From positions 248,001-312,000 of the forward strand of contig JAAVVG010000015.1 of assembly GCA_012976225.1 (NCBI GenBank): a stretch of 64,000 nucleotides of DNA, given 5' to 3'. A program made the translations under genes and the position numbers. Positions 1-64,000 of the stretch are shown piece by piece. The DNA is from Golubevia sp. BC0850. Taxonomy: Eukaryota > Basidiomycota > Exobasidiomycetes > Golubeviales > Golubeviaceae. The notes below the pieces were generated by a model, which was given only the letters and a program-made list of their open reading frames with translations, was not told where the DNA came from and ran no database searches. Within the stretch, counting starts at the first letter, position 1. Each line of letters starts with the position of its first letter.

Positions 1-3000
1 GATTCCATGTTTTCCTCTTCCAGTTCCAACCTTTCAAAGCGCTTGCTCTGGGGAATAGGTTCTTACCCAGCAGTGACAACGATTCCATCTACAATTACTC
101 TTCCCTACCGAACTTGGTGGACTGCAGGTGGTAGAACTGGTTGCTTCACGAACGCTTTAACCCCCTTTGTCCTCATTTTAGCATTAAAACAAGTACCTTT
201 CGCTCTTCTGAGTACAAAATTATTGGGAGGTTACGCTTTTGATAGACTTAGCTTTTTACATAAATGGGGTGGAAGAATCATTTGGATGTTTGCTAGCTTT
301 CATGTTGGAACTTGGAGTTGGCAATTACGGTTGGATACTGCTTTTCAAAGCAGAATCTGGGGTTTCGTTTTCATGTGGCAGAAGTTTAGATGGGGATTTG
401 TGGTGAGTAGCATGAGAGAGAGGGGATGGAGATTGAGAGAGAGACAAAGGTGACAGGAAAGGCTTGGTAGAGTGGGAGAAAAACCATGTAGAGCTTTTCA
501 AAATCCTACTTGAAAGACTCTCACTTGGATTGAGGAAGGAGGATCTCCTTTCTCTCGAACCTCCTCATTGACCTCATTCCTCCCCACCCTTCATGTCCGC
601 CCAGTCCTACATCTTCCTAACTCTTCTAGTAGCCCTCTCAATAGGTCCAGTTCGCAGAGATTACTATGAGATCTTCTATGTCTCTCACATCATTCTAGTA
701 CTCGGATTCATGCTCTCAGCTTGGGCTCATCATCCGCCTTTAGGAGGTTGGATGTATGCTTCATTACTCTACTGGGCTGCGGAAAGGATTACTAGAGCTA
801 TCAAGATTGCCTATGTCAACGGATTAGGTTTCGCAGGGAGGAGACCTAAAGTGGTCATTGAAACGAGGAGTGAAGGACATTCTGTTGGACAACCAAATCG
901 AGGGCATTTCAATCAACAGTCTTACAATTCTTCAGCTTCGAAAGGGGGATACGCAAGATCTCGATCCTCAACTCTTCAAACTCTAAAGAATCCGGATCCT
1001 CATTCTAATTCTTATCGTGCTAACGAATTGGGTTACAATTATCCACCTGGAAGTGGGAACGGAGGGGGTTGGCCTAAAGAAAGTTCTTCAAGCTATTCTC
1101 ATTCAGATAGAAACACTTATGATTCTCACGGCAACACTAGCGGTAGCAGTCAGTTCTCCTCTCCACCTCCAGCTTTCAATTCCCCACTTTCCTTTAATCC
1201 TATGAGACCAGATCCAAATTCCCTCAACCCAAATGAACCTTCAGCTCTCCATCGAGTCAACACTCAATTCTACGAACCTCTGGATGATGTTTTGGAAGGC
1301 TATATGCGGGAAAGAAAGAGTGGAGTCCCCTCTCCTTCCGTCTCTCCTGGACCTCAAGAGATCAACGAGGACGAAAGCATAACGCCGACAACAACCAACC
1401 CTCTTCCTTTCTCTTCTAATGCTCATCCTCTAGCACCCGAGAAGTTCGAATTAGAAGATCGAGGCAGCACTCTTCAGGCTTCCAAACCTACTTTCAATCA
1501 ATCAAGAGGGGTGGCTCCAACTCCTCGAAATGCCTCAAGCGGATCAGAACAAATCCACAGCAGTGCTGACGATTACCGAAATGTAGGAGTCAAGTTCGGA
1601 GGTATCAATCGACCCAACAACACAAGTAGACCTTCCACTGCTGATTCGATGGGCACGATGGCTGGATTAATCCAGAATCGAAGGATTCCTAGACCTGCAA
1701 TGTCAGCCGACGTAGCAGCAGTCATCAGACCTGGATTCGCTTTCGTTCAACTTCTACCTGGAAAGACTTTAAGATTAACTCTCAGAACTCCGAATAGAAT
1801 GAGTTGGCAACCAGGTCAATGGGTCAATTTGAACTTACCTTCAGTGAGATGGTGGGAATCTCATCCTTTCACCATCGCTTCTGCTCATGATGCTGAATTT
1901 CCAACTTCAACTAGATTCGAAGATGACGACGAAGAGACTGGAATTGATTTAGAATCAGGTGAAAAGAAAAAGATGAACAAGGTTAAAGGAGAGGAAAGAA
2001 CTATCGTCTTGTTGTTGAGAGCTAGAAAAGGATTCACCGCCTATCTTTGGGAATTTACTAGGAAGCAGAGATCCTTACAATTGCAAGCTGCTTCGGAAGC
2101 TGGTTATGATCATGCTACTTTACTAGAAGGAATTGCCGGTCCGAACAGTGCCGCTAAAGGAACCAAATCAGTAGCTGGAGTTCATCTTAGAGCGATCGTC
2201 GATGGACCTTATGGATCTTCTACTAGGGTCAAGTGGGGGTCTCATTCGACTGTCATGATCGTCTGTGGTGGTTCCGGAGTCTCCTTCGGGATGTCTTTGC
2301 TAGAGCATCTATGTGCTTGCATAGCTGGAAAAGAGGCTTTTGGTAGATCTGGTAAAGGTGGCAGAGGTTTTGAAACTAAGAAGATCAGATTTGTTTGGAT
2401 GTTGAGAGAATTCAGTCATCTTCAATGGGTCGCTAGTTCAATTAGAAGATGCATCGAGATGGTTCCTCCTGAGCAATTGCAGGTGGATCTTTTCGTCACT
2501 CATTACAACAATCAAATCACGGATCGTCAGAATATCCCTCAAACTCCTCAAACGCTCGCTTTCATCAATCCTCAAGACGGTCTTCTGATGCCGAAAGCTC
2601 CTTTCTCAAACACTCCGGATGGTTACATCTCCGCCAATTCGTACGATGGAGCTTCCACTCCTAACGGGTTCTCTTCTCCGAATCCTGCATCTTCCAAAAA
2701 ACAAAGGTTTACAGATGGAGATGAACAAGAGGAGTATGACCTCAACGTTCATGATCTAACACATTTCGACGGGGAAGATGAATCCGCTCCGACCGAAGCT
2801 GAAGAAGCTATCAATCTGAGAATCAGAAATGAAGGTAAATTGAGAAGAGCTCAGACTAGAAAGCTGACTATGAAGAGGAAGAACAAGAACGGAAATGAAA
2901 AATCTATGAGGGAATTAATGAAAGATGATCAAATTTTGGAAAGTCAAAGAGCTGTTCATGAAGGTGCAATCTCTTTCAATCCTCCACCGATACACAATCC

Positions 3001-3845
3001 TACTCACAATCCGAACTTCAGAAACCCGACTCAGAACTTCAATCAGATGGAAAGAGACATTGGAGATGAATCTACTGGCTATCTCTATGGAGATGCTCAT
3101 CGTAGAGATCCAAGCCTTCCACAAACTCTCCATCGTAAAGGCTCAAATGGAAACCAATACTTTCAGCCTTCTCATGTCGACAGGAGCGAGAGTTCAACTC
3201 CTTCTTCTTCAAGACCTTCATCTCCTGGAAATCCCTTCAATTCCTTACCTTCGACTCCTTTACCTGAATCCATTTTCCAGAGTACCTCTAATCTAGTCTC
3301 ATCAAATGATAGATCTTACGATTCTGCCGATTACAATTCTCAACCGATCCAATTCTCAAATCCTCCAAATTCAAAGTCGAAATCTAGAACTAGATTCCCT
3401 TCTTCTTCATCTTTCAATGCTTTGAAATTTTCCAAAAACATCGATTTGGAAGAAGATCCAGGTGCCAAAGCTCCAATAGATCTAGACGAACAAGAAGATT
3501 TGGATCTCAGAGTCGTGGCTGAATTGGCTAGACCTGGTCATCCTAAATTGGATAGGATTTTGAGAGAGGAAGTCGAGAGATCTCAGGGAAAGATTTTGGT
3601 CGCTAGTTGTGGTCCCGGTTCTTTGGCCACTGTTCTTAAAAGCATAGTAGCTAAACAGGTAAATCCAGAAAGAGTCAGGAAAGGTGATATGAGAGGAATG
3701 ATCAATATCGTCACTGAATCGTACGAGGTGAGTTTAGGGAGATATGAGAGGTGCTCTGGGTGTCTGATTTGATGTCTATGGAGCTTTTCTGACCTGGCAG
3801 CCTCTACTTTCATCTCTCTTTTGTGCCGTCTAGTGGGGTGGTTGA
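1..3845 (+). CDS. Ferric-chelate reductase (FRE/NOX-type flavocytochrome), 5' end cut by window
   Basis: This membrane enzyme should pass electrons from NADPH through FAD and two hemes to extracellular ferric or cupric chelates. Visible exons are 1-402, 605-3727 and 3834-3845, all phase 0. The reading frame is open to base 1, so the true start is probably outside the window. Two pairs of heme-ligand histidines, each about 13-14 residues apart, lie in membrane helices: one in LHKWGGR...SFHVG, the other in YVSHIILV...AWAHH. The FAD motif HPFTIAS, a GPYG turn and the NADPH-binding stretch CGGSGVSFGMS follow. The last exon adds only Trp-Gly-Gly after NIVTESYE. About 1,178 residues are visible, far longer than the usual 600-750. 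The excess is two low-complexity insertions: about 270 residues between membrane and FAD domains and about 320 inside the NADPH domain. Family assignment is firm; substrate is inferred. Confidence 0.88.
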
Positions 3846-4881
3846 TGGGCTTTCGTCGCAAGTCCTCCCTCTCCTTTGTCCTTCTTTACAGGAATTGATC
3901 AACTTTCTTCTCTGGTCCATCTATAATTCAGACTCAAGCACCGAACTCTGCAACTATCGATCGCAGTCGTATGACCACTTCAAGCTACACTTTTCTCCTT
4001 TCCCAAATCTCGTGTTCTCCTCGCGCCTTCACTCCTGTACTTAACGGACAATCTCCCTTTGCCTCCTGTGCTCGAATCTAATGTTCCCTACCTCACCACT
4101 TCCTTAGAACTAACTCGAAGACACCTTCGTTATGGACTTTTTCTCTCTCCTCTTCCTTTGGCTCCCTTAATTTCTCGCTCAATCATCTTCCCATTTCATC
4201 TCTTGTTCATACTTCCTTCTCGCCTTGCTCCTTCTCTGTTGACCACGTAGAAACTGTATCCTCTTCACCCAATTTCATCGATTTCCAATCACTTCTTTCG
4301 AAAACCATCTTCTTCTCACGAACCAGTCACTCTGATTGTTAAAGAGGATGCTTTTATATCGCGGAAAGGGGTTTAATAACGAAACAGTGCACCATGTCAA
4401 TAGTTTAGAGAAGGGAACAAAAAGGAAAAAGCGCAGGTGGAAAGAAGAAAAAAAGTTTAAATTATGAGAAAGGAAAGGAGGGGGTGAATTAGAGAATCGA
4501 GTTTAGATTGGAAACTAATAAAGAACATCAAAAGAATATTTTTACGAGAAGCGAGGCAGGAAGAAAAGGTAGGAAGGCAGAGAAAGCGAAAAAAGTTGTT
4601 CTTATTCGGCAATGACTTGAGAGGTTGCAAGTGGATTAGAAAGACTTAAATTAATTAATTTATGTAGAAAAGGTCGTGGATTGTCGTCTATGAAGGAGAA
4701 GATTTTGATTGATTGTTCTCTGACAGGAAAGGGGAGAGTAGTTTGGAATTGAGCGAATGAGACGAGGATCCTTTGAATGCGGTCGATGAGAAGAGAATGT
4801 CTTTCTTTTGCGATTGAACTTGCTCTTGGAGATTGAGAACGATTCGAATTGTCTTGATTCTTGTTGAGCTCAGATTGTTCA
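3846..4881. other. Convergent 3' intergenic region
   Basis: This lies between two convergent genes and should hold both 3' untranslated regions. The reductase side is pyrimidine-rich and the Pumilio side purine-rich. A perfect 16-base AT palindrome (TAAATTAATTAATTTA) sits at 4647-4662. I see no convincing coding exon. Confidence 0.6.
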
Positions 4882-7800
4882 TTAGATTGGAACGTAGCTA
4901 TCGTCGACCAGACGCTCGACTAAGGAGGGAAAGAGAAGCGAAAGAGTGAAGTCAGTCTCGAGCGCACACGTTGAGACTCTGTGTTTCCTGTTCCATCGTC
5001 ATTCATACTCACCAGCTTGTAGATGCTTGGCGTAGCCATTGGCGTGTCTCTTGAAGCTCGCTAGATGAGGCTTGAGAGCAGCAATCAACCTAGCCCTTTG
5101 ATCACCTCTGGCGATCTCCAGGAATCTCTGAAGGACGTAATTAGCGTACTGGTCTCTCATCATGATGACACAAGCCAGGATTGGCTGTGGGCTGAGAGGG
5201 TTTCCGGCATCGTTTGCGACTCCTGGAATAGCTGGGAGAGAGGCAGCGGCGGCAGCAGCAGCGACAGCCCTCTGGTTCTTGAAGTTTCCACTTCCTTCCG
5301 GAGCTGGTTGCAGAAGCTCTTCGATCATTTCAATTTGAGTTGAAGGAGTTGCTTCCTTGACGACTTGCTCGACTACGTTACTTGCGAACTTGTGCCTGCT
5401 CAACCTCAAGAGGTTTCCTTGAGTAACACGAACGACTGATTGAGCATCTTCGGGTTGACCTCGAGTCAAGACCCATTGAACGACGTAGTTACCATATTGA
5501 TCCTGCATCAAATCGAAAGTGTGTTGATGGAGTTCCATCAGAAGCGGTCCAGCGATGTCCTTCTGACAGTATTCGAAAATCCTCTGAAGAACTCTGCAAG
5601 AGTAGCAGTGAGCTGCCAACTTCGAGACTTCTCCGTGGAAAGCCATAGGGAAGAAGTTGATAGAGGAAGGAGTGTGAGGACAGATGGTTTCGATCATCTT
5701 TTGAACTACGTGATTGGCATTTTGATCTCGAACGCATTGGAGTACGTTTCCTGAAAGTTCTTGGGCGAACCTGATCTGTTGAGATGGGGAGATGTGTTCG
5801 AGAGCTTTCTGAACAACTCTGCACCCGTAGGTTCCGAGAGAGAGAGCTAGAATGTTTCCTTCCATCTGAGTAGCCAAGACAGATCTCTGTTCGTCCGTTC
5901 CATGTTCGAACATCTTTTGAATGACGTAGTTTCCGAAGACGTCGGTCATCAAAGATCTAGCGCTTGGAACCAACTCTTCGAAGACCATGTCCTTCTCGCT
6001 TCTGGTGGCTGTGTCTAGCTTCTCTTGAGTGAACCTACTTCCATGTTGATCAGCACTGAACTCGACGACGTGACCTTTGATCTCTGAAAGCTCGAAGTTG
6101 CGAGTCTGACTTCTAGATCTGAAAGACTCTAGGACGGCAGATCTTGGACCAGTAGTTGAGATCGCAGAGGCAGCAGCAGCGGCAGCAGCCACAGCCTCAG
6201 CAGTGGGAGCGACTCCATTGAACCCGCCAATGTTGGACATTGAGAGCTCGCTTCTACCGGAGAAGTCGTTGAGACCTTGCTGTTGATGCTGCTGTTGTTG
6301 TTGATACTGACGAGGGTCTTGAGAAAGAGAGGCTGGGAACGACCAGTTGCCAGAACCAGTTCCGATCCGTCTGTGGCTTGGACCAATGCCATTCCTGGAG
6401 ACTCGACCTGACATTCCAGTGCCCCATCCAGAAGATTGAGGAACTTGCGAGTTGCGAGAGGCAGTGCCGTAGAAGGGAGTGTTTCCTTGAAGCGCTAGTC
6501 CGTCCATCATCGGAGAGCCCATGTTGGCGAGACCAGAAGGTTGAGAGTACATCGACTGTTGCATCATCTGAAGGAAGAAGAAGGGAGGATTGAAATACGG
6601 GCAATGTCAGTCACTTTTACTTGGAATCAAGATCTTCAAAAGTGAGAACTCCCTTGACGACTCACGTTCCTGTTCTGCATTCCTCCTCCCATCATCGGAC
6701 TGGGTGGGACTTGACCTTGATATCCATTCTGCATCTGAGACATCATCATACCCATTCCATTTTGATGCCCATAATTTCCATACGTTTGGTTTTGAGGAGT
6801 AGCTCCGTAGGTTTGATAGTTGTTGTACATCATCATGTCGTTGGTTCCTCCTTGCTGCTGTTGCTGTTGAGCTAGTAGGGCTTGCTGCATCTGAACAGAA
6901 GCGTAGTTAGGTTGAGGACTCTGAGGGACTGAGCCCCTCTGGGAGCCGGCTTGGCTGGCATACATCGACGTAGGACCTCCATTGCTTGGTCGATGAGAGT
7001 GACCAGCTTGAGGGAGGGGAGCGTAAGGATCGGGGGTAGCTCTATAGAAGTCGTAAGCTTGAGCGTAGGCAGTTGGATCTGGAGATCTGCTAGAGTACGA
7101 GTAGGAGGAAGGAGGAGCGTAACCATTGTTATTGCTTCCAGCGTCAGAGGAGTAGCCTCCGTATCCGAAGGAAGGGTTTTGAGAATGACCATAACGTCTC
7201 TGCGGTTGAGGCTGAGCTTGATTGGTCTGAGAGCGTTGAGGCTGCTGTCTACCTTGCTGTTGATGCTGACCTTGTTGATGATGGTTTCCGCTAGAGTTGG
7301 AGCGGGAGGAAGAAGCGTGGACTAAGCTGAGAGCTTCCATGGCAGCGGCTACCTCTGCTGGGTTGGGATCGTCGTGAGCGTGTTCGTTGGCTAGACTTGA
7401 GGCTCCTCTGTTGAGGTGATGACCAGGATCCAACGTGGTAGAGCGTTGAGGGACTCTCTTCTGCATTCCATGAATTGGGTGACGAGAGCTTGAAGAGCGG
7501 AGATTGGAAGGCGAATCTTCGTTGGAACCGATCTCTGAGGAAAGACTGCTCCTTCTACCCTCTGATTCGATAGCCAAAGCTACCGATTTCTGAGTTGGCA
7601 GGACGGTATCGGCTCTGAGTGGGCTTCTAGATGAAGGAGGTCCAGAGGGGCCATTGTCTGAGACACGCAGAGCAGCAGCTTGAGCAGCAGCAGCAGCGGC
7701 CTGACGCTGGCGAGTCTGAGATGGAAAGGATGAGATTTTCGTTTGATTAGTCTATCGTCACTTCCGATCCTTCTGCTCCAGCTTGTCCTCCCCTTCCTAG

Positions 7801-8474
7801 ACCGGGACGACTTCTCACGCTCATCCTTCCTTCCCGGCAGTGCTCCACCCGCTTAGACTCACGTTTCCATTTGGGCTACCATTACCATCCTCTGCTCCAG
7901 CAGAAGAGACATCCTGATTCCAACCGAGTGACGGGGAAGCAGTTCCAATAGAAGAAACCCAGGCAGGACCACTGTCATGAGAGAGGAGAGGTGGTCTTGA
8001 GAAGTTCGAGCTACTTCTTGATCCTCCAATTGGATTGTCGACTGAGGTGGTGGCAGCTGAAGATGGTTTCCACCCAGTTGCAGTTTCGTTCCAAGCTTGA
8101 TCCATACCACCTCCAACAGAGAAGACTGAAGGGCTTGCAGTCATAGCTCTCCTTGAGTTCTGCTCCATAGACTGTTGCATTTGAAGAGGCGATGGATTGG
8201 AAGAACCTTGGATCTCCATTGGATCCTCTACTAGACCTACACCTGGAGTTCCAGCGGGAGAAGCTGAGAATAGGTTTGCTTGAAGCTCTGAGCCACCTGT
8301 AGCTGAACGTTGAGGCATTGGTCTGAGGTGAGGCAGATTTGAGGAAGAGGTGGAACGATTTAGAGAATTGGCGATTGCTTTAAGGTTGGGATAAGAAGGA
8401 GATCTACCACTTGGAGAATGAGAAGAAGCTGTTGAATCAGCGTTTTGAGGATTGAAGTTGGGGTTGTTGTTCAT
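4882..8474 (-). CDS. Pumilio/PUF family RNA-binding protein (Puf3-like)
   Basis: PUF proteins bind 3' UTR motifs and promote decay or repression of target mRNAs in the cytoplasm. Exons on the minus strand are 8474-7863, 7715-6666, 6567-5013 and 4919-4882; phases agree and give 1,084 residues. The first 700 residues are disordered and rich in Gln, Asn, Ser and Ala. Eight PUM repeats occupy about residues 709-1084. The base-contacting triplets read S/R/Q, N/Y/Q, C/R/Q, N/H/Q, C/R/Q, N/Y/Q, S/N/E, N/Y/Q from repeat 1 to 8. Under the known PUF code this predicts the RNA target UGUAUAUA, the Puf3/Pumilio type. A roughly 40-residue insert with a poly-Ala run separates repeats 7 and 8. The small last exon supplies the typical ending HLQAVERLVDD. 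Orthology to yeast Puf3 is likely but inferred. Confidence 0.93.
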
Positions 8475-8590
8475 GATATGGGTTGAAGAGGATTAGAGAG
8501 TGAGGGAGAGAAGGAAGAGAGGAGGAAGAAGAGAAGAATTGAGGAAATGAGAGTTATAGTCTGTTTGAACCAATGAATCGAAGTTTAACT

Positions 8591-8600
8591 ATTTATAGGA
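8591..8600 (-). promoter_or_regulatory. TATA-like element of the Pumilio gene
   Basis: Read on the minus strand the sequence is CTATAAATAG, about 120 bases upstream of the Pumilio start codon. Position and orientation fit a core promoter; no transcript start is known. Confidence 0.4.
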
Positions 8601-10077
8601 TAAATTGAGTTTTGAGTTTAGGAATGAACAAGAATTGAAAAAAGATGAAGAGAGAGAGAAGTTTGTACAAGGATTGGTGGGAAGGGAAGCAAGAAGTGGT
8701 GGTCCAAGACTAGTCGAAGGCAAATGACTTTTCGTCTAGGCCTGTGAAAACAAGGAAAACAAGGGAAAACACCTCAAACAATAATTACCTAGATGGAATC
8801 TTGGTTCTTGGTTGTTAAATCAGAAGAAATACTACAAAAAGATGAAGAGATAAGCTTCACTCTCCACGTTGAGGTAGAGTCTTCGTTCTAGACCTCTACC
8901 AAAGAGATTGCCGTCGTCAGGTCGTCACTCGTGCTGTGATCGACACTCTGGGATGCAGCTCATCCGTCCTAGTACCCCTCCATTTCCTCTCTGGGTGTCC
9001 CCCAAGATTCAAACAGATCAGGATCTCACTGATTTTTTCCATCTTCTCATTCAAGATCTCTCCTCCCCTTCGTCGATCTTTTCACGAACCAGGAAATCAG
9101 AAATGTCATGATTCGATCAAATTAATTTCGATTTCGGTCGGGCAAAGTTGCAAATCCCTCTCTTCACGCTTCACATCCCGTCGGTTCTCTCTCTTCGATT
9201 CCTTGACCAAACTCCTTTGGTACGACCTCTTCTCCTTTTCGAGTTGTTTCGTGAGGCAAAATCAAGAACAGGGAGGCGAGTTTTTCAGTACAAGACCCTT
9301 TAGAGTGTCGAAGCCGTTCTCCTTCTCTTTCGTTTACCAGAGAATGAGGAAACCAACCTTCTGGTTCTATCTAATTGTCCAGCCTCTCCCCAAAGTGAAA
9401 GATCTATACCTATCTCGTTGAGAAACAGAGAGTGGATCACGAGTGATGGTTCTGTGAGCTTCGCATGTGGTGTCTACAAGTAGCAAAGTACTCTTTCTGG
9501 TGGCAATTGAGTCGGTGCTTTACTTTCGGGTCAAACCTTCTTGGATTTAATTTAGCAGACAAATCAATTCAGATCCATGCTGATAAGGAAATTCGTAGCA
9601 GAGGAGTGTCGAGCCAGATCTCACTAGGGAAGCATCTCGCCACAGGCGCTCTTCAGCCCCTGACATGTTGTACGCCTTTAGGATAACCATCTAATTTGAG
9701 TGAGATTTCTTTCTATGCGATCAAATTCAAGGTTCGAGTCTTTCAGAATGTTGTTGGTTTCGACTGATGCTAGGTTCGTGACCTCGAGTCGTCTCTTCAA
9801 GCCCTCGTTCCAGCCGCAGCCTCAATTTGCCACCTCCCCTTCAAACAGCTCGCTGAGTCGCTGGACTGTTTGGATTATTCGAATTTCTCAAAGTGGTCAG
9901 CCTCTCGGTTGAAACTGTATAAAGGCTGAACTTCAACAATTGACCGATTCTATGCCAAAGATAAGAGTGGATTTTCTCATCCAGGTCACACCAATGACTG
10001 ATGCCTGATCAGAATTCGTCTTGTTCTTTAGAAGACCTCTAAGTGGGATCATAAATCCCTTTACCTCAAATTTTGGC

Positions 10078-10085
10078 ATAAATAG
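10078..10085 (+). promoter_or_regulatory. TATA-like element of the secreted-peptide gene
   Basis: The sequence CATAAATA lies about 155 bases before the start codon at 10238. A second candidate, TATAAAGG, lies at 9918-9925. Either could be the core promoter. Confidence 0.3.
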
Positions 10086-10237
10086 CTCGACCTTCATGAG
10101 TTCTTCCCCTTTTGACAACTTTCGTTCACCCTCTCTCACATCCCCAATTTTCTTCTTCTTCTTCGTAGCTGGTCTACTCACCTTTGAAAAAGCTCATTCT
10201 CTTCTTCAACCCCTCTCAAGTTAATCTCTGGAACAAG

Positions 10238-10956
10238 ATGCAACTGACCCGCTTCTTAATGCCTCTAGCTCTGGCCTCGACTCTGGTCGCAGCTGCTCCA
10301 GCTCCAAAAGTGAGAGACTGTTTGGCTTACATATTCGCTCTTTGGTGCAAAACCTGACGTGGTCATCCTCAATCTTCTCCTCTGAACAGTCCGAATCGTT
10401 AGTCTCCGCCGACCTCAACCTCAACGACTTGATCCGTCTTTCAGCTGATGTCAACTTCAAAAATTACTTGAACCAAGCCAGAGATGTCGAAGGTGCTGTG
10501 AGTTGGTCAAACTTGGGCCCCGCTTTGTGTAGATCTATGCTGAACTTTTCTTCCGACAACCGTTCGATACCTCAGTTTGAGAAGCGAAGCCCTAGGTTCA
10601 TGCCACCAGGACACGGTCCAGGTCCAGTACAGGTCTTCTCATGGAGAAAGGCTGCAGTAGGGGCCGTACAGGCTCTCGGAAGATTGATCACCGGAAAGAA
10701 ACAGAGTGAGTTGACAGGCAACTGTAGTCAGCACTTGGTCGATGATTCCTTCAATTGAGATGTTCTTTTGGTTTTGGTTTTGAACTGATTCTCTGTTGTC
10801 CATTCATCTCTTCCACCAGACTTTGACGCTGGAGTTGGCATCGATCGAAGACAGGTCGAAAACTTGACCGAATCACTTGGTCGCTTTCTCCAAGACATGG
10901 AGGCTGGAAAACTGCATGAGCGTCGGTCAAATGGGTTCGAGCTACGTTCTTTGTGA
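10238..10956 (+). CDS. Small secreted precursor with several dibasic (Kex2-type) sites
   Basis: No family is recognised. Exons 10238-10309, 10390-10497, 10576-10705 and 10820-10956 join in phase and give 148 residues. Residues 1-20 form a clear signal peptide (MQLTRFLMPLALASTLVAAA). The mature part has no cysteine but has dibasic sites: EKR before a block starting SPRFMPP, then GKK, DRR and HERR. These look like Kex2 cleavage points that would release several peptides. One block contains WRKAAVGAVQALGRLITG, a cationic stretch that can form an amphipathic helix. The second intron (10498-10575, 78 bases) has no in-frame stop, so a form keeping it would insert 26 residues. Secretion is well supported by sequence; a peptide-hormone, antimicrobial or effector role is only inference. 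Confidence 0.68.
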
Positions 10957-11777
10957 TTCGAAAGTGGGATAGCGATCGTCGAAGGGCAAATCCACTCCAT
11001 CGGTTGTTGTTGACGTCGTAAAATGTGTTGCCTTATCAAAGATAATTATCCTATGTAGACCATTCAGAAAGTCTGCAGAAGGAGAGCGTGTAGATCAGTG
11101 CGAGTTGACGTGACTTCGCTCGATTCTGACTTCCATAATAGCAGGTACCTCACGCATCCACAGTCTGGTTACAGAGTTTAAAAAGGATGAATTCTCGATA
11201 GGCAAAGACACAGTGAAGTGTACTAGTTGTCGTTCCAGCCTCTGATGCATTCCATCGAAGCCTTTCCCTACTTTGGAACATCTCCTTTGTTTCCTCATGA
11301 TCGATGCCAGCCTGTGGAGAGCTGAGTTAAGGTAACTTGCAGCGTGAAAGTGTTTCGACGAGGTCTCCCCCGACATTGACGAAGTAGATAGATTTCAAAG
11401 CAGAGAAGAGAGCATAGCCTCTTGTCCTGGTCTTTCCACTTCTCCTGCTTCTAATCTGCCTCCCCACGATGTTGGATTTAGAAAGCTTTTCTAGGGTTTG
11501 ATGACATGAAGTAGTCATTGCGGAAGTTGTCACAAGGCAGAAGAGACGGCTTGTAGGATGGAAGAAAGCTGAGATCCATCATATCTTGAATCTGGCTCGT
11601 TTGAACGGTGATTGGTCTTGACTGCTGAAGATAGAAGTCCAAAGATTGGGTTTGAATGAGAAGCAAATATAATTGTAGAGTGGGTTGGGAAAGAGACGAG
11701 GTGCCTCTCGTGCCTCCAAGCTTTCAATCTTCTCGCTATATAGCTTATTCGCGTTCTTCCTTTCTAGCGACTTCAGG
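10957..11777. other. Intergenic region, 0.8 kb
   Basis: This lies between the secreted-peptide gene and the F-box/TPR gene, both on +. Only short open frames without domains are present. Nothing recognisable was found. Confidence 0.5.
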
Positions 11778-13390
11778 ATGTCTCTCACTTCGACCCTGTA
11801 TGAGAACAGATCGTCTTTCCGAGCTCAAGATTATGATTCTGCCAAGACTAAATGCGACAAGGTGAGTCTTATGAGGATGGAGGAGAAGAGAGTTCGCTCT
11901 TACTTCCATCTTTCCAGTTTCCTGCACGGTGTGAAAGGTGAGATCAGAGATGCTGATCTAACACCGCACTTCTGTTCCCTTCGATCCATCCTTTGTATCC
12001 CACATCAGGCTCTCGAAAGACTGAAAGGTTCTGACAGGGTTCCACAGGGTTCCGCTCCTCCTCCTCCGCTCCTCTGCCTTTCGGATCATAGGCCAGCTGG
12101 ATAAGGCATTCGAAGACGCCAATGCAGCCATTGAGATAGATCCCACTAATCCAGATGTGAGTGGATAGGTTTTTGTTCCTTAGGTATGGGCTTTATAGCT
12201 TGAAACCTTGAAGGGCCAGCTCTGCATCTCTTTTCTCCTCATTCGCTCTTCTTGAATCGCAGTCTGAACTCTGTCTCGCTCAAGCTTACCAGTCTTTGAC
12301 GATCCAAATCACCGCCAGAGGAAGATCCAAGTGCCCTCAAAACCATCATTCTTTCACTCTGGGACGCCTCACCTCAATCGAAGCAATAGCATCTCAAGCT
12401 CTAGCGTCCATGATTGCAGCGGGTCGAGATCCTGCTTTCCTTCCGAAAGAGATCTTCAATCAGATAATGGAACTTCAGGATTCGAAAGCCAAGATGAGAA
12501 GCCGAAGGGTCAGTCGTCACTGGAAGCAAGAATTGGAGGAGAAGCCAGCTATGTGGAGAGATTTCGAGCTCACTCGGTCTGGATTACTCATGAGCTTCTT
12601 CGATCTCACCCGAAACCCTCTGCGTCCTCTTATTGGGTTGAAATTCTTTTCTGATAAGTCTTATAACACACCGACTTCCTCTTCGGTAGTGTTCGAGGCC
12701 ACGGGGGACCACAAGGAGCATCTTCAAATCTTTGAAGTCCTGAAGCAATCCTCAAATTCGCTCAAAACTCTTTCATTCCGAGGGGATCTGAATCAAACCA
12801 GAGCAATTGACCTTGCTCTTGACCTGGCAAGTTCATGCTCTCACCCTCAAACCTTTGAGTATCTGGTCAAGGAGAATTCAATAAATAAGAAAGTTAAATC
12901 GTTAACACTGAAATTATCAGATTATCAGTTCAAGTCTTATCCTTCAACTGTACGCCTTTCAAGAACTAGGATTACGTCTTTAGATCTCTCCGACTTGGAG
13001 AAGTGTGACATTTTCCGTGGGGTCAAATATCTCACTCTCGATTGGGATTCGGTGGACATAGATCATTACGAGGAGCACAGTCTAGGCCAGAGATTGGTTG
13101 TTGATTTACTGAAAAGAACTTCCCAGACTTTACTCGGCTTGGTTATTTCGCAAAGAGCGTTGTTAGATGATATTCGGTGGTTTGACGAAGATGTCATATC
13201 GTGGACACCCCTAGACCTCCCCAACCCACGTCTCCCTAAAATTTTGTTTAGCAAGTACCAAGAGGAAGAATGGAAGGGTATACATGGGGCTCCTGTTACT
13301 CTCATTACTCCTCTCATGTTCTTTGAAGACTTTGAATGTGCCAATGAGAGCTTTGTTCTTGAGGAAGACGACGAGGGGCTTTATATTTAG
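11778..13390 (+). pseudogene. F-box protein with N-terminal TPR helices, frame broken by a 10-base duplication
   Basis: F-box proteins choose substrates for SCF ubiquitin ligases. Exons appear to be 11778-11861, 12009-12156 and 12263-13390. Exons 1-2 encode two TPR-like helix pairs (YDSAKTKCDKALERLKG, then RIIGQLDKAFEDANAAIEI). Exon 3 holds an F-box core (FLPKEIFNQIMEL...RRVSRHWKQ) followed by a divergent leucine-rich C-terminus ending GLYI. Within exon 2 the frame shifts exactly at a tandem duplication of ACAGGGTTCC (12034-12053). The upstream part reads ALERLKGSDRV and the downstream part LLLLRSSAF in the next frame, and with a single copy of the decamer the two would be continuous (about 449 residues). 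A splice route using a 20-base exon near 11917-11936 and an acceptor inside the repeat is possible in phase, but has no pyrimidine tract and would lose the TPR helix. Assembly error is the other explanation. Confidence 0.62.
12034..12053 (+). repeat. 10-base perfect tandem duplication
   Basis: ACAGGGTTCC occurs twice head to tail inside exon 2 of the F-box/TPR gene. Its length is not a multiple of three, and it coincides with the change of reading frame. Confidence 0.9.
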
Positions 13391-13842
13391 CAAGGGAGGA
13401 TTCAGCTCAAAGGCGTAGACGATCGAGATTAAGCGTAATAATTTATATGCTTCAATGAATGAAATCAATGTTAGGTGAAGGTATGTGGAGGAGTCATCGT
13501 TTGGGACAGAATGACGGATTCGAGGTGCTCAGGTGAAATTGCAGGAGGCGGAACTTTGTCGAACACCCACCTTACAATGTATGGATGCTGTAACGTAAAC
13601 ACTTTTGATGAAGTCTTCTTTGATTCCTTTTCTCGACCAATCGAATTCGCTCCATCATCCCCAAGAGAGGGCCACGTGGGAGGGAGGACGAAGCGACGGT
13701 GTTTGGGTGACCGTGAGAGAATGAGAATGAAGTAGAGACCTTCTCCCTCTTTTCCTTTTCCTTCTTCTTTTCTTCCTTCATCAATTGGAGAAGTTATGTT
13801 CCAAGAATTACAGCTTCAAAACCATCAAAGCAGCTCATCATC
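13391..13842. other. Intergenic region
   Basis: This is a 450-base gap between the F-box/TPR gene and the monooxygenase gene, probably the promoter of the latter. I see no other gene. Confidence 0.5.
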
Positions 13843-16551
13843 ATGTCTTCAAAGAACATAGAGAATGGATCCCTCTCCTTGGAGGAGAAAGCCAGTAACT
13901 ATCTAGCCAGACTCGAAAGTGCCTTTGGGACCAAGGACCCCAAAGAGATCGCTTCTTTGTTCACCAAAGACGTGAGTATGCGAGTACACACGTATCTGTA
14001 CGATGTGCGCCTGCTATGTACAGTATACATTAGGTAGACGCAATGACTCCCAGCTAACCACTCTTGCTTCTTACTGCTAATCTTGGTCCTCTACTTCACA
14101 GGGATTTCTGAGAGATGTGCTAGCACTTCACTGGGATTTCGCTACTCTGCAATCTCCAGAGAACATCGAGAAGTGACTGGCGGACACAGCGGACTTGAAG
14201 AAGAGAAACGTCTCTGATTTCAAATTCGAGAAAGGAACAGCTATGCAAATGGAACTCATTCCTGGAGAACCTTGTGAGTTTTCAATTCGAGGAGAGAATT
14301 GGAGATTGGGAGAGAGTCAATCGATACTCTCGTCTCTCCGTCATTTCCCTCGCTTGACGAAACTGCGTCGTTTCAATGCCACCAGAAATCGTCGCTCTTT
14401 TCAGTTTCAAGACACAAAATCCAGGTGGAGTTGGTAGAGGATGCATTCGCCTGAACAACACCTCTGGAGACTACTTAGCAAGAACTGTCACTTTCTTCTT
14501 GGAAGACCTCGATGCCGTCAAGGTTCAAGAAGGAGCAACCAGACCACTCGGAACGGAGCACGATGCCAAGAGAGCAAGAAAGAACTGGATTGAGGGTATC
14601 AAGGATAAGGAGGAGAACGTTGAGCCTGAAGCTGTAGTCATTGGCGGTGGACAGTCTGGCTTGACCGCAGCTGCTCAACTTGGTAGACTAGGAGTTGAGA
14701 CTCTGATCATCGAGAGAAATGAAAGAATCGGAGGTGAGTCGAAACCTACAGCCTACAATACAGACGCAGTTAGATACCAAATTGAATTGAACAAAGTAGA
14801 TCTCGGGGTGGCGGCTGATCCATTTCTCCTATTACCACATTCAGACAACTGGAGAAAACGTTACGACAGTCTTGTTCTACATGATCCTGTTCAATACGAT
14901 CATCTTCCTGGAATGCCGTTCCCTAAAAATTGGCCAACTTTCACTCCGAAGGTGAGCTCTTCGGAGAGTAAGGAGAGTCCGCCTCTTTTCTCCCAAATCC
15001 TCAGCTGACACCCCGCTCTTTCACGACTCTCTTACCTTTAGGACAAGTTGGCAGGCTGGTTTGAAGCTTACGTCACTGCCATGGAGCTTAATGTCTGGAC
15101 TAGCGCCACGCTTAATTCTTCCAAGTACGACGACGCAGCTGGAAAATGGACTCTGGAAATAATCAGAAAGGACGGTTCCAAACGAATTTTGAGTCCCAGT
15201 TCTGTGGTTCTTGCTACTGGACTTGCTGGAGACCCTGTGAGTTATTTCTATAGGAAATCGAAGGTGACATCTAGACACCACACCGTTTCGATCTTGGCCT
15301 TGCTACTCCTGCTACCTTTCACTTCGTCTTCTCTTACCATTTTCTGTTTTCTTTCCTTTTTTATGGAACCCAAAAGAACATCCCTGCCTTCAAAGGCGTC
15401 GAGAATTTCAAAGGATCTGTTTATCACTCTGGCGAACATCTATCTGCACGCAACTTTCGTGGGAAAAAAGCGATTGTAGTTGGAAGTTGCAATTCAGCTC
15501 ACGATGTCTGTCTAGATTTCTTCGAGAATGGTAAGTGAGGCGAGTTGCTATTGCTGTCAAGAGTCGAGTCAACAGTGCTCTGACGTTCTTCCTATTTTTG
15601 CTCTTCCTATTCTTGTCTCTCAGACTGCGACACCACCATGATCCAGCGTTCGAGCACGTATGTTCTCAGCAGTAAATCAATCACTGACATTCTTATGAAA
15701 GGTTTGTATGATGAGAACGGACCTCCAACAGACGTGGCGGACATTCTCAGCAATTCCTCACCAAATATCCTCAACAAGGTTAGTCTCTCTGCTCTGGCAC
15801 AAGGTTACAGCAGTACTCTTGCTTGAGATCAGGAGTTCTTGTCGTGTAACGTCTCTTGAAACTGACCCACTGTTCTTCTCCTGCACCAGGTAGTAGGAAA
15901 AGGAGTGACAGCTCTCATGGCCGAGCACGATAAGGACCTGCTCGAGGGACTAAAGAAACGTGGATTTTGTCTGGACTACGGCCCTGACGGGGCAGGGTTC
16001 CTTCCCAAAGCCTTCGAAAAAGGAGGAGGATACTACGTGAGTCCCTGTTCTCAGTAGTTCAAAATGGATCAACTCCGACTTTGTTCTCATTTCTTTTCTC
16101 TGAAATTTTCAAGTTCGACGTAGGATGTTCCAAGCAAATCATTGATGGTAACATAAAGGTCAAACAAGGACAAGAGATCGATCGTTTCACCGAAGATGGA
16201 ATTCTCTTCGCAGATGGAGTTGAGCTCAAAGCAGACGTTGTCGTCTTGGCCACAGGTTGGAAAGACATGAGAAGCACTGCAGAAAAGCTTTTTGGAAAGG
16301 AGATCTCAAGTAAGAGCTCTCCGGTCTGGGGATTGGACGAACAAGGAGAATTGAAAGGAGTTTGGAGACCAGGACATCCAGGGGTGAGTCAATCGTCATT
16401 GCCTCTTTAGACTTCTAACCTTACTGACATAGCTGTCATCTTCTCGTCACATCTATAGCTTTGGTTCAATGGTGGAAACCTGGCTTTGGTACGATTCTAC
16501 AGTCGCGCTGTTGCTCTTCAAATCGCAGCTCGTCTTCACGGATTGGTCTGA
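13843..16551 (+). pseudogene. Flavin-containing monooxygenase (YUCCA-like) with in-frame stop
   Basis: Relatives are FAD/NADPH monooxygenases that oxygenate small nucleophiles or indole-3-pyruvate. Exons: 13843-13974, 14102-14273, 14386-14733, 14845-14951, 15042-15236, 15377-15530, 15624-15778, 15890-16036, 16114-16383, 16459-16551. An NTF2-like N-terminus comes first. The FAD Rossmann motif VVIGGGQSGLTAAAQLG, then GDNWRKRYDSLVLHDP, the NADPH motif VVGSCNSAHDV, LATGWKD and the usual FMO ending GHPGLWFNGGNLALVRFYSRA follow. From exon 3 onward every junction is in phase. Exon 2, however, has TGA at 14174 in frame (ENIEK-stop-LADTADL). Joining exon 2 to exon 3 at their obvious sites also gives TAA. 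Homologues have a residue at both places. The gene therefore looks recently inactivated in this strain, unless exon 2 is misread or a shorter form starts downstream. Confidence 0.72.
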
Positions 16552-17100
16552 ATCGACGCTCTTTGTCTCCTTCCCTTTAGCTTCCTTTTCACTGCCCAAC
16601 TTGTGCCTCAACATTCTACTTTTTGCTACCTTTGAGTCAAAAGACTCCCATCTTTTTGATACTTTGACGTGACTGCCGTGAACAATTTGAGCAAGGGGGC
16701 GAGGAAGACGCTCGAGCCTGATGATCATGAGGATGACACACTGCAAACCCATGATGAGTGGTACTTGAAAATGGATGAATTGAAGAGAGATGGCAGAGAT
16801 ATGGAAAGATGAGATACAATGAGGATGCTTAAGAATGGAGCGGGGATTTAAAGAAACGACGAAAGCGTAGTAGAGAAGAGGGGATTTGATAAACATTGAA
16901 GTGATAGAATTTGAAATAGAGCTTGAAACTGATCTGAGTTGGTTTGTTCGAGAAGGAAGGAATGAGATTTGGAAGAAGAGAAAGAGAGAGGGAGAGAAGA
17001 CGGGAAGGGGAGAGATTCTTGGCCATAATAGAAGCAGCTGAGAGAGACCGATAATTCTTATAAACCGATCTTGAAAGTTTTCGTTCTAGAGTAAACTGAC
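16552..17100. other. Convergent 3' intergenic region
   Basis: This gap separates the 3' ends of the monooxygenase gene (+) and the Met30-like gene (-). No coding signal was found. Confidence 0.5.
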
Positions 17101-20100
17101 TTAACCACCGACTGGAGCAAAGTTCCAAACTCTAACATCTCCATCATCACTTCCACTAACGATTTTATCATCTCCCAATGCCACACAAGTAACAGCCCCT
17201 TTATGTCCTACCAAAGTATTTTGACAAAGAGCAGTTTCTCTATCCCAAATCTTAATAGTTCTATCATGAGAAGCCGAAGCGATTCTCAATTTATCAACAT
17301 CCAAAGCCCAAACTCCTTCAACATGACCAAACAAAGTTCTCAAACATCTACCAGTTCTAACGTCCCAAACCTTTAGAGTGTTATCCAATGAACCAGAGAG
17401 TAGAACCGGTCTTTTAGGTGGATGATGATTTGGTTTATTAGAAGGAGTTCTAGATCTATCATTAGAAGAGTTTTCAATTGAACTCGATTTGAGATTGTTA
17501 GAATTGAGATCTTGAACTGAACTTTGATAAAGTCCACCTTCAATATCTGACATTTCAGCATCAATAGGAATAGGTTCAACCAAACCAGCTTCAAATAATC
17601 TTTCTTGAACTCTAGCTAAAACCGGATCAATTTTTCTTCTTCTATGTTGTTCTCTTTCCATTTCTTGTTTACTAAATCGTGAATGTCCAGAAGTAGTCGA
17701 TCCACCTGCAGCAGTGTTATAAAAATGTTCTGGAATTCCAGGAGCAGAAGTATTAGCAGATCTACCACCAGGTACAGCAGAAGGATTTAATCCACAAGAA
17801 GTTTCAGGAGTTGAATGACTTCCATCTGGATAAGTGAAATAACTTGAACCTTCTCCAGATCTAGGAGCATGACTTGAAGATCTATCTAAATCTTCTCTTA
17901 ATCTTTCCATTCTTCTTCTATCGGCTGCATCTGCTCCAGGTCCTCCAGCAGCTCCAGCAGCTAATTGTCTAACCGCTTCTTCATCTAACATTAAAAGTTT
18001 GATCGATTGAACTTGTCCTACGTGCCCGTCATAGACTAGAAGACATTCCATAAGTCCTAAATCCCAAAGACGAATCGTTCCATCGTCGGAAGCAGAGAAG
18101 AGGAAAGTTCCAGCAGCGTATTCTCCAGTTTCTAGACATTCGAGTCCTGAAGAAGTCCAATCAGTTGAAGGAGATTTCTCCTTTTCCTTTCCCTTTTCTT
18201 TCGATTTAGGACCAGTCCAGAGTTGAACAGCGTTGACCCAATCTTCATGACCTCTAAGAGTCACGCATTTCCCAGTTCTGAAATTCCAAACCTTGATCTC
18301 TGCGTCCGCACTTCCACTTGCTAGAGTGTCGTCATTGAAGTCTAGACAGACGATTCCTTCGGTGTGACCTTCCAAAGTTCTAATGAGATCTCCAGTTCTC
18401 CAATTCCAAATCTTGAGAGTCCTATCCATACTTCCAGTGATGAGTTTGGCTTCGTCGAATCTTAGACATCTAACTCCTCTAGTATGACCTCTCAAGACTC
18501 TGAGTTCTTCTCCAGTCTCCAGATTCCAAACTCTAGCTGTCCTATCATAAGATCCGGTAATCACCACAGGGAAGGAAGGATGAGCTAAAGAATCAGAATA
18601 TTGAAGACACATGATTCCTTCCTTATGACCCGACAGGGTTCTGACAGTATGTCTTCCACTGCGCCAATTCCTTTCAATAGCCAACCTTTCACAGTAAACC
18701 GTTTTCCAAGGTCTAGTCAAAGTTTGAGGAGCTGGAGCAGTGACAGCAGCTGCTTTTTCGATTTGCTGTTGATTAGAAAAGGAAGCTGAAGTTTCGGATG
18801 AAGTTCTAGTTGAAGAATTGCAATTCCTCTTGGTAGGTGGACCTTCTTCTTCATCTTCTTCTGCTACTAGTTTTGGACTCGTAGCTCTTGATGAACTTGC
18901 AGTTTTCGAGTGTCTTTCCAAAGCAGCAGCATTTGCAGCGGCAGTGATTGACCTCTTGATATTTCCAGACCCATTTTCAGAAGCGTTTGAACTACCTTCT
19001 CCACTTGTTGAACTTTCGGGAGAATTGGGTCTTGAACGAATAGGTCTAGCTCCATGGCCTGGATCCAGCGTCAATTGTCTGCTCTCGGCAGTTCCCTTCT
19101 TACTTGCAGGTCCCTTAACTCTTCTCCTTCTCTCACTTAAAAGCGGTAAACCCCAACCACATTTCTCACATTTCCTCTCTATATGTTGTTCACACATATT
19201 TCTCCATAAAACATCATCATCTGCTAATTTCTTCCAACTTAAAGAAACTTGAGCTGCTCTACCCAAAGAAATTGCATCTAAATGTCCTAAGGATCTGAGA
19301 GCCACTTCCTTTGGGAACAAGGAGAATGGATCTATTCTGATCGCCAAGGCTAATTCGGAGGATAGAAGTGAGAGTTGTGAGAAACAACACATTGTTAAAA
19401 GACCTTGAAGAATTAGAGCTCGACGGGAATGAGAAGAAGAGGAGAAGAGTGACCAGACTGTGTTGACCGCTGTTTGATCTGAGAGTGGTAGGGATTCGAT
19501 GGTCTGGTAGAGAAGAGGAGAGAGTAAAATAAATTAGAGAAGAAGAGATGATTTACAAGAGGGCAAAACCTTAATTCCGAGAAGAGGGAGAAGAGCATCG
19601 GACTGAGCACCATCCTCTTCGTATCCTCTCCCACCGCTTGGAAACTTCGAAATCTAATGCATTGAACCGATCCATCGTACCACCTGCATCTTGGCCGACC
19701 CTCTCCTGCCATGAATATCAGAGCCTGAACATCTCGCCACTGAACTCACCTTCTGTAGCCTAGCGGTGACACCTTCGTCAGCCATCCTCTGATGTCTTAC
19801 ACATAGTTTCCTAGCATCGGGCGGAATCAAAGGAGTCGTAGAAGCAGCACTGGCACTAGCACTGACACTTGTATTTGCAGGTTGAGAAGAAGGACCTGCC
19901 AAAGCAGCCAGTAGATGGAGGTTGTTTTGAGCTTGACCGCCTTCGGACGTAGTTGGTGGAAGGGTTTGAGATAAACTGAGGTTTGAATTACTATTGATTG
20001 ATTCTGAAGATTGAATTGGATTAAAGTTGGTAAGAGTGGAAGATGAAGGTGAAGGTAATTCATCGTCCCTTCCTCTCAAACCTGGACCATGACCTGAAGC

Positions 20101-20409
20101 TTCAGGTTCTCTTGGAGTTCTCATTCCACCGATTGAATTAGAGCCTGAAGCTGCTGAACCAATTCCCATTGGACCGATTGGAGAAGAAAGAGAATGGGAA
20201 TGAGAAAGTGGAGATGGATTACTTCTACGTTTGGAATGAGGATTTGACGTTGAATGTTGAAAAGATTCTGGAATGATTGAAAGTGAAGTTGAATTCGGTG
20301 AAGTAGTATAAGTTGGTGAAGTTGATTCCATCAAGTCATTTTCATCCACATTGGGTTTTAATGAATTGGAATTGGGATTGGAATTAGAAGTAGAAGTGGA
20401 ATTGGCCAT
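17101..20409 (-). CDS. MET30: F-box/WD40 sulfur-metabolism regulator (Met30/sconB)
   Basis: Met30/sconB is the substrate receptor of an SCF ubiquitin ligase that restrains Met4/CYS3-type activators when sulfur is ample. Two exons, 20409-19750 and 19503-17101, join in phase 0 and give 1,020 residues. A disordered Ser/Asn-rich start precedes the conserved LCVRHQRMADEGVTARLQ and RRALILQGLLTMCCFSQLS blocks typical of this family. The F-box is at about residues 280-325, followed by the diagnostic KCEKCGWGLPLL. Seven WD repeats run from about residue 505 to the end (for example GSYDRTARVWN, GSMDRTLKIWN, GSLDNTLKVWD). Blade 5 carries an insertion of well over 100 residues, rich in Ser and charged residues, before its GSLDNTLK strand. 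The first intron is 246 bases, long for this window. Cdc4-type F-box/WD proteins are the alternative, but the CGWG block favours Met30. Confidence 0.93.
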
Positions 20410-20949
20410 CGTTGATGGTAGATTGCAGGATCGACTGGACCAACTTTGAATTGATTCTGATGACGCTCTCTCTGTAATTGAATTGCGGGGAAACGCTGGC
20501 TTAGATGATAGATGTGTCTTTTTGCTGAATTAGAGATCACGATGACGGTGGTGGATGGTGGAAGCAAAGCAGACAGCTGCAACAACTTGCAAGGCTGGAG
20601 AAGACTCGGTCACAAGCCCAAGCACGCCTTCGAGAATTTGCCACCCAACTCTGACTATGTCGAACTCTCTTCATCTTCTCTCGCAACTTTTACATTAGGA
20701 TGCTTCCAATGCAGTGAGATTGGCGAAGAGATCTAACCAAGACCGAGCTTCGTTCGCCCCACAATTTCCTCGTACCAGATTCAGAACGTGAAGATGCAAA
20801 GTTGTTTCTATTTCTATGAGAATCGCTTGAAGCATGAGCTCTATGAATGAAACCTTACAGAAGAGAAAGATGAAGACAAGACGAACAAAGAAAATGGAAT
20901 AGAAATCAGAACCAAGCCCCCGCCCCCTTTTTCCTTGATTGCCACCTTC
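20410..20949. other. Intergenic region upstream of MET30
   Basis: This 540-base gap holds the MET30 promoter and the 3' end of the next minus-strand gene. Small open frames here lack any support. Confidence 0.5.
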
Positions 20950-22671
20950 CTACTCCTCATCCTCCCACATTTCAATCCTAACATTCTTCTCCCCCTTAAC
21001 TTTCCTAACAGCATATCTAACCAGATCAAAGACTTGATACGCTGGTCTAGCATGTTTTGCGGCTTCAGCATGCAATGGTAAAGAAGAGGCAATCTTTGCT
21101 TCTGCTCGACTTGTCCAGATGCAAGTGGCTAAGTTCTCTCCGGTCTCTAAGGAAGGAGCTCCATACCTGTTCGGAAGAAGTTGAAAGATGGAAGGAGAGC
21201 GTGTGATTAGTGAACTCGCCTGACGAACTCTATGGAAAATCGAGTGTAAGGGAAAAGGGAAAGAAAGGTAAACTCACCAATACATCATCAACCCTCCACT
21301 TCCAATAGCTTCTTCATGACTTTTTCTATCAGCTTCATAAAGATTTAAACTTTCACTTCCAATTTTTCTTGCAGATCGAAATGCAACACCATACCATTTG
21401 CCTTCTAATTCTTCATCCAATTTCAAATCTTTCCAATTAAAAGATTCTCTAATCTTTGAAATTGCGTTAAAAGCTTTCAAAGATTTGTTAGAAGTGAAAG
21501 CAGGGCAAGAATCGATTGATGAAGAGGAAGAAATTGGATGAGGTGCTATTAAAGAATGAGATTTACTTTTTCTAGATTCTAAATAACCACTTGCATAATC
21601 TTCTTTAATAACTCGAAAATCATGTAAAACTTTCCACAATTCATGAGAAGTTGAATCTAATTCTGGAAGTTGAGTTCTAGTGTATGGAACTTTTTGTGAA
21701 GGTAAAGAGATGTAATCAGTTTCTGATTCTAAAGATTCTATTAAAGATTCTTCAAAAAGAAGTTGAGATTCAGAGAGTAGAGAAGTTGGTAATCTTGACA
21801 TGATTGGAAGTGAAGTTTGAAAATCTGTGTTTCTAGGTGCTGGATCGAAGATTGCTTGGGTAAAAGATGGAGCTTGAGATTGGGGTTGTTGATTTCGAGT
21901 CTGACTTTGTACCTCTTCTACTACTGATTCCTTAACGTCAAGATTCTTAAGAGAAGAGAAAAAAGTATTTGAAACTCTAAATTCCAAATTTGAAGGTTTC
22001 TTTGAAATTGGCTTGTGATTGGACATCCAATTGCTCCATTGACTCTCATAAAATGCATCGTTGTCAACTTTGATCTCATCCGATAATAGAATTGACTTTC
22101 TTTCTTTTCTACTCCTACTATCTTTAACTTCAATCGACATCCAACTTTTCCATTGTTCATCATATTGAGCTCTGTTTCTCTCTTCCACGTGGAAATCACT
22201 AGCTTTCCCTTTACCCTTTAAACCTCCAACTTGATTCAATTCATCATTCTCAACTCTCATCTCTAAAGGTCTGCTAATCCACGAGTTCCATTCAGATTGA
22301 TGTCTAAGTCTAAATTCTTGATCTATCGAAGAATGGAATCGATTGACCGGTTTAATGGCTGTGGATCTACCTCTTCCGAATCCGGAAGATGTGGAAGCTT
22401 TACTTTGATGATGAGTGAAAGTCTTAGTTCTCTGAAGGGGAATTGAAGTTGGTTTGGAATTTGAGTAGAAAGAAGAAGATGAAGGAGGAGGAGGAGAAGA
22501 AAGAGGCAACTGAGGATACACCAATGCGGAAGTTGAAGTGGGAGACATGATACTCGGATCAATGTTGAAATGAGTCTTGGATGGTTTCAAAGCTAAGGAC
22601 CTTTTGATTCTTTCTTTTCTTTCATTCTCCTTGATGTGAGAAGTTGAAGTGGTTGGGAATTGAGCTGACAT
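20950..22671 (-). CDS. UPF0643-family protein with triple W-x-x-W repeat
   Basis: Function is unknown; the family is conserved across fungi. Exons 22671-21278 and 21166-20950 join inside a Trp codon and give 536 residues. The C-terminal 200 residues match the family, including GGLMMYWYGAP, GENLATCIWTSRAEA and SLPLHAEAAKHARPAY. The N-terminal two thirds is largely disordered. It contains three short units around W128/W131 (EWNSWIS), W174/W177 (QWKSWMS) and W212/W215 (QWSNWMS), spaced about 46 and 38 residues apart. Such repeated tryptophan pairs in a disordered tail suggest short binding motifs; that role is inference. Confidence 0.83.
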
Positions 22672-22825
22672 GTCCTTCTATCTTTGGAATAACAGGGGAT
22701 GAGCTGGAATTTCAAGATGCGAAATGGGAAAGTTTATCGGGTTGAGATAAAGTGAGTTCTGCTTTGGGAGAGTATTCACTTTCTGAATTTTGGGAAGAGA
22801 TGAATTACAAGGAAAGAACCTTTGG

Positions 22826-22835
22826 CTTTATATAC
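22826..22835 (-). promoter_or_regulatory. TATA-like element of the UPF0643 gene
   Basis: The minus strand reads GTATATAAAG about 160 bases upstream of the start codon at 22671, a fitting position for a core promoter. Confidence 0.4.
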
Positions 22836-23355
22836 GATAGTTTGGAATCTTCTGTCAACAGATGGAAACGGCCATAGGGTGATCCGACGCGTGATTACGT
22901 ATCTCCGATCGTGCAATTTGAGAGAAATCTCGCTATAGAATGTCGTGCTCTCGTGCTGACCGCTAGAATAACAACAGAAACTCAAGAAAATCCATTGAAA
23001 ATGGCGAGAAAAGCTGAGGAAGCATGGGAGTGGGGAGCTCGAGATTAGGGGTAAGTTTTGCCACCCGCCACGGCCGCCACCTGCATACGGATTGAGTCAT
23101 TTCTCCCTTCCAAAACGAACTGGATGAACGAGTCATAGGGAGAGCTGGAAGGAAGTCTGAAATCCTTAAGGGGAGAGATTCCTAGTGACGCGGAGGGCGG
23201 GAGTTCAAGCAGAAAGCGGAAATGGGAGCTGCTGGAGAGGAGAAAGGCAATCTCTCGCTAATGACTCAAAGGACTTCGAAGCCTTGTGAATCTGGATTTA
23301 AGATCTTAAGAGGAATTTTGATGATTGAAATGGAACTTGACTTTAATTTACATTG

Positions 23356-23389
23356 GAGAGAAGAGTAGCGAGAGAAGAGTAGCGAGAGA
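23356..23389 (-). repeat. 14-base tandem repeat, about 2.5 copies
   Basis: GAGAGAAGAGTAGC (on the + strand) occurs twice at 23356-23383, with a partial third copy. It lies in the 3' untranslated region of IES6. Confidence 0.75.
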
Positions 23390-23402
23390 CCGAGCTACCT
23401 CT

Positions 23403-24558
23403 TCACTTGATCTGAGTTCCATCACCCCGTAGAGTCAGGTAGGCTTGATCAACTCCTGGTCCCTATTGAAATGCAAAGAGACAAAAGAGGAGAAGAAAGA
23501 AGGACAGAGGTCATGAGTGTTTGGTTATTGATAGAGGTTGAAGAAGTCATCGTCACTTACGAAAGTCTTCATCAATTCGTAGATCTCTACGTTGTGATAC
23601 CTGAGACCTGTCTTTGGATCTGTATAAGGAGCCTAAGATAGTGGTATATGAGAAAAAAGAAGAGGCGAGACCAGGAAAGAGGTTAAAACGAGAAAGAAGT
23701 TCGAGAGTGGAGAAGGGTGGCTGAAAACTTACAATCAAGCCTGTCACGTCACAGTACTTCTTTCGTGGTCGTAGGCTTGGAGGTGCTTCTACAGTAGAAT
23801 CTAGTAGATGAATCGCGAACACAAAGAGATGAGGAAAGAGAGGACATCGAATGGATAAGATCAGATTGTCTGCCCTCACGGATGTTACCTGAGGGTCCTT
23901 GAAATCTTCCACCTTAAAATCTTGAAGCCAATGTGATCAATACATTAAACTCACAGGTAGGCAATCGTCTCTTCCTCTGAAGCAATCTCTCCTCCTCCTT
24001 CTCTTGTTCAGTTGGAGTTTCCTCTCTCATAGGTGTCTCCGAACTCCTTTCCTCTCCAAGTAATCCACTTCCCTCAGCTTCATCTTCTTCTGCATCATCA
24101 ATTTCAACCTCCGGAGTAACTTCATCACCACCTCCCTTTCTCTTATTCTGTTTAGCAGCTCTAGCTCTTTCCCTCTGTTCTTTCTGAATCCTCTTCCTAA
24201 AAGTTTTAGCAGCAGCTCCATGAACTCCTGCTTCACTGATAGCAGCTTTCCTTTCTTCTTCTCTCTTTGCAGCTTCTAAAGCCGATTTTGGAGATAGAGG
24301 TCTTTTACCTTTCCTTTTACCCTCTGTAACTAAACCCATCGCTTGCTCTCTTTCGGTGGTTAGGATTTGCTTTAAAGTCTTGTTTCTACGATTCGCTGGA
24401 AGATTGGAACGTGCTTTTGAGGTGGTGGTTGGATTTAAAGACTTGAAAGGTCGAGGAATGTCTGCGAAATTGAGTAGTTCTGCTTGAGATGGAGGAGCTG
24501 GAGTAGTGGAAGTTGAGGATGGTCGAGGTGGCCTGCAGTAGCGGGAGGAGAGGAGCAT
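23403..24558 (-). CDS. IES6: INO80 chromatin-remodelling complex subunit Ies6 (YL1_C domain)
   Basis: Ies6 works with Arp5 in the INO80 remodeller. Exons are 24558-23955, 23888-23880, 23788-23733, 23632-23561 and 23462-23403, giving 266 residues. The N-terminal block RPFKSLN...RRNKTLKQIL and the C-terminal YL1_C block (APPSLRPRKKYCDVTGL, APYTDPKTGLRYHNVEIYEL, PGVDQAYLTLRGDGTQIK) both match the family. A lysine/glutamate-rich insertion of about 110 residues lies between them, so the protein is longer than yeast Ies6 (about 170). The second exon is only nine bases. It is required because joining exon 1 directly to exon 3 gives a stop, whereas the micro-exon restores CNIQAPPSLRP, matching the family's I-x-APPS pattern. 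Flanking introns are 66 and 91 bases with GTGAG donors. Start codon choice is the first Met of the frame. Confidence 0.9.
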
Positions 24559-24689
24559 GTCGTCAGATTGGAAATTAGTTCCAGAAGTGTAAGTGTAGCT
24601 CAGTAATGTAGTTAGCTCACATGGTCAATGTTATGATGTGGAATGGTGAGGTTTGGGAGAGAAGCTTATCGTGGTCTCTGGAGTCTGCA

Positions 24690-24714
24690 CTCTCTCTCTC
24701 TCTCTCTCTCTCTC
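24690..24714 (+). repeat. (CT)n microsatellite in a divergent promoter
   Basis: About 12 CT dinucleotides lie in the 198-base gap between the divergent IES6 and VPS55 start codons. CT/GA tracts in such positions often form part of fungal promoters; function here is inferred. Confidence 0.85.
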
Positions 24715-24756
24715 CACAACGACTTCTCCTAAAGCAGTGCCAGGCTCTCAAATAAT

Positions 24757-25986
24757 ATGGCAGGTCTCAAGAGTGAGTAGCGCTGTATGTACTTCATCAA
24801 TCAAATCTCAGACAGGGATGGAGCAAGATGGCGAATGGCAGCATCTCTTCCAACAAGCCATCTTTGAAGTTGCAGCTCATCTCGTTGCAGCTCATCTCTT
24901 ACCTTTCCTCTTCCTTCTTTGCCTTCCGAATCTCATCTTGGAATCTTAAAACTTCGATGTTAAATCTACTCATTCCATTCCAGCCATCATCGGTCTCTCT
25001 TTCGTCCTGGCTCTGGGATTCCTTCTGATCATCCTCTCCTGTGCTCTTTGGGCCAATTGGCTACCTCTCCTAGTAGGCAAGTATCCCCATACTGGCTCAA
25101 CCAGAACAATTTAATACAGTTTCCGGGATTCGGATGAACTGTATACCATGTCAAGGGACGGTCGCAGATGACGCAAGGCGACAGAGTAGATGGAGCGGAG
25201 CTTGGAGACTGTCAGATTCCAATCAGTAGCTCCAAGCAAGGTTCAGTTGACTTTGAATAAATTAGAGAAGCTCGAGAACGATCACTGTCTACTATCGACC
25301 CTTCCCGAAGCTCTCAGACCTATGACCCTAACCTTGAACCTACTCTCTTTGTCTTTCCAATCCCTTCTCCCCCCCCCCAGCTCTCACCTACATCCTAGCT
25401 CCCATCCCTAATTCACTTTGCTCAAAATGTGCAGGAGCCGATGATTTCTCAGCCGATTACAACAGGTCAGTTCTCCCTTTCGCTTCCTGTCTGCTACGAG
25501 CCTTTTGAAGTCTCACTCCTTTCTCCCTTTCCTCCCTTTTTCGCCACCATCATCTCGCTCCAAAACTTGACCATTTCGTCCCTGAAACTTTGAACTTCAA
25601 CCTCAAATTCTTATTTCGTTCACTCAGCGCCTACCTAGATCTAGGAAATTTCTTGACAGGAATGATGGTCGTCTCTGGAGTTGCCTTCCCTCTAGCTTTA
25701 GCTCATTCAGGCGTGATAGCTCCTATGGCCTGTATCATGGCTGTTTCTGGTGGTGCTCTGGTTTATGGTACAAGTGAGTATCCCAAACTTGGGAATTCTG
25801 CGAGCAAAGCTCTCGATTGCTGCTATCTGCGACATCCGTCTCACTTTTTTCATTTTTTCTGACCTTTCGCTTTCTCTCCTCTCAACATTTCGATTCTAAA
25901 TCTGCTTTAATCTCTCTCTTTTCTTTTTCATGGTATCAGTCCTTACGTATTCAGGCTTCTTCTCTGACTCATCGGACGAATTCTAA
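24757..25986 (+). CDS. VPS55: Vacuolar protein sorting protein Vps55 (OB-RGRP/LEPROT family)
   Basis: Vps55 is a four-helix membrane protein that acts with Vps68 in endosome-to-vacuole transport. Exons 24757-24772, 24984-25076, 25381-25465, 25628-25773 and 25940-25986 give 128 residues, the family's normal size. The helices read through FVLALGFLLIILSCALW, LTYILAPIPN, FLTGMMVVSGVAFPLALA and ACIMAVSGGALVYGTILTY. The C-terminus is FFSDSSDEF. The first exon encodes only five residues plus one base. The second intron must use a GC donor (G|GCAAGT at 25077): only that site keeps the phase needed for LLVALTYILAP. It is about 300 bases and starts with the classic GC-AG consensus. Confidence 0.93.
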
Positions 25987-27147
25987 TTCGACCCTCGCTT
26001 CTGCTGCCTGTACGCCTTTTCGTTCTACTTCTCTATTCCTTTACCGTGTTCTTGGATCGTGGTCAACTTCATGGTTTTCTTTCTCTGTCTCTTCAGACCA
26101 CCTGAACAGACTGAGACTCATCGAGGGCAACGCTCGCCTTCTCCCAATACAGACTTCTAGAGCGAATTCAGAGTGCTCGGACTAGTTGGTAACTATGTAC
26201 GCTTTCGGATTCGAGTATGTTGAAGTTTCCTTTTTTTCTTTTTCTTTTTTTTCAAGCGTGCGGTTTATGGTCCATGTCCGCAAACGTGACAAAAAGCTGC
26301 TATGTATGAGGGACATGTCGACGCAACTTTCTTCACCAAGTTGTTGCACCATCAAACCCCCTTTATCCCTCCTACCCCTCTACAAGTTCTCTGACACCAT
26401 TCTTGACTAAGTAGAAATCGTTTGTTTTCTACTTGACTTTCATTTCGTGACCGAATAAGAGGACTCGAAAATTCGTCGAACCAATTAAAAGAGGACGAAA
26501 ATCCTGCTTTAATCCAGCTGTTCGACTTTTCTCCAGTACAATCTAGATTAGTGAAGACGTCGCAACTTGAGAAATTTTAGTCCAACGTTCAAGGTTCTCA
26601 ACAACATCCTTTGTAAAGATCAGTTCATCCATTGTGGTGAATAAAAATTACACAAATTCAAGACAGATCGCATCTATTGGTTGTAGACTTGCCCCAATGG
26701 GGTCATTTGGGAGTTCGAGAGACTCAAAAAAGAAGAAGACCCAAGACAAACAAGATAGCTATGTTGTCAGAGGCCTTTCAAAGAGTCAGATAGTCAGAGA
26801 AGTAACCATCGGAATGGAGAACACAGAATATCGACATAGGAAATTTGGAAGTGTGGGGAGCGAAGCATATCTCGAATTTGATTTTCGAGGCAGAGAAAAG
26901 GTGATATTGGAACTTTGAGGTTTGAGGAGAGGAAGCAGAAAATGTCATGGTAAAGTTTTGATGATTCAATTGATGGATCGGCAAAAGCAGCGACGAGTCT
27001 AAAGTAGCAACCCCAAGGTTTCGCTCGCTGGCTTCACTTCAGATCTGGCACGGCAAGGCAGACGAAGAAATAGAGCATTAATTACACTTCATTCAAATTC
27101 GGGCGGAACAAGAGCTAGTGCAAGAATTACAAGAAGAAAGTGAACAT
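25987..27147. other. Convergent 3' intergenic region, 1.2 kb
   Basis: This separates VPS55 (+) from the GH128 gene (-). Some short open frames occur (for example 26634-26918), but none shows a domain or splice context. I see nothing else. Confidence 0.5.
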
Positions 27148-28301
27148 CTACGAGTTGTACGCAACTCCCAACTCGGTCATTTGGGTGGAGTTCTCGTCCA
27201 CTTGTAGATCACGTTGATCAACGAAAGAACCAGCGATCTTTCCAATGTAGGCGTATCTTTGGATTTGTGGGATCTGATCGAAGGCAGAGGTGACTTGTCT
27301 GATCATGTCGGCACCTCCAGCAGTGGCCCAATTGTTTTGGTCACGTCCGAACTCAGTGATCCAGAATCCAGTGTTTCCTGAAGAATGTAAAGGGGAGGGG
27401 GCGGTGTCAGAAGAGAGTAGTAAAGGGTGGATTGGAACGACGTGGGTGGCGACCTTAAGTGTCGTCTCGAATCACTCACCGTACTTTCCTCCCTGGTAGT
27501 CGATGACAGCCTTGGCGGAGTTGATGATGTCGTTAGCGTTAGCAGCGTATGGATGGAAAGCGTAAGCTGATGGGCGAGAGAGGAGACGCAAAGAATGGGT
27601 CAGCCAGGGATGACGAGCTCTCTAGCCCTTCCAAGAGCCTCCACGTCTCTGTAAGCTCTTCAGACCCTTGAAAACCTCACCATCAAAAGTACATCCATCA
27701 CAGGCAGCAACGAACTGGTCTAGCCAGCTGAGTCCTTGACCTTGGTTAGTGCTTGAAGTGATAGCTGGTGCGACCAACTTCTTTCCTTGGGCCTTAAGTG
27801 GCTGAATCCAGGTCTTCCAGGTATTAGCAGCATCCTGAGGACTGACATTGTTCAAATCAGGCTCATTGAACCCAAGAACATATTGGGAGTTAGCAGCTGC
27901 AGATGCTAGTTGAGAGATTGGGGAAGATCCGCTGTCGGAACCGTCCTTTTGCATGATGACCCACTCCATGTTCTGAACGTTGATATCATGAGGTTGGAAG
28001 TCTGAATAAGAAGGAAATTGGGAGAGGAGAGCTGTCAGAAGAGAAGAGAGAAGAGATCCTTCCCACCCCTTGTTTTCAGCCACGAGCCACGTCTGCGAAC
28101 CCAACGCTACTCACGCTCGTAACTGTAGGTCCAAGAAGACTGGGCAGAGAAGATATCAGCAGAAACGTTTTCCAAGTAGTTCCAAGCAACTCCTCTTTTT
28201 GGGTTTGAGCGCTTCTCCATTGGAGCGGCGTTGACTGATGAAAGAGCGATGGCACAAGCCAAGGCGGAAACTGAGATGGCAATTGAAGATGAAGAGACCA
28301 T
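27148..28301 (-). CDS. Secreted GH128 glycoside hydrolase (Asl1-like beta-1,3-glucanase)
   Basis: GH128 enzymes cleave beta-1,3-glucan and act in or on the fungal cell wall. Exons 28301-28115, 28001-27681, 27566-27480 and 27377-27148 give 274 residues. A signal peptide covers about residues 1-26, followed by a Kex2-type MEKR site. The mature protein starts near RGVAWNY. The probable acid/base Glu109 is in LGFNEPDLNN and the probable nucleophile Glu207 in GFWITEFGRD. AYAFHPYAAN and the C-terminal TELGVAYNS complete the barrel. All junctions are in phase. The whole catalytic domain is present and nothing appears broken. Specificity for beta-1,3-glucan is inferred from the family. Confidence 0.92.
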
Positions 28302-29061
28302 TTTGATATTAAGAGTAAGATGAGGGAAGAGGGAAAAAGCAGAAGAGAACCTCCAACCTTTTATAGCTTTTTGTTTTGGTCGATATGGCGAACCAGGGAT
28401 GACGCCCGCCAATTCTGCATGAATCCTGCTGGAGCTGCCTACCTGCCGAGGTGGAGCCTGACAAGAACTCTCTCATCAGAATCTGATTGATCAAATTCTA
28501 TCAAAGGTCAATAGCAGGAGCAGGATTTGGTAGCTGGGGCTGCAGAGGAGAGGCCAAGTGCTCTCGTCGTCATCGCCACGTTTGCTTGCGAACTGCTTCA
28601 TCTGCGCTCTTCTGCACTCTCGACTCTGCAAAAAAGACTGGTAATTCCCCGAAAGACGAGACGTTATCGACGAGGGCAAACAAAGCCAGAGGAGCACAGA
28701 CCAGTCAAGGAAAAAGTGGAAGACTTCCCCAAAAGAATTACAAGACATCTCTCGCTCGAACTCAGATTGTCAATCTCGACTTCTCAAATCACGAGCCACA
28801 AATCACAGCACAAGTGAAGCAGAGATACCAGAAATTGCGATCAGCTGGGATTTTTGGGTTTTTGCGTCGAAGACGCGATGGTGTGAAGTGTACATGCCGT
28901 GAAGGGTTAAGAAAAGAATAATAAAAGCTTGACTTTGGAGTGCGAAGAAGATTTGCATGATTAAACTGCATGAAGTTGGGGTTGAATGAAAGGAAGATGA
29001 AGAGCCTGGAGTCAAAAAGTGATGGAAGAGAGCGATTGAGAAAACCTGAAAATCGAGAAGC
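28302..29061. other. GH128 promoter and RPL26 3' region
   Basis: This 760-base gap carries the GH128 promoter (see TATA element) and the 3' end of RPL26. Open frames on + (28487-28921) have no recognisable features. Confidence 0.5.
28358..28367 (-). promoter_or_regulatory. TATA box of the GH128 gene
   Basis: The minus strand reads GCTATAAAAGG across this position, about 60 bases upstream of the start codon. It is a near-perfect TATA box and suggests strong or regulated expression. Confidence 0.6.
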
Positions 29062-30614
29062 TTAATCAGTGGCATCGACATCCATGTTCTGAACTGGCTG
29101 AGCAGCGACCTTTCCAGTCTTACGGGCTAGGATCTTGGTACTGTTGAGGAATTGAAAAAAATGAAAAGAGATTCAGTAAGGAGCGATGGGATCGATGCGA
29201 GCTTGATAAGATCTTGGGAGGTTCCTAGTCTTTCGTCGTGAGCCATCGATTGGTCACCAAAGGCAGCTAGCTCTCATTCCATCTGTTCTTGTTCGCCAAC
29301 CATCAATCTGCCCATCCCAATCTCTCACCGACTCCACAAGCTCCCCAACTGATCTCCCAACTTCATGTCCTCCAAAACCCCCTCCATTCCCGTTCTCGAA
29401 CCACCTCCCCCCTTCTCAAAATCATTCTCCAATCTCCAAACTCACCGGTCCTTGTCCATCTTAAGCTTGGTGATAATGACGTTGCTTGGGTGAATTGGGT
29501 ATGGGACGGTAGCACCTGAGCTCTTGTCACGACTGACACGTTCGACGTGGACAACCCACTTCTTACGGTAAACTTGAGTGACACGACCTTCAGATCCCTT
29601 GTGAGTTCCACGAACGATTCTGACTTCATCGTCCTTACGGATTGGGATGGAACGAGCCTAGAGAGAGAGGAGATGAAGAGGAGTGGGGCGGTTTCAGCAA
29701 GACTGCTTGAGACGGAGGTTCGAAAGATGAGTCGAGAGAGCTTGAGTGTTCTGGAGATTCTGAAGGGCCGTTTGAGGTTTGGGTCTTGAGGTTGTGAAAG
29801 TTGAGGAGGACGGATGTAGGTTGAGGCTGAAGTTTCAACTGGAGGCATCTGGACCAGTGGTCTGCCCTTACATCTGTCCTTTCCGCCAAACTACGTCAAT
29901 CGTGGATCTCTCAGTTGGAATAACGTTGAAGATCGTCTGTTGGAAGGGAGGATGAGAGGTTCTTCTTGGGAAGACCTGAGGCCAACGAATCCAGCCTGAC
30001 CTGTCTCTCCCGGAGACCTCCAGCAGCTTGCTTATCCAACCCAAAATTCCTGTTTCTTCATGATCTGGGATGCGACAAGAGACAGAGGTTGCCCCGTTCT
30101 GCTGCATCTCCCACTTTCCTTCCACCGTCCTTCTCACCCAATCCGACCACCTCTCATCCACCCTCCCTCTCTCATAAGTACACAATTCATCATTGAAGAT
30201 CACTTGTAGAGTCACATGGAACTTGATGTGAAAGGTTTGTGGTTGAACTTGAGAGCAACACAGCTTTCTGATGAGAGATTCTTAAATTTGAGGTTTGCCG
30301 TCTTTGGAAGGCACAATCTTGGAGGTTGAGGACTCGCTCTCCTTTGATCTTGAAGATTTGAACTGAGAACTTAAATGCTTGATGACAGAATCTTCAGAAG
30401 GTTTGCAATTCATCCGTCTAGTGACCATGCAAGCATCTGACCCATTCTCATCTCATCCTACAAGCAACCAGTCAAGCTCTGCTCCTTCTCTGATACTCAC
30501 ACCATGTTCCCCACGAAGTTCCTTTGTGAGAGGAGAGGACATGATAGTCCTTCTAACACTGGAAGGAGCACTGAAGTGAGCCTTACGTTGAACTCTTCTT
30601 GAGGATGAAACCAT
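29062..30614 (-). CDS. RPL26: 60S ribosomal protein L26 (uL24)
   Basis: uL24 is a core protein of the large ribosomal subunit near the exit tunnel. Exons 30614-30501, 29657-29446 and 29140-29062 join in phase and give 134 residues. Conserved blocks are [52 protein letters not shown] and [16 protein letters not shown]. The first intron (29658-30500) is 843 bases, by far the longest in the window's confident genes. The start ATG sits directly after an apparent splice acceptor (CATCAG), and a donor (AAG|GTGAGA) lies upstream near 30755. This points to a further intron in the 5' leader. The N-terminus is a few residues shorter than in many relatives. Confidence 0.93.
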
Positions 30615-31420
30615 CTGATGATTTTAAAACAAATGGAAGAAAATGGATGAAAATTTGAATTTCTCAGTTCTTACTCGCTTTGGCTATCTCTTTCTCTCCC
30701 CAACCAGAATTCCAATACTCAATTGATGATTCTGTTTCAGCAAATCGATTTTGGCATGAGTTCTCACCTTGGACTTGTCTTGAGTTTGAGTTCGGGATAG
30801 TATAGAGTTTGCGTTGGGTTGGGAGTAGAGCACTCAGCCGCATCCGAACGACTCGACACGAACGTCGATCGGATCCCAAGTGAGCTTCAAAAAAAAGACG
30901 AAAGGAATAAGAATGATACAACGAGAAATGAGCTTTCAAATTCAAATTAAGAGCCACGCTTTCAAAAACGAAGTACAGAAAGGAAGTGTCGATGGGAGTG
31001 GACTGACTGCGGACTGTAGAGTGGGGTCGACCACAACTGTGCTTGAGAGAACTTCTTGATTCAAGAAAGGATTCGTTGCTGGGGATCTTGCAATTTATAA
31101 ATCGGAATCTATGATGAGATGGCACCTGTAGAACCCCGGTCCACCTCTGGAGGCCAGAATTCATTGCTCCTCTAAGGATCCAAGCTGCCGTAGTCATCAC
31201 ACGCTCTAACGATCACAAGTGCCATTTCTAAAAAGAGACGTCTATTAATTTTTGGTGTTCTAGGCATAAGAAAACAAAGACGAGAGAGAGGAGGTGTTAC
31301 AAAGCGAGACGATGATGATACAACAAAAACGATTACTCTTCCTTCCCAACTAAAGGATGGTCACTTCTTAAATTTCAATCAAAGGGGTTCCACTTCTAAT
31401 TCAGATCTCTCTAAAACTTC
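30615..31420 (-). promoter_or_regulatory. RPL26 leader and promoter region
   Basis: A TATA-like TTTATAAA occurs at 31094-31101, about 480 bases upstream of the RPL26 start. That distance, with a likely leader donor near 30755, fits an untranslated first exon. The region also holds the 3' end of the next minus-strand gene near 31421. No other gene is evident. Confidence 0.4.
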
Positions 31421-32758
31421 TCATTCCATGACCCAACTTCTACCATCCTTATCCAACCTGAGCCTTCCAGGTACATTTGACATTCTTCTAGGTAAAGAAT
31501 CGGTGAAACTCAAGAAAGACAACTTAGATTGGATGCTTGATTCATAGAGAGGTTGGTGATTTGATCTAGAGGGAGGTTGAGAATCTGGAGGGGTTGAACA
31601 TTCATTTTCTTCATCTTCATCATCCGTAAGATCCATCTCATCTTCATCTTGACTTAATTTCCTAAATGAAAAGTTACCTAAATTAGTGTCAATAGGTTTA
31701 GGAAGTGGAGGTGAACGAGATCTTCTAATGAAATTGGAAGTTGAAGTTGAAGTCGACAATTCGAAGCTGATGGATCTCGACGGCGAGGTTGATAGCTCTT
31801 CTCTTTTCTTCCATTCCAATTCTAACTTTCTATCTTGTTCTAAGTTTGAAGTTGTGAAATCTTCATCATAGTCATAATCTGAAAGTGTAATGATAGTACC
31901 ATTTGAACCACCGTTCCCACTTTCACTTCTCTTCTCCACCTCAATTTTCTTTTCCATCTGACTTGGTAAAGTTAATTTACTCCAAGGAACATACAACCTT
32001 GATTCTTCTTCAACTTTCTTCTGTAAAGAACTTAAGTCTCTAGTAGAATTCGATGATTTGACCGTTACAATCTTCTTCAAAATCGGTCTAGGAGTTACAG
32101 GTTTGACGATCTTTCCTCTGAAATCCATTCTAGGTGGAGCTAATAAACCATTGTAGTATTGAGAAAGGAAAGGATTTGAAGAAGGATGACATTTAAGGGT
32201 TAATTTTGAAGATTCTTTGAATGGAAGTGTGAAAGGTTCAAGTTCTAACAAAGTAAGATCCACCGTCAAGATGATAGCTTCGGATGAAGAATCTGAAGAA
32301 TGATCTGAAACTGTAATGGTTGGAATTGAAGGATTGGGAGTTGATTTTCTTCTCAATTGAACTGTTGGGCCGATTGATTTGTCTTGAGAAGTGGGCTTGG
32401 AGAGTTTGGCTAATGAAGAGGAAGAAAGTGAAAGTGAACCTCTGGCTCTGGAGGTGGATTTGGATGTGGATGGTGAACTTGATCTCATCCTTGAAGCCGA
32501 TGATTCTAAAGACCTATCATTTCTTGAAAGAGAGTTGGTAGTGGAGGAAGAAGAAGAGGAAGAAGAAGAAGAGGAAGAAGAAGAACGTTCGGATGAAGGG
32601 AGAATTTTTAAGTTCATTGACGGCAAATCTGTCTCGCTGTTGCTCAGAGTCGAAGAATCTGAAAGTTCTGAATAATCTTGGAATCCTGGGAATTTGAGAC
32701 TTGAAGGATTTGAATCTGATTCAAAGTTACAAGAAGAAATTGAAGTGGACGAGAGCAT
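31421..32758 (-). CDS. Disordered hypothetical protein with poly-Ser tract
   Basis: I do not recognise a family. A single open frame of 445 codons starts at the first ATG (32758); upstream codons in frame begin only with GTG. A run of about 14 serines is near residue 60. The rest is Ser/Thr/Lys-rich, with acidic patches such as DEDEMDLTDDEDEE. There is a possible PP1-docking-like segment around RPILKKIVTVK. The C-terminus RLRLDKDGRSWVME is the most ordered-looking part. It has no signal peptide or membrane helix. A regulatory or scaffold role is possible but unproven. Confidence 0.62.
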   Translation of the reverse strand: MLSSTSISSCNFESDSNPSSLKFPGFQDYSELSDSSTLSNSETDLPSMNLKILPSSERSSSSSSSSSSSSSSTTNSLSRNDRSLESSASRMRSSSPSTSKSTSRARGSLSLSSSSLAKLSKPTSQDKSIGPTVQLRRKSTPNPSIPTITVSDHSSDSSSEAIILTVDLTLLELEPFTLPFKESSKLTLKCHPSSNPFLSQYYNGLLAPPRMDFRGKIVKPVTPRPILKKIVTVKSSNSTRDLSSLQKKVEEESRLYVPWSKLTLPSQMEKKIEVEKRSESGNGGSNGTIITLSDYDYDEDFTTSNLEQDRKLELEWKKREELSTSPSRSISFELSTSTSTSNFIRRSRSPPLPKPIDTNLGNFSFRKLSQDEDEMDLTDDEDEENECSTPPDSQPPSRSNHQPLYESSIQSKLSFLSFTDSLPRRMSNVPGRLRLDKDGRSWVME

Positions 32759-33512
32759 AGTGGATCGCTGAAAGGGAAGAGAAGGGGGGGGTCTATGCTC
32801 TGAACGTTGCGGTGGAAGGGGAGTGAAGATAAGAGATAGCACCGGATGATTAACTCTTCTTTCCTCTTTCGAATGGGTCGACTTTGAATGGAACAGATAA
32901 GACTTTCTGAGATTTGAACAAGATAGGAAGAAGAAGAGAAGAAGGGAAGGGAGAAGTGACGAGAACCTTCTTCCCTTTTATACGAACCTTCGATTTTGAT
33001 GAGAAGTCTACGAAGTCTGTCAATCGCACCCGAGAATTTTGAATGATGAGAAACCTTAAAAATCATCAACTTCAAAGGGAAAACGCCAACCAAGCTCAAA
33101 TGGAGGGGGAGATTAAATTCACAGGTTTCTAATCAAACTCGCGAGGGTCTCCAATCTTCCACTCCACTCGCTCTCTTCTTCTCTTCTCTCTCCCCCCCAC
33201 GGATTCACTGAAGCACTCCAAAGACTAAACAGAATCCTGTGATTGCAAACGAGATTTCCAAACGAATTCCGTCATTTTCAATCTCAACTCTACTGGATTC
33301 CGAACGATTTCATCAAAACCGAGACAGCCTCAAGCAACGGAAGAAGAAAGTTTGATTGTACGCAGCCGGACAAATCAAAACGCCACCTCCAAAGATCAAA
33401 CCCATTTCACATTTTGATGATTGTTGTTGTTTCATTTCACGATATTTCACTCTCCCAAAATAAGACTGCGACTTCTGTTGATTCATCTCGAGATGATCTA
33501 CAGTGTAATAGA
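32759..33512. other. Intergenic region
   Basis: This is a 750-base gap between two minus-strand genes. Apart from the TATA element near 32975 I found only unsupported short frames. Confidence 0.5.
32975..32983 (-). promoter_or_regulatory. TATA box of the disordered-protein gene
   Basis: The minus strand reads GTATAAAAG about 220 bases upstream of the ATG at 32758. Sequence quality is good, but the distance implies a leader of nearly 200 bases. Confidence 0.45.
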
Positions 33513-36420
33513 CTACCTCTTATGCAACGAATTGTAATGCTAGGAAGAAGGAAAACGAAGGAGAGTGAGTTGGAAGAAAGTTACCCGAGAAAAGGGAATT
33601 CAAAATGAAAAGGTCAGGTTCAGGGCAGGCGGGTAAGAACGAGGTGGAGGAGGGGAGGAGAGAAGAATCGATGAAAAGGGTTGAGAGAAGGTCAGATTCA
33701 GGTTCGATTCCAAAGGCTTGGAATTTCTTTCAGAAGCGAAAAGATCCGAGAAATTCAATTGAAGGAAACGTTGGGGAAACTTACCTCTCCAAGGCCATAC
33801 ATTCTTCGATGGTAGCTATGGGAAAGAAGAGAGAGTAAAAATGGAGATCGGGATTCAAGAAGAAAAAAAGTCTAGTGAGCAAGAGACCTTCAATTAAGGC
33901 TAAAGGGGAAATCATCAGTGGCGATGGAGATGCTGATCGCAATCAAAGAGAGGTGGGAGGAAGATGCTCTCGAAGATGTTGGCTCTCATTGATTGAAGCT
34001 CTTCGAATCGCTTCTAGCTTCGAAGTAAACTCTCTGTAGCAAACAGAAAGAAAGGTTCACATAGCATAGAGCTCAATCGAATACTCACGAGATCATCAGC
34101 GGTTCACCTTTCTGCTCTCCCTCTCCAACTTTCAAAACTGGAGAACCGGATTGAACGACGTGAATTTGAGTCTTGTAAGCTCTTGTGAGTGCTAAAATTT
34201 CAGGTTGGCCTCCCCAGACTCCCGTGTTTTCGATAGCGTCACAGTAGTCTAGGTAATGTCCTTTGGAAGAGAGTGGGGAGAGGAGAGGAGAAAGGGGGGG
34301 GGTGTCAGAATGATGACGCTACTTGACGCGCCTGGAAAAGAGTGAGAGAAAGAGACCATTGAAAAGTTGAAAGGGAGATGGAAATCTGACAATGGCGAAG
34401 TAAACACTCGAAGCTGCACCTTCGCTCAAGCAAAAGAGCCAGTCGTCAATTTCACGTTCTCACCATGACTTCGATCCTTTTGAATTGAATGCCGTTCATA
34501 GTAAACGTTCGTTTCAATTCGACTGGTTCCGATTGTCTTTCTAAATCCGTTCAGATCGGAGAAGAAAACGACAGCGCAGCAAACGTTTCAATCAACGGTT
34601 TTGACCCACCGGCGGATTTTCAATCTAGACGAGAAGAGAACTAGATTACCTCCTTGTCTAGATCGAAGATCGCCAGCAGCTGAAATTTCATCTGAATGCC
34701 ATGCCCGAGAGAAGTGCCCGAGAGAAGTGCCCGAGAGAAGCATCCCACCACAGAAAGACTTCATTGGCGAATTTGGACCACCGAGAACGACTCACTTGCC
34801 ATTGCCTTCTCTCCTCCTTCAGATCCAGCTTCCTTGTTCTCTATTCCAGCCATATGTTCATCAGAATCAGAAATGAAAGGTATGAAGTCATCTCGATTGG
34901 CTCTCATGTGTTCAGCGGTTGCTTTACGAGTGTCGCGATAGTCGATCTGATGACGGAAAGGACAGGAATGAGAGATTGAGCAAAGTTGATGGGAGCTGAG
35001 TCGAGCCAGAATATGCAAGATAGTAGATAATTGAGAGGAAAAGAAGATCTTGGAAAAGTAGAAGAAGACAGAGAATCCCTCTGTGGCTTTACTTACCTTT
35101 TTGGAGGATTTCCCTCGATGGATCAATTGATCAGCTACTGCCGCATAGAGACTGAGAGGTTTGGAAAAAAAATAGACAAAGACAAAGAAAATCAGCCACG
35201 AACATTGCAGAAGAGTTTCAAGAGCAGACAGCCAGAGCTTGCTGTCCAGGAAAGGAAGGGGGGAAGGACCAGCAACTTACCAGTGACCATCAGGGTTGAT
35301 CTAATGATAGAATGGAGACCAATTTGAATAAAGTGGAAGAGAATGATCAGTGTCCGAAAGACTAGCTTGAGAAAGATAGAGCCAAGAAGCTTGAAACGAG
35401 AGCGACTCCGTCTCTCCAACCTCAATTGATTGAGAACTCACCTCCTTCATCTCGACATTCAACGCTTTACACATTTCCGCTATCCCCTTCCTTTCAATCT
35501 CAGCCAAATCCGGTTGACCACCATTTGCCTTCAATTCCTCTTCAGCTTGTCTTCTAATCTCATCAGTTTCAGCCTGTTTCCTTTGTTTCCTCAAAGCTTG
35601 TCTTCCCATTTTCTTCTTTCCATTTCCACCAGATTCAGAATCGTCGTTAGAATTTCCACTTTTGAACAGAGATCCAAAAGATGATCTATGATGTTCATCC
35701 TTATCCTTAGATTCTTCTAATGATTCAGAATTCGTCGGAGGATTGGAATGAGAACTTCCAAAAAGTTTAGATTTGAGAGATTGAGACGGAGATTTTGAAG
35801 GAGAAGATGAATTGGAACCAACCCCTAATGCTGAAGGATTTGAATTTGAAGCTCGAGAATTGGAGTGAGGAATAGACCGACTCGCACTTGCTTCATTGTT
35901 TCCTACGCTCATTCCATTCATGCCATGAAGTATTCCTTGAACTCCCTCTTTTAAGTCTTGGCCTTTGCTTTTCAACTTGTCTGAACCAGATCTAGTCCTT
36001 GTGGCAGACTCATTGGTAGTCGAAGGAGGAAGTTCTGAGCCTGCGATCCCAGCTGCTGCTGCGTCCCTCGCATCTAGAGTGGCTATTAGATCGTCTACTA
36101 GATCTAATCCGTCCTCGTTGACTGTCTCTGGAGAAGCTAATTGAGCATCTCTGGCTGCCTATGGCGAGGGTGGGAGGGTGAGAAGAGGAGTCGATAGAGC
36201 AAGCTGTGAGCTTTTCCCTCTTCAGTCTCTCAAGACAGAGGTTCGACCAAACGAGCAGGATCTCATGATAGAACAATTTCAATTTGATGTCATTCCAGTC
36301 ATAGGAGAGTCGACCGAGAGTGAAGATGAGCACAGCTCTTGCTCCTCCAAAGACTTGCCATGTAGATCCCCTCACCTCAATCGTCGCTTTCGAGGCTCGG
36401 ATACTTTGGAGAACTACCAT
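33513..36420 (-). CDS. OTU2: OTU-domain deubiquitinase (Otu2/OTUD6-like)
   Basis: OTUD6/Otu2 proteins are cysteine proteases that remove ubiquitin, including from ribosomal proteins. Eight exons, 36420-36376, 36158-35442, 35300-35281, 35151-35097, 34946-34796, 34260-34089, 33815-33785 and 33539-33513, give 405 residues. An N-terminal acidic/disordered part leads to ERKGIAEMCKALNVEMKE, as in OTUD6. The catalytic Asp/Cys motif INPDGHC comes from a 20-base exon plus one base, then LYAAVADQLIHRG. Downstream are WGGQPEILALTRAYKTQIHVV and the catalytic His in YHRRMYGLGEHYNSL, split between the last two tiny exons (31 and 27 bases). Intron 6 car­ries a strong-looking alternative acceptor at 34034. 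Using it would give a protein ending SEFTSKLEAI... without the catalytic His. Intron 5 (535 bases) holds a tandem repeat. Confidence 0.88.
34704..34742 (+). repeat. 13-base tandem repeat, three copies, in an OTU2 intron
   Basis: CCCGAGAGAAGTG occurs three times in a row; the last copy differs in its final bases (GCA end). It lies within the 535-base fifth intron of the OTU gene. Confidence 0.85.
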
Positions 36421-36511
36421 GATTTCAAACGATCCATGTTTCTTGAGCCATACCTATCTGATCACTGCTTCAGCTTCTCTCCGCCAACACGCCATTACCA
36501 AGAGATCTTTA

Positions 36512-36879
36512 ATGGCTCACCTCAATGTCTCTCCTGACGCTGTCCGTTCTTCCGATCCCTGGAAGATTCCCTGGTCTTGAAGAGGATCCTTTCTTCTTCT
36601 TTGAAGGCATTGAACAGCTGGAGCTTATGAACAGAGTGAGGACGATGTTGAGGTTGTTCTTGCGAGCTCGATGAGGTCAAAGTCGATGTGCTCACTGCTC
36701 TCTCCTCTCGACTCAACGTCTCAGCGACATTCAGCCCAGGATTTCCCCCCTATGTAGATCCTTTTCTCCAAGTTATTTCTCCTGAAGCTTTTGAGACTTT
36801 CGAACTCAAATGGTGGAACAGTCGATCACAGAATAGAGAAGCTGATGATCGAAGAACTTTTGAACATTATATGAGGTGA
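36512..36879 (+). CDS. Uncertain small gene, possibly frameshifted
   Basis: No family is recognised. Coding-like sequence runs from about 36618 to a stop at 36877-36879. Two overlapping frames look protein-like: GAYEQSEDDVEVVLA (from 36620) and ELDEVKVDVLTALSSRL (from about 36664). The latter continues to PPYVDPFLQVISPEAFETF and ends FEHYMR. They adjoin at TTGCGAGC, so the simplest reading is a one-base indel, real or from sequencing. A splice acceptor (GAACAG) precedes the first frame. The start is unclear: ATGs at 36436, 36512 and 36525 all exist, and none gives a clean donor in phase. The direction (+) is opposite to both neighbours. Confidence 0.35.
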
Positions 36880-37152
36880 TGATTTGACAACGATAGATGA
36901 TGATGATGATGATGACACAGCATACTAGGAAAAGAACCATATGTAGGTATGTGAGAGGAGGATTGAAAAAAAGAAGGCAGAGTAAAAGAGCATATGTATG
37001 AATAGAAGCAGAAAATGTTACGGCCCACACCGACACCTAAAGAACCCGGGAGAAGAGAGGCTGAAAGTGAATTACATGAAATTATCGAAAAGAATCCCTG
37101 AATAGGATTGTCCACAGAGATGAAAGAAGAAGGAAGAAGATGCTGTCCATCC

Positions 37153-39409
37153 TTAAGTTCTACGTCTCTTTGGCTTTGGAGCTTGAGGAGTTGAGGTAGA
37201 GTTGGAGATAGAAAGCGAACCTGTACTTTCACAAAGATCTGAACTGTTGGTAGAGATAGAGTTTCTGTTGGCTTGAGCTTTCTCTCTGTGATAACTGGCT
37301 TCGCACATCGCAGAATGTTTGTACCAAGCTCCCCAGCTGAGGTTCCTTCTACTTGAAATTTGAACCCAGCTTTCGCATCTGAAGCATTGACCATGGTTGA
37401 GGTGTTGATCGTCGACTTTCATAGCGATGGGTGGAGCGAATTGTCTTCCAGTATGAGAAGAGATTCCATGAACGTTCTTGGTGTGATATCCATAAGCAGA
37501 GTTCTGTTGACAAAGGATAGAAGGGTAGTGGGGCGGTCAGCAAAATGAACAGGGAGTTCTGATGGCAATCGAACTGAGAAGTTAGGACTCGAGACTCACC
37601 TTCAATTGAAGCCATTTTTGAGGAACACTTTCTTCGCACTTAGAGCACCAAGCTTCCCTGGCCTGAGCTTCATAACGAATCCATCTTGCAGAGTAGGCGT
37701 CATCCTGAGTCTTCAGCTTTCCAGTCTGGCGCATAGGTCTGGCACTGATGTCACTACATTCGAAGTCTTCGGGTGGAGGATTTGGACAGTGGATAGTGAC
37801 GACTGGATAAGGGACTGGCTTGTCCTTGCTAGTTGGAGGTGGCTGAAGAACTGCTCCGGCAAGATGCTCTGCTGAATGAGCTTCTAGAGCTACCTGCTCG
37901 TTCTTGACTAGACCGATGCTTGATGATTCACTGCTGACAGTGTTGTTGTTGAGAGGAGCTACGGAGCTCTTTCTAGATCCTGGTAGCGTGAGAGAATTGA
38001 CCTGAGACTGTTCCGTCGAAGAGCTGGAAGGTCCTTGGTTCGAACCGTAGAGAGTATCCATAGAGAACCAATCCACTGAAGAAGAACGAGGTGATCCAGT
38101 GCAGCTCAGAGCCGAAGTCGAGGCTTGATTGCTGCTGTTGGCTGGGGTGCTAGACTCTCCCATCAGTTGCTGTTGAAGAAGAGCATAGGTTGGTGAAGGT
38201 AAATCGAAAGACCTTGTCCTGAGATGAGTTAATAGAGGAGCAGGTCTAGCTTGAGATTGAGCTCTTCTGTGAGTGTAGGCTGGGAAGTTGGCTTGGGTTG
38301 GAGTAGCACTTGAATTGGAGGCCCAGGAAGTTGAATTGTGGCTGGCTGGAGCTAAAGAGCTAGCTGGTAGAGCAAAGTCGAACTGTTCCGTTTGGAAGCC
38401 ACCTTGGTTTGAGGGTTGAAAGTCTTGATAGTCTCCATCAGCATCGTCTATCGATCTCTTCCTTGAACCTGAAGAAGATGAGCTCGAAGCGTACTCGACA
38501 GGTAGACCAGAGATGGAATTCCTAGGTGAGAGTACTGGAGATCCACTCAGAATAGATGTTCTCTCCTGAATTACGTCCCAAGGGAAGGTTGAAGAAGTGT
38601 TGTGAGGGTGAGATGGAGCTTGGTATGAGTCTGGGAAGAAGGTGAAGAAGAAACGTGTGTTGTTAGTAAAGGGCAGTACAGGAGGCAAGCGCTTGACAGC
38701 GAAATCAGATGCTTGAAAGAGATAGTACTCACTTGACCAAGGCTGAGAAGTTTGAGAATTTGAGGAGTGAACGAAAGGCAAGCCAGTGGATCTGAGGTGC
38801 GAGTGCTCAACAACTCGCGTCCTAGAGTAAGACGACGAATAAGGCTCTGCAGTGGAGCCAGCTGTGGTACAGAAGAGGTCAAAGAAGTTGAGTCAGGGTT
38901 ATGTCGAGGTAAAGAATTTATGATAGCTAAGCATGTAACTCACAGTAGTACGACGTAGTGTCAGGAGAAGGACCAGAAGGATAGCCCTGGCCATGCTGAT
39001 GGCTACTCCAACCTGGGAGTACCTCTTTCGGTCGGTGTTCCAATGAAGTCCAGGTGTAGCATGAGAGCGGTTCGGATAAGTTAGACCAGTCTGAAGTGAA
39101 TTGGTTAACTTCTTCTAGACGTTTCGAGTCTGATATTGAGTCTGGCTTTGAAGAGTTGAGATTTTGGTTGAGACTGAGATTGAGAGAGGATGATGAAAGG
39201 GGAAGTTGAAAGTCTAGAAGATCTGGGGATCTTAGAGTTGGAGTTCTGGGGAGAGAAGAGGAGGAGGCAGATGATGAAGAGGTGTCGAAGGGAGAGATGG
39301 ATCGAACCGAGTTGCAACCTGAAGGTGGATCTGAATTGAAGTCTGAATTGAAGTCCGTTAGGAAAGGAAGGATGTCAGATTCAGGTGAAGTTGTGTCGCT
39401 GGTAAACAT
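37153..39409 (-). CDS. Transcription regulator with Rua1 C-terminal zinc-binding domain
   Basis: The C-terminal 180 residues match the Rua1_C domain, named for the Ustilago activator of ustilagic acid glycolipid genes. Exons are 39409-38944, 38861-38733, 38630-37600 and 37503-37153 (658 residues; an in-frame codon at 39490 is an alternative start). The domain shows ARWIRYEAQAREAWCSKCEE, QLKNSAYGYHTKNVHGIS, GRQFAPPI, GQCFRCESWVQ and WYKHSAMC. These are Cys/His groups suited to binding zinc. A nuclear-localisation-like PKPKRRR ends the protein. The N-terminal 450 residues are disordered, Ser/Gln/Asn-rich, as in activation domains. Nothing in the window looks like a glycolipid cluster, so the target pathway cannot be inferred from context. 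Confidence 0.82.
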
Positions 39410-40739
39410 GGCGTGTTGGCGTGTTGCTTTGCGAAGGTGTGGAGAGAGTCCGAAGGAAAGAAGAAGAAGATTAGACTTTGCTTTGGTCAAAAGTGAAGAG
39501 AGCTTTGGTTGAGTTTGAATAGAGGAAGCTGTAGAAGCAGAGTAAATGAATTTTAGAAGGAAGGGGAAAGGCGAAAAGGGAAAGAGAAGAACTGCTTCTT
39601 TTATAGGAGAGAAGAATCAGCTGCTCGGTCATGGATTCAAGCAAGGGAATCGGATTTGTGACGCCTGTGATGAAAGCAGATGTGCGGGTCAGAGAAATAG
39701 AAATTAATCAATCTGTACCTCAAACCCAAAGAATCGAATAACGTTCGACTGCGATTCGTTCATCGCTGAGTTTTGAGGCCGGAGCAATAACCGACCCCTG
39801 ACGCCCTCTATCATCTTAGTGGAGGTGGACGCCAAAGATCCTCAAAATGGGCGTCACAGAGCTCGCAGATCTGCGAACCGAGAAGAAAGCTGTTCCGTCT
39901 CTACGGCAAGATTACCAAGTTCCTTCAAAAATGAAATGACAACAGAGAAGAGGAGGGCGCAACGAGAGGGAGAGAGGGAGAGGAAGAGGAGAGAAGGTGG
40001 CGTCTGCGCCCTCGGATCTGGTTTTTCTGTGCCCTCGTCAACTTTCTCCGGTTCACATCTCCTTCCTTCTCCTTTCCTTTTCAAAAGCCTCTGTCAACAA
40101 TCTAAGGGTTTTAGGAAGGCCGAGGTAATCTTCACTGGGATCTTTGTCCTCCCATCTCCGTCCTAACTCGCAGAATGTGAGAATGGAAAGGACCTTCTCT
40201 CAAAAACTCAGCAGAACTTCTTTTTCTCAGCAGGGATTGACGATTGACGTCAATTGCAGAGGGCAGGTATCCTGACTACATAATCTAAACTCCGCGTTTG
40301 CATACAGATTAGGTTCTGTTCAGATTCCTGGATCGGAAAGTACTTTCCGAATAAGTTCTCAAGAAGTCAGAACGGGAAGGGTTCAGACGTTCAGAGAATA
40401 GAGAAATCTGCACTTTTGATGTCACGACGAGGGTGCAGAGATGAGCTACATGATGTGATATGTGATAGATTAGATGAAAGTCGAGAAAGGGGTGGCACAT
40501 TGAATGAGAGCGAGGCTTGAGATGGTCGAGAGAACGAGACGGAAGCGAGGGAGAGAGAAATGATTCGATGATTAGAGGACTAGCAGAAACGTGGGGCTGG
40601 GATTGGTACATTTAATTTAGAGTTGGATTTCTGGGTTTGCAGCAATAGATGGTCGCCGGCCGGGCAGCTTTAGGATGCAGAACTTGTTGGGAAGGGGCAT
40701 TGGCAGAGGACTTCGGTCAAAGTTCTGTAGGAGACGACC
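39410..40739. other. Intergenic region, 1.3 kb
   Basis: This holds the long promoter of the Rua1-like gene and the 3' end of the MIF4G gene. A 115-codon frame at 39819-40166 is compositionally odd and unsupported. No gene is called. Confidence 0.5.
39598..39606 (-). promoter_or_regulatory. TATA box of the Rua1-like gene
   Basis: The minus strand reads CTATAAAAG about 190 bases upstream of the chosen ATG, and about 110 upstream of the alternative start at 39490. Confidence 0.5.
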
Positions 40740-43700
40740 CTAGGACGAAGAAGTTCTATGACGCCAGTTTCTTTGACGAAGAGCGAGAAGTTCCTGATTG
40801 ACGGAAATTAGGAGAAATTAAGGGAAAGTGATTTCCAGGAATGGGGGCAAGTGGGGATCAGCAAAAGAGGATCAGGACTATGGGGACGCCCATCACTCGA
40901 AGTTGCAGGAGAGACGATACTCACATTGATCCATTCTTTCGCATCGACAATAATATCTTCGTGCAGCAGCAGCTCAGAGAGCCGTTGTGTACAGGAATCC
41001 AAAGTGTGTCTGGCTTCCGAGTGAGTTGGATTTGGAACAGTGGAGATCTGGGATGCAGTTTTGGGAGATGATTGTTCGACGGGCTTCTCCGAAGAATAGA
41101 TTGGAAGAGAGGGAGTAGAAGATCTGCAGGATTGGGAAGAGCTCAACGACTTCATGATCGAGTCTGAACCGTCCTTGACCGAGGAGAGAGATGGATTGCG
41201 AGGCGAAGAAGGGGCCGAAGCAGTTCTGGCCCATTGGTCGTGACGAGAAGTGAGAAGAGGAGAATGTCTAGCAGCGGAAGGGCTGTGGTTGTGATGGATC
41301 CAGTGAGAGGTTGGAGCTGAATCTGATCTGACCAATTGGCTTCGAACGTTCATGACGAGTGCACTTCCACTGGCTTGGATCCCTAGCCCAGCACGTTCAC
41401 TTGAGAGACGAGGTGGAGTGGCGGGAGAGTAGTCCATCAAGCTGCGACTCGAGAGGGGAGAGCTGGAGCTGGCAGTGATAGTTCTATTCTTCTCCTGAGC
41501 ATCCGAGCTGAGCCCGCTCGAGTCTTTGTCTGCTTGAGTCTCGAGATTGAGTCCGACGGTGATGAGAAGGGCGCAACCAGCTTCGAGCTCGAAAGCTGAA
41601 GGAACTTCTGGATGAACCGTATCGAAGAAGAGACGATGCAACCAGGCCTGGAGGTCTCCTAGAGGGAAGAGTCCAAGGCAATGAAGCTTCGAATGAATGA
41701 AAATGAATAGGAGGCGGAGAGGATGTTAGTTTTTGGAGTCGTCACCGTCACCATTCCCTCAGTCTTCCATCGAAGTCGAACTCTCCAACTCACCTCTCCC
41801 ACGAATCTGACAATGTTCACATGAGCGAAGGTATCTTTGAGATCACCTTTGGCTGCTTTCTTTCTCTCTCTCCTTCTGTATTCTTCCTCTGAAATGACTC
41901 CAGTGACCGCCATCTTGAGAACTTTCTCTCTAGCTGCATCTTGAGCCGCTTTGGCTGCAGTCAAAGCCGCCCACCTCTTCCTGTTCCCCTTTCTTTGAGG
42001 TGGGACGTTCAAAGAAGAGTTTCTTTCACGAGCTTCTTCACCACGTTCGAAGTATCCAGAGAGGTGGGTGTGAAGTAGAGACATCAGAAGCACTGAAGCG
42101 TCTAGATCTTTTGATTTCTTCTCCTTTGGAGAGGCTTCAGTTAAAGTTCTGTCCACCTCTTCTTCTTCTGATACCGTGTCTTCCTCGAGGTCCTTCGGAG
42201 AAGAGAGTGAAGACTTCATGAAAGAGATCAGCTTGCTCAACATTCCAGGGATTTCCCAAGGAGATCTCTCGTCTTGCAGCAGTGCGAAGATTCCAGTGGC
42301 GACATGGTCCAAGATCTTCTCCAGCATTTTCTCGTGCTCTTCTTGAAGCCATTCCTTTGGCAAGAGGTACTTGATCTTCTCCGATCCAACACCAGCCCCC
42401 CCTCTACGTCCCTTTCCGATAGCAGAGTCGTAAGGCAGTAAAGGCTCGAACTTTTGACGAGATAGAGTTGGAATGTTTGGAGCACCAGACTTTCCGGCGA
42501 TGATGTCGTCTAAGAGAGTGACTAGCTTTCTCGAAGCTAGGTTGATTTTCTGCTGCCTACTTCCCATCCTAAGGAAGTCTGATAGAAGACTGTCTATTTG
42601 AATGGCAGCGATGTTGAATCCTTTGGTGTCGGCGTCGATCCTAGACTCCAAAACCGCTACCGGCATTTGAGCGATTTGCGACTGGATCTTGCTCTCCAAG
42701 GACTCGTCTCCTAGTACCGGAGTATCGAAAGATCCTAGTGAGGAGGGAGAAGATTCCAAAGAGTTCCCACCATTGAGAAGCGAAGCTGGCGAGGCGAAAG
42801 CATCTTCACTGAAACCTCTGATGCTTGGAGAATCCATCTTCGAAGCCTCGTCCAGAGATAGGAAAGCGGACCCGATTCCTTCGAGACCAGAACTCTTCTC
42901 TCTTACGGTATTGGGAGAATCTAAGAGGACCGATTTGAAGGAAGCAAAGGAGGAGCGTTCTTCACCATCACTGATGCCGTGTAGACTCGCATAGAGACGA
43001 CGAGCTGCAGATGGTAGGATGGCGGCTGGTGGAGGAGTGATGATGATGCTGGGAACCTCCGATGGGGATCCTTTGGACTCTGAGAGAGCAGGAGTAGGAG
43101 GAGAACCTGTTGCAGAGTGAAAGGCGGGGAAGAGGGAAGTACGATGTTTAGAGAAGTACGGCTTCAAACATCGAATGATCCTTTGATCCACTTACTTTTA
43201 AGCTCTCTGTTCTTAATGTCAAGCAGAGTTTGAGCGAAGCTAGAGGTATACTTGGGAGTAGTGATGACTCTTTCCTTAGCTCTTGCCGGCTGAATCTTCT
43301 GACCTTCCTTCAAAGCCAAAGACAACGAAGCTCTCGAGTGCTTGGTCATGGGAACCTTGACCACCTCCTTATCTTCCTTCTCGTCTTCTTCTTCAATCAA
43401 AGATCCCGATTGCACGTCTTCTGGTTGAGCAGGAGAAGGTAACGCTGAAGGCAAGAGGGACGAAACGTTGACTCTACGACGTGAATTCAACAGATTCTTC
43501 GACCCACTGATCTCCGGACCAGAGCTGCCTACAGAGTTGAAGTAGGAAGAAATACCACTGAACTTTCCTAAGCTCTTCAATGGATGACTTGGAGGTGGGA
43601 AGCCCATTCCTAGACCAATTCTACCATCTTCGAACGACTTGGAAAGGCTGGAGGTTGGCTTGTTTCCGTCGTCGAAAGCAGGTCCTAGAAGAGTCTCCTT

Positions 43701-45683
43701 TGAGGTGGGTCCGAGTGATCTCTTGGAAGAGGTCGAAGCACTAGGATTGAAACCAGAAGATTGAAGGGTTCCATTGAACAATCCAGGTTGGGCGTTGTGA
43801 GAAGTCTTTGAGAGAAAGGCTGCTTCAGGTTGAGAAAGAGAAGCAGTCAAGCTTGAGATGATCTGATTCTTTGAAATCTTGACCTTAGATAGAGAAGAAG
43901 AGGACGAAGACGAAGGAGGGTTGGAAAGATTGGAAGGTGCTTGCGAACGAGTACGAGTTCTGGCACCTTTTGGAATTCTGGGAGAAGTTGGAGATTTGAT
44001 TGCCGATTTGCGCTTGGTCTTGCTAGCATAGTGATGAACCGTACTTCCCTTGGAAGAAATTTTGGAGACCATTGGATCTACTGAATCTCTCTCTGAACCA
44101 TCTTGTGAGCCAGAAGACTTTCCACCAGAAGTGACGGTAGAACTTGAGTTTCCGACCAGCTCTTCTCTGACGGAGCTGCCTGCTGCTGAAGCGCTGGCTG
44201 GGACCATTCCCATAGCTTGACCGAGACGAGAGAAGTTGATGTTTGGCATTCTTTTGGAAATGGAGCTGCGACCATCGATCTGCGGTTGAGATTGGACAGA
44301 GACCGGATCGACCGTGAAGGACTTGCTTCTTGAATGAATGCCCTTGAGAGTAGATCTACTAGTAAGACTCTGAGAGCGAGGAACGATTGGTGGTCCCATC
44401 AGCTCCCTGTCCTGAAGATCCAGTGAAGTGGAACCGTTCAGACTTCTGTTAGAGACTCTGTCCATGTCCTTGGAAGTCGCCACCGGATTTGCACCACCGA
44501 GATCCAATCCCAAGCAGTTGGTCTGTTGAGACGAAGACTTCCTTTCTACCTCTTGACTTGAAAGTTCCATCAGCTCAAAGACTGGCGTTGGAGGAGGAGT
44601 GTCATCCGAGGATTGGTGTTGAGCTGGTGTTCCTTCTGCCCCTAGAAGTTTCCCATACTTGTTTGGTGAAGAGGGGGTAGGAGGCGTAGCTGGTCGACTC
44701 GAGTGAGACGAAGCTGGATCCAACAGGTAGGATGGAATAGAGGTAGGACTATCGCCATTAGGTGGATAAGACTTGGTAGGCTTGATGAGAGCGGAAGGTT
44801 GACGACGGTGCTTTGAAGCGACGTGGGCGGGAGTTTTAGAGGTCGGCTTGACTGAAAGGGCTCCAGCTCTTCCGGAACCTTTGGTAGCAGAGCTTCTAGA
44901 TCCTGAAAGATTGAGACCATCTGGAATTGAGTTGAAGGTGTTGGATCCAAAGTCGATCGAGAGGGTAGTTGCTTGGAGGACGGTGGAGGACATCTCATCA
45001 TCACTGCTGCTACCCTTCAAGACCTTCTCCATCAACTCGTCATCGTCAAAGTCTTCCACCTCAACTTCCTCTTGAAAGGGGACGATACATCCTTTGAAGG
45101 CTCCGGTGTCTCCTTGGCCACCTTCCCTTTCAGGATCCACCACACCTCCTACATAGTACTCAGGTAGGTTCTCTCCATTCCTGCTGCTTCTTTCCCCCTT
45201 TCTTCTGTCATTTGTGTTGAACACCTTCTCTTCATCATCAGACTCTCCATTCCAACCAGAGAAACCTTCTTGCTGTACTCTTGGACTAGAAGGCATCTTG
45301 CTCCTTTGAGCTAGGCTCTTACGTGAAGGAGTTAAAGGAGTGGTGGGATGGAAATTTGACTCGAACGAGTTCTGATAGTTCTTGGAGGTAGGAGTAGAAG
45401 ATTGACGAGATGAGTAGGAGGGATTGGTGGGAAAGGTGTTGTGTGTTGCTTCTGTGAAAAAGTCTCCACTGTTGTTGTTTTCATCCTCTTGCAGAAAAGA
45501 GAATGGTCGATTTGACCTCTTGGTGATGGGGGAGGAGAAAGGAGCTTTTGAATTCAGATTTCTATTTGATGAACTCCTGGATTGATTAGAGGAAAGGCGT
45601 TGGCCAGAAAGAGTTGAAGGTTGGGTTTTTGCTACCCTTCCGAAAGTGGAAGGTGGAGTTTGGAGTGATTCACCCTGGACCAT
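40740..45683 (-). CDS. Large eIF4G-like protein with split MIF4G domain
   Basis: Four exons, 45683-43196, 43106-41794, 41686-40925 and 40793-40740, join in phase and give 1,538 residues. The first 1,000 residues are disordered and Ser-rich. The rest follows the order of an eIF4G-type MIF4G domain. SVLLMSLLHTHLSGYFERG is followed by a basic Ala/Lys helix, then NIVRFVGELHCLGLFP, CALLITVGLNLET and finally LLALRQRNWRHR. In eIF4G these correspond to the FERG, VRFIGELFKL, LLTTVG and DVIELRxxxW segments. About 150 disordered residues are inserted between the last two. MIF4G domains bind eIF4A-type helicases or RNA. The divergence suggests a paralogue or specialised factor, not the canonical eIF4G; that is inference. 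The start is the first ATG in frame. Confidence 0.78.
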
Positions 45684-46448
45684 GCTCTGTGAGTAGGAGG
45701 AGCAAATGGAAGAAGTGAACACTTGATTTCGATTGAAGTCTGATTTTTGAATAAGTTGATAAGTAGCAAGAGAAGAAATGAGATACCGCAGAAGAGAGGA
45801 GATGAGGATTGAAGGTGGTTGCTAAGGATGGGACGGGAGAGGGCAAGGAATTGAAAGATTGTGAGAAGCTCGCCTTCTTGATAGTCTGGAGACTATTAGA
45901 GAGGAAGAGCTTGATTCTTGAAGGAAATGAAGGTGGAAAGGGTGAGTTGAAGAAGTAGGAAGGAGGAGTGGTGCAAGAAGAAGAGAAGAGAGAAACTTCA
46001 ATGCCAATCAGTATCAGTTTCCAAGGCAGCACAGATGAAGTTTTCTACTAAATTCTTAACTTACAAAATAAACAAGGAGGCGATCCTCAAAGACCCGCTC
46101 CAAGTCCATTTCCAAAGCCAATGTCTCGGTTTCAGAAATCGTGAGAGGACGCCTCCTCAAGACGCGTAGAGTTATCGCCACCTATCCCTTGCCCTCCTCT
46201 TTTCTTTCTCCATTCTTTGAGATCCAATCAAACCCTAAAGAGGCTCGGAGACTTCGATTGCAACGAGCGAGATTGCATCATGCCCGCTGAGCCCGTTGTT
46301 TCTGTGTAGACCTGTATCCTCATCTCTCTCTACTTCAATCACATCTTGAACTATACCTTTCCCCCTCTGCTTAATCATACTCAAGTCTCTTTCAAACGAG
46401 TCGAGAAGACATAGAAAGAGAGAGAGAGGAAATCAACTTCACCAAGCG
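45684..46448. promoter_or_regulatory. Divergent promoter between MIF4G and MHYT genes
   Basis: These 765 bases separate two start codons pointing away from each other. The MHYT side is CT-rich and has no clear TATA box. No coding exon is seen. Confidence 0.5.
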
Positions 46449-49400
46449 ATGTTTGGGTTCATCCTCTTTCGGCGGAGAAGAATCGCAACCATCTTACTAC
46501 TTTCATCTTTCGTCCTATTCATCACAGCTCAAACTCAAGAACTCATAGATGAACTTCCTTCAAGTACAAATTCAATATCAGATTCAGAAACAGAGAGCAC
46601 ATCAAGCTGGCTAGACTTTCAAGACGAACGAGCTTTGAAGAGGTTGCTTCTCTGTCCACCTCTACCTCCAGACACCTCCCTCACTCTCCCAGCACCGATC
46701 CCTCTCCGATCCACTTTCTCTCCTGAGAGAGTCTGTCTTTCCTTTCTTGTCTCATTCATAGGCTCAATAGCATGCTTAGAGCTTCTCATCAAAAGAGCTC
46801 CCAAGGTCCTGAAGGAGGAAAAAGAGACAGAGGCTGAGGGAGAAAAGGAAGCAGCAAGATCGAATAGGATTCACTGGTGGAATCGGATAGGAAGATGGGA
46901 TAGTAGCTGGCTCTGGTTATTGGCAGCTGCTTTCGCTTTCGGTGGTGGGACTACTTGGGCGATGCACTTCATCAGTAAGTATCAAGAGGGAGAGGAGAGA
47001 GCAAAGTCGGGAGCGGATGAGGATGGCAGTCCAAGTCCCAGAACCAACGTAGACGGTCTTCCTATTTTGATGATGGGTCAATGAGAATGCTCATTCCATC
47101 TCCTTTGGGTGTCGCAGTACGATGAGCTGACCTATGCCCTTCCTCCATCTCTCCAGGCATCAATGCTCTCTTCCTTCATTTCCCATCGCCTCTTCCGATC
47201 AACCTCTTCCCTATCATCTTTCTGAACGAGAGACCAATCCCTCAAGGACTCGAAGCCTGGTCGAACTCTTCTACTTCGATGGAATCCATGATGACTCAAG
47301 TCATAGAAGGAGATGGTGGTCGAGTGTTGGAATGGAAGGACGCTGCTTCGATGAGCTCCAAGGACATGGTCTTAATCATGGCTGCTACCCTTCAAGAACA
47401 TCAAGTCAGGATCATCGACCACCCAAGTGCTCTAGCCTTAGTAGATCTCAGAGAAGACGATGGCGGGACCATGCCAGTCATCTATCAAGGGGCCTATTCC
47501 ACTCTCGGTTTGATCTGCGCTATCGTGGGAGCCATCGTAGCCTTCGCCTTGTTGGACTTCTCACACCCCAACCCGAGGCCGTCTAGGGCGAATCCACCAG
47601 ACGATACAGGTACCAGCTGGATCGGAAGGATCCTTAGGAGTACTGGAGGACGCAAGAGAAGGAAGAGAACCCGGGAAAATGGACGAGAAAGAACGGCTTC
47701 GCCAGAGAAGAGGGAGAAGAGTCCGACTCCTGAGGTCGAAAAGGATCCTCAAGAACTCTTCGCAGCCTTTGATCTCTCGAAGCGACGATCGAAAGATGGT
47801 GCTGGAAAGGATAGAAGCATGACGGCAGCCCTCTCTTCTGCCCCTCCAACTTTCTTCCAACCCCCTCGTACCACTCTAGGCTACTTCGACGTCGCGTACA
47901 GCGTGACTGGAACCACCAAGCTCAATCCACAAGACCGTCTCGCGCCTTCCGATCGAGGGAATCTTTCTCCACTGGAGTCATTGGGACGCAGCCAGTCTCG
48001 TCGACTTGGTCAAAGCTCTTCGACTTTAGTCCCCAGCACTCCTTCTTCTCCAACCGAGATAGCTCCTCAAAAGGAAGATCAATCATCTATCAGGGATGAC
48101 TTGCTCAAAACGGCAGAGTACGAGAGGTATCGAAGAGGCAGCGAGACGACCCAGGTCTCTGCATTCGAAAAGGAGGACAAGGGGATGGTCAAGGAAGCCG
48201 CCGATTCCCTATACTTGGTCAACTCTCTATCTCGAGGATTGGTCTCCGATGAAGCTTCCATCTACAATACTCGCTTCGCCGGCTCCCGAAATCAACTAGT
48301 CACAAGCCCAGGAGCGATCGAGATGGCAGTCGGTGGCATGCATGCCAACCTTTTTGCTCCGCCTTCGCGTCAGCGTTCCTTCGCAAACTCAAGCTTCCGG
48401 GATCCTACTTATCAAGAATTTGTCTCAAGAGCGGCATCTACTTCCTCCTTTGCCTCTGCGGGGACAACGCAGGCAGGTTTGAAGAGATCCTCTTTGAGAC
48501 TCGCTGTGGACGATGACGCTCTCGACGCTCAGTCTCCCATCTCACCACCTTCGATCACCTGTCCAGAAGATGAGAGAAGGCTTTCGGATGAGATCACGCT
48601 GTCCGAAACGGACTATGATAGCGTCGAGTCGATAGAGGATCGAGACAGAACCTCAAGGCGGCGCAGGCTTGCAAGGCAAGCTCTTTCCGCTGCCATCGCC
48701 GGAGGCGGTATCTCAGCAATGCGTGAGTTATAGTCACGACGACCAGTCAAGTTTCTGAACATCGTAGCCTCAATATGTAGTCACTAACCTCTATGGTCTC
48801 CTCCCTCTCTTTCTGCAGACTACGCTTCTCAGTCAGCAACTCTATTCGTGCACTATCACTACGTCGCTGGATACGCAGTAGCAGGAGCGCTCTCCTCCGT
48901 AATCTTGGTCTTTCTCTCGTTCTTCGTACTATTCGATCTCTTGAGACCTCGATTACTCAACTTCTTCTGGGCACGACTTCCACTGGCTTTCCTTCTGAGC
49001 CTTGCTTCAGTGCTGATGCACTACACCGTAGTTATTGGAACTCGCTACTACATCACAACAATTCAACTGGCGGATCTTCTTCTTAACCCAGGTCAATGGA
49101 GGTCGGGTCGAACCTCTCGAAAGTCTCTGATCGGATTGGTAGCCAGCGTTGCAATCTCAATCTGCATCACTCTGGCCGTGGTGGCACTGCTATCTCAGAG
49201 GAGAATCGCTGAGAAAAAGGCGAGAAACTCTCAACAGAGAATCCTTCTAGCTGTCTTCCTACTAGACAAGAACGGTGACGTCTTAGCGGACGCTGACGGT
49301 TCTATTCCAATGGTGGAGATAGCAGATGACCTTCCGTCTTCCTTGGACCTGTTCATGTCGCCGAGACTCCCTCAATTCTCTCCTTCTGCAGTTTCAGGAA

Positions 49401-52135
49401 AGGAGCCGACGAAACGACCAGCCAAAAGGAGAGTGAACGCTGTCTTCAGACGCCTCTTCGCCCTACTGTCGAACGGAGGCCTCCCTTCCCCAGAGCAGGG
49501 AACTGCAGCTGATCTTCACGAGCTAGGAACAGATCAAGCCATTTTCTCCAAATGTCTTCGCAAGACTTGGGATTGGAAGCAACCCTCTGAAAGCAACAAG
49601 CCCACAAGTGAATCTAGAGCCTCTAAGGAGAGAGAGAATCGTCAGCTTTCAAAGCTTCGCTTCTCTGAGAAAGCTACAGAGCCAAACTTCGGTATCGAAT
49701 CTTCCAAAGTACGAGTTACCTCTACCAACTCTCCGGATCAGAAGAAGCCGAACGCAGCTCACAGGCGACTGCGGAAGAATCTTGAAGACTTCTACCTACC
49801 TATGGACACCCCGAATCGGAAGGTCTCACCGGCTCGTGAAGTGGAAGAGTTAACTAGGTATCAGAGCAAACGGGAAACAGGAGAGGAGAAATTCGAAAGA
49901 CTTTTCGACCGAGCTGCTTCTGAACTGTCTCGACTTCTTCTCGGTAGCGAGGACTCGGAAGCCAAAGCCAGGATGGGAGTCCTGTACGATCGAATTGTTC
50001 CTGTGGGATACGTCAAGGCTGGAGGTTCAGGAGCTCTAGCGAGAGGCCAAATGCTCGTCATCGCCAAGAGGATCAGCACGATGGCAGAGAGGGAAAGTCT
50101 GCTGCGATCTGGTGCGGGAGCAAATGGCTTCGCCTTCGTGGAGGCAGCTACAGTGGCTAAACGAGCCATTGGTTCTAAAGGTCTCGGTCTTAAGGCTGAT
50201 GAAACTGGCCCTCTAGTCTCTGATCTCGTGGCATTCGCTAGCCAGCGGACCTGTCTAGCAGATCAAGTCACGAGCGGAGTAGTCTACGTCTCACTGGTGG
50301 CTGTCCAGAGTCTTTTGGTCGGAGGAATTCAAGTCGCTGTGGATCACAATCGTCGACATTCCTTGCCGATGGTGGAAATCGGAGATCTAACCAGACCGGA
50401 TGGAAGTGAATCGATGCAGTCACTCGGCAGCTTAGCCCAGCTCAATTCTTCCCTCCAAAGTCTCTCTGGACACACTCTCTTCTCTCTGATCGAGCTGAAC
50501 GAGTCTCTTCTGGAAAGACGTGCCTTAGTCTCCGATCGGCGCGGAAGTGTATCTTCAATCTCTATGGCCAAGTGGATTCCTAGACTGCTTCCAAGCCAAA
50601 AGGACCAAATGGAAACGACGGAATCTTACTCACTGACACAAGAAAGACTCATCAACGCTCTAGTTCACAATCTTATAGCCTTTCTGGATGCTCTTCTTCC
50701 AGTCGAAACCGTCTCTTACCTCCTGCCTCGACTCACTTTGATTCCTGAGGTGATCGCTCTTCTTCCGCCCAGCCACACTTCCTCCAACTCCAAGGCTCGT
50801 TCGAGGAACTCCGCAGGATCTCAACAGCAGCCAGGGATCTCTAGGGATTCTGGATTTGGTCAAGCTTACTCCATCAACTTCAAGGTAGTGGTAGCTGCTG
50901 ATACGGACCTGGCTGGATTGACTTGGATTCCCTACCGTCTCTTCGTCGTTCACAATGAATGCAGGTCCAAAGCTCCTGCTTCTACTCCCAATCGCTACTC
51001 CAGCTTGATGGAAGGAAGGAGAAGGTCAAGGGCTTACAGTGTCGATGGATTCAAGATTCGAAGCAACAGTGGTAATCTAATACCTCGTACCTCGGACGTG
51101 ACCAATCAGCCCAACGTGACGACGAGATCGAGAGCTTCAACTTTGATGTACAGTCCTTCCGCTTCTTTCACGTCCCTCAAGGATCAAGTTCAATCTGTCA
51201 AGAACAAGGTTCGAATGACTACTAGGGGTCAAAGGACGAAGCGACATGGGAGATCTTCATCTGAACCCGATGCGAAGTCGCTCTATGGATGCGAAGTTCC
51301 TCTTTCCCATCCCTCGCAACACGCAATGTCGACCAAGACTTCTGCTACGCCGCATCAACACTCTGCCTCCAACTCCAGTGACTTCAAAGAAGGCGGCCTC
51401 GGGAGTGGTCTGAGACGCAGAAGTGTCGTGCCTCTCTCACCTGTGCTTTCACAGCATGAGGATGCTGAAGGAGATGAATCTGAGACTCCTACCATAGACA
51501 ACTTGATGCTTGGGTTTCAGGAAGAGACTAGAAAGACGGAATCTACATCCAACGTTCACTTCGGAAGCGGATTCTCCCAGCTGCCCATTAGATCGACAAC
51601 AACTTCCAGCTCGAATCCAGGGATTCTATTTCCTTCCGCCTCTCTTTTCTCCTTCACTCAACCCTTCAATGTCAACTCCAAATTCGATAGACCTCGCAAT
51701 GTGGAAGATTCAATCGCTCCAGATTTCATTCCAACATCTGAATCTTCAATCTCTTCAAGAGGTAACCACTTTACTCCTTCAACCTCTAGACAAAGTCGGA
51801 TTCAAACTGAAATCTCAATCCCAATGCAATTCCCGAATTCTGTCAACGTTCCTCAAGTAGTTCTTCAAACTTCTACTTCTACAACTTCCTCATCTAGATT
51901 CAGTACGGGAGCTTCCATTTCTGAACAAAGAAGACAATCTGCACCTTCTCTCATTCAAAGTTCAACTCCAATCCCTCTACCCTCCTCAAATAGTAACCTT
52001 TCAACCTTTGATCCCCCTTACGATCCAGATTGGATCTCGAAACTTTTGAAAAAACAGTTGACAGAAGAAGATGAAGCTTTCAAAGTTGGACAGCAAAAGG
52101 AAATCGAGATGGACTTGAACTTGTTAGTGGATTGA
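46449..52135 (+). CDS. Giant MHYT-domain membrane protein
   Basis: MHYT domains are membrane modules first defined in bacterial signalling proteins and proposed to sense O2, CO or NO through a bound metal. Exons 46449-46974, 47157-48722 and 48819-52135 give 1,802 residues. Three motif copies are visible: WAMHFIS (residues 171-176), SAMHYAS (695-701) and VLMHYTV (762-768). Each ends a hydrophobic helix, with further helices such as VCLSFLVSFIGSIACLELL, LICAIVGAIVAFALL and VAGALSSVILVFLSFFVLF. Normally the motifs lie about 60-70 residues apart. Here about 520 residues, mostly disordered, lie between the first and second. After the membrane part come about 1,000 cytoplasmic residues: a partly ordered region (for example QMLVIAKRISTMAERESLL, SGVVYVSLVAVQSLLVGG) and a Ser-rich tail. 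No GGDEF, EAL or kinase output domain is visible. Confidence 0.86.
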
Positions 52136-52582
52136 ACTCCTTTTTTACTTTTATCCTCCTTTTACCGCCCTCCTCTTCTTAGCTGCTCGATTGGATCATC
52201 TTCTCTCTAACGTCAATCTTTCTGTGCTTCTATCTCTTTCGGTCACTTTGTATTACATTCCTTTTTTGTTCGAGAACTTCGTTTGTCATATCACTTTCTT
52301 TCATCTCACAAGTAGCCTTTAGTGACAAAGGGACGTTGCTTCGGTATCCGGTTTCTTAGACTGCGAGCGATCGTTCTCTGTGGATTCCTTTGCATCCAAG
52401 CATCAAGCATCGATCTGGACCCACCCCAACCATCCTCCTTTAAGAGTCGCTTGGATCTTGAGTGACAATAAACATCAACGATCAACTTGAAGCTCTCATT
52501 ATCATCAAGCAGATATCAACTCAATCCGATCTCTAGGGTATCGGTGCTAGCTCATCCGGACCTCTCTCATCTACCATCTACC
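52136..52582. other. Intergenic region upstream of PEX1
   Basis: These 447 pyrimidine-rich bases hold the 3' end of the MHYT gene and the promoter of PEX1. Nothing further was found. Confidence 0.5.
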
Positions 52583-55500
52583 ATGTCAAAATCGTCTAGA
52601 TGCACTCTATCATACATTTCATTGGATTCAACTCTCAATTCTTCTTTGGTTCATCTTCCAATTTCACTCTACGCTCCTTTAACTCAAAGATCAGTTCCAC
52701 CTCAAAACATAGTAGTAGAATTAGAGTTAGTCTTACCTCCTTCCTCAAATGGAGGTCTCCATGATTCAGTGACAGATTCAGAACCAGAATCAGAATCAGA
52801 AGAAGGAATTCAATCCGATCGAAAGTACTACGTTGGTTGGTCAGGAATGTCCTCAACTCCTCTAAGCAACTCTTCAATCCAGTCTCAATCTCAATCTTCT
52901 ACTTCTTCCTCTCCATCTCTTCAAACCGTTTTGACAATCGCTCCATCTTTAGCTTCATTACTTAGACCTTCATCTCCAACCATTTCATTGGAATCATGTC
53001 TCGTTAAGATCACTTTACTCAGATCTCCGCCTCTTCCTACTGCTCAAAAGATAGAGGTCACCCCTCTTACTCCCGATGATTGGGAGATCCTTAGTTTGCA
53101 TGCTGAACAGATTGAAGCCAATATGCTGGGTCAGGTCAGAGCTGCTAGGAAGGGAATGAAGATCATCGTTTCTACTGGAAGCAATGGAAGGACTAGGTGT
53201 ACTTTCAGAGTAGGTGAGTTGTTGAGTAGCTGGTCGCTCTATGTTTTGAGTGGACGAGGCTGTGCTGGATTGATTTGAATACAGATTGAAAGATTGTATG
53301 CGACTGAGTCGAAAGACCAGAAGTGGTGTGAGTGAGCAGTTCTGACTCCTTTCCCTCTCCTTCCCACCTCCTCAGACTCAACCGATCCTCCTACAGCTTC
53401 ATCTAGTCATTCTCCAGATTCATCATCTCTAGCTAGAGCAGTGCGGTTATCAACAGACACGGAAGTCATCATAGCCCCCAAACTACGATCCCTTCCAAAT
53501 CCACAAGACACAGAATCTCATTCTCTCAACTCAATCAATGGAACGAAACCTCCAGCTTCTTCTCAAGAACAACAGCAAATGATAGAAATCCAGTCCAGGT
53601 TGAAGAGAATGCTTTGGAGAGTTCTACCTCTAGAGTGGGAGCCGTGTAACCTTCAACTCAGAGATGGAAATCAACTTCCTTCCGGTGTAGTTCTACCGCC
53701 TTCTAGGAGAGAGGAAGGAAACGATCCTTATGGGTTTCTGATGAAGGCATTTCCAACTGGTAGATTCTCGGTCACTAAAGTTCCTTGTCCTGCTACTTCT
53801 GGATCTAGTTTCTCATCAACAAGTCAAAGTAGAAAGAGTTTTAAGAGAGATGATTTGGATGATGAGGAAAAAGACTCAAAAGGAGACTTGGATCAAGAAA
53901 CTGAACAGGGTGAAGAAAATGGGGAAGATGAAGAAGAACAGCTGGGAGTTGGAAATCAAAGCTCTCTTCCACGAAGACCTACTGCTTCTGCTCAATTCTC
54001 GGCCTCTCTTTCTCTCGTTCGGGATGGCGAAAATGAATCACACACCGCTGGAAAGGAAGTTCTCTGGCCGGAGAGGCATGTTTGGTTGGATCTCAAATTA
54101 CGGAAAGCTTTGGGAATAGGTCCAGGAGAACTAGTCAGATTCACAAGTCCACCTCCTTTCTCTTCTCAACAAGTTTCGGAACCAGAGTCAAATTCAAAGT
54201 CCAAAGTTTCTTCCAAGTCGAAATCAAAAGGGCCTTCTTTGGCTGGAGTGGATTCACTTCTAGAATGTTCAACCAGCCTGATCCTCGACACCTTTAGAGC
54301 TAGAACTCTTCTAGACGTCGATTCAGCTGAATCTCCAAGGAATGGGAATCAAGGTGGAAAAGGATCTTCAATTCGAAGCGGATCTTCTGGAATGCTTCTA
54401 GTCGGAGGTCCTGGATCTGGGAAAACCTCAGTTTGTGATTCGATCTCTTTCAGATTAACCGATTCGACTTTATCCAAGAAGGTTGGATCTACCGGATCGA
54501 GTCTTCCTCCTATCAAGACCATCAAAATCTCTTGTTCCCCATTCTCTGAAGAACGATTACCAATCTTGAGGAATAGAATCTCTTCTTGGTTATTGGAGTG
54601 TTCTTGGAATTCTCCAACTCTTTTGATTCTCGAGGATTTAGATAGGTTATGTCCTGCTGAACAAGAACATTCGGACTCGACTAGATCCAAACAGATTTCT
54701 GAAAATCTCATCTCAGCTCTTAAAGAATGTATCGAGAAGGATGACGTGTTTGTGGTTATCACTTGTCAGAATGAAAATTCTTTACATGAGAGGATTAGAA
54801 ATTCAAAGGTTATCAATAGGATTATGAAATTGAAACCTCCTAGTAAGGAAGGTAGAAAAGAGATTTTGGAATTAGTGGTGAAGGAGAAATGTGGCTGGAA
54901 GAAGGAAGATGGACAGAAAGAGAGTGGATCAAGAAAGATGAAAGGAAATGGAATTCAACCTAGAGACTTGAATTATGTTACTCTGGCGGGTTTGACGGAA
55001 GGGTATCTACCGAGGGATTTGAAGGATCTTACTGACAGAGCAGTCCATCAGGCAGTGATGAGAAGTGCTGGAGACAGAGCTAACGGAAACCGAGAGGACG
55101 AGCAGGACGAAGATGAGAAGGAAAGCGAGAATGAAGCCGACTCGGTGAGTGCCAAATCTTTTTTTTCTCATTGGGTTCTGTGAATAAAATTTCACTAACT
55201 CCTTTCTACTCTTGTTCGTCCTCAGCCTCTCTACCTACTTCCTGCCGACTTCGTCTCTGCTCAAGAAGGATTCACTCCACTCTCTCTTCGAGACATCTCT
55301 TTGGCTGAATCTACAGTAGCATGGTCTGACATTGGAGGTCTCCAATCCACTCGAAGAGTGTTGAGAGAGACTCTGGAATGGCCTACAAAGTACTCGGCTA
55401 TCTTCCAGAACTGCCCTCTGAGGCTGAGAAGTGGACTGCTGCTCTATGGTTACCCTGGTTGTGGAAAGACGTTACTGGCTAGTGCTGTGGCTAAAGAATG

Positions 55501-56562
55501 CGGTTTGAACTTTATCAGTGTCAAAGGTCCAGAGATTCTGAACAAGTACATCGGAGCGAGTGAGAAGTCGGTGAGTACTTGAAGCGCCTTCCTCTTCTTC
55601 CAACCAATTCAGTTGGGGCTGATCTCCATGCTATCCTTCCTCCCAAATAGGTCCGTGATCTTTTCGATCGAGCTCAAGCTGCAAAACCTTGCGTTCTATT
55701 CTTCGACGAATTCGATTCCATCGCTCCAAAGCGTGGTCACGATTCTACCGGAGTCACAGATAGAGTCGTCAATCAACTCTTAACTCAGATGGATGGAGCT
55801 GAAGGTTTAGATGGAGTCTATGTTTTAGCAGCAACTTCCAGACCGGATCTAATCGATGCTGCTCTACTCAGACCTGGTAGATTGGACAAGTCTCTACTCT
55901 GTGACATGCCGAACTTGGAAGACAGGTTGGATATAATGAAGGCTGTAGCCCCCAAGATCAATCTAGGAAAAGAAGTCGACTTGAAGAAATGGGCGGAGAA
56001 GACTGAGGGGTTCAGTGGAGCAGATCTTCAAGCTCTACTTTACAACGCTAATCTAGAAACTATCCATCAAAGCATTGAACAAGTCAAGAAGAATGAAGAT
56101 GAGAACTCAAAGAAAGATAGCGCAAATTCAAAGGAGAAGAAAACTCAATTCATCAAACTCGGAGGTGGAAGAAAATCTGAAAAGGTGGATCGGAAAGGAA
56201 AGGGTAAAGCTAAGGACAATTCCTCAGGTCTCGTCTCTTCTAACTCGACCGCTATGAGTGGAGCTGAAAAACAAGCTTTACAGAGGAAATTGGATCTAAT
56301 GCTCGAGAACTCTTCGACGGCAAGTAACTCTCAGAACAGTAATCTCAAAGCAGCTTCAGATCTGGCTAGTTCGAAACCTGATACTTTTGTCACGGATGCT
56401 CACATCGAAAATTCGTTACTGTCCACTAGACCTTCAGTCCCTGCTGAGGAAGTCGTTAGGCTCAGAAAGATTTATAGAGAGTTCGCTGGAGATGAGAGGG
56501 ACGGTGGTTTCCCAAATGGAGAAGGAAGCAAGGATGTTGGCGCTAGAGAGACGCTCATGTAA
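52583..56562 (+). CDS. PEX1: Peroxisomal AAA+ ATPase Pex1
   Basis: Pex1 pairs with Pex6 to extract the ubiquitinated import receptor Pex5 from the peroxisome membrane. Exons 52583-53213, 53376-55144, 55226-55570 and 55651-56562 give 1,218 residues. The N-terminal double-psi-barrel region includes [10 protein letters not shown] and [20 protein letters not shown], typical of Pex1. D1 has Walker [10 protein letters not shown] and Walker [12 protein letters not shown]2 has Walker [16 protein letters not shown], Walker [11 protein letters not shown] and the second region of homology [17 protein letters not shown]. All D2 catalytic residues are present. Disordered acidic insertions lie before D1 and after D2. 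The start is the first ATG in frame; upstream codons begin with TTG. Confidence 0.96.
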
Positions 56563-56972
56563 TATTTATGGAATCTTGAATATCTCGAATGGAATTCGAG
56601 CCTCGCATCTAATGAGGGGACCGCTTCAAATTGAAAATGAGTGAGGCAAATTCGATTGAGGGAGAAGCGAGAGGAGCTGCCGTGCTTATCACTGCTCGAA
56701 AGAGAAAGTTCTGCTTCTCCCTTTCTTCCTTCTTCTCCGCATCACCTGATATCTCTTCAAATTTCTCAATGACTCCTGGTCTTGAATCTTTGACCGCCCT
56801 TTCCCTGTTTCCATCGCGTTGATAATTCAAGATTGTGACGTCGAAGTGCAGCAATCACGAACGTTCAGATTCACACTCCTGTGATATAGGTCAGGAAAAG
56901 GTCTTCAGATGTTGCTATCGAGGGATGTCTCTAAAATACAGAGAACATAGAAAAGGTTTCCCACAGCAAGCT
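56563..56972. other. Convergent 3' intergenic region
   Basis: A 410-base gap between PEX1 (+) and the degraded secreted-protein gene (-). Nothing recognisable was found. Confidence 0.5.
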
Positions 56973-57855
56973 TCAGGGACACTGGGAGGCGCTGAGAGCT
57001 AGTTCAAAGCCATCAGCCGCGACGTCGCCTATGGCTGGCATCCATCCTAACAAAGTTGAAGTTGAAGTTTTCCAGATTCCACAGTCCATTTGTTGAGCGG
57101 CATTGGGACAATCGATCTTACGAGTTGAGGAAGATTGAGGGAAAACGGCAAGATTCAGAAACGTCAGCTACAGACACAAAAAGGAATTGACACAGAGTTT
57201 GGAGATCCATGGATCTTAAAAGTGAACCCCACTTTCCTTCCTTGATACTCACGTTGACAGTAAGAGTTCCGAAAGGGTTGTTTTCTCGGCTATCTCCCCC
57301 TTTACCAGCTAGCTTTGTTGCAGTGATGCTCAATTTGTTCGGTACTTAACAAAGACATGCGAAGGAAAGGAGTAGAGAACGATTAATTCAGAAAGTTTTT
57401 TGGCTGTAATCTTCAGGAAACTCTGTACGTTCTGTTCTTCATCGATTTCAATAGACCCATGAATGTTGTCTTTGGCTGAAGCTTATTCATTCTGTATGGC
57501 TCAGCATTGTCACTTGTCAGACGAGATGTTGTACTACCGTGTGGCAACTCCATGGCTGCCTTGAAGACATCGATAGCGTACTGTTTGAGGAAGTCAGAGT
57601 ACTTTGAGTTTTGGTCATTGCAACCTTCGCAGGGTCCGTCATAAAAGGTACCAAAGTTGCTTAGGATATTGCTGGAGAACCACATCGTGCATTTGTCGAC
57701 CAGTGGACTGTCATCTTGAGCAGGATCCGCAATAGGTTTGACTTATGGAGCAGAAGGGGAAGTCCTCTTGACATTAGACTAGCCATAGTGGGTGATCCTC
57801 TGACGCTCTCGAGAGTGAGAGCCAGAATCAGTAGAGAAAGGAATCTTGAGGGCAT
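56973..57855 (-). pseudogene. Cys-containing secreted protein gene, apparently decayed
   Basis: No family is recognised. The minus strand starts with ATG at 57855 and a good signal peptide (MPSRFLSLLILALTLESVRG). About 40 codons later the protein-like frame changes: NVKRTSPSAP, then a stop, then VKPIADPAQDDSPLVDKC. It continues as WFSSNILSNFGTFYDGPCEG and LPHGSTTSRLTSDNAEPYRM to about 57420. Two further exons, 57344-57253 (PNKLSITATKLAGKGGDS) and 57116-56973 (IDCPNAAQQMDCGIWKTSTS, ending ASQCP), join in phase with normal splice signals. The junction near 57430 is not resolved. The shift and stop near the Kex2-like KR site suggest a broken gene. A missed upstream exon is the alternative. Cysteine pattern and signal peptide suggest a small extracellular protein. 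Confidence 0.5.
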
Positions 57856-59119
57856 GTAGAGAAGAAAGAGGAGGTGAAAGTTAAATGGTAAACTTGAGTT
57901 AAATAGAATAAATTATCCAATTCGAAGTGGCCTCTTGCTGCAGGAATAATGTAAAGATGTATCGCCAGCGCTTACAGGAGCTGTAGTGGAGAAAGCGCTA
58001 GGCTGTAGAAGAAGTTGAGAGAAGTTGTTGTTTTCAGAATGTGGTCACAAAGTCTCTTCCTTTAATAGACAAGATGCTTGAATTGGGCGCATTTCTACTG
58101 AGTAACTCTTCGAACAATGAAATACTCTCTCCAAAAGTGCGTACGCCTCAAAGCGACGCCATACAGATATGAGTCACTCATATGCTCTTCAGCTTCTTAC
58201 TCATTTTGATGAGAACGTTCTTTTGGGCGTCATCCCTCTCCTTGAGGTCTCGACGCCCAAGACTTGAAGAAGGCGACGCCGTCTCAAAAAACAGCTACGC
58301 CGACAAAAAGAGACATAGAGTAGACCATGCTTCTTACAATTCGATTCAAGACAGTCTCTTTCTTGTTCAATGAAATTGATCAAGTCCAAGTCGAACGATT
58401 CTCAGAGCAACGAAGATCTATCCTTCGTCGGCCTCACACCGCGCTTCGAGTCTGAATCTCTTGAAGTCGTGAGAAGAAATCTCTATAACTCTAATTGAAA
58501 AATATAGAGGGAGCAAAATTCCTCTTTCAGAAAGTACGAACCCTACATACAGGTCGAAAGGGCATAGAAATAGGGACCAAAGAAAGTGGGAACGAAAATT
58601 CATAGAAACATCCCGAAGGCGGCCAAGAGAGAGACTAGAGTGGTAGAGAGCCATGCCAGGCCTGTAGTAGCATCGCATGAGAAAGAAGATGCTCCGTTCT
58701 CAGAATTACCTGGGAAGTCTTTTTCGTTGGCGGTGAAACCTGTGAAACGAGCAGCTATATTTCGAGAACGTGCGGCTCTTTTCTGCAACCCGAGTTCATG
58801 GACGATGAATGTACGAGTCTATCATACAACTATGAAAAGGTGTTTGTCTCTTTGACTCTTTGTGGCTTTGTCTCCAAGAGAAATACCCTTGAGTTGTTGG
58901 CGTCGAATGCATGTGTGGACGATAAATTCTTCGCCTCGTTGTTCGACCTTTGGACCCACGTCTCATCATTTCTCAGTGCAATTCTGATTTCATCCTATTC
59001 AGGATATGGACAAAAAGTCTCTTGATCTTAGAATTGCAAGTTCTGACAAGACGCCATGCAGCCAAAGACTGGAACTTCTCTAATCTCTCGTCCTTTCACT
59101 TTATCCCCCTGATTTCAGC
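57856..59119. other. Intergenic region, 1.3 kb
   Basis: This region has many short frames on both strands without natural composition or splice context. GGGCGTC and GACGCCC form a small inverted repeat near 58226-58254, and GCGACGCC recurs nearby. No gene is supported. Confidence 0.45.
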
Positions 59120-59408
59120 ATGCTTCTGACCTCCCCTTCCTTCGACCGTCCTCGGAAGGCTCTCAGTACTCATAGTATGTACCATTCTTTCTCCGTAATG
59201 ATTTGACTTTTCCCTCTCTTTTCTCTTTGTCTTCATTCATTTTCTTGCCTGATTCAAGAGCCATTGTTTCGTACTTTAAAGTAGTATCTGACGTTCTTCT
59301 CAACATCTTTGATCTCGATCTCCTACTCTGACAGCTGAGGACTTCTTGTCCACCAACGAGGGACGTGATTTCGTCGTCAGGATGGTCGCCAACGAAATTC
59401 GCTTGTAA
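59120..59408 (+). CDS. Tiny spliced ORF (42 residues), function unknown
   Basis: Two exons, 59120-59174 and 59335-59408, join in phase across a 160-base intron (GTATGT...CTGACAG). They give a 42-residue protein. The second exon reads EDFLSTNEGRDFVVRMVANE followed by IRL and a stop. This composition looks like a genuine conserved alpha-helical end, not noise. The first exon may be the end of a longer gene, because TTTCAG, a possible acceptor, immediately precedes its ATG. I cannot name a family. Confidence 0.35.
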
Positions 59409-59754
59409 GCGACGACTAGAGTCCTCGAAATCGCTCAGCTCCAACCCGAGAAGGAGGGTCAAATGATCGAGAGATCAAAAATCTAATTGGACTGTAGACC
59501 AGCTCACCTACCTACTTTTCAATTCGATCCGTTCCTTTTACCATTCTCTGCTGTCGCTGTGTAAGCCTGTTTGCCAACTCTCTTTTACGAATCAAAAAAA
59601 GCAAAAGCTTCTAGGGTTGATTTTTGAGTCTCGAGCTACTCTCACCTCGATCGAAGCTACCGAACTCTGGAAAGGGTAAGATTTTGAAGAGCATGATAGG
59701 TCTGTTGCAAATTGAGTCAAAAGAAGAAGCACATCCAAAAGAACCCCAACCCCA
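59409..59754. other. Intergenic region downstream of SRP54
   Basis: A 346-base gap between the tiny ORF and the SRP54 stop codon. Nothing recognisable was found. Confidence 0.5.
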
Positions 59755-62623
<2,869 letters not shown>

Positions 62624-62737
62624 GACTTGATTTGAGAATAGATTAAGATAGGATAGGTTATAGGGATGGGAGGGTGATGAGGAGGATGGATCGAGGTACT
62701 CTTCCCTCACTACCTCTACTTCTACTACTTTATCAGA

Positions 62738-63478
62738 ATGCATTCGTCGCCATCATCTTCTGCATCATCTTCTCCTAATAATTCACCTTCAAGGAATCAA
62801 GTGAACCAGAATGAATCATCAAGTTATCCTCACCTTTCACTGTCAGCGTTCTCATCTTTACCACTGTCATCCTCCTTATCTTCACCATCTTTGATTCCAA
62901 TCAATTCACCTCCAAGAGCAAAACCTACAACGAATTACTTACCAACTTATCAGAAATCAGATCGGATTCAACTCACTTCCAGCTCCACTTCATCAAATTC
63001 GGACTTAGAACCAATCTCTTACTACGTTTGCTCAAACTGTGGAACTCATTTGTCTCAAACTGATTCTTGCATTTCAAGAGCTTTCTCTGGTAGAGAAGGT
63101 AAAGCTTACTTATTTAATACTACAATCAATACAGTTTTGGGAAAACATGAAGATAGACAATTGTTAACTGGTTTACATGTCGTAGCTGATTTGAAATGTA
63201 AAGGTTGTGAGAAATCAGTCGGTTGGAGTTACATTAAGGCTCATGAGAATACTCAGAAATATAAAGAGGGTAAGTATCAATGATCAAGGGAGGGTGTTAG
63301 GAAATTAGAAGGGAAGTAATATTCAGGAGAGATTGCCAGATTGAACAGACCCTGCTTATCAGTTCTCTACAATCGGCAGCTACCTGATCTCAACTCCCCT
63401 CTCTCCCACTCCATCTGATTTTCAGGAAAATTCATCATGGAAAGAGCAGCTCTTCACAAGGAGAACAATTGGAGCTGA
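62738..63478 (+). CDS. Yippee-family zinc-binding protein
   Basis: Yippee proteins are small zinc-binding beta-tent domains related to Mis18 and cereblon; cellular roles include ubiquitin ligase (GID-type) complexes in some family members. Exons 62738-63269 and 63426-63478 give 194 residues. The fold covers about residues 90-194. It has paired motifs CSNC and CKGC, GREGKAYLFNTTINT, LLTGLHVVADL and the family ending KFIMERAALHKENNW. The first 85 residues are a disordered Ser/Pro extension absent from most relatives. The ATG lies only 114 bases from the SRP54 start on the other strand, so a later start is possible. Confidence 0.9.
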
Positions 63479-64000
63479 ATTGCCCGAAACTTCCAGGTGG
63501 TCGGACTCATTCAGAATTCTCTCCCTCATCACCAAGCAATCTTCAAATTGATTCCCTTCTCCTTGTCCATCTGAGGTGTCATCCTATCAAGAGCTCTTAA
63601 GAATTCATCTTTCGAACGTTCTCTTCAAGTTCCAGAAAAGCCCTCCCTTCCAGCATCTTCCATCTTCAACCCACCCATCAATTCCTCCTTCTCTTGCTTT
63701 CAGATCTCTCTTCCTCTCTAATCAACATTCAAACCTTCCAAATCGATCTGGTCATTTTCAGTCCTTAGTTCCGTCTTCAAATGTCTCGCAAGTTCTTTCA
63801 TCTCTCTCGCTCTCTTAAGTTCTCTGTAAAATTCATTCTTCATTCATCCTCTCCGTTTTTCTCAAGTTTTCCCTATCATTCTCAATAACTCTGTACTTTG
63901 ATTTTCTTCTTGTTCGTCTTCAAGTATCTTCTTTTCTCTCTCATGATCTTCTCCTCTTTGTTTCGCCTCCTCGTTTCTTAATGTTCTCTTTGTTTCCTGT
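63479..64000. other. Downstream of the Yippee gene to window end
   Basis: This + strand sequence is strongly pyrimidine-rich (many TCTTC and TTCTC runs), as in 3' or leader regions here. An 80-codon frame at 63576-63818 is low-complexity and unsupported. Confidence 0.45.

Follow-up and report, generated by a model that had tools for sequence, protein, structure and literature searches.

Can a protein whose Met-His-Tyr/Phe motifs lie hundreds of residues apart still form a single MHYT sensor, and if so, what might it sense and how might the signal leave it? The question is raised by a gene of the basidiomycete Golubevia sp. BC0850, located in a 64,000-nucleotide stretch of contig JAAVVG010000015.1 that was analysed as a whole (hereafter the window). 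A PEX1-like gene lies in its neighbourhood. Three in-frame exons joined across two GT..AG introns, a splice model predicted from sequence alone, give an uninterrupted protein of 1,802 residues that ends at 52135 (Table 1). The coding frame of exon 2 is free of stops (20 and 12 in the other two frames), and that of exon 3 holds only the terminal one (46 and 50 in the others). Motif 2 exists only in the spliced product, its His codon being divided by intron 2 (ATG C/AC TAC).

Table 1 Features of the split MHYT gene (nucleotide positions are those of the window)
Feature	Residues	Position	Strand	Remarks
Exon 1	1-175 + 1 base of codon 176	46449..46974	+	Open frame, splice site; N-terminal hydrophobic stretch (possible signal peptide), TM1, TM2, motif 1
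TM1	about 94-116	46728..46796	+	Hydropathy 2.25; profile match
TM2		46899..46970	+	Ends in motif 1 (W-A-M172-H173-F174); profile-placed, hydropathy <1.3
Intron 1		46975..47156	+	GTAAGT donor at 46975, CAG acceptor before 47157; joins MHFI to SINAL
Exon 2	rest of codon 176 to 697 + 1 base of codon 698	47157..48722	+	Outer loop, TM3, inner loop, first part of TM4
Outer loop (TM2-TM3 insert)	about 177-286 (~110)	47159..47488	+	Putatively extracellular, from family and charges
TM3	about 287-311	47489..47563	+	Centre 301, Kyte-Doolittle 2.53
Inner loop (TM3-TM4 insert)	about 312-682 (~371)	47564..48676	+	Putatively cytoplasmic
TM4	about 683-706	48677..48844	+	With motif 2 (M697-H698-Y699); profile-placed, not by hydropathy
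Intron 2		48723..48818	+	GTGAGT donor, CTAAC branch-like site, CAG acceptor before 48819; phase 1
Exon 3	rest of codon 698 to 1802 + stop	48819..52135	+	Rest of TM4, TM5-TM7, cytoplasmic module, tail
TM5	about 712-738	48860..48940	+	Hydropathy 2.55; profile match
TM6	about 748-772	48968..49042	+	With motif 3 (M764-H765-Y766); hydropathy and profile match
TM7	about 801-823	49127..49195	+	Hydropathy 2.78
Juxtamembrane motif	831-869	49217..49333	+	Common to the C55 paralogue; 39-residue ungapped match, z 12, 200 shuffles
Second cytoplasmic region	1130-1260	50114..50506	+	Weakly colinear with C55; semi-global z 4.0, 1/300 shuffles
C-terminal tail	1426-1802	51002..52132	+	35% S/T/P

Judged by profile and motifs, this protein is a member of the MHYT family, as the first-pass annotation of the locus had proposed. 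Within residues 1-924 of the spliced protein, the Pfam MHYT model (PF03707) scored 25.2 bits over three stretches, against a cut-off of 21. The MH[YF] motifs come in family order and where they had been reported (MHF172, MHY697 and MHY764); three MH[YFW] triplets were seen, compared to 0.03 expected from the composition of the protein alone. On an MHYT profile whose first row is the first 232 residues of CoxC, a bacterial sensor considered below, both halves fell on the right columns, TM1 to motif 1 with E = 4e-7 and TM4 to motif 3 with E = 2e-8, and none of 60 shuffles reached the score in either case; a loop control scored at background. The match of TM3 to the same profile was not significant (E = 0.06, a score reached by 2 of 60 shuffles), and when placed alone this helix fell on the TM1 columns. 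Of the 12 columns that are invariant across a set of 45 bacterial MHYT domains, the protein retains nine, among them all Met and His positions of the motifs; the remaining three are G124 (here S), M189 (here V) and S81, for which no alignment was obtained. The 45 domains, from which the alignment for structure modelling was also made, were chosen by us from 80 genome loci. TM2 with motif 1 keeps the family residues W55, M57, H58, F59 and A64, and the aromatic partners of all three Met-His pairs are retained, against considerable divergence elsewhere.

What sets the protein apart is the distance between its first two motifs. Bacterial MHYT motifs had been described as about 65 residues apart, which our comparison bears out: motifs 1 and 2 are 61-64 residues apart in 85 of 87 bacterial loci, a set biased to canonical forms, compared to 525 here, and motifs 2 and 3 are 61-69 residues apart, bar a single locus at 77. 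The spacing of motifs 2 and 3 in the fungal protein (67) lies inside the bacterial range of 61-77. No three-motif frame was found in two loci, L024 and L084. The set comprised 80 genome loci, the best 80 of 588 confirmed stretches, and seven plasmid loci picked by hand among the matches listed (40 of 121 matching records); with the genome loci picked by similarity to a canonical query and the plasmid loci by hand, proteins with long inserts were selected against. We treat a spacing of 60-70 residues as usual for MHYT and not as defining it, and order and profile match are kept here.

The two matching halves could in principle belong to two proteins, an N-terminal one with TM1-TM3 and a C-terminal one with TM4-TM7, either as separate genes or as products fused by a wrong gene model. 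The distance between the halves and the predictive nature of the splice model would fit this, as would the finding that, were intron 1 retained, translation would stop at 211 residues. When the whole genome was searched unspliced, in six frames, with PF03707, the locus was likewise not reported, an outcome which equally indicates that unspliced searches can overlook such members. We nevertheless regard two genes as very unlikely: intron 2, with its donor, branch-like site and acceptor, interrupts the coding sequence of TM4 and motif 2, and exon 2 is open right up to that donor. The first ATG from which a second gene could begin in exon 3 is that of motif 3 (residue 764), so that TM4, motif 2 and TM5 would all be missing from its product; either half alone would be only part of an MHYT domain. 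Since TM1 to motif 1 and TM4 to motif 3 match the profile separately and in order, their sequences most likely make up one MHYT domain.

A structural model of the bacterial domain, made from an alignment of L011 and 44 loci, has seven helices (pLDDT 90.9, pTM 0.89), with the motif columns 57-59, 120-122 and 184-186 in the second, fourth and sixth. In the fungal protein, hydropathy exceeds 1.3 in five of the seven proposed helices, TM2 and TM4 having been located via the profile. As these two stay below 1.3 while stretches outside the proposed helices exceed it (around residue 189, 1.57; 1194, 1.92; and 1317 to 1337, 1.4-1.7), hydropathy does not settle the topology. Charge was compared as well: with helix ends set by us, K+R within 15 residues are more numerous on the presumed inner than on the outer side of all seven helices. 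Examples are TM2 (4 vs 0), TM4 (7 vs 0) and TM5 (3 vs 0); the excess is narrow for TM3 and TM6 (2 vs 1 each), and TM7 has 6 positive charges inside but also 4 outside. A seven-helix topology, in which the motifs would sit close to where TM2, TM4 and TM6 reach the outer face, is supported but not proved.

The interval between motifs 1 and 2 had been taken for one insertion of about 520 mostly disordered residues. Its length stands, at 525 residues, but it is better described as two loops flanking TM3 (~177-286 and ~312-682), which on the proposed topology would lie on opposite membrane faces. Disorder likewise applies to one of them only. The inner loop, which falls where the bacterial model has a TM3-TM4 loop of four residues (98-101), is disordered by the Uversky score (-0.06, with 61% disorder-promoting residues), contains 58 K+R and 51 D+E, is 29% S/T/P and gave no match in a Pfam scan. 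The outer loop scores +0.20 and is not disordered; it carries one N-glycosylation sequon at residue 212, the hydrophobic stretch at residue 189, which is outside the seven-helix assignment, and, counted by eye, seven Met and three His. A candidate match to NF033791 in this loop was rejected (13.5 bits, cut-off 250).

Beyond TM7, the protein continues into a long cytoplasmic part. The earlier view that it holds no classic output domain agrees with our scans, in which no output domain scored above cut-off with Pfam or in the parts examined with NCBIfam, and no histidine kinase, GGDEF-EAL or LytTR domain was found in the cytoplasmic stretches with Pfam (E up to 10), nor any of these families in exon 3 with NCBIfam (E up to 1). 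Two candidates below cut-off were discarded: PF17331 (GFD1), where the chain leaves TM7 (16.5 bits, cut-off 23.4), and PF01312 (10.2 bits, cut-off 24.4). A single-sequence structure prediction of residues 1040-1425 was uninformative (mean pLDDT 35.6, pTM 0.24), and a scan of viral contigs with the cytoplasmic module gave 31 pattern stretches and no relative.

This region is not unique to the gene, a partly related one being carried by C55 (G000, about 229790-233430; in L002), a canonical MHYT paralogue encoded in the same genome. The MHYT domain of C55 likewise has three motifs, and its cytoplasmic part is also long and without a Pfam match. Unlike the protein studied here, C55 has its motifs 69 and 65 residues apart without long inter-motif loops, scores 65.5 bits with PF03707 (compared to 25.2) and has its intron in motif 1, separating Met from His, where the split gene has one within the motif 2 His codon. 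The transmembrane parts of the two proteins match with z 14. For the later cytoplasmic region, a local alignment to this single paralogue was not significant (z 2.6, one shuffle scoring higher), while semi-global tests gave z 3.1-4.0, each with 1 of 300 shuffles, compared to about 1 for two controls; one control, the tail, showed no significant similarity to the cytoplasmic module of C55 (z 1.0). A search of the organism's own genome with residues 836-1346 returned only the query, so C55 falls below the threshold of that search. By these alignments, the cytoplasmic part is an orphan only in part: its juxtamembrane motif is strongly common to C55, and the rest is weakly so.

Alternatively, the domain could be a relic, an MHYT scaffold which has lost its ligand and now serves as a membrane anchor, with the disordered loop and tail scaffolding other proteins. 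The MHYT score, far under that of C55, the replacement of G124 and M189, and the low or near-zero folding scores of 918 of the 1,802 residues (inner loop; linker 881-1050, Uversky -0.19; tail, 0.01) speak for this. Yet G124 and M189 are missing in C55 too, and conservation of all the Met-His pairs, each with its aromatic partner, amid divergence of much else is what would be expected if they are still needed. On balance, we find a relic unlikely.

What an active sensor of this kind might do is illustrated by CoxC, which is reported on experimental grounds to sense CO via its MHYT domain, with copper required (PMC11347149). The gene at L004, recorded as 'MHYT domain-containing protein', is taken to be CoxC of Afipia carboxidovorans OM5, from its plasmid, its 402-residue length and its motif positions. 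Like the fungal protein, CoxC is a three-motif MHYT sensor, but its motifs lie at 57, 118 and 180 (61 and 62 apart), and its output is a LytTR DNA-binding domain. By analogy, we propose that the fungal protein is probably a copper-dependent gas or redox receptor. Its seven helices would make one MHYT sensor, with the three motifs, in TM2, TM4 and TM6, holding copper at the outer membrane face, where they might bind a diatomic gas or report the redox state. The loops around TM3 would be added to a helical core whose family order is intact, and the signal would pass through TM7 into the cytoplasmic module, a diverged form of that of C55.

The copper requirement of the CO response in CoxC (PMC11347149) and the Met and His residues of the outer loop might instead point to an MHYT-type domain for copper handling (uptake, storage or sensing of copper levels) and not for gas sensing. 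This seems improbable to us: no copper-transport domain was found above the Pfam cut-off, and a large cytoplasmic part related to that of C55 points to signalling. A more elaborate proposal, which we put forward tentatively and hold to be doubtful, is that the protein belongs to a separate fungal MHYT subfamily that split from C55 by duplication, with TM3 between the two loops and the signal leaving by two routes. The outer domain would then be a second input or copper-loading site, and the regulated inner loop a second output from the middle of the sensor. Taken together, we consider it likely that the gene encodes a divergent fungal MHYT membrane receptor, comprising one seven-helix sensor with two added loops, a CoxC-like role with copper and gas and a cytoplasmic module shared with its paralogue.

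How new is this architecture? The suggestion that it is an undescribed fungal one stands for the loop-split form, which was not found in print in the open-access text searched, and has to be narrowed for fungal MHYT proteins in general. Two mentions of fungal MHYT proteins were found in print, one in a table and one concerning a histidine kinase. A receptor review lists A. fumigatus AFUA_5G11310 in an appendix table as 'MHYT domain signaling protein' (PMC3576715), and Taphrina is noted to have an MHYT domain on a histidine kinase (PMC4007546), an output recognised there but not in the protein studied here. Should copper and gas still be bound, the MHYT core would tolerate large insertions around TM3, and the protein would be a candidate fungal membrane sensor for CO, NO or O2. 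Since CoxC has shown the principle, the question of a fungal gas sensor of this type is now testable.

Splicing of the three exons modelled from the sequence (see table), in a eukaryotic, presumably fungal genome of 25.8 Mb and 64 contigs, yields a single open frame of 1,802 residues. Intron 2 cuts the His codon of motif 2, with ATG C on one side and AC TAC on the other, and this motif is therefore absent from the genomic frame. In the spliced protein all three motifs named by the first-pass annotation are present (MHF172, MHY697 and MHY764), compared to 0.03 MH[YFW] triplets expected from composition. In the canonical MHYT gene that this genome carries on contig C55, an intron sits precisely at the junction of the Met codon and the His codon of motif 1, such that the two genes have intron sites at two different motifs.

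Coordinates of the features (nucleotides of the window unless stated otherwise)
Feature	Position	Strand	Remarks
Exon 1	46449-46974	+	GT..AG intron after; one open frame
Exon 2	47157-48722	+	between two GT..AG introns; same frame
Exon 3	48819-52135	+	after second GT..AG intron; same frame
Loop 1	residues ~177-286		predicted outside the cell from family topology and flanking charges; one N-glycosylation sequon
Loop 2	residues ~312-682		predicted inside the cell from family topology and flanking charges; disordered, with many charged residues and abundant Ser, Thr and Pro
Bacterial MHYT helices	residues 7-29, 36-64, 75-97, 102-126, 138-161, 167-190, 210-231		AlphaFold model
C55 gene	~3291-6930 of L002 (L002 spans G000 C55:226500-235500)		
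Ferric-reductase-like frame	593-3772	+	
F-box and WD40 repeat protein	17101-19392	-	
Ser-rich frame	43164-45722	-	
Likely PEX1	52487-56562	+	

Pfam MHYT scored 25.2 bits on the protein (cut-off 21). Residues 87-201 (TM1-TM2-motif 1) and 679-831 (TM4-TM7) were also scored separately against a profile of eight sequences, made up of the C55 paralogue and seven domains from bacteria, one of them presumed to be CoxC. The two halves matched columns 14-78 (E 4e-7) and 115-211 (E 2e-8), in family order, with 0 of 60 shuffles attaining either score and a disordered-loop control at background. TM3 alone was not significant (E 0.06; 2/60 shuffles attained its score) and was put on the TM1 columns by both methods, and its identity thus rests on hydropathy and order. 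Of the 12 columns invariant among 45 bacterial domains, nine are kept, every Met-His pair of the three motifs among them; the exceptions are G124 and M189, both substituted, and S81, which is unaligned. The C55 paralogue likewise retains 9/12, also missing G124 and M189. Judging from the sequence, this is most likely one gene with one MHYT domain.

A bacterial MHYT domain modelled with AlphaFold (L011, aligned with 44 further loci; pLDDT 90.9, pTM 0.89) carries motif columns 57-59, 120-122 and 184-186 in its second, fourth and sixth helices and has a TM3-TM4 loop of four residues. Bacterial spacing had been put at ~65 residues, and indeed motifs 1-2 lie 61-64 and motifs 2-3 61-77 residues apart in 85 of 87 loci, a set leaning towards canonical forms (80 are the best of 588); the three-motif frame was not found in the other two. 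The window protein has spacings of 525 and 67, in contrast to 69 and 65 in the C55 paralogue.

The single, mostly disordered insertion of ~520 residues initially proposed did not hold as such: TM3, near residue 300, divides the 525-residue interval into two loops, although the second is disordered as described. Family topology sets the motifs close to the periplasmic side (passages of PMC11347149), and positive charges are richer on the inner flank of 7/7 helices, a bias that is narrow in TM3 and TM6 and 6 inside versus 4 outside in TM7. Hydropathy exceeds 1.3 in five of the seven proposed helices (TM2 and TM4 fall below), as well as near residues 189, 1194 and 1317-1337. The first loop would lie outside and the second inside, hydropathy alone being insufficient to settle the topology.

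No output domain scored above cut-off in Pfam or, for exon 3, NCBIfam, in agreement with the first-pass annotation. The product of the C55 gene (PF03707, 65.5 bits; hits to the MHYT region of this gene occur in 121 plasmid records) and the window protein have in common a juxtamembrane motif of 39 residues that aligns without gaps (z 12 relative to shuffles). Past this motif, local alignment was not significant (z 2.6, one shuffle higher); colinear alignment gave z 3.1-4.0, with 1/300 shuffles attaining the score in each of three tests, and z about 1 for each control (loop, tail). The cytoplasmic part is not entirely an orphan, and we take the similarity, with moderate confidence, to reflect a diverged module common to both paralogues. 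A single-sequence structure model of the second cytoplasmic region was uninformative (pLDDT 35.6).

Among other genes in the window, the downstream neighbour, probably PEX1 in several exons, combines AAA domains with the N-terminal domain of PEX-1. In the ferric-reductase-like frame the domains for FAD and NAD binding exceed their cut-offs, and the membrane domain falls short (24.4 vs 28 bits). The F-box protein is presumably of the SCF ubiquitin ligase subunit kind. The 852-residue Ser-rich frame, for which Pfam gave nothing at E ≤ 0.001, would, if real, be transcribed away from the MHYT gene.

Fungal MHYT proteins are already in print: an Aspergillus fumigatus 'MHYT domain signaling protein' is a table entry in a receptor review (part of PMC3576715), a Taphrina MHYT histidine kinase appears in a passage of PMC4007546, with very few others then reported from Pezizomycotina, and the CoxC paper mentions several fungi (in part of PMC11347149). 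The loop-split architecture, not found in searches of open-access text, is a variant feature on this known family.

In CoxC of Afipia carboxidovorans OM5, according to passages of PMC11347149, the MHYT domain renders a repressor CO-responsive, reversibly with O2, and copper is needed. Given the three retained Met-His pairs, the window protein is most likely a copper-dependent diatomic-gas or redox sensor, with ligand, copper and output inferred. Diatomic gas or redox state would be sensed at these pairs, and the signal would then be carried via TM7 into the cytoplasmic module. The role of the loops may be to supply further inputs and outputs, or they may be neutral expansions, which are common in fungal proteins.
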